Shown in pieces: positions 1-51,888 of a stretch of DNA of 51,888 bases. The stretch covers positions 1-51,888 of the forward strand of contig JAGHUH010000026.1 of the NCBI GenBank assembly GCA_018064925.1. The letters run 5' to 3'. The notes below the pieces were generated by a model that saw only the letters and a list, made by a program, of their open reading frames with translations, ran no database searches and was not told where the DNA came from. The position numbers were made by a program, and so were the translations under genes. The stretch comes from Candidatus Cacconaster stercorequi. GTDB lineage: Bacteria; Bacillota; Clostridia; Oscillospirales; Oscillospiraceae. Position 1 is the stretch's first letter. Each line of letters begins with the position of its first letter.

Positions 1-1
1 T

Positions 2-661
2 GCTGAAAAGGTAACTGCTGATGCTACTTATATCGCAACATGGGAAGTCGATGCAAATGGCAATGGCAAGGCTGACAAGGACGAAGACAAGTACACTGTC
101 ACCTACACCGACGGCGTTGACGATGAAGAAATCTTTGTCGATCAGGTTACTTCCGGTATCCTTTCCGGCACTGCCACTCCCGCTTTCGACGGTACTCCTA
201 CCCGTGAAGGCTATGTTTTCAAGGGCTGGAATCCCGCTGTGGCTGAAAAGGTAACTACCGATGCTACCTATACCGCAACTTGGGAAGCCGTTCCCGCAGC
301 AACTTATTCAGTAAGTTTCAATATGAACGGACACGGTACGCAGGTAGCGGCGCAGACTGTTGAAGAAGGCGGCAAGGCGATCAAACCCGCCGATCCGAAG
401 GAAACCGGCTACAAGTTTGACGGTTGGTACGCAGATGAAAACTTCTCTACTAAGTTCGATTTCGACACGGAAATTACCGCAAATACTACGGTTTATGCCA
501 AATGGACAAAGGACTCTGTTGCACCGACTGATCCGACCAGTCCTCAGACCGGCGATACCAGCAATGTGTTCCTGTGGATCGCTCTCCTGTTCGTCAGCTG
601 CGGCGCTCTTATTGGAACCACTGTATACGGTAAAAAAAGAAGCGGAAAGCGCTGTAAATAA
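2..661 (+). CDS. InlB-repeat surface protein with SPQTG sorting signal (5' truncated)
   Basis: Reading frame 2 is open from the first bases of the window, so only the C-terminal 219 residues are present. They hold the end of one Listeria-Bacteroides (InlB B) repeat and two further repeats, each closing with a Tyr-x-Ala-x-Trp pattern (ATYTATWEA, TTVYAKWTK). A proline/threonine linker leads to SPQTGD, a roughly 20-residue hydrophobic stretch and a basic tail (KKRSGKRCK). This is the layout of a sortase-processed, peptidoglycan-anchored protein. SPxTG is the motif type known for clostridial class B sortases, and a broken class B sortase lies about 6 kb downstream. The ligand or function of the missing ectodomain cannot be judged. 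Confidence 0.85.
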   Translation, partial: AEKVTADATYIATWEVDANGNGKADKDEDKYTVTYTDGVDDEEIFVDQVTSGILSGTATPAFDGTPTREGYVFKGWNPAVAEKVTTDATYTATWEAVPAATYSVSFNMNGHGTQVAAQTVEEGGKAIKPADPKETGYKFDGWYADENFSTKFDFDTEITANTTVYAKWTKDSVAPTDPTSPQTGDTSNVFLWIALLFVSCGALIGTTVYGKKRSGKRCK

Positions 662-674
662 TTAATTGCCAGAG

Positions 675-708
675 AGGCGGTGTGGTGAAAAACCGCACCG
701 CCTTTTCG
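675..708 (+). terminator. Rho-independent terminator after surface protein
   Basis: A 12-bp stem (AGGCGGTGTGGT / ACCGCACCGCCT, one G-U pair) with a short GAAA-type loop is followed by TTTT. It lies 14 bases after the surface protein stop codon and separates that gene from the AP2 cluster. Confidence 0.8.
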
Positions 709-860
709 TTAAAAGAGTTCCGCTAATGCTGGAATGCCTAAATATCTCGATATATCAAGGGCAAAACACTACAGATGGTTTGCCGTTAGAAGGAAATGGC
801 GTCGATAGATTCATGTGGAAGCTCAAAAAAGCATGGTGAACCGGGAGTGAGAAACAATAT

Positions 861-1835
861 ATGGATAAGAAATTGACGGGAAAACGCTTTGATCGTTGGA
901 TCGTTCTTGACGGTTTCATAACAGCAGCAGGCGGAGAAAGGAAATGGCTCTGCAGGTGCGATTGTGGAACGGAAAGGTATGTTCTTGAGCGCAGCCTGCT
1001 TTATGGAGGCAGCAAGAGCTGTGGCTGTCTAAGAAAAGAAAAAGCGGAAAAGGCAAGGGCATACGATCTCACCGATAAGGTATTCGGAGATCTGACAGTA
1101 CTAAAAAAAGCGAGCTTTCAGAGAAAAAATGGCGGAGTATGGTGGACCTGCATCTGCACCTGCGGAAATCGATGCGATGTTTCAGCAACTCTTCTGATAA
1201 CCGGAAGAAAGACAAGCTGTGGCTGCCAAACCATAAAGAAATATGTATCTTCGGATATTTCGGGAAAAAGATTCAGAAAGCTAATTGCTTTATACCCTAC
1301 TGATAAACGATCGGCTAAAGGCTCCGTAATCTGGCATTGCAGATGCGACTGTGGTAATGAGGTGGACTTCTCCTATAACGAGCTCGTATATGGCAATCTT
1401 CAAAGCTGTGGCTGCGTGAAACGTGAGCACGATAAGAAACTGACCTCTTTTCTAAACCATGTCGAAGGAACTTCTATTGAAACCATCAAAAGCAAAAAGG
1501 TTCCATCGGACAACACGACCGGTTACCGAGGTGTTTACAACATTCATGGAAAATATCTCGCAAAAATTGTTTTTCAGAAGAAACAGTATTATCTGGGGGT
1601 ATTTGAAAACATCGAGGATGCGGTGAAGGCAAGACAGGAAGCAGAATTGGTACTGTTTGACGGCTTTGCGGATTACTTTGAGAGTTGGAAAAAATACGCG
1701 AATATGTTTCCTGACTGGGCAGTAAGCAATCCAATTAAACTTATAGTGTCGAAAGATAATAACACGCTTTCGGTTTCTATATTGCCGGAATTACCGGCTT
1801 TTTGTGAACCAGTGCTTAACAGTATAGAAGCATAA
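861..1835 (+). CDS. Cysteine-module protein with C-terminal AP2 domain (paralog 1)
   Basis: This 324-residue protein has three tandem modules of about 60 residues (roughly 4-60, 68-130, 133-192). Each starts with a (D/L)xxGKRFxxL-like segment and carries a CxCxCG knuckle and a closing SCGC (CRCDCG...SCGC, CICTCG...SCGC, CRCDCG...SCGC), a likely metal-binding unit. After a short VEGTSIETI linker comes an AP2-type domain at about 215-270 (SDNTTGYRGVY...YYLGVFENIEDAVKAR), a fold known for DNA binding in plant AP2/ERF factors and in phage and homing endonuclease proteins. No nuclease motif is visible. The ATG follows GGGAGTGAG at a rather long spacing. A sequence-specific DNA-binding role is inferred; the target is unknown. 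Confidence 0.75.
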   Translation: MDKKLTGKRFDRWIVLDGFITAAGGERKWLCRCDCGTERYVLERSLLYGGSKSCGCLRKEKAEKARAYDLTDKVFGDLTVLKKASFQRKNGGVWWTCICTCGNRCDVSATLLITGRKTSCGCQTIKKYVSSDISGKRFRKLIALYPTDKRSAKGSVIWHCRCDCGNEVDFSYNELVYGNLQSCGCVKREHDKKLTSFLNHVEGTSIETIKSKKVPSDNTTGYRGVYNIHGKYLAKIVFQKKQYYLGVFENIEDAVKARQEAELVLFDGFADYFESWKKYANMFPDWAVSNPIKLIVSKDNNTLSVSILPELPAFCEPVLNSIEA

Positions 1836-1860
1836 CTTTAGTTGAAACAGGTGGTAACTG

Positions 1861-2832
1861 ATGAGCGCAAAGTCTAAGGACTTGACTGGGATGAGGTTTG
1901 GCAATCTTGTCGTGATGGGAAAAGCAGATGGTCTTCGAAATCGGTATTATTCATGGCACTGCCGCTGTGATTGCGGCAATGGAATCATCGTAAATACCAA
2001 AAATCTGACCGCACATAGAACGACACACTGCGGCTGTAAATCTAAGGTGCTTCGAAATTCTCATCAGAAGCCTAAAGACAGGCGCGGAATGAAGTATGGT
2101 GCATTAACAGCACTTCAAATGACCGGCAAATCAAATGAAGGAGCTTTCCTTTGGGAGTGCGAATGTGAGTGCGGAAATCATATTACGGTCCCCGCAAAAC
2201 AGCTTCAGAGAAATGGAGTAAAAGACTGCGGCTGCGGTTTGGGAAATAAACCGAAATATAAGGATATTACTGGCAAAAGGAAAGGACAACTGACAGCGCT
2301 GTGTCCAACGGACAAACGGGATAGTAAAGGATCAGTCGTATGGCGCTGCCGATGTGATTGCGGAAATGAAATCGAAATGACCGAAAGTGATTTCGTGTTC
2401 GGATGTTCTGTAAGTTGCGGGTGTGTACGGCAGCAACGATGGGACGAGTTTCTTCCGGCGCAGTGGTTGACCTTTGTCGACGGAACCTGCGTGGAATGGA
2501 TCGCAAACAGAAAAAGCCGTTCTGACAATACCAGCGGTTTCAGAGGCGTTTACAAGCTCGGCGATTCTCAATTTCGGGCAGGAATAGGATTACAGGGAAA
2601 GCGATATCATCTCGGAACATATAAAACTTTCGATGAAGCTGTAGCAGTCAGACTTTCTGTAGAGGAGTTCCTTCATGATGGTTTTATTACTTGTTATGAA
2701 AAATGGCAGAAAATGGCAGCCGTGGATGAACTGTGGGCAGCCCAGAATCCGTTCTTTTTTGATGTAGAAAAAGATCAGCGCACTTTCCGAATCAAAAGTG
2801 CTGTAACGGAACAAAAAGAATATCAATACTGA
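1861..2832 (+). CDS. Cysteine-module protein with C-terminal AP2 domain (paralog 2)
   Basis: This 323-residue protein has the same plan as its upstream neighbour: three modules (CRCDCG...HCGC, CECECG...DCGC, CRCDCG...SCGC) and then an AP2 domain at about 222-275 (SDNTSGFRGVY...YHLGTYKTFDEAVAVR). It starts 25 bases after paralog 1 ends, behind AGGTGGT, so the two are probably cotranscribed. The third module and AP2 linker (FVDGTCVEWI) match paralog 1 closely while modules 1 and 2 are more diverged, which suggests old duplication rather than recent copying. DNA binding is inferred from the AP2 fold and metal binding from the cysteines; no enzymatic motif is seen. Confidence 0.75.
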   Translation: MSAKSKDLTGMRFGNLVVMGKADGLRNRYYSWHCRCDCGNGIIVNTKNLTAHRTTHCGCKSKVLRNSHQKPKDRRGMKYGALTALQMTGKSNEGAFLWECECECGNHITVPAKQLQRNGVKDCGCGLGNKPKYKDITGKRKGQLTALCPTDKRDSKGSVVWRCRCDCGNEIEMTESDFVFGCSVSCGCVRQQRWDEFLPAQWLTFVDGTCVEWIANRKSRSDNTSGFRGVYKLGDSQFRAGIGLQGKRYHLGTYKTFDEAVAVRLSVEEFLHDGFITCYEKWQKMAAVDELWAAQNPFFFDVEKDQRTFRIKSAVTEQKEYQY

Positions 2833-2834
2833 TC

Positions 2835-3011
2835 GGACAAAGGAAAACGACGACGGATTTTGGTTTTGAGTTCAGCTTTGAATACATAGATAAGCAGATT
2901 GTTCTGTTCTTCTGGGCAGACCTTCCCTGGTTGTTTATGCCTCCTATCAAAAAGCCAAGATATAAAAATAAAGCAACGCTTCCTGAAATCATGCGTGAGT
3001 GTACCTTATGA
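2835..3011 (+). pseudogene. Orphan C-terminal coding remnant, unidentified
   Basis: Frame 0 is open from 2763 and from about 2835 reads like real protein (aromatic-rich FGFEFSFEYIDKQ, FFWADLPWLFMPPIKK, then NKATLPEIMRECTL). It stops at TGA 3009-3011. The frame has no ATG, GTG or TTG before about 2937, so it cannot be an intact gene of this length. Its stop overlaps the ATG at 3008 in the classic ATGA manner, as if it were once the upstream partner in an operon. I read it as the 3' end of a truncated gene. The product is not recognised, and it could be chance coding potential. Confidence 0.4.
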
Positions 3012-4624
3012 GAATATCACTAAAAGAATACTGTGAAGAGCAAGGCCGTGAGGATCTGCTGAACCAATGGGACGTAGAAGCCAATCTTCCCTTAACCCCG
3101 GAAACTGTAACAAGGGGCTCCAGCAGAAGTATCTGGTGGATATGTGATAAAGGACACACCTGGAAGGCAGCTCCGTATGCAAGAACTGCAAACAGGACGG
3201 GTTGTCCGGTCTGTGTTGGCAAGAAAGTTGTGCCGTTAGAAAACGATCTTGCAACGCGCTGCCCCGAGGTGGCATCGGAATGGAACGATTCAAAGAATGG
3301 CGATTTGCGGCCTGAAACGGTATCCCCTAATTCTCATCGCAAGGTATGGTGGGAATGCAGGAAATGTGGCTATGAATGGGTCGCTGAAATAAAGTCACGT
3401 GCCGGTATCAACAAGAGCGGATGTCCGTGCTGTGCCGATAAAACTGTTGTCCCGGGAACGAATGATCTCGCGACAAAATATCCCCTATTAGTATCTGAAT
3501 GGCACCCTTCAAAAAATGAGACATTAAAGCCGTGTGATGTGCTGCCCGGAACTGACAAAAAAGTATGGTGGCAGTGCAAACACGGGCACGAATGGCAGAC
3601 AGAGATCAGTTCCAGAGCGCGTGGAGCGGGCTGCCCTGTCTGCGCCGGTCGTGCTGTGGTTCCCGGAGAAAACGATTTAGGCAGCGCAAAGCCACAGATC
3701 GCAACTGAATGGCATCCTACAAAGAATGGCCTTCTGCGTCCGGAAAATGTCACTGTGTATTCCAACAGGAAAGCATGGTGGATATGCAAAGAAGGACACG
3801 AGTATGCCGCTGTCATTTCACGCAGAGTATCGGGAAGTGGCTGCCCTTATTGCGCGAACCGGAAGGTGCTGACCGGGTATAACGATCTGGCAGCGAAATA
3901 TCCTGATATTTCCAAAGAATGGCATCCTACAAAAAATGATATCCTGCCTCAAGATGTGATTCCGGGGAGCAGAAAAAGAGTGTGGTGGATTTGTCAGCAA
4001 GGGCACGAATATGAAGCTTCGATTCAATCAAGAACCAGTCAGTATACAGGATGTCCGATTTGTGCAAACAGAATCATCATTCCTGAAGAGAACAGTCTTG
4101 CAGCTCTGTTTCCACAAATTGCTGCAGAGTGGAATTATGAAAGAAACGGCGACCTTTTGCCCGAAAATCTCAGCGCAGGAAATAACCGCACGGTATGGTG
4201 GCGCTGTAGTTTGGGCCATGAGTGGCAGGCTGCCATAAATACGCGTACCTCAAAAAATAGCGGCTGTCCAGTCTGCATGAACCGAAAGGTGCTACCGGGA
4301 TTCAATGATCTCGCTACGACGCATCCCCAAATAGCGGCACAATGGCATCCAACCCTGAACGGCAAATATACTCCGCAGATGTTCACGTACGGCAGCATGA
4401 GAAAAGTATGGTGGATATGTGCAGACGGCCATGTTTGGAAGGCACCGATCAGCAGACGCGCAGGAACACAAAAGTCTGGGTGCCCTGTTTGCAATGGCAG
4501 AATGCGCAAGAGCCAACAAAGATATTTGGAAAATGTTCTCCTTAACATACAGAACGAAACGAAAACTGTTGAGGCGAAACCATTGAAGAGCGAGGGTGGG
4601 CAATTACGGAAAAAATCTATGTGA
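3008..4624 (+). CDS. Seven-repeat zinc-ribbon (DUF4379-like) protein
   Basis: This protein of about 538 residues consists almost entirely of seven repeats of about 68 residues. Each has an NDLAxxxPxxAxEWHPxxN start, a TPExVxxGSxxKVWW core, a C-x(2-3)-GHxW/Y hairpin, and a closing SGCPxC pair, giving four potential zinc ligands per repeat. This matches the DUF4379 probable zinc-ribbon family. Family members often carry a VSR/restriction-like nuclease, but none is present here; the tail after repeat 7 is only about 45 basic residues. ATG 3008 is preferred over the upstream start at 2999 because it makes an ATGA overlap with the preceding frame. Lying between AP2 proteins, it is probably a nucleic-acid-binding partner of theirs (inference). 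Confidence 0.8.
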   Translation: MRISLKEYCEEQGREDLLNQWDVEANLPLTPETVTRGSSRSIWWICDKGHTWKAAPYARTANRTGCPVCVGKKVVPLENDLATRCPEVASEWNDSKNGDLRPETVSPNSHRKVWWECRKCGYEWVAEIKSRAGINKSGCPCCADKTVVPGTNDLATKYPLLVSEWHPSKNETLKPCDVLPGTDKKVWWQCKHGHEWQTEISSRARGAGCPVCAGRAVVPGENDLGSAKPQIATEWHPTKNGLLRPENVTVYSNRKAWWICKEGHEYAAVISRRVSGSGCPYCANRKVLTGYNDLAAKYPDISKEWHPTKNDILPQDVIPGSRKRVWWICQQGHEYEASIQSRTSQYTGCPICANRIIIPEENSLAALFPQIAAEWNYERNGDLLPENLSAGNNRTVWWRCSLGHEWQAAINTRTSKNSGCPVCMNRKVLPGFNDLATTHPQIAAQWHPTLNGKYTPQMFTYGSMRKVWWICADGHVWKAPISRRAGTQKSGCPVCNGRMRKSQQRYLENVLLNIQNETKTVEAKPLKSEGGQLRKKSM

Positions 4625-4920
4625 TACATGATATCTGCGTTGCATGCGGAAAGAGAATCTCAGAGGGTGAAATGCTTTGCACGGATTGTAAAAATCTTTT
4701 TAATACCTCTGAAAAAAATAACCACGAACACGAAGAGCAACTACCAGGTTTAATTCAGGGTATCTGCATTTCATGTGGAAAGAGAATCCCATGGGATGAA
4801 AGGCTCTGTACGGATTGCAAAAAACCTATAGTGGCAGCGTCATCACAAAGAAAACGAAGAATAAGAGGCAGATATCAGCAATTATTCGGATTAGCCAAGA
4901 AAAATGACTACAAAGCTTGA
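4621..4920 (+). CDS. Small double zinc-ribbon protein
   Basis: This 99-residue protein starts at GTG 4621, overlapping the stop of the zinc-ribbon repeat protein (GTGA), so translation is likely coupled. It contains two near-identical CxxC...CxxC ribbons, ICVACGKRISEGEMLCTDC and ICISCGKRIPWDERLCTDC, separated by a charged linker rich in Glu and His and followed by a basic tail (SSQRKRRIRGRYQQ). The pattern resembles generic zinc-ribbon domains found at the ends of regulatory and membrane proteins, but here it is free-standing. No function can be assigned beyond probable zinc binding and nucleic-acid or protein contact. Confidence 0.6.
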   Translation: MIHDICVACGKRISEGEMLCTDCKNLFNTSEKNNHEHEEQLPGLIQGICISCGKRIPWDERLCTDCKKPIVAASSQRKRRIRGRYQQLFGLAKKNDYKA

Positions 4921-5353
4921 TTTAACAGGTCAGCCATTTGGACACCTTACCGCTATCTCACCAGCTGAAAATGTAAAGGGCAGGACAGCTTGGCTTTGCA
5001 GATGTACATGCGGCAATGAATGTGTCGTTACTACCAAAGACCTGCGAAGCGGCAAACGGGCTACCTGTGGGTGCAGAAGTCCCGGCTTGGAATCGCTCCA
5101 TTATATTGATGGTACATGTATTGAAATGATTCGAAGCAAGTCGGTGCGGTCGAATAATAAAAGTGGAGTCCCGGGAGTCTTCTATGACAAAAGCAAAGAT
5201 AAATGGAGAGCCGAGATCATGTTTCAAGGAAAGCGAATATGCCTTGTAAGGTTTGTCAATTTTCAAGACGCCGTTAAGACTCGGATAAGAGAAGAAGAAA
5301 GACTGCATGACGATTTTGTTGCTGCCTTTATGGAGAAAGATGAAAAGATGTAA
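4904..5353 (+). CDS. Short cysteine-module/AP2 protein (paralog 3)
   Basis: This 149-residue short form has one cysteine module (LDLTGQPFGHLTAIS...CRCTCG...TCGC, residues 4-62) and one AP2 domain (about 80-130: SNNKSGVPGVFYDKSK...ICLVRFVNFQDAVKTR). In the AP2 core the usual GYRGVY is GVPGVF. The linker YIDGTCIEMIRSK matches the linkers of the longer paralogs. It starts 17 bases inside the preceding zinc-ribbon gene and has only a weak ribosome-binding site, so it is probably translated by coupling. It shows that the module count in this family is variable. Confidence 0.7.
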   Translation: MTTKLDLTGQPFGHLTAISPAENVKGRTAWLCRCTCGNECVVTTKDLRSGKRATCGCRSPGLESLHYIDGTCIEMIRSKSVRSNNKSGVPGVFYDKSKDKWRAEIMFQGKRICLVRFVNFQDAVKTRIREEERLHDDFVAAFMEKDEKM

Positions 5354-5456
5354 GAAAACCCGAAAGTGGAATAACTGAGTGGAAAACAAAAAGAGTATTA
5401 GCGTTCACTTGGTACTCTCCTCTTACCATTCAAATATGTAAGGGAGAAATATTGGA

Positions 5457-6305
5457 ATGAAAGATAAACGACCCAAGATTGAGATTGGCTACCGCATAGG
5501 CCTATTGACCGTAGCAGAGCCAACTTCAAAAAGAAAAAACGGCTATACAGTTTGGAAGTGTCAATGTGACTGCGGCGGTGAGATCGAACTGGATACACGA
5601 TATCTGCAGAGAGGAACTGTAACAGACTGCGGATGCAAAACAATTGTCAAGCCGGGTCAAAAAGATGTGTCCGGTCAGCGCTTTGGAAAGCTTACCGCCC
5701 TCTATCCGCTTCCTGAACATGGTTTTGGAAAAACGATTTGGCATTGCAGATGCGATTGCGGAAACGAAATAGACGCTCCTCTTCATCAACTGACAGCTGG
5801 ATACCGAAAAAGCTGCGGCTGTATACGATATACCACGCCGACAGGTGAAATAATACTGAAGGATTTTATCGGAAAAAGATTCGGAAAGCTGACGGTCACG
5901 GAATACGCAGGAAAACGTGCGGGAATGCATCGATGGCAATGTATTTGTGATTGTGGGAACGAAACCATCGTGGGTCAAACACTTCTTCAAAACGGAAAGA
6001 CAAAGAGCTGCGGGTGTCTCCAGCAGACGCAGATCCTTAAAAACATGAAGTTTGTTGACGGTACGTCTGTTACCGCAATAGAAGCCAGAATGAAGCGCCC
6101 TCCTATTGCCACAAATACCAGCGGTTACAACGGTGTATACCATAGCAGCAGAGGTAGATGGAGGGCTCAAATTGGCTTCAAAGGAAAAACGTATTATCTT
6201 GGAAGCTTTGACAGCATACAGGAAGCTATAGATGCCCGGAAGGAAGGAGAAAAAATGTATGAGAATTTTCTCGAGTGGTATTATTCGAGAAAGTTAGTAG
6301 ACTGA
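5457..6305 (+). CDS. Cysteine-module protein with C-terminal AP2 domain (paralog 4)
   Basis: This 282-residue protein carries three cysteine modules (CQCDCG...DCGC, CRCDCG...SCGC, CICDCG...SCGC) and a C-terminal AP2 domain at about 220-275 (ATNTSGYNGVYHSSRGRWRAQI, YYLGSFDSIQEAIDAR). Its third module lacks any extra linker before the AP2 part. The DNA around its second module resembles the third module of paralog 1 at 1333-1365. A roughly 100-base spacer without an obvious terminator separates it from paralog 3. A DNA-binding regulator or an orphan domain from a mobile element are both possible; no catalytic residues are visible. Confidence 0.75.
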   Translation: MKDKRPKIEIGYRIGLLTVAEPTSKRKNGYTVWKCQCDCGGEIELDTRYLQRGTVTDCGCKTIVKPGQKDVSGQRFGKLTALYPLPEHGFGKTIWHCRCDCGNEIDAPLHQLTAGYRKSCGCIRYTTPTGEIILKDFIGKRFGKLTVTEYAGKRAGMHRWQCICDCGNETIVGQTLLQNGKTKSCGCLQQTQILKNMKFVDGTSVTAIEARMKRPPIATNTSGYNGVYHSSRGRWRAQIGFKGKTYYLGSFDSIQEAIDARKEGEKMYENFLEWYYSRKLVD

Positions 6306-6424
6306 CAAATCCACGTACGCAGAATTGTATCTATTAAACTTGTGGATCGTATACGGGACAATAATGTGTATACCTAAGATCGATTTCTTCTAAGTAAATA
6401 CCAGATGAAAGGTACTTGTCAGAA

Positions 6425-7251
6425 ATGGCGGAAAGTCAAGATCCCCGCAAACGAGTAATAAAAACTATACTGGTCATTTTTTGCTGCTTGTAATTGCGTT
6501 TTGCGCCTGGAAAATATGGTCGATTCCATCTGAATATAAGAAAGGAAACGATACATACGAAGAGGCGGCATCTTTTGTCAGTATTCCGGATAAAGGAGAA
6601 CTTGTTTCGGAAGAATTTCTTCCCGAGATGATCCCAAATCCTCCTTCTGATTCTGACGATGATCCTGCCATTGAACTTGCTGAAGAGGACGAAATAGATT
6701 GGCCGGTTGTGGATTTTAATGCGCTGCGGGAAATCAATCCTGATATTGTCGGGTGGATATACATCGAAGATACAAATATAAATTACCCGATAGCGCAGGG
6801 CCCGGATAACAGCTATTATTTGAGCCGCATGTATAACAAGCAATGGGATGGATGTGGCTGCATCTTTATGGACTATTTGAACAGCCCGGATTTCTCTGAT
6901 TCCAATTCTGTGATATATGGTCATCACATGAAAAATGGAAGCATGTTTCATGATCTGGATGGATATAAGGGACAGGAGTTTTACGAAACGCATAAGACAG
7001 CCTATCTCCTGACACCGGATAAAAATTACCAAATCATTCTTTTCGCGGGTTATGTCGCAAGTTTGAAAGACGATGCCTAGAAAGTGGATTTTTCCGAAGA
7101 AGAGTTTGAACCATGGTATATGAAAGCAATAGGACGGTCATGTTTTGACAGCGGCATTGTTCCAACTCCGCAGAGTAGAATAATAACGATATCAACCTGC
7201 AGTTATGAGTTTAATAATGCCAGATTTGTTGTATTAGGAATACTGAAATAA
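6425..7251 (+). pseudogene. srtB: Class B sortase, broken by frameshift and amber codon
   Basis: Conceptual repair gives a full class B sortase of about 275 residues. It has an N-terminal membrane anchor and a core with DIVGWIYI, NYPIAQ and SVIYGHHM (catalytic His), then ITISTCSYEF (catalytic Cys) and ARFVVLG (catalytic Arg). Two lesions interrupt it. The ATG at 6425 reads MAESQDPRKRVIKTILVIF and then shifts at a run of six T (6477-6482); a seventh T would restore the frame. An in-frame TAG at 7078-7080 stands where DDA-W-KVDF would be expected (TGG to TAG). The C-terminal part with Cys and Arg lies after the stop. It is likely the former partner of the SPQTG surface protein at the window start. 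Confidence 0.8.
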
Positions 7252-7316
7252 TTATGTGCAGCGGGAAATGAGCATTGAAATAAACGCCGGATCAAAACGA
7301 TATAGGAGTTACAAGC

Positions 7317-7787
7317 ATGGATGATAAAGAATGGAACGAGATAGTTGCCATGCTCCAGCAAGAATCCACAGTCAATGTGCAAAAAAAAGTGCCGCAGGCA
7401 GATTCTGTGCGCAGGAGAACTGCCCGAAAAAAGGCGCGCAGAAGAAGGAAAATACGACATTGCATTTTGGCGATAGTAATTATTATAGTCTTTGGCATAA
7501 TGTTATGCTGCAAGAGTTGTTCTTCTGGAGACCATAGTATTATAGGTACATGGGACTATGACTCCGCGACAGTTTATCGCTTCGACAAAAAAGGTAGGGG
7601 TGCTCTTGTTCTTCCACATGAGAGTATTGATTTCAAATATCAAATTGAAGAAGGAAAGCTTTTTATTGACTTTGAAAGCGAAAAAGCCACAGATGCCGCC
7701 TATTCATATATTGTAAACGATGATAATCTAACATTAGAGAAAATAGGCACATCGAATGAGGTATATGTTTTTAATAGAATCGACTGA
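7317..7787 (+). CDS. Small membrane-anchored protein, DUF5640-like outer domain
   Basis: This 156-residue protein has an acidic/glutamine-rich start, a very basic stretch (RRRTARKKARRRRKIR, about 32-47), one membrane segment (about 49-64) and an outer domain starting IIGTWDYDSATVYRFDKKG. The GTW...Y.F...G pattern with alternating short strands resembles small lipocalin-like or DUF5640-type domains common next to regulators in gut Clostridia; this is tentative. AGGAG lies 8 bases before the ATG. It directly follows the broken sortase with no terminator between, so it may belong to the same surface-protein locus. Function unknown. Confidence 0.65.
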   Translation: MDDKEWNEIVAMLQQESTVNVQKKVPQADSVRRRTARKKARRRRKIRHCILAIVIIIVFGIMLCCKSCSSGDHSIIGTWDYDSATVYRFDKKGRGALVLPHESIDFKYQIEEGKLFIDFESEKATDAAYSYIVNDDNLTLEKIGTSNEVYVFNRID

Positions 7788-7844
7788 ATAAATGGTTTAC
7801 TGCCCGTGAGCGCAAGTTACAAATACACATCCTAAAAAAGAACA

Positions 7845-7884
7845 TGAGGCCCGACAGGTATAAGCCTGCAGGCCTCTCTTTTTT
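7845..7884. terminator. Bidirectional terminator
   Basis: A stem GAGGCC...GGCCTC with an inner CAGGTATAAGCCTG hairpin is followed by TCTTTTTT on the plus strand and by T residues on the minus strand as well. It lies between the convergent small membrane protein gene and the tnpV gene and can serve both. Confidence 0.7.
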
Positions 7885-8257
7885 ATCTGTATATAAGTTC
7901 GTTATTAACGATCTCTGCTGCCAAATTATGGACTGAGTTCATCCGCTGGACCCATAGCATCTGGTTTTCTGCTTTGAGCGTTTCTGAAATGCCGCCCCTC
8001 TCGGCAAGCTGCTTTACTAACCGGGAATACATTTCATCTGCCTGCCTGCCCAAATCAGCAAGATAATCGAGCAGATCTCCGCTCATTTGCAATTCCAGGA
8101 AAATATCTCTCCGATATTGTTTCAGATACTGCAGGTGACGGTGCCCCAATACCCCGATTGAAGGTGGTTCTGGTTCGTCATCACCGGCAATGAGGTAGTA
8201 ATCCCCGACAAGCTCGTATTTAAGCCCGGTACGTTCATCAGTGATGTACTTTTCCAT
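7883..8257 (-). CDS. tnpV: TnpV family transposon-associated protein
   Basis: This 124-residue protein opens MEKYITDERTGLKYELVGDYY and ends with AENQMLWVQRMNSV...AAEIVNNELIY, the signature ends of TnpV, a small protein carried by Tn4451-like and other clostridial transposons and integrative elements. Its biochemical role is not established. It starts one base inside the preceding small gene (TAATG overlap), so the two form a coupled pair. No recombinase is next to it, so this is either a remnant or a domesticated copy. Confidence 0.85.
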   Translation of the reverse strand: MEKYITDERTGLKYELVGDYYLIAGDDEPEPPSIGVLGHRHLQYLKQYRRDIFLELQMSGDLLDYLADLGRQADEMYSRLVKQLAERGGISETLKAENQMLWVQRMNSVHNLAAEIVNNELIYR

Positions 8258-8451
8258 TATGCCTCCTCTTTCGCAACAACCCGAAGCTTTTTTGATGGCG
8301 CGTCAATGATTTTTAGAATCAGGTCATTGACGTCTTCTAACGGTTTCCCCTCACGAATGTATTCATTCCGGGCCGTTACAAGACATCCCACCAGCAGCCT
8401 ATGCTCAAAGTCATCCAGATAGAAATATTTCCGCTTTGCTTTCATAATCAT
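8257..8451 (-). CDS. Small TnpV partner protein
   Basis: This 64-residue protein (MIMKAKRKYFYLDDFEHRLLVGCL...REGKPLEDVNDLILKIIDAPSKK) is encoded immediately upstream of tnpV with a TAATG overlap. GAGGTTGA precedes the start. Similar small proteins commonly travel with tnpV on clostridial mobile elements, but I do not recognise a named family. No membrane segment or cysteine motif is present. Confidence 0.6.
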   Translation of the reverse strand: MIMKAKRKYFYLDDFEHRLLVGCLVTARNEYIREGKPLEDVNDLILKIIDAPSKKLRVVAKEEA

Positions 8452-8531
8452 TCAACCTCCTGCGTCGATTTCCCCCTAATTGTAGGGGGACACGCCGAAT
8501 AAATCAAATGTGCGGATCTATCAAAACAGGA

Positions 8532-8570
8532 AAACGCCCAGAAAGGCATTTCATTGCCTTCCTGAGCGTT
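8532..8570. other. Long imperfect hairpin
   Basis: AACGCCCAGAAAGGCA pairs with TGCCTTCCTGAGCGTT around an ATTTCA-type loop, giving a 16-bp stem with two imperfect pairs. The minus strand continues with GTTTTCCTGTTTT, so it may terminate leftward transcription. It lies in the gene-free stretch 8452-8919, which otherwise holds the direct repeat and terminator described next. Confidence 0.45.
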
Positions 8571-8633
8571 ATTCTTTGCCTTTGCGATGCTACGGTGATG
8601 ATTTTGGAATTACTTCCTCATCAACCCGCAGCA

Positions 8634-8781
8634 TGTGGGCGGTCTGTTTTTTTTCTGGATGCCCCTGGGGAGTCGAAGTTTATGCCCTTTAGGGTAAATC
8701 CCCAACGGGGCACCAAAAAAGCAGACCGCCTGTGGGCGGTCTGTTTTTTTCTGGATGCCCCTGGGGAGTCGAAGTTTATGC
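8634..8781 (+). repeat. Tandem direct repeat, two copies of about 51 bases
   Basis: Copy 1 (8634-8685) and copy 2 (8731-8781) share TGTGGGCGGTCTG, a T run of 8 or 7, CTGGATGCCCC, TGGGGAGTCGAAG and TTTATGC almost perfectly. Similar AAATCCCCAAC segments follow each copy, so the duplicated unit is about 97 bases. Each copy includes the right arm of a terminator hairpin. It looks like a local duplication of a terminator plus flanking sequence upstream of the K+ channel gene. Confidence 0.75.
8722..8750 (+). terminator. Terminator-type hairpin inside the direct repeat
   Basis: AGACCGCC / GGGCGGTCT around TGT is followed by GTTTTTTT. The same stem sequence recurs at 10120-10153 on the other side of the K+ channel gene. 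Confidence 0.65.
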
Positions 8782-8919
8782 TTCCTTGCGGGGGAAATCC
8801 CCAACAGGCTGCTTTTTAACACAATATCCTATTGTAATTTACAGAATTTTCTATTAAAATCAAAAATAATGGATACAAATTCATAGGAAAGAGCCCGTAA
8901 GGGTTGCGAGGTCATAGCT

Positions 8920-10107
8920 TTGGAGAGAAAAAAACGCATATTCGATGTCATACAGATGGGCAGCAACAGCGATTGGAAGGGCAAGCTATTTGACCTGTTC
9001 TTTGTCATTATTGTTTTTACCAACCTGTTTATTACCATATTCGAAACCTTTGACTGTTCGGAGGCGTATCTTCCGGTACTGAATGTAATCGAACTGATCA
9101 CCGTGCTCCTGTTCTCGATAGAATATATTCTTCGTGTGTGGACGGCGGAATACCTGTATCCCAATGACAAGCCGATAAAGGCAAGCATTCGATACATGAC
9201 ATCGTTTATCGGCCTGATCGACCTACTGTCCTTTTTGCCGTACTTCCTGCCCATCATTACCGGCACGGGCATTATTGCGTTCCGTATGCTGCGAATTATC
9301 CGCCTGTTCCGCCTGTTCCGAATCAACGCATATTACGATGCCCTGAATGTGATCGGCGATGTTATTTACAGCAAGCGCGACCAGCTTCTTTCGTCCACAT
9401 TTATCATTGGCATTATGATGATTGCCGCCTCTGTCGGGATGTATAATTTGGAGCACGAGGCCCAACCCGAGGTCTTTTCCAATGCCTTTTCCGGCTTCTG
9501 GTGGTCGGTCTCCACGCTGCTGACCGTGGGCTACGGCGACATTTACCCCGTGACCAATGCCGGACGCTTTTTCGGCACCATCATCACCTTTTTGGGCGTG
9601 GGCATGGTGGCCATTCCCACCGGTATTCTTTCAGCAGGCTTTGTGGAGCAGTATACCCGCATCAAAAGTCTGGATGACTATTCGGCAGAAAACGATATTC
9701 GCTTCATCAGTTTGAATATTGAGGCGGAGCACCCATGGCTTGGCGTGAAGATCAAGGATCTGAAGCTGCCTCCCGATTTGATTCTTGCCGTGATCCAGCG
9801 CAGAGGCGAGACCGTCATCCCCCGCGGCGATACAGTCATTGAGCTGCATGACAGACTCATTCTGGGAGCGGAGGGATATGCGGACGATCTGAAGATCAAG
9901 CTCAAAGAGCTGACGCTGAAAGCGAACCATCCGTGGAACGGGCAGGCCATCCGCAATCTGGATATTTCCCGACAAACGATCATCGTGATGGTTCGCCGCG
10001 GCAACAAGGTTCTGATCCCCACCGGTTCCCTTGTGCTGGAATGCGGCGATATTGTGATACTGTACAGCAAGAAACCCATAACTGATTCGGCTGAACTTGT
10101 GGTTTGA
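8920..10107 (+). CDS. Voltage-gated-type potassium channel with two TrkA-C domains
   Basis: This 395-residue protein shows six membrane segments. An S4-like helix has Arg at every third position (FRMLRIIRLFRLFRI), followed by a pore helix and the K+ selectivity filter TVGYGD at residues 202-207, then S6. After residue about 245 come two TrkA-C (RCK-C) ligand-binding domains, each beginning with HPW (AEHPWLGVKI, ANHPWNGQAI) and ending in a GD-containing strand. The full RCK-N nucleotide domain is absent. It starts at TTG 8920 with GAGG eight bases upstream. The TrkA-C domains suggest gating by a small ligand such as a cyclic dinucleotide, a role known for some TrkA-C proteins (inference). It is a single-gene unit flanked by near-identical hairpins. 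Confidence 0.88.
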   Translation: MERKKRIFDVIQMGSNSDWKGKLFDLFFVIIVFTNLFITIFETFDCSEAYLPVLNVIELITVLLFSIEYILRVWTAEYLYPNDKPIKASIRYMTSFIGLIDLLSFLPYFLPIITGTGIIAFRMLRIIRLFRLFRINAYYDALNVIGDVIYSKRDQLLSSTFIIGIMMIAASVGMYNLEHEAQPEVFSNAFSGFWWSVSTLLTVGYGDIYPVTNAGRFFGTIITFLGVGMVAIPTGILSAGFVEQYTRIKSLDDYSAENDIRFISLNIEAEHPWLGVKIKDLKLPPDLILAVIQRRGETVIPRGDTVIELHDRLILGAEGYADDLKIKLKELTLKANHPWNGQAIRNLDISRQTIIVMVRRGNKVLIPTGSLVLECGDIVILYSKKPITDSAELVV

Positions 10108-10119
10108 CCGTCCTTCTAT

Positions 10120-10153
10120 AACAAACAGACCGCCCGTGGGCGGTCTGTTTGTT
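10120..10153. terminator. Perfect bidirectional terminator
   Basis: A 15-bp perfect stem (AACAAACAGACCGCC / its complement) with a 4-base loop sits between the convergent K+ channel and symporter genes. T-rich arms on both strands allow it to end both transcripts. Confidence 0.8.
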
Positions 10154-11828
10154 ATTGTTTCACTTTTTTGCGCCGGCGGGGCGTTGGCTTGGATAGGAAG
10201 GCGTCCCGATCCAGCAACCCCTCCGTTTTGGCAACGGCCAGTGCAATGACTACATCACCCAGCGTGTTGGACATGCCCAGCAGCATCTCCACGGCCACAT
10301 TCAGTCCCAGCAGAGAGCCAATGGTCACCAGCGGAACGCCCATGTGGTTCAGCAATACGGTTATGCACAGCAATGTGGTACCCCATGCCATGGGTGCACC
10401 GATGGACAGCATGACCACGGTGAAGATCAGGGGCAGGATATCATTGGGCGACAGGGTGACTCCGCACAGCCGCGCCAGGAACAGGCAGGAGATGGTCAGA
10501 TAGATGCAGTTGCCGTCCATGTTGATCATGGCACCAAAAGGGATGGAGAAGGAGTAGACCTTCGGGGAGATGCCCAGAGAATTTTTGCAGCAGCGCATGG
10601 TTTTGGGCAGGGCGGCTATGCCGGAGCCGGCCAGGAAGGTGTCCCACATGGTGGGTGCATATTTTTTCAGAAAGATCAGCGGATTGATGCCGGAGGTAAT
10701 CAGTATCAGCATATAGAATAGCAGCATCACGGCGAGTGCCAGCAGCAGCACCAGCAGCATCTGCATCAGGGAGAGCAGCAGCCTGGTACCGACATTCAGC
10801 AGCAGCGCCACGGTGGAAAAAAACACCACATAAGGTACCAGCGCATAGATCAGCTCGGTCATTTTGTTGAACAGGGACTGCAGCGCATGGGCGGCGGTGG
10901 ACAGGGCGGAGGAGTAATCGCCGATCTTGCCCAGCGCGATGCCGCAGACCAGCGCCGTGAAGATCAATTGCAGGGTATCCAGCGACAGGAACGGCTCGAT
11001 GATGTTGGAGGGGATGATGTTGACCACCATGTTCACCAGCGACTCGCTGTCGCTGGGGGCGGGGGTGACACCCTGCATGGCATAGTTGGACAGCTCGCCC
11101 AGCTTGCCGGGCCGCAGCAGCAGGGAGATGCCGATGCCGGTGAGAACGGCCACCACGGAGGTGGCGATGTAAGCGACGGACACCTTTAAGCTGACACGCC
11201 CCGGGTCGGCGAAGGAGGAAAAGCGCGAAATGCCGGCCACGATGGCGAAGAACACCGCCGGTCCCATGGTCATTTTCAGTGCATTGATAAAGGCGGTCTG
11301 AATGGGGGTCAGCAGATAGTCAGAGAGTGTCTGCTGGGCGGTCTGCGGCAGTGCCGACTGCAGGATGAGTCCCACGGCGATAGCCAGCGCGAAGGCCAGA
11401 AGCGAACGGGTGGCGAACATGCGCTCACGGTTTCCGGCGTGGATTTTGATGAAGTTATAGGAGCCCTTGCGGACATAGTTGATCTTGTCCTGATTGGCGT
11501 GCAGCAGCACCTCGCGGATGGCCATTTCCGTGTCGCGGGTCAGGCCGCTGTCATCGGCGGACAGGTCGAACTCGGTGCGCGGCTGGGGCAGGGGTTCGCC
11601 GGGAGCGGACAGGGTGATATCTGCAAGGCCCGCGCGGAAGGAGATGGACACATGCATGGTGCTGCCGGGCTCGGCAAATTCAATCAGCCGCACCATGGAT
11701 TCCTCGGATAAAAGAAGGGCATCGCGTATTTCTTTGGAGCGGAGATGCTGCTGCTTCATGGTCTCCTCCACAAAGTCCATGCCCTGCCGCAGTCCGTCCA
11801 TATCAGTGGGAACAATAATTTTCTGCAA
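10152..11828 (-). CDS. Sodium:dicarboxylate symporter with N-terminal degenerate GHKL-like domain
   Basis: Of 558 residues, about 130-550 form a DAACS (SDF) family transporter with multiple membrane helices. It has the glycine-rich SGIAALPKTMRCC loop and an NMDGN motif close to the NMDGT sodium/substrate site of the family. Residues 1-125 precede the first helix and resemble a GHKL ATPase of the anti-sigma/HATPase_c_2 type: helix FVEETMKQQHLRSKEI, then SEESMVRLIEFA in place of the usual EEALVNIIEHA, and SAPGEPL in place of DxGxP. The Mg-binding Asn and nucleotide-binding Asp are missing, so ATP hydrolysis is unlikely and a regulatory role is inferred. It starts at TTG behind AGAAGG. The divergent LysR gene may control it. 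Confidence 0.8.
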   Translation of the reverse strand: MQKIIVPTDMDGLRQGMDFVEETMKQQHLRSKEIRDALLLSEESMVRLIEFAEPGSTMHVSISFRAGLADITLSAPGEPLPQPRTEFDLSADDSGLTRDTEMAIREVLLHANQDKINYVRKGSYNFIKIHAGNRERMFATRSLLAFALAIAVGLILQSALPQTAQQTLSDYLLTPIQTAFINALKMTMGPAVFFAIVAGISRFSSFADPGRVSLKVSVAYIATSVVAVLTGIGISLLLRPGKLGELSNYAMQGVTPAPSDSESLVNMVVNIIPSNIIEPFLSLDTLQLIFTALVCGIALGKIGDYSSALSTAAHALQSLFNKMTELIYALVPYVVFFSTVALLLNVGTRLLLSLMQMLLVLLLALAVMLLFYMLILITSGINPLIFLKKYAPTMWDTFLAGSGIAALPKTMRCCKNSLGISPKVYSFSIPFGAMINMDGNCIYLTISCLFLARLCGVTLSPNDILPLIFTVVMLSIGAPMAWGTTLLCITVLLNHMGVPLVTIGSLLGLNVAVEMLLGMSNTLGDVVIALAVAKTEGLLDRDAFLSKPTPRRRKKVKQ

Positions 11829-12299
11829 AAAGAAACCTTCTTTCTATCGGTGGGATCGGTGCCGCTGTACGGCCATTCGAGAGGATAACTCCTCCTTGCG
11901 GAGGAAACATACATAATACTTTAAAATATATAGTAAGACTCTTTGCTTCTTTTGTCAAATGCTCAGCAGAGAACACCGGAACAGACGACATCCCCCTGCC
12001 CGGTATGGGGCGGGGGGATGCCGTCAATAGGTGTGTTGAGGTGCGAACATGACAACAGCCGCACAGGGTTTCCGTGCGGCCGTCATACATTTTGAGGATA
12101 GAAAGGATAAACAATTCATGTCGCAGGAACTACAAGCCATACAGTACACCGTGAGAAAAGATTTGTAAAGTGACAATATTTCATAATTTCATGAGAAAAC
12201 TTAATAGATAAGATCATCGGAGACTTTTGCGGTAAAAAATGGAAAAAAATCGGCAAAAATGCCAACAAAATGCACAAAATGGCAAAAATAATTCCGCGC
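11829..12299. other. Long divergent intergenic region between symporter and LysR genes
   Basis: This region contains a GC-rich inverted repeat at about 11990-12021 (CATCCCCCTGCCC / GGGGCGGGGGGATG) and a 7-bp-stem palindrome GCCGCAC / GTGCGGC at 12058-12080. It also holds a 39-codon open frame at 12049-12168 with GAGG eight bases ahead of its ATG, which may be chance. The part after 12170 is A-rich. Operators for the LysR protein probably lie here, but no single T-N11-A site stands out enough to call. Confidence 0.4.
11930..11958 (-). promoter_or_regulatory. SigA-type promoter of the symporter gene
   Basis: On the minus strand TTGACA (11953-11958), exactly 17 bases, then TACTAT (11930-11935). 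The predicted leader to the TTG start is about 95 bases and includes a CCTCCGCAAGGAGG hairpin. Confidence 0.65.
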
Positions 12300-12328
12300 T
12301 TGTCAGATGAAAAAATCGGGAGTATAAT
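12300..12328 (+). promoter_or_regulatory. SigA-type promoter of the LysR gene
   Basis: TTGTCA (12300-12305), 17 bases, TATAAT (12323-12328). It lies about 60 bases ahead of the preferred ATG at 12389. Confidence 0.65.
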
Positions 12329-12388
12329 CGTACCATGAAATAATGTCATAGTATGAGAAATCAGATGGCATCGGCAGGAGGGAAACGC

Positions 12389-13267
12389 ATGGATACCAAA
12401 AAGCTGAGGGCACTTGCCACGGCGGTGCAGCTGGGCAGCTTTACCAGAGCGGCGGAGGTGCTGGGCTACACGCAGTCCGGCCTGACGCACATGATGAACA
12501 GTCTGGAAAAGGATGTGGGCTTCCCGGTGCTGGTGCGCTGTCGCAGCGGCGTGAAGCTGACGCCGGCGGGTGAGCGGATTTTTCCGCTGGTGCAGGAATT
12601 TCTGGCGTCGGGTGAAGCGCTGGAGCGTGAGATCATGCTGGTGAACACGGACAAGGAGGAGACCATCCGCGTGTCGGCGTATTCCAGCATCGCCATGCAC
12701 TGGCTGCCGGAGGTCATCGAGCGCTTCCGCTATGAGCACCCCAAGGTCAATGTGGATATCCAGATGGGCAGCGTGGAGGAGGTCTACCGTTGGGTGCGGG
12801 AGGACAAGGTGGATATGTGCTTTGCCAGCCGGCAGGAAAACATGAATGTGGGCATGGAGTGGACGCATCTGCGGGATGACCCGCTTTTGGCCGTACTGCC
12901 CCAGAATTATCCGCTGGCGGGAGAGACAACCTTTGATGTCCGCCGCTTTGACGGACAGGAGTTCCTGATGCCGTCCATGGGCTTTGATCTGGACATCATG
13001 CGGGCGCTGAACCGCAGCGATGTGTCGCCGCAGATCCGCACCACGCAGGTCAGCGACAGTGTGGTGATCTCCATGGTGGGGCACGGATTAGGCGTGACGA
13101 TCCTATCTGAGCTGGTGCTGAAAGGACGGCAGGACGATGTAAAGACGCTGCCGCTGTCGCCGGCGGCGGTGCGTGAGTTGGGTATCGTTTCCCAGCCCCG
13201 CAAGGAGCTGCGCCCGCTGGCGCGTCGGTTCATTGCCGCAGCGCAGGAGATCATTGCCACGCTGTAA
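12389..13267 (+). CDS. LysR family transcriptional regulator
   Basis: The protein has 292 residues from ATG 12389, chosen over the in-frame start at 12353 because GGAGGG lies 7 bases before it and the product then begins MDTKKLRALATAV, the usual LysR opening. The winged helix-turn-helix spans about 1-60 (SFTRAAEVLGYTQSGLTHMMNSLEKDVG), followed by a LysR substrate-binding domain (about 88-290) of periplasmic-binding-protein fold. It is transcribed away from the symporter gene across a 560-base intergenic region, the classic arrangement for a LysR protein and its target. The inducer is unknown. Confidence 0.88.
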   Translation: MDTKKLRALATAVQLGSFTRAAEVLGYTQSGLTHMMNSLEKDVGFPVLVRCRSGVKLTPAGERIFPLVQEFLASGEALEREIMLVNTDKEETIRVSAYSSIAMHWLPEVIERFRYEHPKVNVDIQMGSVEEVYRWVREDKVDMCFASRQENMNVGMEWTHLRDDPLLAVLPQNYPLAGETTFDVRRFDGQEFLMPSMGFDLDIMRALNRSDVSPQIRTTQVSDSVVISMVGHGLGVTILSELVLKGRQDDVKTLPLSPAAVRELGIVSQPRKELRPLARRFIAAAQEIIATL

Positions 13268-13288
13268 AAGAAAAAAGAGGCGAAATCA

Positions 13289-13591
13289 ATGTTGAACTTT
13301 ACACCGGTGACACCGCAGCACGGCGAGCTGCTGCGGCGTTCCTATGAAAACTGCACCTACCGTCTGTGCGAATACTCCGTGGGCACCAGATTGATGTGAC
13401 GCGACTATCTGCAATCCTCCTTTGCCGAGGCGGCGGGCTGCCTCATCGTGCGCAGCTGCGTGGAAGGCAGGTGCCTGTTTGACCTGCCTGTTCCCACGCC
13501 GGAGGGTGATGTGGCGGCGGCACTCACCGCCTTTGCGCTGCAGCGCAGGGGCGGTGTCTGTATAGTTTTGTCGCGGCGCGCCATACTATAA
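13289..13591 (+). pseudogene. DUF2156-like gene remnant with in-frame TGA
   Basis: From ATG 13289 the frame reads MLNFTPVTPQHGELL...YRLCEYSVGTRLM, then TGA (13397-13399), then RDYLQSS...AAGCLIVRSC...FDLPVPTPEGDVAAALTA and a stop at 13589-13591. The opening and the position of a Trp before RDY fit the N-terminal third of DUF2156 (phosphatidylglycerol lysyltransferase C-terminal-like) proteins, which usually run to nearly 300 residues. Both a nonsense change (TGG to TGA) and loss of the 3' two thirds are visible, with only 24 bases left before the next gene. A good ribosome-binding site (AAAGAGGCG) remains. The family assignment is moderately confident. Confidence 0.6.
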
Positions 13592-13615
13592 CGGAAAGAT
13601 TGCGGGAGGTGCGCC

Positions 13616-15022
13616 ATGAAGGGAAAGGTGTTTGACGACAAGGTGCGGGAACTGGATGAGCTGTTGGGTGTGGGGCGGTGCTTCGATATGATCGGCCGCA
13701 CGCTGCGTATCGGGAAAAACCGCGCCAAGCTGTGGGTGGTCAATGGCTATGCGGTGGACGAGATGCTGGAGCGGATGATCTCCGTGTGGCTGCCCATCCC
13801 GTCGCTGCGGGATGTACCGGATCTGCAGGCGTTTACAGAGCGCTATGTCAGTGCGGCGGACAGCAAAACGGAAACGGATTGGGATGCGGCGGTAACGGCG
13901 GTGTTCGCCGGCAGGACGCTGCTGATCATCGAGGGGTACGACGGCGGCATTCTGATGGACGCCAAGCATTACCCCGACCGCAATGTGGATGAGCCGGACT
14001 CCAGCAAGGTTTTGCGGGGCAGTCATGACGGCTTCGTGGAGAACATCATGTGCAACGCGGCCCTGCTCCGCCGCCGCATCCGCGATCCGCGGCTGACGCT
14101 CGAACGCCATCAGGTCAGTGAGCGCTCACGCACGGATGTGGCGCTGTGCTATATGAAGGGGCTGGCGGACGAGGAGCTGCTTCGCGATCTGCGGCAGAAG
14201 CTGGATCATATCGAGGCGCGTTCCATTGCCATGGGGCAGGAGAGCATCGCCGAGAGCATCGCACCCCGGCAGTGGTACAATCCCTTCCCCAAGGTGCGGT
14301 ATATCGAGCGGCCGGATGTGGCCACCGCCTGCATTATGGAGGGCGATGTGCTGCTGATGGTGGACAACTCCCCGGCGCTGATGGTGCTGCCGGTGACGCT
14401 GTTCCGCTTCGTGGAGGAGATCAACGATTACTACTTCCCACCGCTGGTGGGCACCTATCTCCAGCTGGTGCGTCTGGTGGTGGTATTGCTGACTATTTTC
14501 ATCACGCCGCTGTGGTATCTGCTGGTCAAGGAACCGGGTCGCGCCGTGGGGATGCTGGGCTTTATTGCCATCGGTGAGGACTACTTCGTGCCGCTGATCG
14601 TGCAGCTTTTTCTGGTGGAGCTGATCATTGATGTGCTGAAGCTGGCGTCGTTGAACACGCCCAATGTGTTCAGCAATTCCTTCAGCGTACTGGGCGCGTT
14701 GATCCTGGGCGACTTTGCCGTGCAGTCCCGCTGGCTGGTGCCGGAGGTACTGGTGTATATGGCCTTTGTAGCCATTGCCAACTATGCCCAGCACAGCTAC
14801 GAGATGGGCTATGCCTTCAAGCTGTGCCGCATGGCACTGCTGCTGCTGGTATGGGCGCTGGACTGGTGGGGCTTTGCCATCGGCACGGTGGGCATCGCGG
14901 TGCTGATCGCCACCACCAAGCCCATCGGCAACAAGGGGTACCTCTATCCGCTGATCCCCTTCAATGGCAAGGCGCTGGCGCGGCTTCTGCACCGGGAGCA
15001 CATCAGCAAATACAACACCTGA
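13616..15022 (+). CDS. GerA-family spore germination protein (SpoVAF-like)
   Basis: This 468-residue protein has a soluble N-terminal half with GerA-type landmarks (IIEGYDGGILMDAKHYPDRNVDEPDSSKVLRGS, where PDSSKVLRGSHDGFVENI corresponds to the conserved E/PxxExxVRGPRxGF segment) and then SRTDVALCYM. A C-terminal half with five or six membrane helices follows, starting YFPPLVGTYLQLVRL. Such proteins sit in the spore inner membrane and form germinant receptors or the SpoVAF channel partner. No GerB or GerC partner is adjacent, which favours the SpoVAF-like class (inference). GGGAGGTG lies 4 bases before the ATG, and a terminator follows immediately. Confidence 0.8.
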   Translation: MKGKVFDDKVRELDELLGVGRCFDMIGRTLRIGKNRAKLWVVNGYAVDEMLERMISVWLPIPSLRDVPDLQAFTERYVSAADSKTETDWDAAVTAVFAGRTLLIIEGYDGGILMDAKHYPDRNVDEPDSSKVLRGSHDGFVENIMCNAALLRRRIRDPRLTLERHQVSERSRTDVALCYMKGLADEELLRDLRQKLDHIEARSIAMGQESIAESIAPRQWYNPFPKVRYIERPDVATACIMEGDVLLMVDNSPALMVLPVTLFRFVEEINDYYFPPLVGTYLQLVRLVVVLLTIFITPLWYLLVKEPGRAVGMLGFIAIGEDYFVPLIVQLFLVELIIDVLKLASLNTPNVFSNSFSVLGALILGDFAVQSRWLVPEVLVYMAFVAIANYAQHSYEMGYAFKLCRMALLLLVWALDWWGFAIGTVGIAVLIATTKPIGNKGYLYPLIPFNGKALARLLHREHISKYNT

Positions 15023-15048
15023 AAAGGACGGCATAGCCGTCCTTTTTT
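15022..15048 (+). terminator. Rho-independent terminator after the GerA-family gene
   Basis: AAAAGGACGGC / GCCGTCCTTTTTT around ATA starts at the stop codon. Confidence 0.85.
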
Positions 15049-15070
15049 CCTGCAATGCGCCATTCTGTGC

Positions 15071-15099
15071 TTGTCAGGTGTGGGACGATGTGCTATATT
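15071..15099 (+). promoter_or_regulatory. SigA-type promoter of the HAD-MFS unit
   Basis: TTGTCA (15071-15076), 17 bases, TATATT (15094-15099). A start of transcription near 15106 would exclude the most upstream in-frame start at 15055 and so helps place the true start codon downstream. Confidence 0.6.
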
Positions 15100-15135
15100 T
15101 ATCCTGTATTATTATGTATGAAATGGGGCGAAATC

Positions 15136-15939
15136 GTGTCACAGCTGCAGGACAAGCGTCTGTTCCTATTAGATATGGACGGCACCATCTATATAGATGA
15201 GCAGTTGTTTGATGGGGTAGGCTCGTTTTTGCAGTATGTGAAGGATATCGGCGGGCGGTATCTGTTCCTGACCAACAATTCCTCCCGCGGTGTGGAGGGA
15301 TATGTGGACAAGCTCCGCCGCCTTGGCCTGCCGGCGGAGGAAACGGAATTCCTCACCTCGGTGGATGCCACCATCCGGTATCTTCAGACCCAGTTGGCAG
15401 GAAAATTGTGCTATGTGTTCGGTACCCGCTCCTTTTACCGGCAGTTAGAGCGTGCCGGCATCCCGGTGACGGATCACCTGTGCGACGGCATCGAGGTGCT
15501 GCTGTGCGGCTTTGACCGGGAGCTGACCTTTCAGAAGCTGGAGGATGCCTGCATCCTGCTTCAACGGGGGGTGGAGTTCGTGGCCACCAATCCCGACTGG
15601 GTGTGCCCCACATGGTACGGTAGTGTCCCCGACTGCGGCAGCGTGTGTGAGATGCTCTATCGGGCCACCGCACGGCGCCCGCGGTTCATCGGCAAGCCGG
15701 AGCCGGAGATGGTGCATTTGGCATTGGAAAAGACCGGCTTTACGGCGGAACAGACCGTGATCATCGGTGACCGGCTCTATACGGACATCGCCTGCGGCGT
15801 CAATGCCGGCATCGACAGCGTGTTTGTCCTGTCGGGCGAGGGGGTGCTGGATGACATCGAAGTATACAAGGTACATCCCACATGGATCTATGACGATATT
15901 GCCCGACTCTATCGAGCACTGAGGGAGGAAAGCGTATGA
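15136..15939 (+). CDS. HAD-IIA family phosphatase
   Basis: About 267 residues from GTG 15136. ATG 15118 is also possible, but GTG has GGGG-type Shine-Dalgarno spacing and gives SQLQDKRLFLLDMDGTIY, the usual N-terminus. HAD motif I is DMDGT, motif II is FLTNNSSRG, and motif III/IV is IIGDRLYTDIACGVNAG, with the IIA-type cap between (FVATNPDWVCP, KPEPEMVHLALEK). Relatives include p-nitrophenyl phosphatase-like, NagD and phosphoglycolate-type enzymes; the physiological substrate is unknown. Its stop overlaps the start of the MFS gene (ATGA), so the two are translationally coupled. Confidence 0.88.
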   Translation: MSQLQDKRLFLLDMDGTIYIDEQLFDGVGSFLQYVKDIGGRYLFLTNNSSRGVEGYVDKLRRLGLPAEETEFLTSVDATIRYLQTQLAGKLCYVFGTRSFYRQLERAGIPVTDHLCDGIEVLLCGFDRELTFQKLEDACILLQRGVEFVATNPDWVCPTWYGSVPDCGSVCEMLYRATARRPRFIGKPEPEMVHLALEKTGFTAEQTVIIGDRLYTDIACGVNAGIDSVFVLSGEGVLDDIEVYKVHPTWIYDDIARLYRALREESV

Positions 15940-17486
15940 AGCTGAACTATAAACGCACCATTCTGGTGGGCTTTGCCTTTTTTCTGATCTGCGCCTTCTG
16001 GCAGGCGTATGACAATACCATCCCACTGCTGCTGACTAACAAATTCGGTATGAGTCAGACCTGGTCCGGCGCTATTATGGCATTGGATAATGTGCTGGCG
16101 CTGTTCCTGCTGCCCCTGTTTGGCGCTATCTCCGATCGCTATCAGGGGAAGCGTGGACGCCGCACCCCCTTCATTCTGGTGGGTACCGTGATTGCCGCTG
16201 CGGCGCTGATTTTGTTGAGCTTCGTGGACAACACACAGCTGCGCCATATCCGTCAGGTGTCTGCTATTGACGATCCGGCGGCGTTGGTGACCGTCTATGA
16301 TGCTGAAGCCGACGAGAAGCTGATGACCCCCAATGGCATGGAATTTGTGCTGCGAGACAAGTTCACGCAGGAGGAATTTGCTGCCATTCGCAGTGAAGTG
16401 GTTAAAGGCGACAAGACCGTGACCAACCCTGACTATACCAATTATGTGGTGCCCGCCCGTCAGGCGTATGCATGGCAGACCACCATGGCGCATCCCATGA
16501 CGCTGGCGTTCTTTGTGGCGCTGCTGCTGATTATGCTGATTGCCATGGCGGTGTTCCGCTCCCCTGCGGTGGCGCTGATGCCGGATGTGACCGTCAAGCC
16601 GCTGCGCTCTAAGGCCAACGCCGTTATCAACCTGATGGGCTCTGCCGGCGGCGTACTGGTATTGGCGTTGGGCATCGTCTTTGCTACCTCATCGGTGCGC
16701 AACAGTCTGATGAGCTATACCGGTTACTTTGCGGTGATTGCTGCCATCATGCTGGGTGCGCTGACTGTATTTATGCTGACCGTCCGGGAACCGGAGTGGG
16801 CGGCGGATATGCAGCGCGACAGCATTGCCTGCGGCGCGGAGGAGACCGGCGGGGCGGAGAGCGGCAGCCGCAAGCTGGACAAGGCGGAGCTGCGCTCACT
16901 GATCTTTATTTTGCTGTCCATCGTGCTGTGGTACTTCGGCTATAATGCTGTGACCTCCAAGTACAGCGTCTACGCCTCCAATATTTTGCACAAGGATTAT
17001 AACCTGACGCTGATCATTGCTCAGGCGGCGGCTATCGTATCCTACCTGCCGGTAGGTATTGTGTCCAGCAAGGTAGGACGGAAAAAGGCCATCATGGCCG
17101 GCGTGGTGATGCTGACTGTGGCGTTTGGCATTGCAGGCTTCCTGCAGGACACCAGTCCCACGCTGCTGATGAATGCGATGTTTGCCATGGCCGGCATCGG
17201 CTGGGCTACCATCAATGTCAACTCCTTCCCCAAGGTGGTGGAGCTGTGCTCCGGTGCCAATGTAGGCAAGTTTACCGGCATCTACTATACCGCCTCCATG
17301 GCGGCGCAGGTGCTGACTCCGGTGCTGTCCGGTTTTTTGATGGACAAGCTGGGGATGCGCGTGCTGTTCCCCTATGCCGCCATCTTTACGGCGCTGGCCT
17401 TTGTGACCATGTACTTTGTCCGCCACGGCGACAGCAAGCCGCAGGCCAAAACGGGCCTTGAGGCGTTGGAGGATATGGAGCAGTAA
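15936..17486 (+). CDS. MFS transporter, SLC45/GPH-like
   Basis: This 516-residue protein has about 12 membrane helices. The opening MKLNYKRTILVGFAFFLICAFWQAYDNTIPLLL and the loop AISDRYQGKRGRRTPFILVG resemble the SLC45/sucrose-type branch of the major facilitator superfamily. An unusually long soluble insertion of about 85 residues (about 90-175, DNTQLRHIRQVSA to VPARQAYAW) lies between helices 3 and 4. The second half repeats the motif as VSSKVGRKKAIMAG. It is coupled to the HAD phosphatase gene by an ATGA overlap, which suggests import of a compound that is then dephosphorylated (inference). The substrate is not predictable. Confidence 0.85.
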   Translation: MKLNYKRTILVGFAFFLICAFWQAYDNTIPLLLTNKFGMSQTWSGAIMALDNVLALFLLPLFGAISDRYQGKRGRRTPFILVGTVIAAAALILLSFVDNTQLRHIRQVSAIDDPAALVTVYDAEADEKLMTPNGMEFVLRDKFTQEEFAAIRSEVVKGDKTVTNPDYTNYVVPARQAYAWQTTMAHPMTLAFFVALLLIMLIAMAVFRSPAVALMPDVTVKPLRSKANAVINLMGSAGGVLVLALGIVFATSSVRNSLMSYTGYFAVIAAIMLGALTVFMLTVREPEWAADMQRDSIACGAEETGGAESGSRKLDKAELRSLIFILLSIVLWYFGYNAVTSKYSVYASNILHKDYNLTLIIAQAAAIVSYLPVGIVSSKVGRKKAIMAGVVMLTVAFGIAGFLQDTSPTLLMNAMFAMAGIGWATINVNSFPKVVELCSGANVGKFTGIYYTASMAAQVLTPVLSGFLMDKLGMRVLFPYAAIFTALAFVTMYFVRHGDSKPQAKTGLEALEDMEQ

Positions 17487-17549
17487 TGCCCTTCCTGCGC
17501 CCCTGCGGGGGACGGGAACGGCTAATTTGCCGGACGCGATATAACGGAA

Positions 17550-18395
17550 ATGGAAGCGATAAAAGTGATTATTTTACTTGTTTTACTCATTATATTCATC
17601 CTTTTGGAGCTATATACCCTGCTTTTGAGCTGCCGCAGGGGGCACGGCGCGTGGAAATATCTGAAGCTGTGGCGCTATGCACACCGCGGTTATCATGACA
17701 AACCACAGGTGCCGGAAAATTCTATGGCGGCCTTCCGCCGCGCTGCGGACAATCATTTCGGCGCGGAGCTGGATGTGCATTTGATGCGTGACGGGCATCT
17801 GGCGGTGATTCACGACAGCAATCTTAAACGCACCGCCGGCGTGGATGTGGCGGTGGAGGATCTGACGGTGGAGGAGCTGAAGCAATATCGTCTGGAGGGC
17901 ACCGACGAGACCATTCCTTTGCTGGAGGAAGTGCTGCCGCTGTTTGAGGGAAAGTCCCCCCTGATCGTGGAGCTGAAAAGCGAGCGGGGCAACTATGACG
18001 AGCTGACCCAAGCCACGGCGGAACTGCTGGATCGGTATTCGGTGCTCTACTGCATCGAGTCCTTTGACCCCCGGTGTCTCAGGTGGCTGAAAAAGAACCG
18101 CCCGGAGATCGTCCGCGGTCAGCTTTCCGGCAATCTGCTGCGGGACGGACAGGGCAGCGACCAGAGCAAAGCGACGCTGTTTCTTTTGAGTCATCTGCTG
18201 CTGAATTTCATGGGCAAGCCGGATTTCATCGCCTATAACTGTCTGGACAGGAGCAATTGGAGTCTGCAGTGGTGCCGGAAATTCTACAAGGTGCAGGAGA
18301 TCAGCTGGACGCTGCGCAGCAAAGAGGAGCTGCAGCGGGTGGAGGCGGACGGATGCCTCTCCATTTTTGAAACATTTGACCCCCGCGGGGTGTGA
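17550..18395 (+). CDS. Membrane-anchored glycerophosphodiester phosphodiesterase
   Basis: This 281-residue protein begins with a hydrophobic helix (about 5-25, IILLVLLIIFILLELYTLLL), followed by a GDPD catalytic domain. It has AHRGYHD with the catalytic His, then PENSMAAFRRA, ELDVHLMRDGHLAVIHDSNLKRT with acidic metal ligands and the second His, and LIVELKS. It hydrolyses glycerophosphodiesters to glycerol 3-phosphate and an alcohol. The N-terminal helix places it at the membrane, as for lipid or teichoic-acid turnover enzymes. The ribosome-binding site is weak. It ends 14 bases before rsmD. Confidence 0.88.
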   Translation: MEAIKVIILLVLLIIFILLELYTLLLSCRRGHGAWKYLKLWRYAHRGYHDKPQVPENSMAAFRRAADNHFGAELDVHLMRDGHLAVIHDSNLKRTAGVDVAVEDLTVEELKQYRLEGTDETIPLLEEVLPLFEGKSPLIVELKSERGNYDELTQATAELLDRYSVLYCIESFDPRCLRWLKKNRPEIVRGQLSGNLLRDGQGSDQSKATLFLLSHLLLNFMGKPDFIAYNCLDRSNWSLQWCRKFYKVQEISWTLRSKEELQRVEADGCLSIFETFDPRGV

Positions 18396-18409
18396 ACGGA
18401 GGAAAAACA

Positions 18410-18961
18410 ATGCGAGTGATTACGGGAACTGCCAGAGGCAGACGATTGAAGGAGCTGGAGGGCATGGAGACTCGCCCTACCACCGATCGGGTGAAGGAGG
18501 GGCTGTTCTCCACCATTCAGTTTGATATTGAGGGACGGCGCGTGCTGGATCTGTTTGCCGGCACCGGCCAATTGGGAATCGAGGCGCTGAGCCGCGGCGC
18601 GGCTGCGGCGGTATTCGTGGATCAGCGCCGTGATGCGGTGCAATTGATTCGAGAAAATCTGGCGCTGTGCGATCTGGCGGACAGAGCCCATGTGGTCAAT
18701 GGCGATGCCATGGCGTATCTGCGCTCGGGCGAGAAATTTGATCTCGTCTTTCTGGATCCGCCCTACGACTCCGGTTTGTTGGAAGCGGCGCTGGAACGCA
18801 TTGCAATGTTTGACATTTGCCGTGAGCATGGTATAATTGTTGCCGAAAGTGCAGCGGACAAAGCACTGCCGCCATTGGCACCCCCGTACAGCATCTATCG
18901 GGAGTACCGCTATGGCAAGATCAAGGTGACCGTGTACCACCGCGGCGGAAACGAGGACTGA
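18410..18961 (+). CDS. rsmD: 16S rRNA (guanine966-N2)-methyltransferase
   Basis: The protein has 183 residues from ATG 18410, which has GGAGG 8 bases upstream; the in-frame start at 18392 lies inside the preceding gene. Landmarks are VITGTARGRRLK, TRPTTDRVKEGLFS, the SAM-binding loop LDLFAGTGQLGIEALSRGA, and the catalytic DPPY (LDPPYDSGL). It methylates G966 of 16S rRNA in the small subunit. It is followed four bases later by coaD, the same rsmD-coaD order seen across Firmicutes (ylbH-coaD in Bacillus). Confidence 0.95.
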   Translation: MRVITGTARGRRLKELEGMETRPTTDRVKEGLFSTIQFDIEGRRVLDLFAGTGQLGIEALSRGAAAAVFVDQRRDAVQLIRENLALCDLADRAHVVNGDAMAYLRSGEKFDLVFLDPPYDSGLLEAALERIAMFDICREHGIIVAESAADKALPPLAPPYSIYREYRYGKIKVTVYHRGGNED

Positions 18962-18965
18962 AACG

Positions 18966-19439
18966 ATGAAAATAGCAATTTTTCCCGGCAGCTTTGACCC
19001 CATCACGCTGGGTCATCTGGATATTATCCGCCGTGCGGCCCGCTGCTTTGACAAGCTGTATGTCTGCGTCATGGTCAATTGTCAGAAAAACCCTATGTTT
19101 GAGCCGGAAAAGCGTTTGGAGCTGATTCGCAAGTCGGTGGAGGGCATCGACAATGTGGAGGTGGAGGCATTCAGCGGCCTTCTGGCAGGATATGCCCGTG
19201 AAAAGGGCGCCACCATTCTGGTCAAGGGTGTCCGCAACAGCACGGACTATGACTCCGAGTATCAGCAGGCCCTGATCAACAGGGGCATCTGCCCGGAGCT
19301 GGAAACGGTGTTTCTGCCGGCCAGCGCCGAATATCTGCACTTTAGCTCCACCATGGCTCGCGAGATGATTCGTTACGGCCAGCCGTTGGAAAAATATGTA
19401 CCCGCCCCGGTTGCGGAGGAATTGAAAGGAAGGAAATAA
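18966..19439 (+). CDS. coaD: Phosphopantetheine adenylyltransferase
   Basis: This 157-residue protein, normal for the family, catalyses the fourth step of coenzyme A synthesis: 4'-phosphopantetheine plus ATP to dephospho-CoA. The nucleotidyltransferase motif GSFDPITLGHLDII is at residues 8-21. Further conserved parts are GLLAGYAREKGA, LVKGVRNSTDYDSEYQ and the ISSTMAREM-like segment FSSTMAREMI. GAAACG provides a weak ribosome-binding site, and translation is probably coupled to rsmD. Confidence 0.96.
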   Translation: MKIAIFPGSFDPITLGHLDIIRRAARCFDKLYVCVMVNCQKNPMFEPEKRLELIRKSVEGIDNVEVEAFSGLLAGYAREKGATILVKGVRNSTDYDSEYQQALINRGICPELETVFLPASAEYLHFSSTMAREMIRYGQPLEKYVPAPVAEELKGRK

Positions 19440-19441
19440 GC

Positions 19442-19972
19442 ATGGAAGAAAAAGATGTACAGCGTTTACTGGATATGCTTTACAGCATGATCGACGAGGC
19501 AAAGGGTGCCGCTTTCAGTTCCGACAAGTGCTTGATCAGCCGCGATGAAGCGTTGGATCTGCTGGACGAGATCCGCGCCAAGCTGCCGCTGGAGATCAAG
19601 AAGGCGCAGGAGCTGGTGCGCGCCCGGGAGGAATATGTGTCCACCGCCAAGAAGGAAGTGGAGAAGATGCTGCGTCAGGCTGAACTGGACGCCAAGGTGA
19701 TCGTGTCCGAGAGCGAGACGCTGCAGCAGGCTCGCAAGAAGAGCAGCGAGATCATCCGCCGCGCCGAGGAGCGCAGCAAGGAGCTGTATCATGTGGCCAA
19801 CACCTATACCGAGGACGCACTGCGCCGCACCGAGGAGGCCATCCAGATGGCATTGAGCGAGGTACAGGAGTCCCGCGTCAAGTTCCGTGCCGCCTCTGCC
19901 GAGCGCATGCAGGCACAGCAGGATGAGTTGAACGCATCGGCGGAAAACGCAAAAGAAAATCGGGAAAACTAA
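19442..19972 (+). CDS. Coiled-coil protein downstream of coaD
   Basis: This 176-residue protein is highly charged and almost entirely predicted coiled coil from about residue 40 (KKAQELVRAREEYVSTAKKEVEKML, AEERSKELYHVANTYTEDALRRTEEA). The start (EEKDVQRLLDMLYSMIDEAKGAAFSSDKCLISRDEALDLLDEIRAKLP) is conserved-looking and not repetitive. Such proteins are often annotated as ATPase-like because they resemble V-type H+-ATPase subunit H or DivIVA coils, but there is no evidence of ATPase function. GGAAGGAAATAAGC precedes the ATG. It follows coaD by two bases and so shares its operon. A role in envelope or division organisation is a guess. Confidence 0.75.
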   Translation: MEEKDVQRLLDMLYSMIDEAKGAAFSSDKCLISRDEALDLLDEIRAKLPLEIKKAQELVRAREEYVSTAKKEVEKMLRQAELDAKVIVSESETLQQARKKSSEIIRRAEERSKELYHVANTYTEDALRRTEEAIQMALSEVQESRVKFRAASAERMQAQQDELNASAENAKENREN

Positions 19973-20069
19973 CGAAATTTTTACTTAAAATTTGTACAAT
20001 ATGGCAATATAAAAAACACATTATATCCCGCATTAGATAGCGGAACAACAGATATTGTGGCAAAATTCG

Positions 20070-20106
20070 ATCACGGACACTATATATGGTGTCCGTGATT
20101 TTTTAT
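20070..20106 (+). terminator. Rho-independent terminator before the mraZ promoter
   Basis: ATCACGGACAC / GTGTCCGTGAT with a TATATATG loop is followed by TTTTTT. The remaining intergenic bases 19973-20206 are AT-rich with nothing else recognisable. Confidence 0.85.
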
Positions 20107-20206
20107 ATCTTTTCAATTGAAACGGGCGTTCTAACGATGGGCTGCAAACACCGCGAAAACATTGAAAAATCAAGGAAAATCAAGGAAAGCGCGGAGAAAA
20201 ATTCCC

Positions 20207-20235
20207 TTGCAATTGCATAAGAAGTGCGGTATAAT
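20207..20235 (+). promoter_or_regulatory. SigA-type promoter of the dcw cluster
   Basis: TTGCAA (20207-20212), 17 bases, TATAAT (20230-20235). It lies 110 bases before the GTG of mraZ, just upstream of the TGGG repeats. Confidence 0.75.
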
Positions 20236-20246
20236 TTGCTTACAAG

Positions 20247-20281
20247 TGGGGGAGTGTGGGGGAAGTGCCCTTATTTGTGGG
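20247..20281 (+). promoter_or_regulatory. Probable MraZ operator repeats
   Basis: TGGGG boxes start at 20247 and 20257, a period of exactly 10, with a third at 20278. Clustered TGGGN repeats with 10-base spacing in front of mraZ are the known binding site of MraZ, which represses its own operon. The placement just downstream of the -10 element fits repression. Confidence 0.65.
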
Positions 20282-20344
20282 GAATGAACCCACGAAAACC
20301 CATGAAATGACCCCGATCGCCGCGGTATGAAGGAGGTGACAGGC

Positions 20345-20761
20345 GTGACCGGACAGTATAGCCACAATATCGATGCCAAGGGCCGCCTGTTTATCCCTGC
20401 CAAGCTGCGCGAGGAGCTGGGCGAAAAGTTCCATGTGACCATCGGTCAGGATCACTGCCTGTCTGTGTATTCTGATGAATCGTGGGAGCGGCTGATGAAG
20501 AAACTGGAGGATATGCCTTACAGCAAGATCAAGGGTCTGCGCGTCATGTTTGCCAACACGACTGACTGCGAGCCCGATGCGCAGGGGCGTATCCTGATTC
20601 CTGCTGCGCTGCGCAAGTATGCCATGCTCACCAAAGAGGTGGTCATCACCGGCAGTTTCGGCCGCGTGGAGATCTGGGATGCCCAGCGCTGGAATAGCAT
20701 GCAGGCAGAGGCTCTTGATTCCGGTGATCTGGAAGCCTCCATGGAAGAGTTGGGGATGTAA
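20345..20761 (+). CDS. mraZ: Transcriptional regulator MraZ
   Basis: The protein has 138 residues from GTG 20345, chosen because AAGGAGGTGA lies 5 bases upstream; the in-frame ATG 20327 would place that site inside the gene. It contains the two SpoVT/AbrB-like swapped-hairpin halves, each with DxxGR: HNIDAKGRLFIPAKLRE at the start and DAQGRILIPAALRKYA in the middle. MraZ forms ring oligomers that bind TGGGN repeats and represses the division and wall cluster. It is the first gene of the cluster. Confidence 0.95.
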   Translation: MTGQYSHNIDAKGRLFIPAKLREELGEKFHVTIGQDHCLSVYSDESWERLMKKLEDMPYSKIKGLRVMFANTTDCEPDAQGRILIPAALRKYAMLTKEVVITGSFGRVEIWDAQRWNSMQAEALDSGDLEASMEELGM

Positions 20762-20764
20762 GCT

Positions 20765-21730
20765 ATGTCATTTGACCGCAACTGCGCCGAGGATATGGCA
20801 TTCGGCCACAAGCCGGTCCTGCTGGACGAATGTCTGGAGGCACTGGCTATCCGACCCGACGGGATTTATCTGGACGGCACTCTGGGCCGTGCCGGTCATT
20901 CGCTGGAGATCGTCAAGCGCCTGACGGAGGGTGGACGGCTCATCGGTGTGGATCGGGACGAAACGGCGCTGGAAGCTGCAAGAGTCCGTCTGGCGGACTA
21001 TATGGATCGTGTCACGCTGGTGCACAGCAACTTTGCCCGCGTGGATGAGATACTGGAGGAACTGCAGATCTCCGGTGTGGACGGGATGCTCTTTGACCTG
21101 GGCGTATCCTCTCCACAGTTGGACGACGCCGCTCGCGGCTTCTCCTACATGAACGACGCGCCGCTGGATATGCGCATGGATCGCACCGCGGCACTGACGG
21201 CCCGGGAAGTAGTCAACTGCTGGAGCTATGAGGAACTGCGCCGCATCCTGTTCGAGTACGGCGAGGAACGCTACGCCCCGGTGATTGCCAAATACATTTG
21301 CCGCCGCCGTGAGGAAGCGCCCATCGAGACCACACTGGAGCTGGTGGATATCATCAAAAACGCCATGCCGCCCAAGGCATTGCGGGAAAAGCAGCACCCG
21401 GCCAAGCGCAGCTTTCAGGCCATCCGCATCGCTGTCAACGGCGAGCTGGACGAGCTGCCTCCCATGCTGCGTGGCGCCGCGGATCGGTTAAATCCCGGCG
21501 GTCGTCTGGCGGTGATCTCCTTTCACTCGCTGGAGGATCGGATCATCAAAAAGACCATGCAGGAGTTGGCCACCGGCTGTACCTGTCCGCCGAGTTTCCC
21601 GGTGTGCGTGTGCGGCAGGAAACCGAAAATGAAACTTGTGTCCCGCAAGCCCATCGTGTCGGGCAGCGCGGAACTGACCTATAACCCCCGTGCCCGCAGC
21701 GCCAAGCTGCGCGTGGCGGAAAAGCTGTGA
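20765..21730 (+). CDS. rsmH: 16S rRNA (cytosine1402-N4)-methyltransferase
   Basis: This 321-residue protein begins near FGHKPVLLDECLEAL with the SAM-binding loop LDGTLGRAGHSLEI; the family usually has GRGGHS. Further conserved parts are GVDRDETAL, GMLFDLGVSSPQLDDAARGFSY, PLDMRMD, FQAIRIAVNGELDEL and VISFHSLEDRIIK. It methylates C1402 of 16S rRNA. It follows mraZ by three bases in the standard dcw order. Confidence 0.96.
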   Translation: MSFDRNCAEDMAFGHKPVLLDECLEALAIRPDGIYLDGTLGRAGHSLEIVKRLTEGGRLIGVDRDETALEAARVRLADYMDRVTLVHSNFARVDEILEELQISGVDGMLFDLGVSSPQLDDAARGFSYMNDAPLDMRMDRTAALTAREVVNCWSYEELRRILFEYGEERYAPVIAKYICRRREEAPIETTLELVDIIKNAMPPKALREKQHPAKRSFQAIRIAVNGELDELPPMLRGAADRLNPGGRLAVISFHSLEDRIIKKTMQELATGCTCPPSFPVCVCGRKPKMKLVSRKPIVSGSAELTYNPRARSAKLRVAEKL

Positions 21731-21764
21731 CAGCACTGTTGAAAAGAAAGGGAAGATACAGACC

Positions 21765-22304
21765 ATGGCGAACAAGAAGCAGTATAAAGTGAATAGCCCG
21801 GTATACGGCAACCTGGCATACGATTTGGACGCTCTGGTTCTGGAACGCAATCTGGAAGAAGCCGGCAAAATGCAGGAAGAACAGCGCCGCCGCGAAACGG
21901 TAGCGCGTCCTCGCCCTGTGGCTCGTCCTCGCCAGAAGGTGTCTCCTCTGGCACTGGGCAGCGTGGTGGTGCTGGTGGCTATGGCCGTGGCATTGCTGCT
22001 GGGCTATGTGCGGTTGAACACCATCTCCGATTCCGTCTGCGAGATGAAGGCGGAGTTGAGCCAGTTGGATGACGAGCATGTGGCGTTGCTGACCAAGTAT
22101 GAGCAGACTTACGATCTGGCCACCGTGAAGGAAACGGCGGAAAAGACCGGCATGAGCAAGCCCTCCGGCAGCCAGATCGAATATATCGACCTGGGCGGCC
22201 CTGACGCGGCGACCGTCTATCACGCCGCCGCCGAGAGCGCAGTCGGCGGTTTGATGGACTCGACCAAACAGGTCTGGCAGATGGCGGTGGAATATTTCAG
22301 CTGA
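21765..22304 (+). CDS. ftsL: Cell division protein FtsL-like
   Basis: The protein has 179 residues from ATG 21765 (GGGAAGAT upstream); earlier in-frame starts lie inside rsmH. A basic cytoplasmic part ending PRPVARPRQKV leads to one membrane helix (about 66-86, PLALGSVVVLVAMAVALLLGY) and then a short leucine-zipper-like coiled coil (ISDSVCEMKAELSQLDDEHVALLTKYEQ). This topology and position between rsmH and the penicillin-binding protein identify FtsL, which joins DivIB and DivIC in the divisome. Primary sequence conservation in FtsL is low, so the call rests on topology and context. Confidence 0.85.
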   Translation: MANKKQYKVNSPVYGNLAYDLDALVLERNLEEAGKMQEEQRRRETVARPRPVARPRQKVSPLALGSVVVLVAMAVALLLGYVRLNTISDSVCEMKAELSQLDDEHVALLTKYEQTYDLATVKETAEKTGMSKPSGSQIEYIDLGGPDAATVYHAAAESAVGGLMDSTKQVWQMAVEYFS

Positions 22305-22328
22305 GAGGCGCCATATAGTGAACAATGC

Positions 22329-22362
22329 GCAAGGAGTAAGAAGGTGACTTCTTGCTCCTTGC
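22329..22362 (+). other. Strong intra-operon hairpin between ftsL and spoVD
   Basis: GCAAGGAGTAAGAAG pairs with CTTCTTGCTCCTTGC (one G-U) around GTGA. Only a short T-poor tail follows, so it is a weak terminator at best and may instead be an attenuator or RNA-processing or stability element. Confidence 0.6.
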
Positions 22363-22420
22363 TTGGTATTATCCGACTGCATATTTTGTGCGGAAACGGA
22401 GCAGAACAGGAGGCAGCAGC

Positions 22421-24667
22421 GTGTCCAATCAACCCAAACGGAAAAGTGAAGAAGTCAGACGGGCTAACCGCACCATTCAGACCCGCACCTTTGTTCTGAT
22501 GCTTGTGCTGGGTGTGGGCGCATTTTTGCTGCTGTTTTGCAAGTTGTATCAGCTGCAGATCCTGCGCCATGAGGAGCTGCAGGAGCTGGCAGTGGATCAG
22601 CAGACCCGCAGCACGGAGGTTACCGCCTCCCGCGGCACCATCTATGACCGGAACGGCAATATTCTGGCCATTTCTGCCACGGCGGAAACGGTGTTTTTGT
22701 CTCCCAAGGAGCTCAACGAGGAGTTGGGCAAAGCGGAGACCAAATGGACGAAGGAGGGGCTGGTGGAAAATCTCTCCAAAATTCTGGGCATCAGCGCCAA
22801 GAGCATTGAGGAGAAAATGACCCGTACCGACTCCCAGTATGAGGTCATCAAGCTCCGCGCCGACGAGGATGTGGCCAACAAGGTGCGGAACTATATCAAC
22901 AAAAACGAGATCCGCGGCGTCTATCTGGTGACGGATGCCAAGCGCTACTATCCTTACAGCACGCTGGCCTGCCATATCATCGGCTTTGTGGGCAACGACA
23001 ATGTGGGCCTGTACGGTCTGGAGGCCCGCTATGAGGACGATTTGGAGGGCAAGACCGGTCTGGTGGTCACGGCGAAGAACGGCGCCGGCAGCGATATGCT
23101 GTATGAGTACGAGAAGTATTACGATGCCGAAAATGGCGATGATCTGGTGCTGACGCTGGACAGCACAGTGCAGTATTATCTGGAAAAAGGCATCGAGGAA
23201 ATGGCAGATAAGTTCGACGCCGACAACGGTGCCACCGGCGTGGTGCTGAATGCCAAGACCGGCGCGGTGCTGGCCATGGCGTCCTATCCCAATTACGATT
23301 TGAATGATTTCAGCACCCTGCAGGACGCCAAGCTGAAGAACGCCGTGGCGGCGAAGAAAGCGTCTTTGGGTGATATGCAGCTGCGCCAGTGGCGCAACAA
23401 GGCACTGAACGATACCTACGAGCCGGGCTCTACCTTTAAGATCCTGACGCTGTCCGCCGCGCTGGAGGAAGGCGTCATCGACATGAATACCACCTTCGAC
23501 TGCGGCGGCTCCATCACCGTGATGGGTTCCACCATCGACTGCTCGGCCACGCAGGGTCACGGCCACCAGTCACTGAAGGAAACGGCGGCAAACTCCTGCA
23601 ACCCCGCCTTCATTACCTATGGCCTGCGTCTGGGCAACGAGAAGTTCTATGAATACATGAAGAACTTCGGCCTGATGGATGTCAGCGGCGTGGACCTGGA
23701 CGGCGAGGCCACCGGCATTTTCATGGAGCCGGATAAGTTCAGCCAGTTGGATCTGGCCTGCTACGCATTTGGTCAGAACTTCAATGTAACGCCCATCGCG
23801 CTGGTGGCGGCACAGGCCGCCTGCGTCAACGGCGGTTATCTCCACGCTCCCTATGTGGTGGAGCGCGTGCAGGACGGCGAGGGCAATGTGATCTATCAGC
23901 ACGACGATACCCCCGTCCGTCAGGTCATCAGCGAGGAGACCTCCGCCAAGGTGCGGGAGTGTCTGGAATATGTGGTGTCGGACGGTACCGGTAAAAACGG
24001 TCAGGTGGCCGGCTACCGCATCGGCGGCAAGACCGGCACGGCCGATAAGGGCCAGACGGGCGATATCGTGGTCTCCTTTTTGTGCTTTGCACCGGCGGAT
24101 GACCCGCAGGTCATCATGCTGATCACCATGGATACCCCCAGCCGTACCACCGGTACTTATCCCTCCGGCGGCAATATGGTGGCGCCCACCTCCAGTCAGG
24201 TCATGTCGGAGATCCTGCCCTATCTGGGCATTGAGCCCACCTACTCCGCCGATGAGCTGCTGGGCGCGGATACCACGGTGCCCAATGTGGTGGGCATGAG
24301 CGTGAAGGAGGCCGTTGCCCGCCTGAAGGCAAAGGGCTTCGAGCATAAGACGGTGGGCGACGGCAGCAAGGTTACTGCCCAGACACCCGGCGGCAGCGCC
24401 ATCATCCCCGGCAAGTCCACGGTCATTCTGTACGCCGGCGTGGATAAGCCGGAGGGCCTGTGCACTGTGCCGCAGCTGGTGGGCAAAACACCTGCCGATG
24501 CCAATGCCGCTGTAACCGATGCCGGACTGCTGATCCGCTTCTCCGGCACCACGGACAGCGAGTCGGGCAGCGTCCGGGTGCTGTCCCAGTCGGAAAAGGA
24601 GGGCAACAAGCGGCCGGCCGGTACCGTGATCACGGTGCAGCTGGGCGATACCTCAGTATCCGACTAA
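22421..24667 (+). CDS. spoVD: Penicillin-binding protein, SpoVD/FtsI type with two PASTA domains
   Basis: The protein has 748 residues from GTG 22421 (AGGAGG 7 bases upstream). A cytoplasmic tail leads to one membrane helix (FVLMLVLGVGAFLLLFCKLYQL) and a PBP dimerisation domain (RGTIYDRNGNILA). A class B transpeptidase follows with STFK at 337-340, SCN at 392-394 and KTGT at 537-540. Two PASTA domains end the protein (about 625-685 and 690-745, VPNVVGMSVKEAV and VPQLVGKTPADAN). The enzyme cross-links septal peptidoglycan. PASTA-tailed class B PBPs in dcw clusters include vegetative PBP2B and sporulation SpoVD; as the only one here it may serve either role. Confidence 0.92.
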   Translation: MSNQPKRKSEEVRRANRTIQTRTFVLMLVLGVGAFLLLFCKLYQLQILRHEELQELAVDQQTRSTEVTASRGTIYDRNGNILAISATAETVFLSPKELNEELGKAETKWTKEGLVENLSKILGISAKSIEEKMTRTDSQYEVIKLRADEDVANKVRNYINKNEIRGVYLVTDAKRYYPYSTLACHIIGFVGNDNVGLYGLEARYEDDLEGKTGLVVTAKNGAGSDMLYEYEKYYDAENGDDLVLTLDSTVQYYLEKGIEEMADKFDADNGATGVVLNAKTGAVLAMASYPNYDLNDFSTLQDAKLKNAVAAKKASLGDMQLRQWRNKALNDTYEPGSTFKILTLSAALEEGVIDMNTTFDCGGSITVMGSTIDCSATQGHGHQSLKETAANSCNPAFITYGLRLGNEKFYEYMKNFGLMDVSGVDLDGEATGIFMEPDKFSQLDLACYAFGQNFNVTPIALVAAQAACVNGGYLHAPYVVERVQDGEGNVIYQHDDTPVRQVISEETSAKVRECLEYVVSDGTGKNGQVAGYRIGGKTGTADKGQTGDIVVSFLCFAPADDPQVIMLITMDTPSRTTGTYPSGGNMVAPTSSQVMSEILPYLGIEPTYSADELLGADTTVPNVVGMSVKEAVARLKAKGFEHKTVGDGSKVTAQTPGGSAIIPGKSTVILYAGVDKPEGLCTVPQLVGKTPADANAAVTDAGLLIRFSGTTDSESGSVRVLSQSEKEGNKRPAGTVITVQLGDTSVSD

Positions 24668-24704
24668 AGCGCACAATTTTGCAGAAAAACGGCAATTTTT
24701 ACCC

Positions 24705-24733
24705 TTTCAACGGCAAAATATGCCTGCTATAAT
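24705..24733 (+). promoter_or_regulatory. Internal promoter ahead of murE
   Basis: TTTCAA (24705-24710), 17 bases, TATAAT (24728-24733), in the 120-base gap between spoVD and murE. The -10 is perfect and the -35 is weak. Confidence 0.5.
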
Positions 24734-24787
24734 AAACCTTCCGACCGAACCCCGGTGAAATACGACTTGGGAAAAGGAGAATACACG

Positions 24788-26227
24788 ATGAAATTAAAAG
24801 ATGTACTGCACGGACTGACCGTTTTGGGCGGCACGGCTGATATGGAAATGGACATCAGCGGCGTCAGCTATGATTCCCGCACCACCCAGCCGGGTGACCT
24901 GTTCGTTGCCATCTCCGGCGCGGCGGCAGACGGACACAAGTTCATTTCCGGCGCAAAGGAGAAGGGCGCCGTATGCGCCGTGTGCCAGCATGAGATCGAC
25001 GAGTCTATCCCCTATGTGGTGGTGGAATCCACCCGCCGCGCTCTGGCAGTGATCGGCGACAACTGGTTTGACCACCCGGCCAAGGAGATGACCATGATCG
25101 GCATCACCGGTACCAACGGCAAGACCACCAGCACCTATCTCATCAAGAGCATTCTGGAGCAGAAGGCCGGCGCCAAGGTGGGTCTGGTGGGTACCATCCA
25201 GAACATGATCGGCAACGAGGTGATCCACACCGAGCGCACCACGCCGGAATCCTTTGAGCTGCATAAACTGTTCCGCCGGATGTCCGATGCCGGCTGCTCC
25301 CATGTGGTGATGGAGGTATCCTCCCATGCTTTAGCGCTGGATCGCGTATACGGCATCCGCTTTGCCGAGGGTATTTTCACCAACCTGACGCAGGATCATC
25401 TGGACTTCCACGGCACCATGGAAAACTACTGCGCTGCCAAGGCACTGCTGTTTGAAAACAGCGATATCGCCATCTATAACAGCGACGACGACTGGAGCTG
25501 GAAGATGCTGGAGAACTGCCGCAGCCGCCGCTTCTCGTATAGCGTGACCGGCGAGGCGGATCTGATGGCCAAGGATGTCAGCCTCAGCGCCTCCGGCGTT
25601 TCCTACAAGGTCGAGGGAGACACCGAGTGGGCGGAGGTATTTGTAGGTATTCCCGGCCCCTTTACGGTATATAATACGCTGGACGCCATTGCTGCCTGCT
25701 GGAATCTGGGCGTCAGCATGGAGGACTGCGCTGCCGCCCTGCGCCGCAACCACGGCGTCAAGGGCCGCATGGAGGTCATCCCTACTCCCGGCAAGAATTA
25801 CACCGTTCTGAATGACTATGCCCATACGCCGGACGCACTGGAAAATGTGCTGCAGGGCGTGAAGGGCTTTGCCAAGGGCCGCACGGTGGTGCTGTTCGGC
25901 TGCGGCGGTGACCGCGACCGCACCAAGCGTCCCCAGATGGGCGCCATCGCGGCGCGTCTGGCGGATTTTGCCATCGTCACTTCCGATAATCCCCGCACCG
26001 AGGAGCCGCAGGCTATCATCGACGATATCGTAGCCGGTATGGCCGGCAGCGAGAATTATACCGTTGTGCCCGACCGCGTGGAGGCTATTCACTACGCCAT
26101 GGATCACGCGCAGCCCGGTGATGTGATCGTGCTGGCGGGCAAGGGTCACGAGGATTATCAGGTCATCGGCACCGAGAAGTTCCACATGGATGAGCGCGAG
26201 ATCGTCCGCGACTGGCTGCATCATTAA
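24788..26227 (+). CDS. murE: UDP-MurNAc-tripeptide ligase, meso-DAP type
   Basis: The protein has 479 residues from ATG 24788 (AAAGGAGA upstream). Mur ligase landmarks are the substrate loop VSYDSRTTQPGDLFVA, ATP loop GTNGKTTS at 108-115, LTQDHLDFHGTMENY, and DYAHTPDALENVL. DNPR at 400-403 is the motif that selects meso-diaminopimelate rather than lysine, which predicts a DAP-type peptidoglycan. It adds the third residue to the stem peptide in the cytoplasm. The next ligase, MurF, does not follow; mraY does. Confidence 0.96.
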   Translation: MKLKDVLHGLTVLGGTADMEMDISGVSYDSRTTQPGDLFVAISGAAADGHKFISGAKEKGAVCAVCQHEIDESIPYVVVESTRRALAVIGDNWFDHPAKEMTMIGITGTNGKTTSTYLIKSILEQKAGAKVGLVGTIQNMIGNEVIHTERTTPESFELHKLFRRMSDAGCSHVVMEVSSHALALDRVYGIRFAEGIFTNLTQDHLDFHGTMENYCAAKALLFENSDIAIYNSDDDWSWKMLENCRSRRFSYSVTGEADLMAKDVSLSASGVSYKVEGDTEWAEVFVGIPGPFTVYNTLDAIAACWNLGVSMEDCAAALRRNHGVKGRMEVIPTPGKNYTVLNDYAHTPDALENVLQGVKGFAKGRTVVLFGCGGDRDRTKRPQMGAIAARLADFAIVTSDNPRTEEPQAIIDDIVAGMAGSENYTVVPDRVEAIHYAMDHAQPGDVIVLAGKGHEDYQVIGTEKFHMDEREIVRDWLHH

Positions 26228-26271
26228 ACGCAAGAAACGCCGCCCTATGGGGGCGAGAGGAGAGAGAAACC

Positions 26272-27261
26272 ATGAAGATTTTATTGGCCTGCGCGGTCAG
26301 CTTTATTGTCACCGCCATTGCCGGCAAGCTGCTGATTCCCGTTCTGATCAGCCTGAAGGCCGGTCAGAGCATCAAGGAAATCGGCCCCAAGTGGCATATG
26401 TCCAAACAGGGTACCCCCACCATGGGCGGTTTGATGTTCATTATCGGCATCGGCGTTGCCATCCTGATTTTCGGCTGGCAGGAGATGCTGCACGGCAATT
26501 TCGTGCACCTGTACATCTATCTGTTTGCTCTGGTGTTCGGCGTCATCGGCTATATTGACGACTATCAGAAGGTGAAGCATCACCAGAACACAGGCCTCAC
26601 CGCCACCCAGAAATTTTTGCTGCAGTTGGCGGCTGCCGTGGCATTTCTGTGCCTGATGCGCTATGAGGGGATGCTGAGCCCCAATCTGTACATCCCGTTT
26701 TTCAATACCCACATCGTGCTGGATTGGATCGTCTATCTGGTTCTGGCCGCCTTCATCATCGTGGGCACGGTGAATGCCGTGAACATCACCGACGGCGTGG
26801 ACGGTCTGTCCTCCAGCGTGACGGTGCCGGTGGCGCTGTTCTTCGGCGTGCTGGGCTATGTCTGGTCCGGCTATGACCAGATCGCCATGTTTGCCGGCGC
26901 TCTGCTGGGCGGCCTGCTGGGCTTTTTGCTGTATAACCACTATCCCGCCAAGGTGTTCATGGGCGATACCGGCTCGCTGTTTCTGGGCGGCGCCGTGGCG
27001 GCCATGGCCTTTGCCTACGATATGCCGCTGATTTTGATTTTGGTGGGCATCGTCTATATCTGCGAGACCATGTCCGATATCATTCAGGTGGGTTATTTCA
27101 AGCTGACCCACGGAAAACGCATCTTTAAGATGGCACCGCTGCACCATCACTTTGAGATGTGCGGCTGGAAGGAAACCAAGGTGGTGGCCGTGTTCACCGC
27201 CGTCAGCGCCGTGTTCTGTGTTCTGGCCTATCTGGGCGTGATGAACCGTTTCGGTGCATAA
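26272..27261 (+). CDS. mraY: Phospho-N-acetylmuramoyl-pentapeptide-transferase
   Basis: This 329-residue integral membrane protein has about 10 helices. Typical loops are GPKWHMSKQGTPTMGGL, IDDYQKVKHHQNTGLT, NAVNITDGVDGLSS (aspartate-rich active site), YPAKVFMGDTGSLFLGG and MAPLHHHFEMCGWKE. It transfers phospho-MurNAc-pentapeptide to undecaprenyl phosphate, making lipid I. GAGAGGAGAG lies before the ATG. It sits 44 bases after murE and 36 before ftsW. Confidence 0.97.
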   Translation: MKILLACAVSFIVTAIAGKLLIPVLISLKAGQSIKEIGPKWHMSKQGTPTMGGLMFIIGIGVAILIFGWQEMLHGNFVHLYIYLFALVFGVIGYIDDYQKVKHHQNTGLTATQKFLLQLAAAVAFLCLMRYEGMLSPNLYIPFFNTHIVLDWIVYLVLAAFIIVGTVNAVNITDGVDGLSSSVTVPVALFFGVLGYVWSGYDQIAMFAGALLGGLLGFLLYNHYPAKVFMGDTGSLFLGGAVAAMAFAYDMPLILILVGIVYICETMSDIIQVGYFKLTHGKRIFKMAPLHHHFEMCGWKETKVVAVFTAVSAVFCVLAYLGVMNRFGA

Positions 27262-27297
27262 TGGATTGAAAGATCGATCCGGAAAGGAGGAAAACGC

Positions 27298-28500
27298 ATG
27301 ACCCGCCAGGAATATCACGCCAAAAAAGCGCGGAAAGAGCACGCCAGACAGGTGGAGCGCAAGCACCGTGAAGCCGCCAAGGGCCCTATGGATCTGCCGT
27401 TTCTGCTGCTGACGCTGCTGCTGACAGCCATCGGACTGATCATGTTGTTTTCCGCCAGCTTCCCCTTTGCTGCATACGAGGACGGCGACCCCACCTATTA
27501 TCTGAAGCGTCAGGGCATCTTTGCCGCGCTGGGCATTGCCGCCATGTTTGTGGTATCCAAGATCAATTATCAGCGTTGGCGCGGCGCCTCCCGCATTTTG
27601 ATGTACACGGCGTTTTTGCTGTTGATTTTGGTCATTATCCCCCATAACCCCATCGCCCTGACCCGTAACAACGCCACCCGCTGGTTGGGTGTGGGCGGTT
27701 TCTCCTTCCAACCGTCGGAGATCGCCAAGTTGGCGGTTATTGTGCTGTTTGCCGACAGCATCTCCAAAAAGCGTGATAAGATGCGCACCCTGCGCTATGG
27801 TATTCTGCCGTATGTGGGGGTTCTGGGCGTTCTGTCCGTGCTGATGCTGCTGGAGCCGCACCTGTCCGGCACCATCCTCATCGTGGGTACCGGTGCCGTG
27901 ATGATGATCGTGGGCGGCATTCCGGGCTGGCTGGTGGGCACGGGTATCGGCGGCGCCGGCGTGGCAGGCGTGCTGTTTGTCAAGCTGGCGGAGAGCGGCG
28001 TCATCGAATATGGCTCCAACCGCATCGCCATGTGGAAGGACCCGTGGATCGACCCGCTGGACGAGGGCTTCCAGATGTGCCAGAGCCTGATTGCCATCGG
28101 CTCCGGCGGACTGCTGGGTGTGGGACTTGGCAAGAGCCGCCAGAAGTTCCTCTATCTGCCCGAGCGGCACAACGACTTCATTTTTTCCGTGGTGTGTGAG
28201 GAGATGGGTCTCATCGGTGCGTGCCTGATCATGCTGCTGTTTGCCCTGCTGATCCTGCGCGGCTTCTGGATTGCCCTCCGCGCCCGTGACCGTTTCGGCA
28301 CACTGCTGGTGGTGGGCGTTACCACCCATCTGGGTCTGCAGACCTTTTTGAACATCGCGGTGGTCAGCGGCCTCGTCCCGGCTACGGGCATTTCCCTGCC
28401 CTTCTTCAGCTACGGCGGCACGGCACTGACGCTGCAATTGGTGGAAATGGGCATTGTATTGAGTGTATCGCGGCAGATTCCCGCGCCGCGTGCCGGATAA
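27298..28500 (+). CDS. ftsW: SEDS peptidoglycan polymerase FtsW
   Basis: This 400-residue protein has a basic cytoplasmic start and about 10 membrane helices. SEDS landmarks are TRWLGVGGFSFQPSEIAKLAVIV, MLLEPHLSGT, EGFQMCQSLIAIGSGGLLGVGLGKS, LPERHNDFIFSVVCEEMGLIG and PATGISLPFFSYGG. It polymerises lipid II glycan strands at the septum with its cognate class B PBP (the spoVD gene here). AAAGGAGGAAAACGC precedes the ATG. It could equally be called SpoVE; the dcw position supports FtsW. Confidence 0.93.
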   Translation: MTRQEYHAKKARKEHARQVERKHREAAKGPMDLPFLLLTLLLTAIGLIMLFSASFPFAAYEDGDPTYYLKRQGIFAALGIAAMFVVSKINYQRWRGASRILMYTAFLLLILVIIPHNPIALTRNNATRWLGVGGFSFQPSEIAKLAVIVLFADSISKKRDKMRTLRYGILPYVGVLGVLSVLMLLEPHLSGTILIVGTGAVMMIVGGIPGWLVGTGIGGAGVAGVLFVKLAESGVIEYGSNRIAMWKDPWIDPLDEGFQMCQSLIAIGSGGLLGVGLGKSRQKFLYLPERHNDFIFSVVCEEMGLIGACLIMLLFALLILRGFWIALRARDRFGTLLVVGVTTHLGLQTFLNIAVVSGLVPATGISLPFFSYGGTALTLQLVEMGIVLSVSRQIPAPRAG

Positions 28501-28516
28501 CAGGAGAGGATACGCC

Positions 28517-29635
28517 ATGAATGTAATTTTTACCTGCGGCGGTACGGCCGGTCATGTGAACCCGGCGCTGGCGCTGGCGGGGTATATGAAGAAGAAGCAC
28601 CCGGATGTGAATATCCTGTTTGTGGGCACCCCCACCGGCATGGAGCGCGAGCTGATCGTCAAGGCCGGCTACGACTTTCGGGGTATCGAGATCGGCGGTT
28701 TTGAGCGCCGGCTGAACTGGGAGAATATCCGCTACAATATGGGCAGCGTCGTACACCTGCTGACAGCGGGGAGCAAGGCCAGAAAGCTGCTGCGTACATT
28801 TCGTCCCGATCTGGTGATCGGTACCGGTGGCTACGCCAGCTATCCCATGGTGAAGTACGCTGCCAAGGCGGGCATCCCCACGGCGGTGCACGAGTCCAAC
28901 ATGATCCCCGGTTTGACCACCAAGACGCTGGAGAACTACGCTGACTGCGTCATGGTGGGCTTTGAGGACTGCCGCCGACACTATAAGCATCCCGAGAAGA
29001 TCAAGGTCACCGGCACGCCGGTGCGCGGCGATTTCTTCGAGCTGACACACGAGGAGGCGAGGGATAAGCTGGGTCTTACCGATGGTCGGCCACTGGTGGT
29101 GTCCTTCTGGGGCAGTCTGGGTGCCAGCAGCATGAACCGCGAGATGCTGGACTACTTCCACCGCGAAAAGGAGGCGGGCTTTCCGTTCCACCACATCCAT
29201 GCCGTGGGTGCGGGGAGCTGGGATTTCATGAGCAAGGAACTGGCGGCGCAGGGGCTGACGGATTGCCCGGCGCTGGACATTCGCAAATATATTGATGACA
29301 TGGCGGTGGTCATGCGTGCGGCGGATCTGGTGATCTGCCGTGCCGGCGCATCCACCATCAGCGAGATCACGGCGCTGGCCATTCCCACCATCATCGTGCC
29401 CTCGCCGTATGTGGCCAACAACCATCAGGTGAAGAACGCCACGCTGCTCCATGAGCACGGTGGCGCCTGCATGGTGCAGGAGGACGAAGCCACCGGCGAA
29501 AAGCTCTATCGCACCACGCAGGAGATCCTGTCCGATCCGGCGCGTCAGGAGCGGATGCATCGGGGCATGAAGGAGCTGGGCATTCTGGATGCCACCGACC
29601 GCATCTATGACACCGTGATGGCTTTGCTGAAGTAA
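28517..29635 (+). CDS. murG: UDP-GlcNAc:lipid I N-acetylglucosaminyltransferase
   Basis: The protein has 372 residues from ATG 28517 (GGAGAGGATA upstream). N-terminal CGGTAGHVNPALALA is the glycine-rich G loop. Further landmarks are IGTGGYASYPMVKYAAK, HESNMIPGLTTK, GTPVRGDF, and the C-terminal donor site CRAGASTISEITALAIPTIIVPSPYVANNHQVKNA. It completes lipid II at the inner membrane face. It starts 17 bases after ftsW. A palindromic GCGGG/CCCGC hairpin lies in the gap before murA. Confidence 0.96.
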   Translation: MNVIFTCGGTAGHVNPALALAGYMKKKHPDVNILFVGTPTGMERELIVKAGYDFRGIEIGGFERRLNWENIRYNMGSVVHLLTAGSKARKLLRTFRPDLVIGTGGYASYPMVKYAAKAGIPTAVHESNMIPGLTTKTLENYADCVMVGFEDCRRHYKHPEKIKVTGTPVRGDFFELTHEEARDKLGLTDGRPLVVSFWGSLGASSMNREMLDYFHREKEAGFPFHHIHAVGAGSWDFMSKELAAQGLTDCPALDIRKYIDDMAVVMRAADLVICRAGASTISEITALAIPTIIVPSPYVANNHQVKNATLLHEHGGACMVQEDEATGEKLYRTTQEILSDPARQERMHRGMKELGILDATDRIYDTVMALLK

Positions 29636-29722
29636 AATAATTGATGCGAAAAACGGCGGGTACCCCGCCGCCTGTCCGCTGCATAGAATATTTTGAAAAG
29701 TCTATGAAAGGCGGAGAAATAA

Positions 29723-30976
29723 ATGGGGAAAATAGTGGTGGAGGGCGGCCGACCCCTTTGCGGCGAGGTGACCGTGCAGGGCGCGAAGAACAGCGTGCTG
29801 CCCATTCTGGCGGCAACGGTTTTGTGCCGCGATACCTGCGTCATTCAGAAATGTCCCCGCCTGCGGGATGTGGAGACCACCACGGCCATTTTGCGGCATC
29901 TGGGCTGCAGGGTGGCGTGGGAAGGTGACGATCTGGTGGTGGACAGCAGACATCTGACGCGCTGTGACATCCCGGATGCGCTGATGCGGCAGATGCGCTC
30001 GTCGGTGATTTTTCTGGGCGCCATTTTGGGACGCTGCGGGGAGGCGGAGTTGAGCTTTCCCGGCGGCTGTGAGCTGGGTCCGCGGCCCATCGACCTGCAT
30101 CTGGCGGCACTGTGTACGCTGGGTGCGGAAACCCGGGAGGAAAACGGGCGTTTTTTCTGCCGCGGGGAAACCATGCGTGGTGCGGAGATCGTGCTGTCAT
30201 TGCCCAGCGTGGGCGCCACGGAGAACGCCATGCTGGCAGCGTGCACCGCTGAAGGCACCACCACCATCTGCAACGCGGCCCGGGAGCCGGAGATCGTGGA
30301 TCTGCAGGCATTTTTGCGGAAAATGGGGGCGGATGTCTGGGGGGCAGGCAGTTCCGCCATTACGGTGTGCGGCGGCAGAGAGCTGCACGGCTGCACCCAT
30401 CGGGTGATCGGCGACCGCATCGCGGCGGCCACCTATTTGAGTGCGGCGGCCGGGGCCGGAGGTGACATTTGCCTGAAGAATGTGGACTATCGCCACCTGT
30501 CCGCCGTAACAACGGTACTGATCCGGGCGGGATGCCGCATTACCTGCGGCGACCGGGAGATGCGGGCGCAAAGTGACGGGCGGCTGCGTGCCGTACCGCC
30601 GATACATACCTCGCCCTACCCGGGGTTTCCCACAGATGCCCAGGCGGTGGTCATGGCGGCGCTGTGCCGCAGCGAGGGGACCACGGTATTCGTGGAAAAT
30701 ATGTTTACCAACCGCTATCGCCATGTGCCGGAGCTGCAGCGTATGGGTGCGGAGATCCGGACAGAGGGCCGGGTGGCGGTGGTGTGCGGACGGCCGCGTC
30801 TGTGCGGCGCGGCGGTGTATGCCGCAGAACTGCGAGGCGGTGCGGCGTTGGTAACAGCAGCGCTGCAGGCCGAGGGATGCACCACCGTGGAAAATGTGCA
30901 ATATATTCAACGCGGTTACAGCGACCTGCCGGGCGATCTGCACGCGCTGGGCGCGGAGATCCGGTTGGCGGAATAA
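29723..30976 (+). CDS. murA: UDP-GlcNAc 1-carboxyvinyltransferase
   Basis: This 417-residue enzyme is an EPSP-synthase-fold transferase that adds enolpyruvate to UDP-GlcNAc, the first committed step of peptidoglycan synthesis. The opening GAKNSVLPILAATVL holds the conserved KN pair. SFPGGCELGPRPIDLHL contains the catalytic Cys (the fosfomycin target) and the conserved RPxD. TSPYPGFPTDAQAV and FVENMFTNRYRHVPELQRMGA are C-terminal family motifs. AAAGGCGGAG precedes the ATG. Firmicutes often have two MurA enzymes; this copy sits between murG and ftsQ. Confidence 0.95.
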   Translation: MGKIVVEGGRPLCGEVTVQGAKNSVLPILAATVLCRDTCVIQKCPRLRDVETTTAILRHLGCRVAWEGDDLVVDSRHLTRCDIPDALMRQMRSSVIFLGAILGRCGEAELSFPGGCELGPRPIDLHLAALCTLGAETREENGRFFCRGETMRGAEIVLSLPSVGATENAMLAACTAEGTTTICNAAREPEIVDLQAFLRKMGADVWGAGSSAITVCGGRELHGCTHRVIGDRIAAATYLSAAAGAGGDICLKNVDYRHLSAVTTVLIRAGCRITCGDREMRAQSDGRLRAVPPIHTSPYPGFPTDAQAVVMAALCRSEGTTVFVENMFTNRYRHVPELQRMGAEIRTEGRVAVVCGRPRLCGAAVYAAELRGGAALVTAALQAEGCTTVENVQYIQRGYSDLPGDLHALGAEIRLAE

Positions 30977-30994
30977 TACAGAAAGGAGCGGGCC

Positions 30995-31744
30995 ATGGCC
31001 AGACGAAGAAACAATCGCAGACGGAAAAAAGGACGCTTTGCCGCCCTTTATAAGGTGTTAGCATTTTTGGCTATCTGCGGTGCTATCGTGGTGGCTATGG
31101 CGCTGTTTTTCAAGGCTGACGAGATAAAGATCACCGGCAACGACCACTACACCGCCGAAGAAGTGCTGAAAGCCAGCGGCATCAAGACCGGCGACAACCT
31201 GTATCTGCTGAATAAGTTTGAGGTGGCCGAGCGGATCCGCAGCCGCCTGCCGTATGTGGAGTCGGTACAGATCAGACGCCGCCTGCCGGACACGCTGACC
31301 ATTGCCATCTCCGAGTGTCCCAATGCCATGGGCGTGGAGCAGGATGGCAAGCTGTGGGTGTTGTGCGGCACCGGCCGCGTAGTGGATATGCTGGATGCCA
31401 AGGCCAAGTCGAAGCATTCCATGATCACCGGCATCAAGCTGAAAAACCCCAAGGTGGGCAAGATTATTGTGGGCGAGGACGAGAAGGTGACAGAGGAGCT
31501 TCTGGAAATCTTGCATCTGCTGAACGAAAAAGGAATGTTGGCCAATGTGCAGGCAATCCATCTGGAGAATCCCGCGTTGATCACCATCCGCTATATGAAA
31601 GCGTTTGATGTGGAGTTCCTGTGGGGCACGGATTGGGACTATAAGCTCAACTATCTGGCGGCGGTGGTGGAAAAGCTGGAGGAGAATGAAAAGGGCACCA
31701 TCATCCTGACGCAGGACGGCGAGGCACGCTTCATTCCCGCCTGA
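30995..31744 (+). CDS. ftsQ: Divisome protein FtsQ/DivIB
   Basis: This 249-residue protein has a very basic cytoplasmic start (ARRRNNRRRKKGRF), one membrane helix (about 17-37) and a POTRA domain (FKADEIKITGNDHYTAEEVLKASGIKTGDNLYLLN). A beta domain follows with LPYVESVQIRRRLPDTLTIAISE. This is the FtsQ/DivIB arrangement, a bitopic scaffold for FtsL, FtsB and the septal synthase. GAAAGGAGCGGGCC precedes the ATG, 18 bases after murA. DivIB is the name used in Bacillus. Confidence 0.9.
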   Translation: MARRRNNRRRKKGRFAALYKVLAFLAICGAIVVAMALFFKADEIKITGNDHYTAEEVLKASGIKTGDNLYLLNKFEVAERIRSRLPYVESVQIRRRLPDTLTIAISECPNAMGVEQDGKLWVLCGTGRVVDMLDAKAKSKHSMITGIKLKNPKVGKIIVGEDEKVTEELLEILHLLNEKGMLANVQAIHLENPALITIRYMKAFDVEFLWGTDWDYKLNYLAAVVEKLEENEKGTIILTQDGEARFIPA

Positions 31745-31789
31745 CGGATTTTGACGAGAAGAAATTGCGGGAAAAAATCAGAAGAACAC

Positions 31790-31818
31790 TTGACCCGGGC
31801 GGAAAACCGTAATACAAT
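31790..31818 (+). promoter_or_regulatory. SigA-type promoter of ftsZ
   Basis: TTGACC (31790-31795), 17 bases, TACAAT (31813-31818), about 77 bases ahead of the ftsZ ATG, in the 150-base gap after ftsQ. It allows ftsZ to be expressed apart from the upstream cluster. Confidence 0.7.
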
Positions 31819-31894
31819 AAGCAAAAGACTATATGTAGCGGTTACGAGCAGATAAGCTGTCTTTGTGATACAAATTATGGCAGGAGGAACCATC

Positions 31895-33010
31895 ATGGCA
31901 TTTGGATTGGAAACAGGCCCGGAAAATGTGGTCATTCTTAAAGTGATCGGCGTTGGCGGCGGCGGCAACAATGTGGTTAACCGCATGGTCAAGACCGGCA
32001 CCAAGGGCGTTGAGTTTATTGCTGTTAATACGGATAAGCAGGTGCTGAATTCGTCCAGCGCCAATTATAAAATTCAGATCGGCGAAAAGCTGACCCACGG
32101 TCAGGGCGCCGGCGCAAATCCCGAGGTGGGCCGCAAGTCCGCTGAGGAGAGCCGCAACCAGATCGCCAAGGCATTGGAGGACGCCCACATGGTGTTCATT
32201 ACTGCCGGTATGGGCGGCGGTACCGGCACCGGCGGTGCACCCGTTGTGGCCGAGGTTGCCCGGGAGATGGGCATTCTGACCATTGGCGTGGTTACCAAAC
32301 CCTTTGCTTTCGAGGGTCGTCGCCGTATGACGGCTGCCGAGCAGGGTATTGAGGATCTGCGCGGCAAGGTGGACTCCCTGGTGATCATTCCCAACGATCG
32401 GCTGAAGTACGCCACCGATCAGAAGATCACCTTCGCCAATGCATTTGAAATTGCGGATGATGTACTGCGTCAGGCGGTGCAGAGCATTTCTGATCTGATC
32501 CGTGACACCGGCTTCATCAACCTGGACTTTGCCGATGTGTCCGCCGTGATGAAGGATGCCGGCTTGGCCCACATGGGCGTTGGCCGCGCAGCCGGCAAGG
32601 GCAAGGCCGAGGAAGCCGCCCGCATGGCCATTTCCAGTCCCCTGCTGGAGACCTCTATTACCGGCGCCAAGGGCGTGCTGATCAACATTACCGGCTCTGC
32701 CGATATCGGTCTGGAGGAAGTGGAGCAGGCTGCATCTCTGGTGCAGGAGGCTGTACATCCCGATGCCCTGACCATCTTCGGCGCCACCTTTGATGAGGAG
32801 ATGGAGGATGAGATCCGCGTCACCGTGATCGCCACCGGCTTTGATGACGGCAACGGCTGCGCTGTCGAGGACGATGAGGAGAAGCAGGAAGACGCTCCCA
32901 AGATCCCCCAACCGCTGGACGAGGTCGAGGGCGAGAAAGCATCCGAGGAGGAAGCTGACAAATCTTTCGATGAGATTTTGAAGATTTTCAATCGCAACGA
33001 CAAGTTTTGA
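31895..33010 (+). CDS. ftsZ: Cell division GTPase FtsZ
   Basis: The protein has 371 residues from ATG 31895 (CAGGAGGAACC upstream); the ATA-region start at 31865 lacks a ribosome-binding site. GTPase landmarks are [14 protein letters not shown], the tubulin signature GGGTGTG at 107-113, [17 protein letters not shown], and the T7-loop residues [19 protein letters not shown]. The tail ends with a conserved-type peptide ([13 protein letters not shown]) after an acidic linker, probably the contact site for membrane tethers. It polymerises into the division ring. No ftsA precedes it, as in some Clostridia that use SepF. Confidence 0.97.
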
Positions 33011-33023
33011 TGGAAAAATAATG

Positions 33024-33062
33024 CAAGCACTGCAGGTTTTACCTGTGGTGCTTGTTTTTTTG
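33024..33062 (+). terminator. Terminator after ftsZ
   Basis: CAAGCACTGCAGGT / ACCTGTGGTGCTTG around TTTT, followed by TTTTTTT. Confidence 0.85.
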
Positions 33063-33188
33063 CGTCTGTTGCCGTGATGTGTGCATCGCCATCCAATCCG
33101 ACCTGATTTTGCCCGTAATGAAACACTCCGTTTCGGCACAAAGTAAGATCGTCGTCGGCGACAAAAACAAAAAAATAAGGGTGATCGA

Positions 33189-34223
33189 ATGCATGAAACG
33201 CGTAAAAAACAGACCATGCAGCGCATCATTGCCTGCCTGCTGGCACTGCTGCTGGCTTGCCCGATGCTTCTGCCGCAGGCGTGGGCATCAGGCGGTGAGC
33301 GCACCGTGATCCCGTCGGGAAAAGCGGTGGGTATTAAATTGTTTGCCGACGGCGTGCTGGTGGCGGCCGTTTCGGATCTGGAGGTCGGCGGACAGACGAT
33401 CTCTCCGGCAGAGGACTGCGGCTTGAAGGAAGGGGACCTGATTCTCCGCATCAATGATGAAAAAGTCGAGTCAACGGAGCATGTGCAGTCCATTCTGCAG
33501 GCCAACGCCACCCAAAAGCTGACGCTCTGCATCAAGCGCGGCGACCGGACGCTGAACCTGTCGGTGACGCCGGTGCACTGCGATGACGGTGTGTACCGTC
33601 TGGGCGCATGGATCCGCGACAGCATGGCGGGCATCGGTACGCTGACCTATTATGATCCCGAAACCTGTTCGTATGGCGCGCTGGGGCACGGCATTACCGA
33701 TGTGGACACCGCCAAGCTGATGCCGCTGGCCGCCGGCTCCATCATGGAAACACAGGTCAAGGCGGTGCGCAGGGGTGAAAAGGGTACACCCGGCGAGCTG
33801 AAGGGCGATTTTTCCACCCAGCGGGATGTGGGCACGCTGTGCGCCAACACGGAAAGCGGCATTTTCGGCACTGTGGCGGATGAGGATTTCCTGACCGACG
33901 GTGACGCAGTGCCGGTGGCGCAGAGCAGCGAGATCAAAACGGGAAAAGCCACCATTCTGTCCACCATCAGCGGCGATGACACACAGGAATATTCTGTGGA
34001 GATCGTGAAAATTTATCCCTGCAGTCAGGCCACCCGCAATATGCTGGTGCGCGTCACCGACCCGCGGTTGCTGGAAACCACCGGCGGCATCGTGCAGGGG
34101 ATGAGCGGCAGTCCCATTTTGCAAAACGGCAAGTTGGTGGGCGCCGTGACCCATGTGCTGGTAAACGATCCCACCCAGGGCTACGGCATATTCGCAGAAA
34201 ATATGCTCAATGCGGCGGGATAG
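33189..34223 (+). CDS. spoIVB: SpoIVB serine peptidase
   Basis: This 344-residue protein has a signal/anchor helix (about 10-30, IIACLLALLLACPMLLPQAWA) and a PDZ domain (about 60-115, DCGLKEGDLILRINDEKVES). An S55 peptidase domain follows with GALGHGI (His at residue 167) and GMSGSPI (Ser at residue 308), ending HVLVNDPTQGYGIFAENML. In the forespore, SpoIVB is secreted into the intermembrane space and cuts SpoIVFA to activate pro-sigma-K. ATG 33189 is preceded by AAGGGTGAT. Its position just before spo0A is conserved in spore formers. Confidence 0.95.
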   Translation: MHETRKKQTMQRIIACLLALLLACPMLLPQAWASGGERTVIPSGKAVGIKLFADGVLVAAVSDLEVGGQTISPAEDCGLKEGDLILRINDEKVESTEHVQSILQANATQKLTLCIKRGDRTLNLSVTPVHCDDGVYRLGAWIRDSMAGIGTLTYYDPETCSYGALGHGITDVDTAKLMPLAAGSIMETQVKAVRRGEKGTPGELKGDFSTQRDVGTLCANTESGIFGTVADEDFLTDGDAVPVAQSSEIKTGKATILSTISGDDTQEYSVEIVKIYPCSQATRNMLVRVTDPRLLETTGGIVQGMSGSPILQNGKLVGAVTHVLVNDPTQGYGIFAENMLNAAG

Positions 34224-34231
34224 CAGGCAAA

Positions 34232-34261
34232 AGGAAGCCGGGGCGTTTGCCCCGGCTTCCT
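34232..34261 (+). terminator. Terminator-like hairpin after spoIVB
   Basis: AGGAAGCCGGGGC / its complement around GTTTG, a GC-rich 13-bp stem just after the spoIVB stop. The following bases are not T-rich, so efficiency is uncertain. Confidence 0.55.
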
Positions 34262-34359
34262 GCGGCAAAAAACGATGGTTTTCATCCATATCGGCTTTAT
34301 CTACAAGATGTGGCAGAGAAATTTTATGACAACCACAAAACATCGAAAATGTTGCAAAA

Positions 34360-34400
34360 TGTCGAAAAATGTAGATGAAAAGTGGCATACTTTCGACAAA
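34360..34400 (+). promoter_or_regulatory. Spo0A boxes ahead of spo0A
   Basis: TTCGACAAA at 34392-34400 is an exact reverse match to the 0A-box consensus TTTGTCRAA. TGTCGAA at 34360-34366 is an exact forward match to the core. Weaker matches lie at 34326-34334 and 34341-34348. They sit immediately upstream of the -35 element, indicating autoregulation by phosphorylated Spo0A. Confidence 0.65.
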
Positions 34401-34406
34401 AATGTC

Positions 34407-34435
34407 TTGAAAACGCTGTCTCTTTCTGATAGATT
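34407..34435 (+). promoter_or_regulatory. SigA-type promoter of spo0A
   Basis: TTGAAA (34407-34412), 17 bases, TAGATT (34430-34435), directly downstream of the 0A boxes and about 85 bases ahead of the ATG. Confidence 0.55.
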
Positions 34436-34518
34436 ATACACAGGTCGCGGGACAAAAGCGGATTTGCCCCGCAGCATATATGACCGGAAATCTTGATTCA
34501 GGAAGAGGACGGAGAGCC

Positions 34519-35271
34519 ATGGAAAATCAAACAAGAGTGCTTCTTGCCGATGGCAGTGAAGAATTTCGCATTTTGTTGAAGGAACATATAGAGAGCACAG
34601 GAGAATTTACGGTGGTAGGCAGCACCGGCGACGGCAACGAGGCGATGCAGCTTCTGCGGCGGGAAAAGCCGGAGCTGCTGATTATGGATGTGGTGCTGCC
34701 GGGTCTGGATGGCTTTGGCGTGCTGCGTCAGCTTTCCCAGGAGGAGATGCCCAAGGTCATCGTGGTGTCGGCGTTTTGCAGTCAGCGTACCGTGGCGGAG
34801 GCGGTGGATCTGGGCGTGTACTTCTTCCTGCCCAAGCCCTGCAACGAAGACTCTCTGCTGGAGCATATGCGTCAGGCCTGCCGCACCGAGGAACAGGAGG
34901 ATGACTTTTCCAAAACGCTGGAGGCCATGGTCACCGAGGTGATCCACGAGATTGGCGTGCCGGCGCACATTAAGGGTTACCAGTATCTGCGGGAGGCTAT
35001 TATGATCGCCGTGGAGGACATGGAGGTCATTAACGCCGTTACCAAGGTGCTGTACCCTGAGGTAGCCAAGCGGTTTTCCACCACGCCCTCCCGCGTAGAG
35101 CGCGCCATTCGCCATGCCATCGAGGTGGCATGGGATCGCGGCGATCTGGAGACCCTGCAGGATTACTTCGGCTACACGGTCAACTCCGCTAAGGGCAAGC
35201 CCACCAATAGTGAATTTATCGCCATGATCGCTGATCGCTTGAGCCTCCAGCGCAAGCAGAAGCGCGCATAA
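34519..35271 (+). CDS. spo0A: Sporulation master regulator Spo0A
   Basis: The protein has 250 residues from ATG 34519 (GACGGAGAGCC upstream). The receiver domain (about 4-125) has the phosphoacceptor Asp57 in [12 protein letters not shown], Ser/Thr in VVSAF and Lys in LPKPCNE. The Spo0A-C DNA-binding domain (about 145-247) has [20 protein letters not shown] and the recognition region [17 protein letters not shown], then [23 protein letters not shown]. It governs entry into sporulation once phosphorylated. Spo0A boxes upstream suggest it controls itself. Presence of both parts intact argues the organism can sporulate. Confidence 0.97.
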
Positions 35272-35274
35272 GGC

Positions 35275-35326
35275 AAAAAAATACCTCCGAGTCCGGCCTT
35301 TCACCGGGAAATCGGAGGTATTTTGT
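35275..35326. terminator. Bidirectional terminator between spo0A and the M20 peptidase gene
   Basis: AATACCTCCGA / TCGGAGGTATT with a nested CCGG...CCGG inner hairpin; A-rich before and TTTTG after, serving both convergent genes. Confidence 0.75.
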
Positions 35327-36453
35327 TATCCGAAATAGTCGCCCAGCACCGCCATGACGAACCGCAGACCATCTTGCAGCGTGTCGGTGTGGAGACATTC
35401 CTCCCGAGTGTGGCAGCCGTGGGCATCACAGCCGCCGATACACACCGCCGGAATGCCCAACGACAGAGGGTAGTTTGCATCGGTGGAGCCGGAGGTGCAC
35501 CGCAGCTCCACCCCCAGTACCTCCCGCCCTGCGGCGAGAATGGGGGCAAGATAGGCGTCATAACCCGGAATTTCCGCACCGCAGGGACGGTCGCCCAGCA
35601 GCTCCACTGCCACATCCGTGCCCTCAGCGCGGAAAGCATCAATGATGCGGAGGAAATGCTGACGCATAGCGTCCAGGCACACTATGTCATCCGAGCGGTA
35701 TTCATACAGCATGGTGGCCTCCTGAGCGATGGTGTTCACCGAGGTGCCGCCGGTGACGGTGCCCACATTGCAGGTGGTCTTGCTGTCTCCGTGGCTGGGG
35801 AGCTCCACAGCGTACAGCGCACCAATCAGCGCGGCCATTTCAACGATGGCGTTTTTTCTGCCGAAATCGTTATAGGAGTGGCCGCCCTCCGTGCGGACAG
35901 TGACGCGGTAGCGGTGGGAACCCACCGCCCGGGTGACCAGGTCGGACAGATTGCCGTCCACGGTGATGACGCCCTTGATGCGTTTCCCGAAGGTGCCCAC
36001 AATGGCGCGGCAGCCTTTCAGATTGCCCAGCCCTTCCTCGCAGGAATTAGCCACGATCAAAACGCCTGTTTTCGGGGCGTGATGCTGAAAATATCGGGCG
36101 GCGTGAAGCAGTACTGCCAGACGGGCGGTGTCATCGCCAACGCCGGGGGCGTAGAATCGGCCGCCGTCCTCCCGGAAGGGCAGAGGTGTCGTGTCGGGAA
36201 ACACCACATCCGTATGTGCCATGAAAACATAAAGATCGTTTTCTTCCGTTACGCCCATGGGCCAAATCACATTCAGCGCCTCGTCGATATAGGCATTGTC
36301 TACGCCCTGCTTATGGAGCCAATCCATCACATACGCCGCCCGCTGTGCCTCGTGGTGGGACGGCGCCGGAATCACCGCCAGAGCGCGGATGAACTGTTTG
36401 ACATCCTCGGTAGTTTGGGCGGCATAGCGTTCCATTTGTGCCGTCAGCTTCAT
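35326..36453 (-). CDS. M20 family metallopeptidase
   Basis: This 375-residue protein carries the M20 metal-site pattern. It has MAHTDVVFPD (first zinc ligand and catalytic Asp), GVGDDTARLAVLL (bridging Asp), NSCEEGLGNLKG (catalytic Glu and ligand), VDGNLSDLVTRAVGSHR, and a C-terminal HTREECLHTDTL with the last His. A lid domain lies between (TEGGHSYNDFGRKNAI). The family includes dipeptidases, peptidase T-like enzymes and acyl-amino-acid hydrolases; GSTDANYPLSLGIPAVCIG favours a tripeptidase-like enzyme. It is a single-gene unit on the minus strand. The substrate is not determined by sequence. Confidence 0.88.
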   Translation of the reverse strand: MKLTAQMERYAAQTTEDVKQFIRALAVIPAPSHHEAQRAAYVMDWLHKQGVDNAYIDEALNVIWPMGVTEENDLYVFMAHTDVVFPDTTPLPFREDGGRFYAPGVGDDTARLAVLLHAARYFQHHAPKTGVLIVANSCEEGLGNLKGCRAIVGTFGKRIKGVITVDGNLSDLVTRAVGSHRYRVTVRTEGGHSYNDFGRKNAIVEMAALIGALYAVELPSHGDSKTTCNVGTVTGGTSVNTIAQEATMLYEYRSDDIVCLDAMRQHFLRIIDAFRAEGTDVAVELLGDRPCGAEIPGYDAYLAPILAAGREVLGVELRCTSGSTDANYPLSLGIPAVCIGGCDAHGCHTREECLHTDTLQDGLRFVMAVLGDYFG

Positions 36454-36523
36454 TGTGATCCTCTCCCTGCTTCGCGTTTTTTTTCATAATACCATATGCT
36501 CCGGCGAAAGGCAAATCCACCCA

Positions 36524-36552
36524 TTGACACCACCGGAAAAGGATGTTAAAAT
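36524..36552 (+). promoter_or_regulatory. SigA-type promoter of the cysS T-box leader
   Basis: TTGACA (36524-36529), 17 bases, TAAAAT (36547-36552). The transcript would begin just before the T-box stem I. Confidence 0.75.
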
Positions 36553-36559
36553 AACTACA

Positions 36560-36790
36560 ATTGCATAGCGTGTTGAGCGGAAAGAGTAATCTCAAGCCAC
36601 CGGGAAAGAGAAACGGGGTCACCGGCTGAAAGCCCTGTTACCGAGTGCGGGATGAAAGTGCGTCCGGGAGCGCGGGGGATGTGGATGCCCTCCGGGATGA
36701 TGGCCGTTACCCCATCGACCTCAAGTGATAAACGAGAGTGGAACCGCGATCATTTCGCCTCTCATGCCCTGCGGCATGGGAGTTTTTTAT
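36560..36790 (+). promoter_or_regulatory. T-box riboswitch (cysteine) controlling cysS
   Basis: The leader shows a stem I region with an AGAGAA-type motif and a GGCTGAAAGCC apical hairpin. The conserved T-box AGAGTGGAACCGCG is at 36735-36748 (consensus AGGGTGGNACCGCG). A terminator hairpin CTCATGCC / GGCATGGGAG with TTTTTT follows at 36759-36788. TGC cysteine codons occur at 36646 and 36659, in the region where the specifier loop should fall on the 3' side of stem I; which one is used needs folding. Uncharged tRNA-Cys would stabilise the antiterminator and permit cysS expression. A tRNA-Cys(GCA) gene lies in the same window at 49768. Confidence 0.9.
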
Positions 36791-36829
36791 TTTGCCAATC
36801 AAAATTGATCATATAGAAGGAGAAACATT

Positions 36830-38278
36830 ATGTATCTTTATAACTCTGCTACCCACAAGAAGGAAGAATTCAAGACCCACACCCCCGGCCATGTGGAGAT
36901 GTACACCTGCGGCCCCACCGTGTACCATTTCGCCCACATCGGCAACCTGCGCTCCTACATCATGGAGGATGTGCTGGAGAAGTATCTGCGCTTTGCCGGC
37001 TTCGATGTCAACCGCGTGATGAACATCACCGATGTGGGTCACCTGACTTCTGACGCCGACGAGGGCGAGGATAAGATGCTCAAGGGCGCCAAGCGCGAGC
37101 ATAAGTCCGTCATGGAGATCGCCAAGTTCTATACCGACGCCTTCTTCTCCGACACCGAGAAGCTGAACATCAAGTACCCCGACATCGTCCAGCCCGCCAC
37201 CGGCCTCATTGACGACTATATCAACATTATCACCCGCCTGTTGGAGAAGGAATATGCCTACATCGCCGGCGGCAATGTGTATTTCGACACCTCCAAGCTG
37301 GAGCGCTACTATATCTTCAACGAGCACAACGAGGATGATTTGGCCGTGGGCGTCCGCGAGGGCGTGGAGGAGGATCCCAACAAGCGCAACCGCAATGACT
37401 TCGTGCTGTGGTTCACCAAGTCCAAGTTCGAGGATCAGGCCCTGAAATGGGACTCCCCCTGGGGCGTGGGTTATCCCGGCTGGCACATTGAGTGCTCCGG
37501 CATCTCCATGAAGTTCAACGGCGAGTACCTGGACCTGCACTGCGGCGGCGTGGATAATGCCTTCCCCCACCACACCAACGAGATCGCCCAGTCCGAGAGC
37601 TATCTGGGCCACGCCTGGTGCCCCCAGTGGTTCCATGTGGCGCATCTGAACACCGAGACCGGTAAGATGTCCAAGTCCAAGGGTGAGTTTCTCACCGTGT
37701 CGCTGCTGGAGGAAAAGGGCTACGATCCCATCGTGTACCGTTTCTTCTGCCTCCAGAGCCACTACCGCAAGGGCTTGCTGTTCTCTTGGGAGAATCTGGA
37801 TAATGCCACCGTGGCCTATAATAAGCTGATTGCCAAGATCGCCAAGCTGAAGGACGGCGGCGATGTGGACGAGGCCGCTTTTGCCGAGCTGAAAGCCAAG
37901 TTCAGCAAGGCCATGGACAACGACCTGAACACCTCCATGGGCGTGACGGTGCTGTACGATATCCTGAAGGCCAAGACCACCGACGCCACCAAGCTGGCCG
38001 TCATTGACGCCATCGACGCCGTGCTGGGTCTGAAGCTGTTGGAGAAGGCCACCGCCGAGCGCGAGAAGCAGGCCAAGCTGGCTGCTCAGCCCGCTGTGTT
38101 CACCGTGGTCAGCGAGGACGGCGAGGAGAACGCCGAGATCGAGGCCATGATCCGCGCCCGCGCCGATGCCAAGAAGGCCAAGAACTTTGCCGAGGCCGAC
38201 CGCATCCGCGACGAGCTGAAGGCGCAGGGCATCGAGGTCACCGATGTGGCCGGCGGCGCCAAGTGGAAGAGAATCTAA
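36830..38278 (+). CDS. cysS: Cysteinyl-tRNA synthetase
   Basis: This 482-residue class Ia synthetase charges tRNA-Cys. The opening MYTCGPTVYHFAHIGNLRSYI holds the first zinc Cys and the HIGH-type motif HIGN. WHIECSGIS and LHCGGVDNAFPHHTNEIAQSE add the other zinc ligands, and KMSKSKGEFLT is the KMSKS loop. The C-terminal DALR-type helical and anticodon-binding regions end with DVAGGAKWKRI. The length is a little above the usual 465. Codon use is strongly biased to C-ending codons, typical of a highly expressed gene. It is controlled by the T-box upstream and ended by a strong terminator. Confidence 0.97.
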   Translation: MYLYNSATHKKEEFKTHTPGHVEMYTCGPTVYHFAHIGNLRSYIMEDVLEKYLRFAGFDVNRVMNITDVGHLTSDADEGEDKMLKGAKREHKSVMEIAKFYTDAFFSDTEKLNIKYPDIVQPATGLIDDYINIITRLLEKEYAYIAGGNVYFDTSKLERYYIFNEHNEDDLAVGVREGVEEDPNKRNRNDFVLWFTKSKFEDQALKWDSPWGVGYPGWHIECSGISMKFNGEYLDLHCGGVDNAFPHHTNEIAQSESYLGHAWCPQWFHVAHLNTETGKMSKSKGEFLTVSLLEEKGYDPIVYRFFCLQSHYRKGLLFSWENLDNATVAYNKLIAKIAKLKDGGDVDEAAFAELKAKFSKAMDNDLNTSMGVTVLYDILKAKTTDATKLAVIDAIDAVLGLKLLEKATAEREKQAKLAAQPAVFTVVSEDGEENAEIEAMIRARADAKKAKNFAEADRIRDELKAQGIEVTDVAGGAKWKRI

Positions 38279-38292
38279 GCAATACGCGCATC

Positions 38293-38327
38293 AAAAAAAC
38301 TCCCGTGCACTGCACGGGAGTTTTTTC
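38293..38327. terminator. Terminator between cysS and pepT
   Basis: Near-perfect palindrome ACTCCCGTGCA / TGCACGGGAGT with flanking A and T runs, usable on both strands. Confidence 0.88.
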
Positions 38328-38329
38328 TG

Positions 38330-39532
38330 TCATTTTGCCAGATGGATAAGCACCTCCACCATTTTCTCCATGGAGGAAACGGGGATGCACTCGTGGACAC
38401 CGTGGAAGTTCATGCCGCCGGTGGACAGGTTGGGGCACGGAATTCCCTCGTAGGACAACCGCGCGCCATCGGTGCCGCCTCGGATGGGGACGATCTTCGG
38501 CGTGACGGCGGCGTCACGCATGGCGGTCTGCGCCGCGTCGATGAGCTCCATGTGGGGCAGAATCTTCTCTTTCATGTTGTAGTAGCTGTCCGTGACGGTC
38601 AGCACGAAACTGCCCGCGCCCCAGACATCGTTGAGATAGGCGGCGGTGCTGCGCAGAAAGAGTTTGCGCTGCTCAAAGCGCCGGCGGTCATGGTCGCGGA
38701 CGATCAAGTGCAGCGTGACCAAACTCTCATCGCCGGCGATGTCGCAGACATGGTAAAAACCCTCGTAGCCCTCGGTGTGGGCGGGAGTTTCCGCCGGCGG
38801 CAGGAGGGAGAGAAAATCGTGTGCCATCAGCACGGCGTTTTTCATCTTGTTTTTCCCCTCGCCGGGGTGGATGTTCACGCCGTGCACGGTCAGCGTCACC
38901 GCGGCGGCGTTGAAATTTTCGTATTCCAGCTCGCCCAGCTCACCGCCATCCACGGTGTAGGCGCGGCGGGCGGGAAAGCCGTCAAAGTCGAAGTGGTCGG
39001 TGCCGCGTCCGATCTCCTCGTCCGGTGTGACGCACACGGCAATCGTGCGGTGTGGAATCTCCGGGTGGGCCGCCAGATATTCGCAGGCGGTAAAGATCTC
39101 CGCGATGCCGGCTTTGTCGTCGGCACCCAGCAGCGTGGTGCCGTCGGTGACGATCAGCTCCTGCCCGATGTATTTCTGAAGCGCAGGAAAATCGGCGGCG
39201 CGGGTCACCACGCTGCCGTCGCCCAAAGGAATATCGCCGCCGGTATAGCGGACGATCTGCGGCACAACGCCGGCACCGGACACGGCGGGAGAGGTATCCA
39301 TGTGGGCGATCAACCCCAGCGCCTCGCCGGTATAGCCGGAAGTGGCGGGCAGAACACCGTACACATAGCCCCATTCGTCCATGTGAGCGTTCTCCAGTCC
39401 CATGGCGGACAGCTCCTCCGCCAACGCCTGTCCCAATACCTTTTGCCGCGCCGTGGAGGGGAAGGATGGGGCATTCTCATCGGATGTGGTGTGGAAGGAT
39501 ACATATTTCAAAAATCGTTCTACGACTGTCAT
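38330..39532 (-). CDS. pepT: Peptidase T (tripeptide aminopeptidase)
   Basis: This 400-residue M20B enzyme removes N-terminal residues from tripeptides. It starts MTVVERFLKYVSFHTTSDE. LIAHMDTSPAVSG carries the first His and Asp, LLGADDKAGIAEI the bridging Asp, VTPDEEIGRGTDHFD the catalytic Glu and ligand, and YTVDGGELGELEYENFNAA plus GTDGARLSYEGIPCPNLSTGGMNFHGVHE the remaining ligands. These match PepT closely. GGAGGCATCTGAA precedes the ATG on the minus strand. It is transcribed alone, convergent with cysS. Confidence 0.95.
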   Translation of the reverse strand: MTVVERFLKYVSFHTTSDENAPSFPSTARQKVLGQALAEELSAMGLENAHMDEWGYVYGVLPATSGYTGEALGLIAHMDTSPAVSGAGVVPQIVRYTGGDIPLGDGSVVTRAADFPALQKYIGQELIVTDGTTLLGADDKAGIAEIFTACEYLAAHPEIPHRTIAVCVTPDEEIGRGTDHFDFDGFPARRAYTVDGGELGELEYENFNAAAVTLTVHGVNIHPGEGKNKMKNAVLMAHDFLSLLPPAETPAHTEGYEGFYHVCDIAGDESLVTLHLIVRDHDRRRFEQRKLFLRSTAAYLNDVWGAGSFVLTVTDSYYNMKEKILPHMELIDAAQTAMRDAAVTPKIVPIRGGTDGARLSYEGIPCPNLSTGGMNFHGVHECIPVSSMEKMVEVLIHLAK

Positions 39533-39564
39533 TTCAGATGCCTCCGTGTTTGTAGTGTATCATG

Positions 39565-39593
39565 AGTGTATCACACTTTTCACCGTACAACAA
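39565..39593 (-). promoter_or_regulatory. SigA-type promoter of pepT
   Basis: On the minus strand TTGTTG (39588-39593), 17 bases, TACACT (39565-39570), about 30 bases before the pepT ATG. Confidence 0.5.
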
Positions 39594-39604
39594 GAAAGCG
39601 GCAG

Positions 39605-39637
39605 AAAAAAGCCGATCCCCTGAAGGATCGGTTTTTT
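39605..39637 (-). terminator. Terminator of the XRE-type regulator gene
   Basis: CCGATCC / GGATCGG around CCTGA with A and T runs on either side. It lies downstream of the minus-strand regulator gene. Confidence 0.7.
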
Positions 39638-39724
39638 GGAAAATACAGATACTGTAAAAAGCAACAATCATATTGACACGGTGGACAACCGGCCTACCGC
39701 GTCGCTGACAATACGGATGGTGTC

Positions 39725-40072
39725 TTACTTCAGTGCGTCGCCCTCGGTGGGAGCGGACAGCTCGGTGCAGCGGTCATACTCGACCTTCAGCACGGTGGCC
39801 ACGGTATGGCGGCCATAATCGTCCAGCTGCGCATACTGATTCAGTATGGTCTGGGTGTCGTTGGTCAGATAGAATGCCGCGTCATTGGAGATGGCCTTGA
39901 TGCCCAGCGTGTTGCAGATCTGCATCACCGTGTCAAAGGAGGAACCGCCGATGCCGTTATGCAGGGCGCTGTTGATGGTGGACAGGGGAATATCCACGGC
40001 GAAAGAGAACTGACGAACGCTCTTATACTGCCGCGCAATTTCTGTGCGAACGATTTTAGTGAGATTATCCAT
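39725..40072 (-). CDS. XRE-type helix-turn-helix regulator
   Basis: The protein has 115 residues from the ATG complementary to 40070-40072 (GAGGGT upstream on the minus strand); the longer frame from 40102 lacks a site. The N-terminal domain (about 1-65) is a cro/C1-type helix-turn-helix: IARQYKSVRQFSFAVDIPLSTINSALHNGIGGSSFDTVMQICNTLGI. The C-terminal 45 residues (NQYAQLDDYGRHTVATVLKVEYDRC) are a short helix found in many clostridial XRE proteins. It is transcribed divergently from the yihY-type gene across an AT-rich gap. Targets are unknown. Confidence 0.82.
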   Translation of the reverse strand: MDNLTKIVRTEIARQYKSVRQFSFAVDIPLSTINSALHNGIGGSSFDTVMQICNTLGIKAISNDAAFYLTNDTQTILNQYAQLDDYGRHTVATVLKVEYDRCTELSAPTEGDALK

Positions 40073-40128
40073 AGTGTGACCCTCTTTTACAAAAAATACC
40101 AATAGATATCTATAAATTGATTATGCAG

Positions 40129-40156
40129 ATTATACCATAAAGAAAGAAAAACGCAA
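40129..40156 (-). promoter_or_regulatory. Promoter of the XRE-type regulator
   Basis: On the minus strand TTGCGT (40151-40156), 16 bases, TATAAT (40129-40134). The divergent intergenic region 40073-40320 is strikingly AT-rich for this part of the window. Confidence 0.5.
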
Positions 40157-40266
40157 TAATTATTTTAATGTGTTTGTAAAATTTTTCTCTTCTGCTTGAA
40201 ATAAAGATAACTTATGGCAAATGAAAATGATTTATCCGCTATCAAAACAGCCAAAATATAAATCGC

Positions 40267-40295
40267 TTTTATTTTATGCTCGTATGTGGTAAAAT
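40267..40295 (+). promoter_or_regulatory. Promoter of the YihY-family gene
   Basis: TTTTAT (40267-40272), 17 bases, TAAAAT (40290-40295), about 25 bases before the ATG at 40321. Confidence 0.4.
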
Positions 40296-40320
40296 AAACT
40301 ATTAAGTGAGGTCAGATTTT

Positions 40321-41199
40321 ATGAAGAAAGAAGGAAAGCGTGCATCCAATGTCACCGGGGGAGGAATCCTTGCGGGACTGATTCGCCGCTATTTCAGTCA
40401 TGATGTGGGGCGCGACAGTGCCGCACTGACATATTATCTGCTGTTTGCCATTTTCCCGCTGCTGGTGTTTATCAGTACTCTCCTGGGTCTGCTGCATCTG
40501 GATGTGGAGAATATCGTTGCCGTGGTGGCACAGCTTGCGCCGGAGCAGGTGACGGAGATCATCCGCAGCTATCTTATCTATGTGTCCGACAATCCCAGCC
40601 GTCAGCTTTTCTGGTTCAGCCTGATCTTTTCCGTGTGGTTTCCCATGCGCGCCACCAGTTGTCTGATGCATTCGCTGCGCAAGGCGTATGGCGCAGATCC
40701 ACCGGAGAATATTTGGCGCGGGCCGGTGCGCACCCTGATCTTTACGGTGCTGCTGATCGTCACCATTGCGGCGTCGCTGATGCTGAGCACAGTGGGTCGC
40801 CGTGCGCTGCAGTGGATCTCTCTGCGCCTGCAGATTCCGGCACAGTTTATCAATGTGTGGAACTATATGCGTTTCGTGCTGCTGGGCTTTATCCTGCTGA
40901 TTTTGATGCTGCCGCTTTATATGCTGGCGCAGGGTCGGCGTCGTCCGCTGCGCGAGATTGTGCCGGGCGCCATGGCATCGCTGGTGGCGTGGATGGTGCT
41001 GTCCGTGGCGTTTTCTTATTATGTGGAGAGCTTTTCACATTATACGGAGCTTTACGGCTCCATTGCCACTATCGTCGTGGCGATGCTGTGGCTGTATATG
41101 AGCGGTACCGTGCTGATCATGGGCGCGGAACTGAATGGGGCAATTTTGGAGCGCAAGAGCAGAAAGCAGTCGGAAAGAGCCCGGGAAGAACAGCCGTGA
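40321..41199 (+). CDS. YihY/virulence factor BrkB family membrane protein
   Basis: The protein has 292 residues from ATG 40321 (GTGAGGT upstream). Five or six membrane helices are visible, with the family signature SAALTYYLLFAIFPLLVFISTLLGL near the start and GSIATIVVAMLWLYMSGTVLIMGAELNGA near the end. The family was once misannotated as RNase BN; its function remains uncertain, with transport or envelope roles proposed. It stands alone, divergent from the XRE-type regulator and closed by a terminator. Confidence 0.9.
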   Translation: MKKEGKRASNVTGGGILAGLIRRYFSHDVGRDSAALTYYLLFAIFPLLVFISTLLGLLHLDVENIVAVVAQLAPEQVTEIIRSYLIYVSDNPSRQLFWFSLIFSVWFPMRATSCLMHSLRKAYGADPPENIWRGPVRTLIFTVLLIVTIAASLMLSTVGRRALQWISLRLQIPAQFINVWNYMRFVLLGFILLILMLPLYMLAQGRRRPLREIVPGAMASLVAWMVLSVAFSYYVESFSHYTELYGSIATIVVAMLWLYMSGTVLIMGAELNGAILERKSRKQSERAREEQP

Positions 41200-41229
41200 A
41201 GCGGATGAAATGATATTTTACAGCAACAT

Positions 41230-41274
41230 AAAGGACTTGCCGGACGGGAAAGTCGGGCAAGTCCTTTACTTGTT
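41230..41274 (+). terminator. Terminator after the YihY-family gene
   Basis: AAGGACTTGCCGGAC / GTCGGGCAAGTCCTT around GGGAAA, followed by TACTTGTTTT. The T-rich tail overlaps the likely -35 of the aro operon promoter. Confidence 0.8.
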
Positions 41275-41293
41275 TTCCGAAACGCGATAGAAT
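41265..41293 (+). promoter_or_regulatory. Possible promoter of the aro operon
   Basis: TTTACT (41265-41270), 17 bases, TAGAAT (41288-41293), about 28 bases before the aroB ATG. It overlaps the preceding terminator tail. No T-box or other leader element is visible. Confidence 0.45.
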
Positions 41294-41320
41294 AGAGAAA
41301 AATGCGAAAGGAGCGCGGGC

Positions 41321-42361
41321 ATGAGCTGTGTGCGTGTGGAGCTGCCGGAGCGCGGCTATCCCATTTATATTGAAAAGGGCCTGCTGGCGCGGTGCGGCAC
41401 CATGCTGCCGAAGTCGGTGCGACATTGGATCATTGTCGCCGATGAGCAGGTGGCGGCGCTCTATGGCGGTGCGGTGCAGGAGAGTTTGTGCCGCGCCGGT
41501 CGGACGGGAGAAGTGGTGACCTTCCCGGCGGGGGAGAGCAGCAAGTGTCCGGCGGTGTATGAGCGTCTGTGTCGCCGTATGCTGCAGCTTGGTCTGGATC
41601 GCGGCAGCGGCATCATTGCCCTGGGCGGCGGCGTGACAGGGGATCTGGCAGGCTTTGCCGCTGCCACGCTGCTGCGGGGCGTACCGCTGGTGCAGATGCC
41701 CACCACGCTGCTTTCTCAGGTGGACAGCAGTGTGGGCGGCAAGACCGGACTGAATTTACCGGAGGGGAAAAATCTGCTGGGTGCCTTTTATCAGCCGCAG
41801 GCGGTGCTGATCGACCCGGACTGCCTTGCCACGCTGCCGGAGCGTGAGATTCACAGCGGCATGGCGGAGATCATCAAATACGGCATGATCGCCGACGACA
41901 CCATCCTTTCCCTGTTGGAAGCAGACGAAGCGGAGATGACGGAGCTGATCACGCGCTGCTGCCGCATCAAGGCGGACATCGTGGCGCAGGACGAACGCGA
42001 TGGTGGTGTGCGGCGGATGCTGAATTTCGGCCATACCTTCGGCCATGTCTATGAGGCGTTGGGAGATTTCAGCCGCTGGACCCACGGCGAGGCGGTGGCG
42101 GCGGGCATGATGCAGATGCTTTTTTGGGAGGCATCCCACGGCGAGGCGGTATCGGAGCTGACAGGTCGGCTGGCGCAATTGCTTAAAAAGTATGATTTAC
42201 CCAGGGAGATCGCCTGTCCTGCAACCACGGCGCGGGACTATCTGCGGCGTGATAAAAAGTGCCGCGGCGGTGTGATCTCTGCTGTCCTGGTGACGGAGGC
42301 GGGACGAGCACAGCTTCGGGAACTTTCACCGGAGCAGCTAACGGAGGGATGGCGGATATGA
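41321..42361 (+). CDS. aroB: 3-dehydroquinate synthase
   Basis: This 346-residue NAD- and metal-dependent enzyme converts DAHP to 3-dehydroquinate, the second shikimate pathway step. Landmarks are the NAD-binding GGGVTGDLAGFAAATLLRGVPLVQMPTTLLSQVDSSVGGKTGLN region, LPEREIHSGMAEIIKYGMI, and the metal ligands in MLNFGHTFGHVYEA and WTHGEAVAAGM. AAAGGAGCGCGGGC precedes the ATG. It is first in a six-gene operon; its stop overlaps the aroA start (ATGA). Confidence 0.96.
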   Translation: MSCVRVELPERGYPIYIEKGLLARCGTMLPKSVRHWIIVADEQVAALYGGAVQESLCRAGRTGEVVTFPAGESSKCPAVYERLCRRMLQLGLDRGSGIIALGGGVTGDLAGFAAATLLRGVPLVQMPTTLLSQVDSSVGGKTGLNLPEGKNLLGAFYQPQAVLIDPDCLATLPEREIHSGMAEIIKYGMIADDTILSLLEADEAEMTELITRCCRIKADIVAQDERDGGVRRMLNFGHTFGHVYEALGDFSRWTHGEAVAAGMMQMLFWEASHGEAVSELTGRLAQLLKKYDLPREIACPATTARDYLRRDKKCRGGVISAVLVTEAGRAQLRELSPEQLTEGWRI

Positions 42362-43488
42362 ACTTGCGGATAAGTCCCCGCAGGCTGTGGGGCACGGTCA
42401 CGCCGCCGTCGTCCAAGAGCCTGCTGCACCGCGAGCTGATTGCATCGGCATTGGCGGGAGAAATTCTGTCGGCGACAGAAAACGCCGCCGAGGATGTACA
42501 GCGCACGGCACAGGCACTGCGCTGTCTTTGGCAGGAGGACGCGCCCATCATCGACTGCGGCGACAGCGGAAGCACCCTGCGTTTCCTGCTGCCCGTTGCC
42601 ATGGCGCGGCGGCAGGTGGGTGCGGTGTTCACCGGCAGCCGGCGCTTGTTGGAGCGCCCCATCCCCGATATCGGCGGCTGGCGGCGCTGTGAGGGCGGGA
42701 TTGAAGTTATGCGCCCGCTGACCGGAGGCAGGTATCTGTTGTCAGGTGATCAGACCTCGCAGATCATCAGCGGATTGCTGATGGCGCTGCCCCTGTGCCC
42801 GGAGGATTCGGAGATTATTCTGACCACGCCGCTGGTCTCGCGGCCCTATGTGGACTTGACGGTGGTGGTTTTGCGCCGCCACGGCATTGTACTTTGTGAA
42901 ACGCCTCGTGGATGGCAGATCCCCGGCGGCCAAAAATATTGCGCCGCGCCGTATCAGGTGGAGGGCGACTGGTCAGCGGCGGCGTGGTATGAGGTGCTGA
43001 ACGCTCTGGGCGGTGAGATCACCGTCAGGGGAATGAACGAGAAGTCATTGCAGGGCGACCGGCAGATCTGCGCCTACTGCAAGGCACTGCCGGATACGGT
43101 GGATGTGTCCCGAACGCCGGATCTGCTGCCGCCGCTTGCCCTGCTTGCCGCGTTGCAAAGCGGCAAGGTAACGCACCTGACAGGTGCGGCCTTTCTGCGG
43201 GGCAAGGAAAGCAACCGGCTGCACAGCACGGCGCAGGTGTTGAATGCTCTGGGCGGCTGTGTGGAGGAGCAGGCGGACGGCCTTGTCATCACCGGCGTGT
43301 CAAAGCTTACCGGCGGCTGCGTGGATAGCTGGGGCGATCACCGTATCGTCATGCTGGCAGCCTGCGCCGCCATGGTGTGCGAGGCGCCGGTAACGCTGCG
43401 GGATGCCGGGTGCGTCAGCAAATCCTATCCCGATTTCTGGAATGATTATGTGCGCCTGCACGGCGCGGTGGAGGTGACGGAGCCATGA
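42358..43488 (+). CDS. aroA: 5-enolpyruvylshikimate-3-phosphate synthase
   Basis: The protein has 376 residues from ATG 42358, chosen for the ATGA overlap with aroB and GGAGG about 10 bases upstream. It transfers enolpyruvate to shikimate 3-phosphate. Landmarks are PPSSKSLLHRELIASALA (phosphate-binding Lys), DCGDSGSTLRFLLPVA, GDWSAAAWYEVLNALGG, KESNRLHSTAQVLNALG and DHRIVMLAACAA. It is shorter than the usual roughly 430 residues, with compact loops (for example GDQTSQIISGLLMALPL). Its stop overlaps the aroC start (ATGA). Confidence 0.94.
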   Translation: MNLRISPRRLWGTVTPPSSKSLLHRELIASALAGEILSATENAAEDVQRTAQALRCLWQEDAPIIDCGDSGSTLRFLLPVAMARRQVGAVFTGSRRLLERPIPDIGGWRRCEGGIEVMRPLTGGRYLLSGDQTSQIISGLLMALPLCPEDSEIILTTPLVSRPYVDLTVVVLRRHGIVLCETPRGWQIPGGQKYCAAPYQVEGDWSAAAWYEVLNALGGEITVRGMNEKSLQGDRQICAYCKALPDTVDVSRTPDLLPPLALLAALQSGKVTHLTGAAFLRGKESNRLHSTAQVLNALGGCVEEQADGLVITGVSKLTGGCVDSWGDHRIVMLAACAAMVCEAPVTLRDAGCVSKSYPDFWNDYVRLHGAVEVTEP

Positions 43489-44690
43489 TGGACTATACGC
43501 TGTTCGGAGAATCCCACGGCCCGGTGGTGGGAATCTTGCTGCGCCATGTGCCGGCAGGATTAACGGTGGACGAGGCGTTTATTGCCCGGCAGATGGAGCG
43601 CCGCATGGCGCGAGGCGCATTGGCCACGGCGCGGCACGAGGTGGATCGGGTGGAGTTTCTCTCCGGCGTGTTTGAGGGGAAAACCACCGGGATGCCGCTG
43701 GTGGCCATCATCCGCAACGGCGATGTGCGCGCAAAGGATTATGATGCCCTGCGCGCCGTTGCCCGCCCGGGTCACGCCGACTATACGGCCTATGTCAAAA
43801 GCGGAGGTGGCAACGATTACCGCGGTGGCGGACACTTTTCCGGCCGTCTGACGGCACCGCTGACGGCGGCGGGGGCACTGGCGCTGACATGGCTGAAAGA
43901 ACAGAAGATCACCGTCGAGGCACAGATCGTGGACGAGGATGACCTGCGCCGCCGTGCTGCAGAGGCCAAAGCTGACGGCGACAGCGTGGGCGGACAGATC
44001 CGCTGTACCATCATGGGTCTGCCGGCGGGCGTCGGCGGTCCGGACTGGTACGATGCGGTAGAGTCCGAAATGGCGCGGCATCTGTTTGCCATCCCCGGAG
44101 TGAAGGCGGTGTCCTTTGGCGCAGGGGAAAACTTCGCGTCATTGCGGGGCAGCGAGGCCAACGATGCCTTCCGCACGGACGGTAAGTGCGTATGGACGGT
44201 CACCAATCACAGCGGCGGCATCAACGGCGGCATCACCAACGGGATGCCGGTGGTGTGCACCGTAACCTTCCGCCCCACGCCGTCCATTGCCAAAGCGCAG
44301 GACACCGTGGATTTCCGCGCCATGGAAAACACCACTGTTTCTGTTGCCGGACGGCACGATCCCTGCATCGTACTGCGCGCCGCACCGGTGGTGGAGGCGG
44401 CCGCGGCACTGGCGCTGTGCCAACTGATGGAGCCGGAGGCGGAAACGCTGGACGATCTGCGCCGCCGCATCGACGACACGGACGAGGAACTGGTGGAGCT
44501 GTTGGCGCGGCGGATGGAGCTGTCCCGCCGCGTGGGAGACTATAAAAAAGCAAACGGTCTGCCGGTGCTGGATGCCCGGCGTGAGGAGCAGGTTTTGCAA
44601 AGCCGCGGCGATCTGGCGCCGGAATACCGTCAGGCCGTGGAAGCCATCTATCGGGAGATCATGCGATGGAGCAGAGAAGAACAGCAATGA
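43485..44690 (+). CDS. aroC: Chorismate synthase fused to chorismate mutase
   Basis: Of 401 residues, about 1-315 are chorismate synthase: TLFGESHGPVVG at the N-terminus (slightly trimmed against the usual start), RPGHADYTAYVK, RGGGHFSGRLTAPL, SGGINGGITNGMPV, FRPTPSIAKAQDTVD and GRHDPCIVLRAAPVVEA. From about 316 comes an AroQ-type chorismate mutase helix bundle with its full active-site pattern: LRRRIDDTDEELVELLARRMELSRRVGDYKK, LPVLDARREEQVL and a final AIYREIMRWSREEQQ. The fusion would make chorismate and convert it directly to prephenate, favouring Phe and Tyr synthesis (inference). The usual FMN-dependent reaction should be intact. It overlaps aroK by ATGA. Confidence 0.93.
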   Translation: MMDYTLFGESHGPVVGILLRHVPAGLTVDEAFIARQMERRMARGALATARHEVDRVEFLSGVFEGKTTGMPLVAIIRNGDVRAKDYDALRAVARPGHADYTAYVKSGGGNDYRGGGHFSGRLTAPLTAAGALALTWLKEQKITVEAQIVDEDDLRRRAAEAKADGDSVGGQIRCTIMGLPAGVGGPDWYDAVESEMARHLFAIPGVKAVSFGAGENFASLRGSEANDAFRTDGKCVWTVTNHSGGINGGITNGMPVVCTVTFRPTPSIAKAQDTVDFRAMENTTVSVAGRHDPCIVLRAAPVVEAAAALALCQLMEPEAETLDDLRRRIDDTDEELVELLARRMELSRRVGDYKKANGLPVLDARREEQVLQSRGDLAPEYRQAVEAIYREIMRWSREEQQ

Positions 44691-45181
44691 AGCATCTGAT
44701 TTTGGTAGGTTTGCCCGGCAGCGGCAAGACCACCGTGGGGCGACTGGTCAGCGAAATGCTGCATCTGCCCTTTGCCGACAGCGACGAGTGGGTGGAGCGG
44801 CGGACGGGCCGCACCATTCCGGCGCTGTTTGCCGCCGAGGGTGAAGCGTACTTCCGCCGGGAGGAGCGTGAGGCACTCCTTACGCTGTGTGCCATGCCGC
44901 CTAAGGTGATCGCCACCGGCGGCGGTGCGGTGCTGGATGAAGAAAACTGCAAGCTGCTGCGGCAAAGCGGACGGGTGATCTTTCTGGACGCATTGCCGGA
45001 GGACATTGCCCGGCGCATCGGCGCGGAGGGGCGTCCGCTTTTGCAGACCAACACCATCGAACAGCTTGCGCGCCAGCGCCGGAAGAGTTATCTGGCCTGC
45101 GCCCATGTGACGGTGTCGGCGGAGAACGCCCAGGCGGCGGCAGAGCGTATTGTGGAATATTGGAAGGAGAACGAGGTGTGA
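44687..45181 (+). CDS. aroK: Shikimate kinase
   Basis: The protein has 164 residues from ATG 44687 in an ATGA overlap with aroC; an in-frame start at 44666 would lie deeper inside aroC. Walker A is GLPGSGKTT at residues 8-16. The shikimate-binding DSDEWVERRTGRTIPALF, the lid and adenine part GGGAVLDEEN, and EGRPLLQ are family motifs. It phosphorylates shikimate at the 3-hydroxyl using ATP. Its stop overlaps the aroQ start (GTGA). Confidence 0.95.
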   Translation: MKHLILVGLPGSGKTTVGRLVSEMLHLPFADSDEWVERRTGRTIPALFAAEGEAYFRREEREALLTLCAMPPKVIATGGGAVLDEENCKLLRQSGRVIFLDALPEDIARRIGAEGRPLLQTNTIEQLARQRRKSYLACAHVTVSAENAQAAAERIVEYWKENEV

Positions 45182-45609
45182 AATTTCTGATTATCAATGG
45201 GCCAAATCTGAATTTACTGGGCAGGCGTGAGCCGGAGATCTACGGCACAGCCACCTACCATGACCTCTGCCGTCTGATTACCCGCCGCGCCGCGGAAATG
45301 GACTGCGGCGTGACCTTTTGCCAGAGCAACCACGAGGGCACCATCATTGACGCTATTCAGCAGGCGGAGGGCGTTTATGATGGGATCGTGCTCAATCCGG
45401 GCGCCTATGCCCATTACAGCTATGCCATCCACGATGCCCTGCGCTCGGTCAGCGTGCCGGCGGTGGAGGTGCATATCAGCGATATTACGCAGCGCGAGCC
45501 GTTTCGCCGCATCTCTGTAACGGCCCCGGCGTGCACGGCACAGATCACGGGGCACGGCTTTGACGGCTATCTGGAGGCCATGGATTTATTAATGGAGCGC
45601 AGGAGATGA
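45178..45609 (+). CDS. aroQ: Type II 3-dehydroquinate dehydratase
   Basis: The protein has 143 residues from GTG 45178 (GGAGAACGAGGT upstream), overlapping the aroK stop. Type II dehydroquinase signatures are NGPNLNLLGRREPEIYG with the catalytic Arg/Tyr loop, FCQSNHEGTIIDAIQ, LNPGAYAHYSYAIHDAL and VEVHISDITQREPFRRIS with the catalytic His. It dehydrates 3-dehydroquinate to 3-dehydroshikimate as a dodecamer. Its stop overlaps the aroE start (ATGA). Confidence 0.96.
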   Translation: MKFLIINGPNLNLLGRREPEIYGTATYHDLCRLITRRAAEMDCGVTFCQSNHEGTIIDAIQQAEGVYDGIVLNPGAYAHYSYAIHDALRSVSVPAVEVHISDITQREPFRRISVTAPACTAQITGHGFDGYLEAMDLLMERRR

Positions 45610-46430
45610 AGAAGCTTTGTGTTATCGGCGACCCGGTCGCCCACAGCCTGTCCCCGCGCATTCAGCAGTGCATGATCGACTGTACGGGGGCGGCGTATCG
45701 CTATGAGATCCATCCCGTTGCCTGCGGGGAGCTGGCGGATTTCGTGGCGGAGCTGCGCCGTGGCGTGTGGGACGGCTGCAATGTGACCATGCCCCACAAA
45801 AAGGCCATTGTGCCGCTGCTGGACGAACTGACGGACGCGGCGGCAGCGTGCGGCGCGGTGAACACGGTGCGCATGGACGGCGGGCGTGTCATCGGCCACA
45901 ACACCGATGGACAGGGCTTTTTGGACAGCTTGACCGCCCGAGGATTTTCCGTTGCCGGGAAACGGGTGCTGCTGTTGGGCGCAGGCGGCGCGGGAGAAGC
46001 AGTAGCCGCCGCTCTGCTGGGCGCGGGAGTAGAAAAACTGTGGATCTGCAACCGTGATTTGTCCCGTGCTGCGGTATTGGCGTTGCGTGATCCGGTGCGG
46101 GTGGAGGCCATTCCGTTTGCTCATGATGCCATGTGTGCCGCCGCCGGTGCGTGTGACCTTTTGGTGAATGCCACGCCCCTGGGTATGTCCGGTAAGGCGG
46201 CATTTGCGGATCTGCGTTTTTTGGCGCAGGCAGGCCGGGATACCGTGGTGTACGATCTGGTGTACCATCCGCACTGTACGCTCCTGCTGCAGGAGGCGGA
46301 GCGGTTGGGCTTGCAAACGGTGGGCGGCATGGAGCTGCTGATCCATCAGGCTATGCTGTCCTTTGCCTTTTTCACCGGGGAAGCGGTGGACAAGGCGGCA
46401 ATGAAGCAGCGCATCTATCAGGTTTTATAA
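45606..46430 (+). CDS. aroE: Shikimate dehydrogenase
   Basis: This 274-residue protein is the last gene of the operon. Shikimate-binding GDPVAHSLSPRIQQ and NVTMPHKKAI (catalytic Lys) are followed by NTDGQGFLDSL, the NADP-binding glycine loop LLLGAGGAGEAVAAALL, an NRD element after strand 2, and C-terminal GMELLIHQAMLSFAFFTG. It reduces 3-dehydroshikimate to shikimate. With aroB, aroQ, aroK, aroA and aroC it completes every shikimate step after DAHP; DAHP synthase itself is not in the operon. Confidence 0.96.
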   Translation: MKKLCVIGDPVAHSLSPRIQQCMIDCTGAAYRYEIHPVACGELADFVAELRRGVWDGCNVTMPHKKAIVPLLDELTDAAAACGAVNTVRMDGGRVIGHNTDGQGFLDSLTARGFSVAGKRVLLLGAGGAGEAVAAALLGAGVEKLWICNRDLSRAAVLALRDPVRVEAIPFAHDAMCAAAGACDLLVNATPLGMSGKAAFADLRFLAQAGRDTVVYDLVYHPHCTLLLQEAERLGLQTVGGMELLIHQAMLSFAFFTGEAVDKAAMKQRIYQVL

Positions 46431-46433
46431 GAA

Positions 46434-46463
46434 AAAGCATCGCCCCTGCGGGCGGTGCTTTTT
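46434..46463. terminator. Terminator after the aro operon
   Basis: AAAGCATCGCCC / GGGCGGTGCTTT around CTGC, followed by TTTAT; also usable by the convergent minus-strand gene. Confidence 0.8.
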
Positions 46464-47154
46464 ATGGTTCCTGCGGCGGGGGCGGGGAAAAATGCGCAGG
46501 CGGAAACGGGCCGCGTTCCATGTCATACGGCAGGCAGAAGGTGGGAATTCCCTCGGCGGCGGGAGCAATGGCGTACATCTGATAGAAAAAGCAGAGACCG
46601 CGCTCCGTCAGATAAAAGCTGTGGGGGTTGAAGGCGCGGTTCAGCCGGGTGGGCCAATCGGGATGATAGCGGGAGATCTGCTGCTGTTCTTCCTGCTGGA
46701 TCTGCCCTGCGGCGAACTCTAAAAGCCGTCTGCGCACACCGCTGCGGCGGGGAAAGAAGTCGCGCAGTGTTGTGGGAAAGCCGCTGCGCAGATCCCATGT
46801 GTCCCCCCGCCGCAGAAGACAGCGGCGCGCACCGCTGCTTTCCGTGCCGGTGGTGTACAGACTGATGAGCGTCGGTGTCTGGCAGGTGATCTGCGTGTCC
46901 AACGCGGCCTCCCATTGGGGGAGCGCGGAGGCATTCTGCAGTGCCTGCCGATACAGCTCCTGCGCCTGCGGAAACAGCTCCGCGCGGCAGTATTGCACAA
47001 ACGCGCTGCTGTATGTGCGGTAGTAGCGATTGAAGCGGCGGCCGCCTTTTCCCTCCCAGAAGGGGAGCGTTGCCCGGACGGTCAGAAGCGGAAGCTCGTC
47101 GACGGAAAACTGTTGGTCATTGATGTACGGTTTTAGCTGCACCTGTCCCTGCAA
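46462..47154 (-). CDS. DUF3298-like protein, probable TTG start
   Basis: The protein has 230 residues from the TTG complementary to 47152-47154, chosen because GGGAGGG lies 8 bases upstream; the longer open frame to 47301 has no ribosome-binding site and an unlikely leader. The body shows the DUF3298/RsiV-like plan: ELPLLTVRATLPFWEGKGGRRFNRYYRT near the start and NPHSFYLTERGLCFFYQMYAIAPAAEGIPTFCLPY near the end, with a helical middle. Typical relatives are secreted or membrane-anchored, but no signal peptide is seen here. The C-terminal tail is proline-rich (PPAHFSPPPPQEP). Ligand unknown. Confidence 0.65.
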   Translation of the reverse strand: MQGQVQLKPYINDQQFSVDELPLLTVRATLPFWEGKGGRRFNRYYRTYSSAFVQYCRAELFPQAQELYRQALQNASALPQWEAALDTQITCQTPTLISLYTTGTESSGARRCLLRRGDTWDLRSGFPTTLRDFFPRRSGVRRRLLEFAAGQIQQEEQQQISRYHPDWPTRLNRAFNPHSFYLTERGLCFFYQMYAIAPAAEGIPTFCLPYDMERGPFPPAHFSPPPPQEP

Positions 47155-47245
47155 GAAGAACACCCTCCCGAATTGCTGATAAATCAGCTTATGCCGGGGA
47201 AATGCAAAAAGTGCGTCAAAACGGAAAAAACTTTTGCGGAAGTGG

Positions 47246-47274
47246 TTTACTTTCACAAAGTAAAATGTTAAAAT
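47246..47274 (+). promoter_or_regulatory. SigA-type promoter of the yerC-methyltransferase unit
   Basis: TTTACT (47246-47251), 17 bases, TAAAAT (47269-47274), about 68 bases ahead of the ATG at 47342. Confidence 0.5.
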
Positions 47275-47341
47275 ATCTGTCAATGAGACATGGACAACCA
47301 TTGCTTTTTGAGGTCAAGACAGGGATGGAGGTTATTACACG

Positions 47342-47674
47342 ATGGTAAGAGCTGCGAAATCCAAGATTGCGAAAAAGGAAAAGAGCGATCTGCTGTATCA
47401 AGCCATTCTGACGCTGGAAACGGAGGAGGAGTGCTATCACTTCTTTCAGGATCTGTGCACCATTTCCGAGCTGCGCTCCATGGAGCAGCGTTACGAGGTG
47501 GCCACGCTGCTGAATGACGGCATGATCTACAACGATATTCTGGAAAAGACCGGCGCCTCCAGTGCCACCATCAGCCGCGTGAACCGCTCGCTGATCAACG
47601 GTGCCGGCGGCTACGAGAGCGTGCTGGAGAAGATGCAGGAGAAGAAGGAGAAGAAGGAGAAGAAGGAGCAATGA
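47342..47674 (+). CDS. YerC/YecD family TrpR-like regulator
   Basis: This 110-residue protein contains the TrpR-like helix-turn-helix of the YerC/YecD family: LYQAILTLETEEECYHFFQDLCTISELRSMEQRYEVATLLNDGMIYNDILEKTGASSATISRVNRSLINGAGGY. It ends with a run of EKK repeats encoded by three copies of GAGAAGAAG (47638-47664), an insert that may vary in length by slippage. The family is known to bind DNA, but its physiological targets are poorly defined. ATTACACG gives a weak ribosome-binding site. The stop overlaps the methyltransferase start by ATGA. Confidence 0.88.
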   Translation: MVRAAKSKIAKKEKSDLLYQAILTLETEEECYHFFQDLCTISELRSMEQRYEVATLLNDGMIYNDILEKTGASSATISRVNRSLINGAGGYESVLEKMQEKKEKKEKKEQ

Positions 47675-48411
47675 GCTGCTACGATCAGTTGGCTTCGTGC
47701 TACGATGCACTGACGGACGATGTGCAGTACGAAAAGCGGGCGGATTTTCTTTTGAAGCTGCTGCGCCGCAGTCATATCCCGGTGCACACCGTGCTGGATC
47801 TTGCCTGCGGCACCGGCACCATGACATGGCTCCTGACCGCACGAGGCTATGAGATGATCGCCGTGGACGGCAGCGAGGAGATGCTCTGCGCCGCCATGGA
47901 GAAGTCCGGCACGGTGGAGGGGATCGCCCCCATTTTTCTGCATCAGGATATGCCCCGGCTGGATCTGTACGGTACGGTGGACGCGGCCATCTGCTGTCTG
48001 GACAGTCTGAATTATCTCACCCACCCTGCCGATGTGCGCCGCACCTTGGAGCGGCTGCACCTGTTTGTGGCACCGGGTGGGATGCTGGTGTTTGACATCA
48101 ACACCGTGGAAAAGCTGGCGGCGCTGGATGGTCAGGTGTTTCTGGACGAGACGGAGGACACCTACTGTGTGTGGCGCACCGAATACAGCCGCGGTCTGTG
48201 TACCTATTATATGGATCTGTTCCGCCTGACGGAGGACGGTGCGTGGGAGCGCAGTCTGGAAATTCACCGGGAGCGGGGCTATACGGTGGCCGAGTTGACG
48301 GAATGGCTCCAAGCAGCCGGCTTCGGCGAGATCAGAACATACGGCGACATGAAGCTGCGCCGCCCGGCGGAGGGGGAGCAGCGGATCTATTTTTCCTGTG
48401 TCCGCCTTTGA
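47671..48411 (+). CDS. Class I SAM-dependent methyltransferase
   Basis: This 246-residue protein has the Rossmann methyltransferase core: motif I VLDLACGTGTMTWLL, motif II MIAVDGSEEML, AAICCLDSLNYLT as motif IV, and LHLFVAPGGMLVFDINT as post-motif. The C-terminal part is a beta-rich insert (YCVWRTEYSRGLCTYYMDLFRL) followed by the closing strands. It overlaps the YerC-type gene by four bases and precedes hslO by 28. The acceptor is unknown; small-molecule methylation is as likely as protein or RNA methylation. Confidence 0.85.
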   Translation: MSCYDQLASCYDALTDDVQYEKRADFLLKLLRRSHIPVHTVLDLACGTGTMTWLLTARGYEMIAVDGSEEMLCAAMEKSGTVEGIAPIFLHQDMPRLDLYGTVDAAICCLDSLNYLTHPADVRRTLERLHLFVAPGGMLVFDINTVEKLAALDGQVFLDETEDTYCVWRTEYSRGLCTYYMDLFRLTEDGAWERSLEIHRERGYTVAELTEWLQAAGFGEIRTYGDMKLRRPAEGEQRIYFSCVRL

Positions 48412-48439
48412 TTTTTCGATAATACGAGGTATTTGCGAT

Positions 48440-49330
48440 ATGAGTGATCGGATCGTTCGAGCCATCTCTTCCGATGGCATGGTACAGGCGGCGGCCATTT
48501 CCAGCCGTGAGTTGGTGGAGCGTGCCCGCCAAATTCATAAGACTCTGCCGGTGGCCACTGCTGCGTTGGGTCGTGCCCTGTCCGGTGCGTCCATGATGGG
48601 CAATGCGCTGAAGGGGCATGGCGCCAGTCTGACGCTGCAGATCAAGGGAGGCGGCCCATTGGGTACGGTGCTGGCGGTATCTGACCCGGATGGCAATGTG
48701 CGCGGCTATGTGGGCAATCCGCAGGTGGATCTGCCCCTGCGCAGCGACGGTAAGTTGGATGTGGGCAGCGCCGTGGGCTGCGAAGGCGGCACCATGACGG
48801 TGATCAAGGATCTGAATATGAAGGAGCCCTATGTGGGCACCGTTGACCTGCTGGGCGGCGAGATCGCCGAGGACATCGCGGCCTATTTCGTGGAGTCCGA
48901 GCAGATCCCCACGGCCTGCGGTCTGGGCGTACTCATCGACCGGGATCAGAGCGTCAGATCTGCCGGCGGCTATCTCATCCAGTTGATGCCCGGCGCGGAC
49001 GAGGATACCATCGTCAAGGTGGAGGGCGGCATCATGGCGGCCGGCAATGTGTCCGCCATTCTGGAAAAAAATCCCGATCCCGAGGAAATGCTGCGCACCG
49101 TGATGTCGGATTTCGACCTGAAAATTCTGGAAAGCAGTCCCGTAGCGTATCGCTGCTACTGCTCCCGTGAGCGGGTGGAGCGGGCGCTGATCTCGCTGGG
49201 CGCCGACGAGCTGGAGAGCATTCTGCGCGAGCAGGGGAAGTGTGAGCTGAGCTGCCAGTTCTGCGACGAAGTGTATGCCTTTTCAGCGGAGGAGCTGCAG
49301 GAGTTGATCTGTGGTATTCGGGAAAGCTGA
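48440..49330 (+). CDS. hslO: Redox-regulated chaperone Hsp33
   Basis: The protein has 296 residues from ATG 48440 (TACGAGG upstream, spacing about 11); the in-frame start at 48398 overlaps the methyltransferase gene. It has DRIVRAISSDGMVQAAAISS at the N-terminus, GALGRALSGASMMGNALKG-like helix, GGGPLGTVLAVSDPDGNVRGYVGNP, and the C-terminal redox switch CYC with CQFC that binds zinc when reduced. On oxidation the zinc centre opens and the protein holds unfolded clients. Length matches the family. Confidence 0.95.
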   Translation: MSDRIVRAISSDGMVQAAAISSRELVERARQIHKTLPVATAALGRALSGASMMGNALKGHGASLTLQIKGGGPLGTVLAVSDPDGNVRGYVGNPQVDLPLRSDGKLDVGSAVGCEGGTMTVIKDLNMKEPYVGTVDLLGGEIAEDIAAYFVESEQIPTACGLGVLIDRDQSVRSAGGYLIQLMPGADEDTIVKVEGGIMAAGNVSAILEKNPDPEEMLRTVMSDFDLKILESSPVAYRCYCSRERVERALISLGADELESILREQGKCELSCQFCDEVYAFSAEELQELICGIRES

Positions 49331-49359
49331 GAAAAAAATAAAATTTTTTCGTTTTCCTG

Positions 49360-49388
49360 TTGACAGCGTGAAGTTTTTTTAGTATAAT
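49360..49388 (+). promoter_or_regulatory. Consensus promoter of the tRNA cluster
   Basis: TTGACA (49360-49365), 17 bases, TATAAT (49383-49388): both hexamers are perfect, as expected for stable RNA genes. An A/T-rich stem GAAAAAA / TTTTTTC just upstream may end the hslO transcript. Confidence 0.9.
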
Positions 49389-49419
49389 CATCCTTGCCGT
49401 TCGGGTGAGCGGCAAGGAC

Positions 49420-49496
49420 GGGAGCATAGCTCAGCTGGTTAGAGCACCTGCCTTACAAGCAGGGGGTCACTGGTTCGAGTCCAGTTGTTCCCACCA
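49420..49496 (+). tRNA. tRNA-Val (TAC)
   Basis: Cloverleaf with acceptor GGGAGCA / TGTTCCC, anticodon stem CCTGC / GCAGG, loop CTTACAA with anticodon TAC at 49454-49456, GGTTCGAGTCC T-arm and encoded CCA. Confidence 0.95.
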
Positions 49497-49500
49497 ATAT

Positions 49501-49577
49501 GGCCAAGTAGTTCAGTTGGTTAGAACGCCAGCCTGTCACGCTGGAGGTCGTGGGTTCGAGCCCCATCTTGGTCGCCA
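49501..49577 (+). tRNA. tRNA-Asp (GTC)
   Basis: Acceptor GGCCAAG / CTTGGTC, anticodon stem CCAGC / GCTGG with loop CTGTCAC (anticodon GTC), T-arm GGGTTCGAGCCC and encoded CCA. Confidence 0.95.
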
Positions 49578-49579
49578 TT

Positions 49580-49656
49580 TGCCTCTGTAGCTCAGTTGGT
49601 AGAGCAGTGGACTGAAAATCCACGTGTCGTTGGTTCGACTCCGACCGGAGGCACCA
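49580..49656 (+). tRNA. tRNA-Phe (GAA)
   Basis: Acceptor TGCCTCT / GGAGGCA, anticodon stem GTGGA / TCCAC with loop CTGAAAA (anticodon GAA), T-arm with GGTTCGACTCC and encoded CCA. Confidence 0.93.
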
Positions 49657-49661
49657 TTTCT

Positions 49662-49737
49662 GCGGGCGTAGCTCATCTGGTAGAGCGCGACCTTGCCAAG
49701 GTCGAGGTAGCGAGTTCGAGCCTCGTCGCCCGCTCCA
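49662..49737 (+). tRNA. tRNA-Gly (GCC)
   Basis: Acceptor GCGGGCG / CGCCCGC, anticodon stem CGACC / GGTCG with loop TTGCCAA (anticodon GCC), T-arm GAGTTCGAGCCTC and encoded CCA. A small GGAGAA / TTCTCC hairpin follows before the next tRNA. Confidence 0.95.
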
Positions 49738-49767
49738 AAAATGGAGAAGCTACGGTTTCTCCCATAT

Positions 49768-49842
49768 GGTGACATAGCCAAGTGGTAAGGCAAAGGTCTG
49801 CAAAACCTTCATTCCCCGGTTCAAATCCGGGTGTCACCTCCA
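49768..49842 (+). tRNA. tRNA-Cys (GCA)
   Basis: Acceptor GGTGACA / TGTCACC, anticodon stem AAGGT / ACCTT with loop CTGCAAA (anticodon GCA), T-arm CCGGTTCAAATCCGG and encoded CCA. It is the tRNA sensed by the cysS T-box in this same window. Confidence 0.95.
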
Positions 49843-49843
49843 A

Positions 49844-49880
49844 CAAGGATTCCAGGCGAGATGCTTGGAATCCTTTTTTG
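49844..49880 (+). terminator. Terminator of the tRNA cluster
   Basis: AAGGATTCCA / TGGAATCCTT around GGCGAGATGCT, followed by TTTTTT. Confidence 0.88.
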
Positions 49881-49912
49881 CTGCCAATGAGGAAAACCGA
49901 ACGCGCAAAGAT

Positions 49913-49941
49913 TTGAAAATGGACAGGGACTATGCTATAGT
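49913..49941 (+). promoter_or_regulatory. Promoter of the frameshifted small gene
   Basis: TTGAAA (49913-49918), 17 bases, TATAGT (49936-49941), about 30 bases before the TTG start at 49972. Confidence 0.5.
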
Positions 49942-49971
49942 ACAAAGCAAACACAGCAGGGAGGGATTAGC

Positions 49972-50276
49972 TTGCGATTTGATACCGTTTTGAGGAATAC
50001 GAGGAACGACGCAGGGAGCTGCTGACGGCGAATGCCAATCTGCACGGCATTGTGCTGCGTCCGGAGGAGCTTCAGCTGAATGAACATCTGTCCCGTCTGA
50101 AGGAGGACTACCGTGCGCTCTGCGGCGGCAGGATCGCCTACGATGTCCCTGCGCTGGCCGACGAAAAAACGCGCAGCAGCGGACTTTATACCGTTGACGG
50201 ACTGCTGCGGGTGTTTGGCAAAATATGGAATGACTTTGTCACCGAAACGCTGCGGGAAGTCGGCGCAGGCAATTGA
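49972..50276 (+). pseudogene. Small gene with a one-base frameshift, unidentified
   Basis: TTG 49972 with GGGAGGG upstream reads LRFDTV and then leaves frame at GTTTT (49987-49990). The adjacent frame continues FEEYEERRRELLTANANLHGI...LRPEELQLNEHLSRLKEDYRALCGG and ends AGN at 50276. One extra T would give a single protein of about 101 residues. The restored product is charged and helical; I do not recognise the family. A GTG at 50052 could still start a 74-residue fragment. A promoter before it and a terminator after it are intact. A sequencing indel is the main alternative. Confidence 0.55.
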
Positions 50277-50285
50277 AATAAGGAA

Positions 50286-50328
50286 ACAGAAGCAGAACAC
50301 CGAAATGATACCAGTGTCCTGCTTTTTT
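50286..50328 (+). terminator. Terminator after the frameshifted gene
   Basis: AGCAGAACAC / GTGTCCTGCT with one mismatch and a 13-base loop, followed by TTTTTTT. Confidence 0.65.
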
Positions 50329-50359
50329 TGCGGTTTTTCGTCATTTTAAGGGGAAAGTG

Positions 50360-50388
50360 TTGCTATTTATGGGAGATAAGTGTAAAAT
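50360..50388 (+). promoter_or_regulatory. Promoter of the leucine-rich-repeat protein gene
   Basis: TTGCTA (50360-50365), 17 bases, TAAAAT (50383-50388), 28 bases before the ATG at 50416. Confidence 0.5.
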
Positions 50389-50415
50389 TAAAGAACGATA
50401 AGAGGCTGGACACAG

Positions 50416-51888
50416 ATGAAAATAGGAGTGGCGGAAGGGGGATGCCCTACGAAAAAGCAAATGATAGTATTTCTTACGGCGGCACTTATGTTACTGTTGC
50501 TGATGCCTGCTGTAGCCTTTGGGGCAACCGGCGTTACCATTAACAAAACCAACTTCAGTGATGCCACATTCCGCAGTTTTGTGGGAAAGTTTGATACAAA
50601 CAAGGATAACATACTTTCTGCAACGGAATTGAATGCAGTCAAGAAGATAGATGTCAGTTTTATGAATATCAAGTCCTTGAAGGGCGTGGAGAAATTCCCC
50701 AATCTGACCTATCTGGACGCAAGCTATAACAGCCTGTCGGCATTGGATGTCAGCAATAACACCAAACTAACAACGCTGTATTGCGATGGCAACAGCATCG
50801 AGACGCTGAATATTGCCGCCAACACCGCATTGACGAAGCTGGCCTGTACGGATAACTGCCTGCTGTCGCTGAATGTTACCAAAAATACCAAACTGACCTT
50901 TCTTTCGTGCGGTGATAACAGATTGACATCGCTGAATGTCAAGTATAATACCGCCTTAAAGACGCTGTATTGCTTTGATAACTATCTCAAGGCACTGAAT
51001 CTCACAGCGAATACTGCGCTGACGGAGTTGTCCTGCGGCGACAACAGTGAATTGACTGCATTGGATCTCGGAAAAAATACTGCATTGAAGTCGCTGACCT
51101 GCGAGAGCGCGGGCCTGACGGCGTTGGATGTCAGCAAAAACGCTGCATTGGAATATCTTTGCTGCAACGGAAACCGCCTGACGGCGCTGAATGTCAGCGC
51201 CAACACCGCGCTGGAAATATTGGCGTGCAGCAATAACAAACTGACCTCACTGATTACCGGCAGCAATACTGCGCTGTGCGATGTGAGCTGCGAAAACAAC
51301 AGTCTGACAAAGCTGAATGTCACCGGAAATACCGGCCTGATCGCGCTGTACTGTTCCGGCAACAAGCTGACGGCACTGGATGTCAGCAAAAATGCAGCGC
51401 TGGATTGCCTGCAGTGTGATCGCAATGGTCTGACAACGCTGAATTTGACAAAAAACACGGCGCTGATGGATTTGAATTGCACCAAAAACAATTTGTCAAA
51501 GCTGAATATCCGCTATACAAAATTGCTGCACAACAGCGGCGACTATGCGTACATGGGCTGTCAGAAGGACGGGGAAAGTATCGTTGTCAATATGACAGCG
51601 GCGCAGAAAAAGATCTATCAGGAGGCGGCCTATGCGGTGAGTAATGACGGTGTTATAGTTGCGGTTGATGGCGTAATCAGTATGGCATCACCCACGATTA
51701 CCGGCCTGACCAACACCGCCAATGGCATCACGGTGAAGTGGAGTAAGGTGGCAGGTGCGGACGGGTACCGAATCTACCGCAGCGGTGACGGCGGCGCGAG
51801 TTATGTCAGGGCGATCACCATTCGCTCGGGCAGTACCGTCAGCTATGCCGATGCCCACGCAACGGAGAGCGGCAGAACCTATATCTAT
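50416..51888 (+). CDS. Secreted leucine-rich-repeat protein (3' truncated)
   Basis: The frame is open from ATG 50416 to the window end (491 residues seen). A basic start (TKKQ) and hydrophobic run (MIVFLTAALMLLLMPAVAFGA) form a signal peptide. Next is a TFRSFVGKFDTNKDNILSATEL segment with an EF-hand-like calcium loop, then about 15 leucine-rich repeats of about 21 residues with an LTxLxCxxNxLTxLDVSxNTxL pattern (roughly residues 85-375), the cysteine-bearing type seen in internalin J-like proteins. From about 425 a fibronectin type III domain begins (PTITGLTNTANGITVKWSKVAGADGYRIYR). The C-terminus and any anchor are missing. It is probably an adhesin or surface-exposed protein. Confidence 0.88.
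   Translation, partial: MKIGVAEGGCPTKKQMIVFLTAALMLLLLMPAVAFGATGVTINKTNFSDATFRSFVGKFDTNKDNILSATELNAVKKIDVSFMNIKSLKGVEKFPNLTYLDASYNSLSALDVSNNTKLTTLYCDGNSIETLNIAANTALTKLACTDNCLLSLNVTKNTKLTFLSCGDNRLTSLNVKYNTALKTLYCFDNYLKALNLTANTALTELSCGDNSELTALDLGKNTALKSLTCESAGLTALDVSKNAALEYLCCNGNRLTALNVSANTALEILACSNNKLTSLITGSNTALCDVSCENNSLTKLNVTGNTGLIALYCSGNKLTALDVSKNAALDCLQCDRNGLTTLNLTKNTALMDLNCTKNNLSKLNIRYTKLLHNSGDYAYMGCQKDGESIVVNMTAAQKKIYQEAAYAVSNDGVIVAVDGVISMASPTITGLTNTANGITVKWSKVAGADGYRIYRSGDGGASYVRAITIRSGSTVSYADAHATESGRTYIY

Follow-up and report, generated by a model that had tools for sequence, protein, structure and literature searches.

Phase variation of surface structures shapes gut colonisation and host encounter. 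In Clostridioides difficile, the CwpV switch concerns a phase-variable large cell wall protein (PMC2784873), and RecV was described as the recombinase of the flagellar switch (PMC8890394). UpxY antiterminators of Bacteroidota are regulatable genes located near invertons, and in the same article 32 of the 33 invertons assigned to inverton group 139 with tyrosine invertase group 35 originated from Clostridia (PMC11892184); the term AP2 does not occur in its main text. An AP2 DNA-binding domain is carried by the HNH-AP2 homing endonucleases of phages (IPA-HNH), and the repressor CapR evolved from the T5orf172 DNA-binding domains of homing endonucleases (PMC10448857). Among the literature matches listed (titles and abstract starts of CC-licensed PMC text), AP2 was not named in connection with sortase, LPXTG, pilus or phase variation. 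The matches listed for DUF4379 in CC-licensed PMC text included none on a surface or phase-variation link, and those listed from the same body of text named no dedicated regulator behind such switches in Clostridia.

Gene Content of the Cluster

The window, namely the whole stretch of 51,888 nucleotides that was analysed, is an entire contig (C17). It carries a co-directional cluster of four Cys-module/AP2 paralogs, a seven-module DUF4379 array and a double zinc-ribbon protein, flanked by an LPxTG surface protein and a class B sortase, all on the plus strand. The surface gene (2..661) is represented by its 3' part with a Listeria-Bacteroides repeat (PF09479, 1.9e-20) and a sub-threshold match to the LPxTG anchor; the contig start falls inside this gene, leaving its 5' part off the contig. 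An intrinsic-terminator-like hairpin, GGCGGTGTGG..CCGCACCGCC-TTTT, was read from the sequence in the gap before the cluster (676..706, plus strand), which makes co-transcription of the surface gene with the first array gene doubtful.

The first two cluster genes encode Cys-module/AP2 proteins of 324 aa (861..1835) and 323 aa (1861..2832), each with three Cys modules. They are followed by the DUF4379 array (2999..4624; PF14311, 8.6e-138), whose start is GTG 2999 or ATG 3008. It scored 449 bits over seven stretches against a cut-off of 24.5 for PF14311, which places it in the DUF4379 family of tandem treble-clef modules, and its N-terminus SLKEYCEEQGREDLLNQWD is of a kind common to inverton-linked DUF4379 arrays, denoted here as "type B". 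The double zinc-ribbon gene (99 aa, 4621..4920; PF09889 and PF18912 above cut-off) overlaps the array gene by 4 nt and the following gene by 17 nt, the latter encoding a 149-aa AP2 protein with a single Cys module (4904..5353). The fourth paralog (282 aa, 5457..6305), again with three Cys modules, was modelled with a mean pLDDT of 92.7, and the AP2 domain has a helix and a three-stranded sheet that agree with those of solved AP2 domains. The frame of the class B sortase (6481..7080; TIGR03064, 4.4e-45) is open only as far as an in-frame TAG at 7078-7080, past which sortase-like sequence continues in the same frame to approximately 7251. An earlier sequence-only reading of this DNA had described a cluster of AP2/Cys-module paralogs with zinc-ribbon partners, which was confirmed. 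It had also seen no nuclease there, and none of the six proteins showed a nuclease domain when scanned against Pfam and NCBIfam.

Relatives, Origin and Selection

Surface and gene-order counts were made on 95 loci including the window. Eighty of these loci were the most similar of 561, and a genome may contribute several (e.g., isolate U.6_8 with three and AH.13_1 with four). Seven of another 20 inspected neighbourhoods (L056, L061, L063-L066, L070) were excluded from these counts by eye as nuclease-fused, phage-type or fragments; L056, L064 and L070, the excluded loci scanned besides L061, gave no Pfam match. The calls of surface genes, repeats and promoters rely on our own heuristics. More than one array gene was called in only four of the 95 loci (the window, L023, L106 and L110). 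The idea of one multi-component machine, raised by the sequence-only reading, was rejected on this ground, as 91 of 95 loci have one called array gene, and this analysis yielded no evidence of the six proteins acting as such a machine.

The module and AP2 matched PHROG_374 and PHROG_99, both named HNH endonuclease, and these families align with the cluster proteins through the module and AP2 positions. Phage matches comprised 220 records, every one below 60% identity. Judged by their sequences, both array families are relatives of the DNA-binding parts found in phage homing endonucleases. The modules are common to homing-nuclease families, which agrees with the earlier suggestion of a domesticated mobile-element family. 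Among ten pairs, the seven with measurable dS gave dN/dS values of 0.05-0.23, indicating purifying selection.

A sister cluster (C23) is present in the same genome. It is composed of a 281-aa tyrosine recombinase, perfect 19-bp repeats and a pilus operon with three array genes at its end; the repeats are followed by the gene of a TetR regulator, with weak promoter evidence at this place (p 0.06 toward, 0.14 away). Its paralog of the 861..1835 protein shows 71% identity with a dN/dS of 0.10, and that of the 1861..2832 protein, 74% identical over 191 aa, is truncated and has no AP2.

An alternative explanation is that such genes are selfish remnants, i.e., nuclease-less DNA-binding halves of homing endonucleases kept in hypervariable surface loci that serve as hot spots of gene exchange. 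The PHROG and phage matches accord with this, as do the truncated paralog of C23, the occurrence in L061 of this module together with GIY-YIG and NUMOD1 (GIY-YIG confirmed by Pfam) and a patchy distribution, in 17 of 149 relatives and 35 of 393 genomes of the class, our own genome being counted in both. The purifying selection seen in the seven pairs speaks against it, as do the repeated placement of type-B DUF4379 arrays in a slot behind a recombinase and inverted repeats and the filling of that slot by two unrelated array families. We consider this explanation unlikely.

Recombinases, Inverted Repeats and Promoter-Like Sites

Of 81 AP2 loci, 24 have a site-specific recombinase (15 tyrosine and 9 serine) at most two genes upstream, and tyrosine recombinases accounted for 11 of 81 genes at position −1 versus 2 of 217 genes at 6-8 genes away. 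The sequence-only reading had held that homologs occurring singly and always beside recombinases would speak against it. This is half the case here: many homologs are single and 24 of 81 loci have a recombinase that close, but these recombinases look like promoter invertases, judging from inverted repeats that accompany some of them. A Fisher test of recombinases (16/75 vs 0/90) was set aside, since its control list showed the best 25 of 127 families; neither recombinase family reached at least two members among the control neighbours, where single hits could be hidden.

Inverted repeats were detected upstream of the array gene in 10 of 80 cases, compared with 5 of 325 controls (P 7e-5), including perfect 18-24 bp pairs in L053, L079, L080, L091, L099 and L145. 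The arrays might alternatively be accessory factors of recombination, binding near the inverted repeats and setting the direction or rate of inversion by the neighbouring invertase. This is rather improbable, as a recombinase is missing from the two genes upstream in 57 of 81 AP2 loci and AP2 arrays occur with tyrosine and serine recombinases alike, which use different helpers.

The DUF4379 set consisted of 27 regions, from which L240 and L254 dropped out for having no called array. A tyrosine recombinase was present upstream of 9 of 11 type-B arrays versus 1 of 16 others (P 1e-4), a count that is not blind because the second batch was picked by ORF length after inspection of the first, in which a recombinase preceded all five type-B genes. 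Type B is a motif of our own, which L249 narrowly fails, so that it was placed among the others. In L248, a 79-aa opposite-strand ORF between recombinase and array was passed over, and L247 was scored as a miss owing to a 122-aa ORF in that position. Perfect 15-22 bp repeats surround the spacer in eight DUF4379 loci (L237, L244, L246-L249, L252 and L256). Nine long DUF4379 arrays from the same order lack both a listed repeat and a recombinase up to three genes away.

Promoter-like sites (shuffle p ≤ 0.05, with weights set by ourselves from the consensus) were detected in 14 of 17 spacers, 4 directed toward the gene and 10 away from it; L080, in which both strands exceeded the threshold, was counted by the stronger strand (toward). 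The spacer of L143 precedes a peptide operon and that of L181 a TetR gene. The spacers of L249 and L247 seemed to match on the minus strand, but this match was dropped as evidence, as it sits in a self-complementary stretch and was gone on masking (z 1.8 both ways). After masking, 5 of 28 spacer pairs retained an orientation preference, all agreeing with the promoter directions, two of them weakly (z 2.7-2.8): the same orientation for L246-L247, L246-L248 and L249-L256, and the opposite for L237-L249 and L248-L249. The other 23 pairs showed no preference, and L248-L256 leaned (z 2.3) against the promoter reading. Part of the relatives combine inverted repeats enclosing a promoter-like site with a nearby recombinase and are predicted to be invertons. 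This invertible-promoter context, which does not appear in the sequence-only reading, is the main result.

The window contig itself has neither a tyrosine recombinase nor perfect repeat pairs of at least 15 bp, and the genes called in its first 16 kb include no serine recombinase; the upstream side lies off the contig. By analogy with the sister cluster and the relatives, the window cluster may nevertheless belong to a switchable operon.

Surface-Gene Neighbourhood

A pilus or surface hallmark was located within two genes in 47 of 95 loci. As a within-locus control, hallmark genes made up 67 of 320 near versus 15 of 276 far genes (Fisher 2e-8). Sortases numbered 27 in 1.21 Mb of loci by a local model, against a background of 129 in approximately 91 Mb from 37 array- or module-bearing genomes, which was summed by ourselves with a different model (Pfam). 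Direct upstream neighbours (n = 75) included integrase (9), resolvase (7) and sortase (7), and direct downstream neighbours (n = 82) included BTAD (6), S26 (5) and sortase (4). The recurrence beside pilus, sortase and surface genes fits the regulator array for a surface-protein locus considered in the sequence-only reading. No surface hallmark, recombinase or repeat was found in 28 of 95 loci, some on short contigs; four of them (L140, L141, L143 and L148) resemble peptide-modification operons. That the genes encode small zinc-finger regulators of an ordinary kind, acting on unrelated neighbours, with the surface link reflecting the sampling of surface-rich gut Clostridia, would suit these 28 loci and is the least probable explanation, given the near-far control, the repeat excess over controls and the nine long DUF4379 arrays devoid of recombinase and listed repeat.

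Proposed Role

We favour, at slightly better than even odds (approximately 0.53), the view that the cluster comprises nuclease-less Cys-module/AP2 and type-B DUF4379 arrays acting as putative locus-specific regulators accessory to phase-variable surface operons of gut Clostridia. The fullest form of such a locus has a recombinase, a promoter segment between inverted repeats, an array gene, and then genes for a pilus, giant surface protein or capsule; in other loci, such as C23, array genes stand at the operon end. The promoter segment would flip and thereby switch on the array gene and surface genes together. The array protein would then bind a site in its own locus and control expression as an activator, an antiterminator or a repressor of rival loci, by analogy with the control thought to be exerted by UpxY proteins in Bacteroidota. 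No DNA or RNA target was found for the array proteins in this analysis. A bolder version can be put forward tentatively: on two occasions, gut Clostridia may have taken over module arrays of homing endonucleases, once of the Cys-module/AP2 kind and once of type-B DUF4379, to serve as locus-specific master regulators of surface operons with invertible promoters. They would be the clostridial equivalent of UpxY, with the variable number of modules specifying the DNA address and the several arrays of one genome, such as those in the window, choosing the surface coat.

The arrays suggest a little-noticed class of dedicated regulators in gut Clostridia. If they fill a UpxY-like place, the module and its slot would be a sequence handle to find phase-variable operons in uncultured Clostridia, and, if true, this would be a further case of DNA binders of selfish elements becoming regulators.

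Comparison with Known Systems

The HNH-AP2 homing endonucleases share the AP2 domain with the cluster proteins, which match PHROG families bearing the endonuclease name. The arrays differ in having no nuclease domain, in their chromosomal location under purifying selection, and in often standing beside surface genes. CapR gives a precedent for the conversion of a DNA-binding part of a homing endonuclease into a transcription regulator, but it belongs to another domain family and a phage-satellite setting, and the regulator role of the present arrays is putative. The clostridial relative C. difficile likewise shows phase-variable expression of a large protein of the cell wall, CwpV, whereas no array gene is named in the accessible text of its description (PMC2784873). 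Inverton group 139 is similar in being clostridial and in having a tyrosine recombinase close by; flipping was measured there by reads, while it is predicted here from sequence. The UpxY gene, in the same manner as the array genes, is placed for drive by an invertible promoter beside surface-product genes. UpxY is a relative of NusG, whereas zinc-module arrays appear to occupy this place in Clostridia.

The window cluster and its sister

The window comprises all 51,888 bases of contig C17, one of the 46 contigs of a 1.83-Mb genome. From its left end, the 3′ part of an LPxTG surface-protein gene is followed by a terminator-like hairpin (676–706) and six co-directional genes, comprising four Cys-module/AP2 genes starting at 861, 1861, 4904, and 5457, a DUF4379 array of seven modules (start at 2999 or 3008, end at 4624), and a gene for a protein with two zinc ribbons (4621–4920). 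A class B sortase gene (6481–7251) comes next, the reading frame of which is broken by an in-frame TAG (7078–7080), beyond which sortase sequence carries on in the same frame. Since a TnpV transposon gene (7883–8257, minus strand; PF14198, 2.8e-32) lies just past the sortase, the surface locus adjoins mobile-element sequence. A Cys-module reading frame appeared in none of 100 shuffled-sequence trials. The window's own promoter falls outside the contig.

A sister cluster of three module-array genes, the last of them shortened, closes a co-directional series on contig C23 of the same genome. The series begins with a tyrosine recombinase of 281 aa and a pair of perfect 19-bp repeats that together span 283 bp, and continues with a TetR regulator, a giant surface protein, a signal peptidase, a pilin, a sortase B, and a PKTGD pilin before the array genes. 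Two of the array genes show 71% and 74% identity to the 861 and 1861 genes, respectively. On another contig of this genome, short stretches resembling the switch element of C23 were also detected (C29:131330–131384, in region L250, C29:124000–132354), near secreted proteins that read as TasA/camelysin-like; this site is possibly a second target of the C23 recombinase. Two more pilus-like operons with sortases, one including a signal peptidase, are located on contig C5 (L182 and L183), and an array gene was called in neither.

The Cys-module/AP2 protein

Conserved alignment columns of the Cys module give the pattern D-L-T-G-x-R-F-G-x-L-T-V ... W-x-C-x-C-x-C-G ... C-G-C, for which no Pfam or NCBIfam model exceeded its cut-off in scans of the cluster proteins. 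The module matched PHROG_374, an HNH-endonuclease family, and occurs with a GIY-YIG nuclease and NUMOD1 at locus L061. HNH-like or Vsr-like C-termini were read from sequence alone in other proteins carrying it, and Pfam gave no confirmation of them in L056, L064, and L070. Structure prediction for the 5457 protein from an alignment of 66 sequences (pLDDT 92.7, pTM 0.55) gave three beta modules with an AP2 fold at the C-terminus, the latter matching plant AP2 domains. Values of dN/dS were 0.05–0.23 in the seven of ten gene pairs with measurable dS, and are rough because dS exceeded 1 in four of the seven; the other three pairs were saturated.

Distribution and surface-gene neighborhoods

A single-protein search found matches in 17 of 149 relatives, and a class-wide profile search of 393 genomes found them in 35; both counts include this genome and single-module matches. 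At the level of the order, PF14311 (DUF4379) was present in 49 of the 245 genomes. A collection scan confirmed at least 561 relatives. The 95 loci analyzed here comprise the best 80 of these, the window, its C23 counterpart, and 13 neighborhoods out of 20 that were retrieved. The loci were chosen by similarity and are mutually non-independent, and the surface, repeat, and promoter calls, here and below, were made by our own heuristics. A sortase, signal peptidase, or anchored or giant secreted protein was located within two genes in 47 of the 95. Per gene, surface hallmarks numbered 67 of 320 near the arrays versus 15 of 276 at a distance of at least six genes (P = 2e-8). Pfam families of the neighbors agree with this association: sortase 7, SpaA 4, and FctA 3 among 75 upstream neighbors; BTAD 6, S26 5, and sortase 4 among 82 downstream; and sortase 3 among 90 distant genes. 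A BTAD/SARP-like regulator lies directly 3′ of the AP2 array in L097, L085, L091, and L081. In another Clostridia genome (L108:3827–4735), an AP2 array stands directly ahead of a type-B DUF4379 array, like in the window, and both come after sortase genes.

Other homes were also found. The capsule gene CpsB was one of the 82 downstream neighbors, and was read from sequence in L079. Peptide-modification operons, likewise assigned by reading, house arrays in L124, L140, L141, L143, and L148, and Pfam confirmed radical SAM and PqqD in L143. A serine recombinase precedes the radical-SAM/PqqD operon in L143, L141, and L148, where the AP2 array gene comes last, and a perfect 20-bp repeat pair (L143:3396–3560) is also placed 5′ of the operon; the peptide product of these three loci is possibly phase-variable.

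Recombinases and inverted repeats

Integrase (9) and resolvase (7) were among the commonest families in the 75 upstream neighbors, and a recombinase occurred within two genes upstream in 24 of 81 loci. Repeats, counted at 14 or more matches, preceded the array gene in 10 of 80 cases versus 5 of 325 controls. Perfect inverted repeats between recombinase and array gene were found in L053 (24 bp), L079 (20 bp), L099 (21 bp), and L145 (18 bp), partially overlapping the ends of these genes.

The switch association is clearer for the DUF4379 family than for the AP2 arrays. DUF4379 regions were fetched in two rounds (19, then 8), and type B was defined by us from the N-terminal motif of the window's protein. 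A tyrosine recombinase lay upstream of 9 of 11 type-B genes and 1 of 16 others. In six loci with type-B genes and in L247 and L249, perfect repeats flank a spacer of 223–270 bp; in seven of these eight the repeat sequence is close to GACARAATC..GATTYTGTC, and L246 has a variant. A protein of 1,093–2,655 aa is encoded within three genes downstream in 6 of 11 type-B loci (L237, L244, L246, L248, L252, and L256), with a secretion signal called in four and a sortase ahead of it in L248; L249 also has such a protein. Nine long DUF4379 proteins (554–732 aa) showed neither a tyrosine recombinase within three genes nor a listed repeat (both 0/9). The window's protein shares 44–54% identity with the 11 type-B arrays and 34–48% with the nine long ones, and its best-scoring relative is a non-B array (L233, 516 aa, 46%).

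A promoter-like site passed p 0.05 against shuffles in 14 of 17 spacers, directed toward the downstream gene in four and away in ten. The eight DUF4379 spacers carry it at a similar position close to one end; it faces the gene in L249 and L256, faces the opposite way in L237, L244, and L246–L248, and is weak in L252. Alignments between spacers contribute little: after masking of self-complementary stretches, an orientation preference was seen in 5 of 28 pairs, all five matching the promoter directions, with the two reverse pairs reaching z of 2.7–2.8 only. The mixture of promoter directions would fit a set of related switches sampled in opposite states.

Proposed role of the arrays

The position of the genes suggests that the arrays are locus-specific regulators. 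An array protein would be produced while the switch is on and then bind within its own locus, where it might activate expression, act in antitermination, or silence rivals. The slot behind the repeats holds an AP2 array, a DUF4379 array, or, on C23, the TetR protein, and AP2 arrays are found beside both recombinase classes. Both observations favor a role in controlling the operon rather than the inversion.
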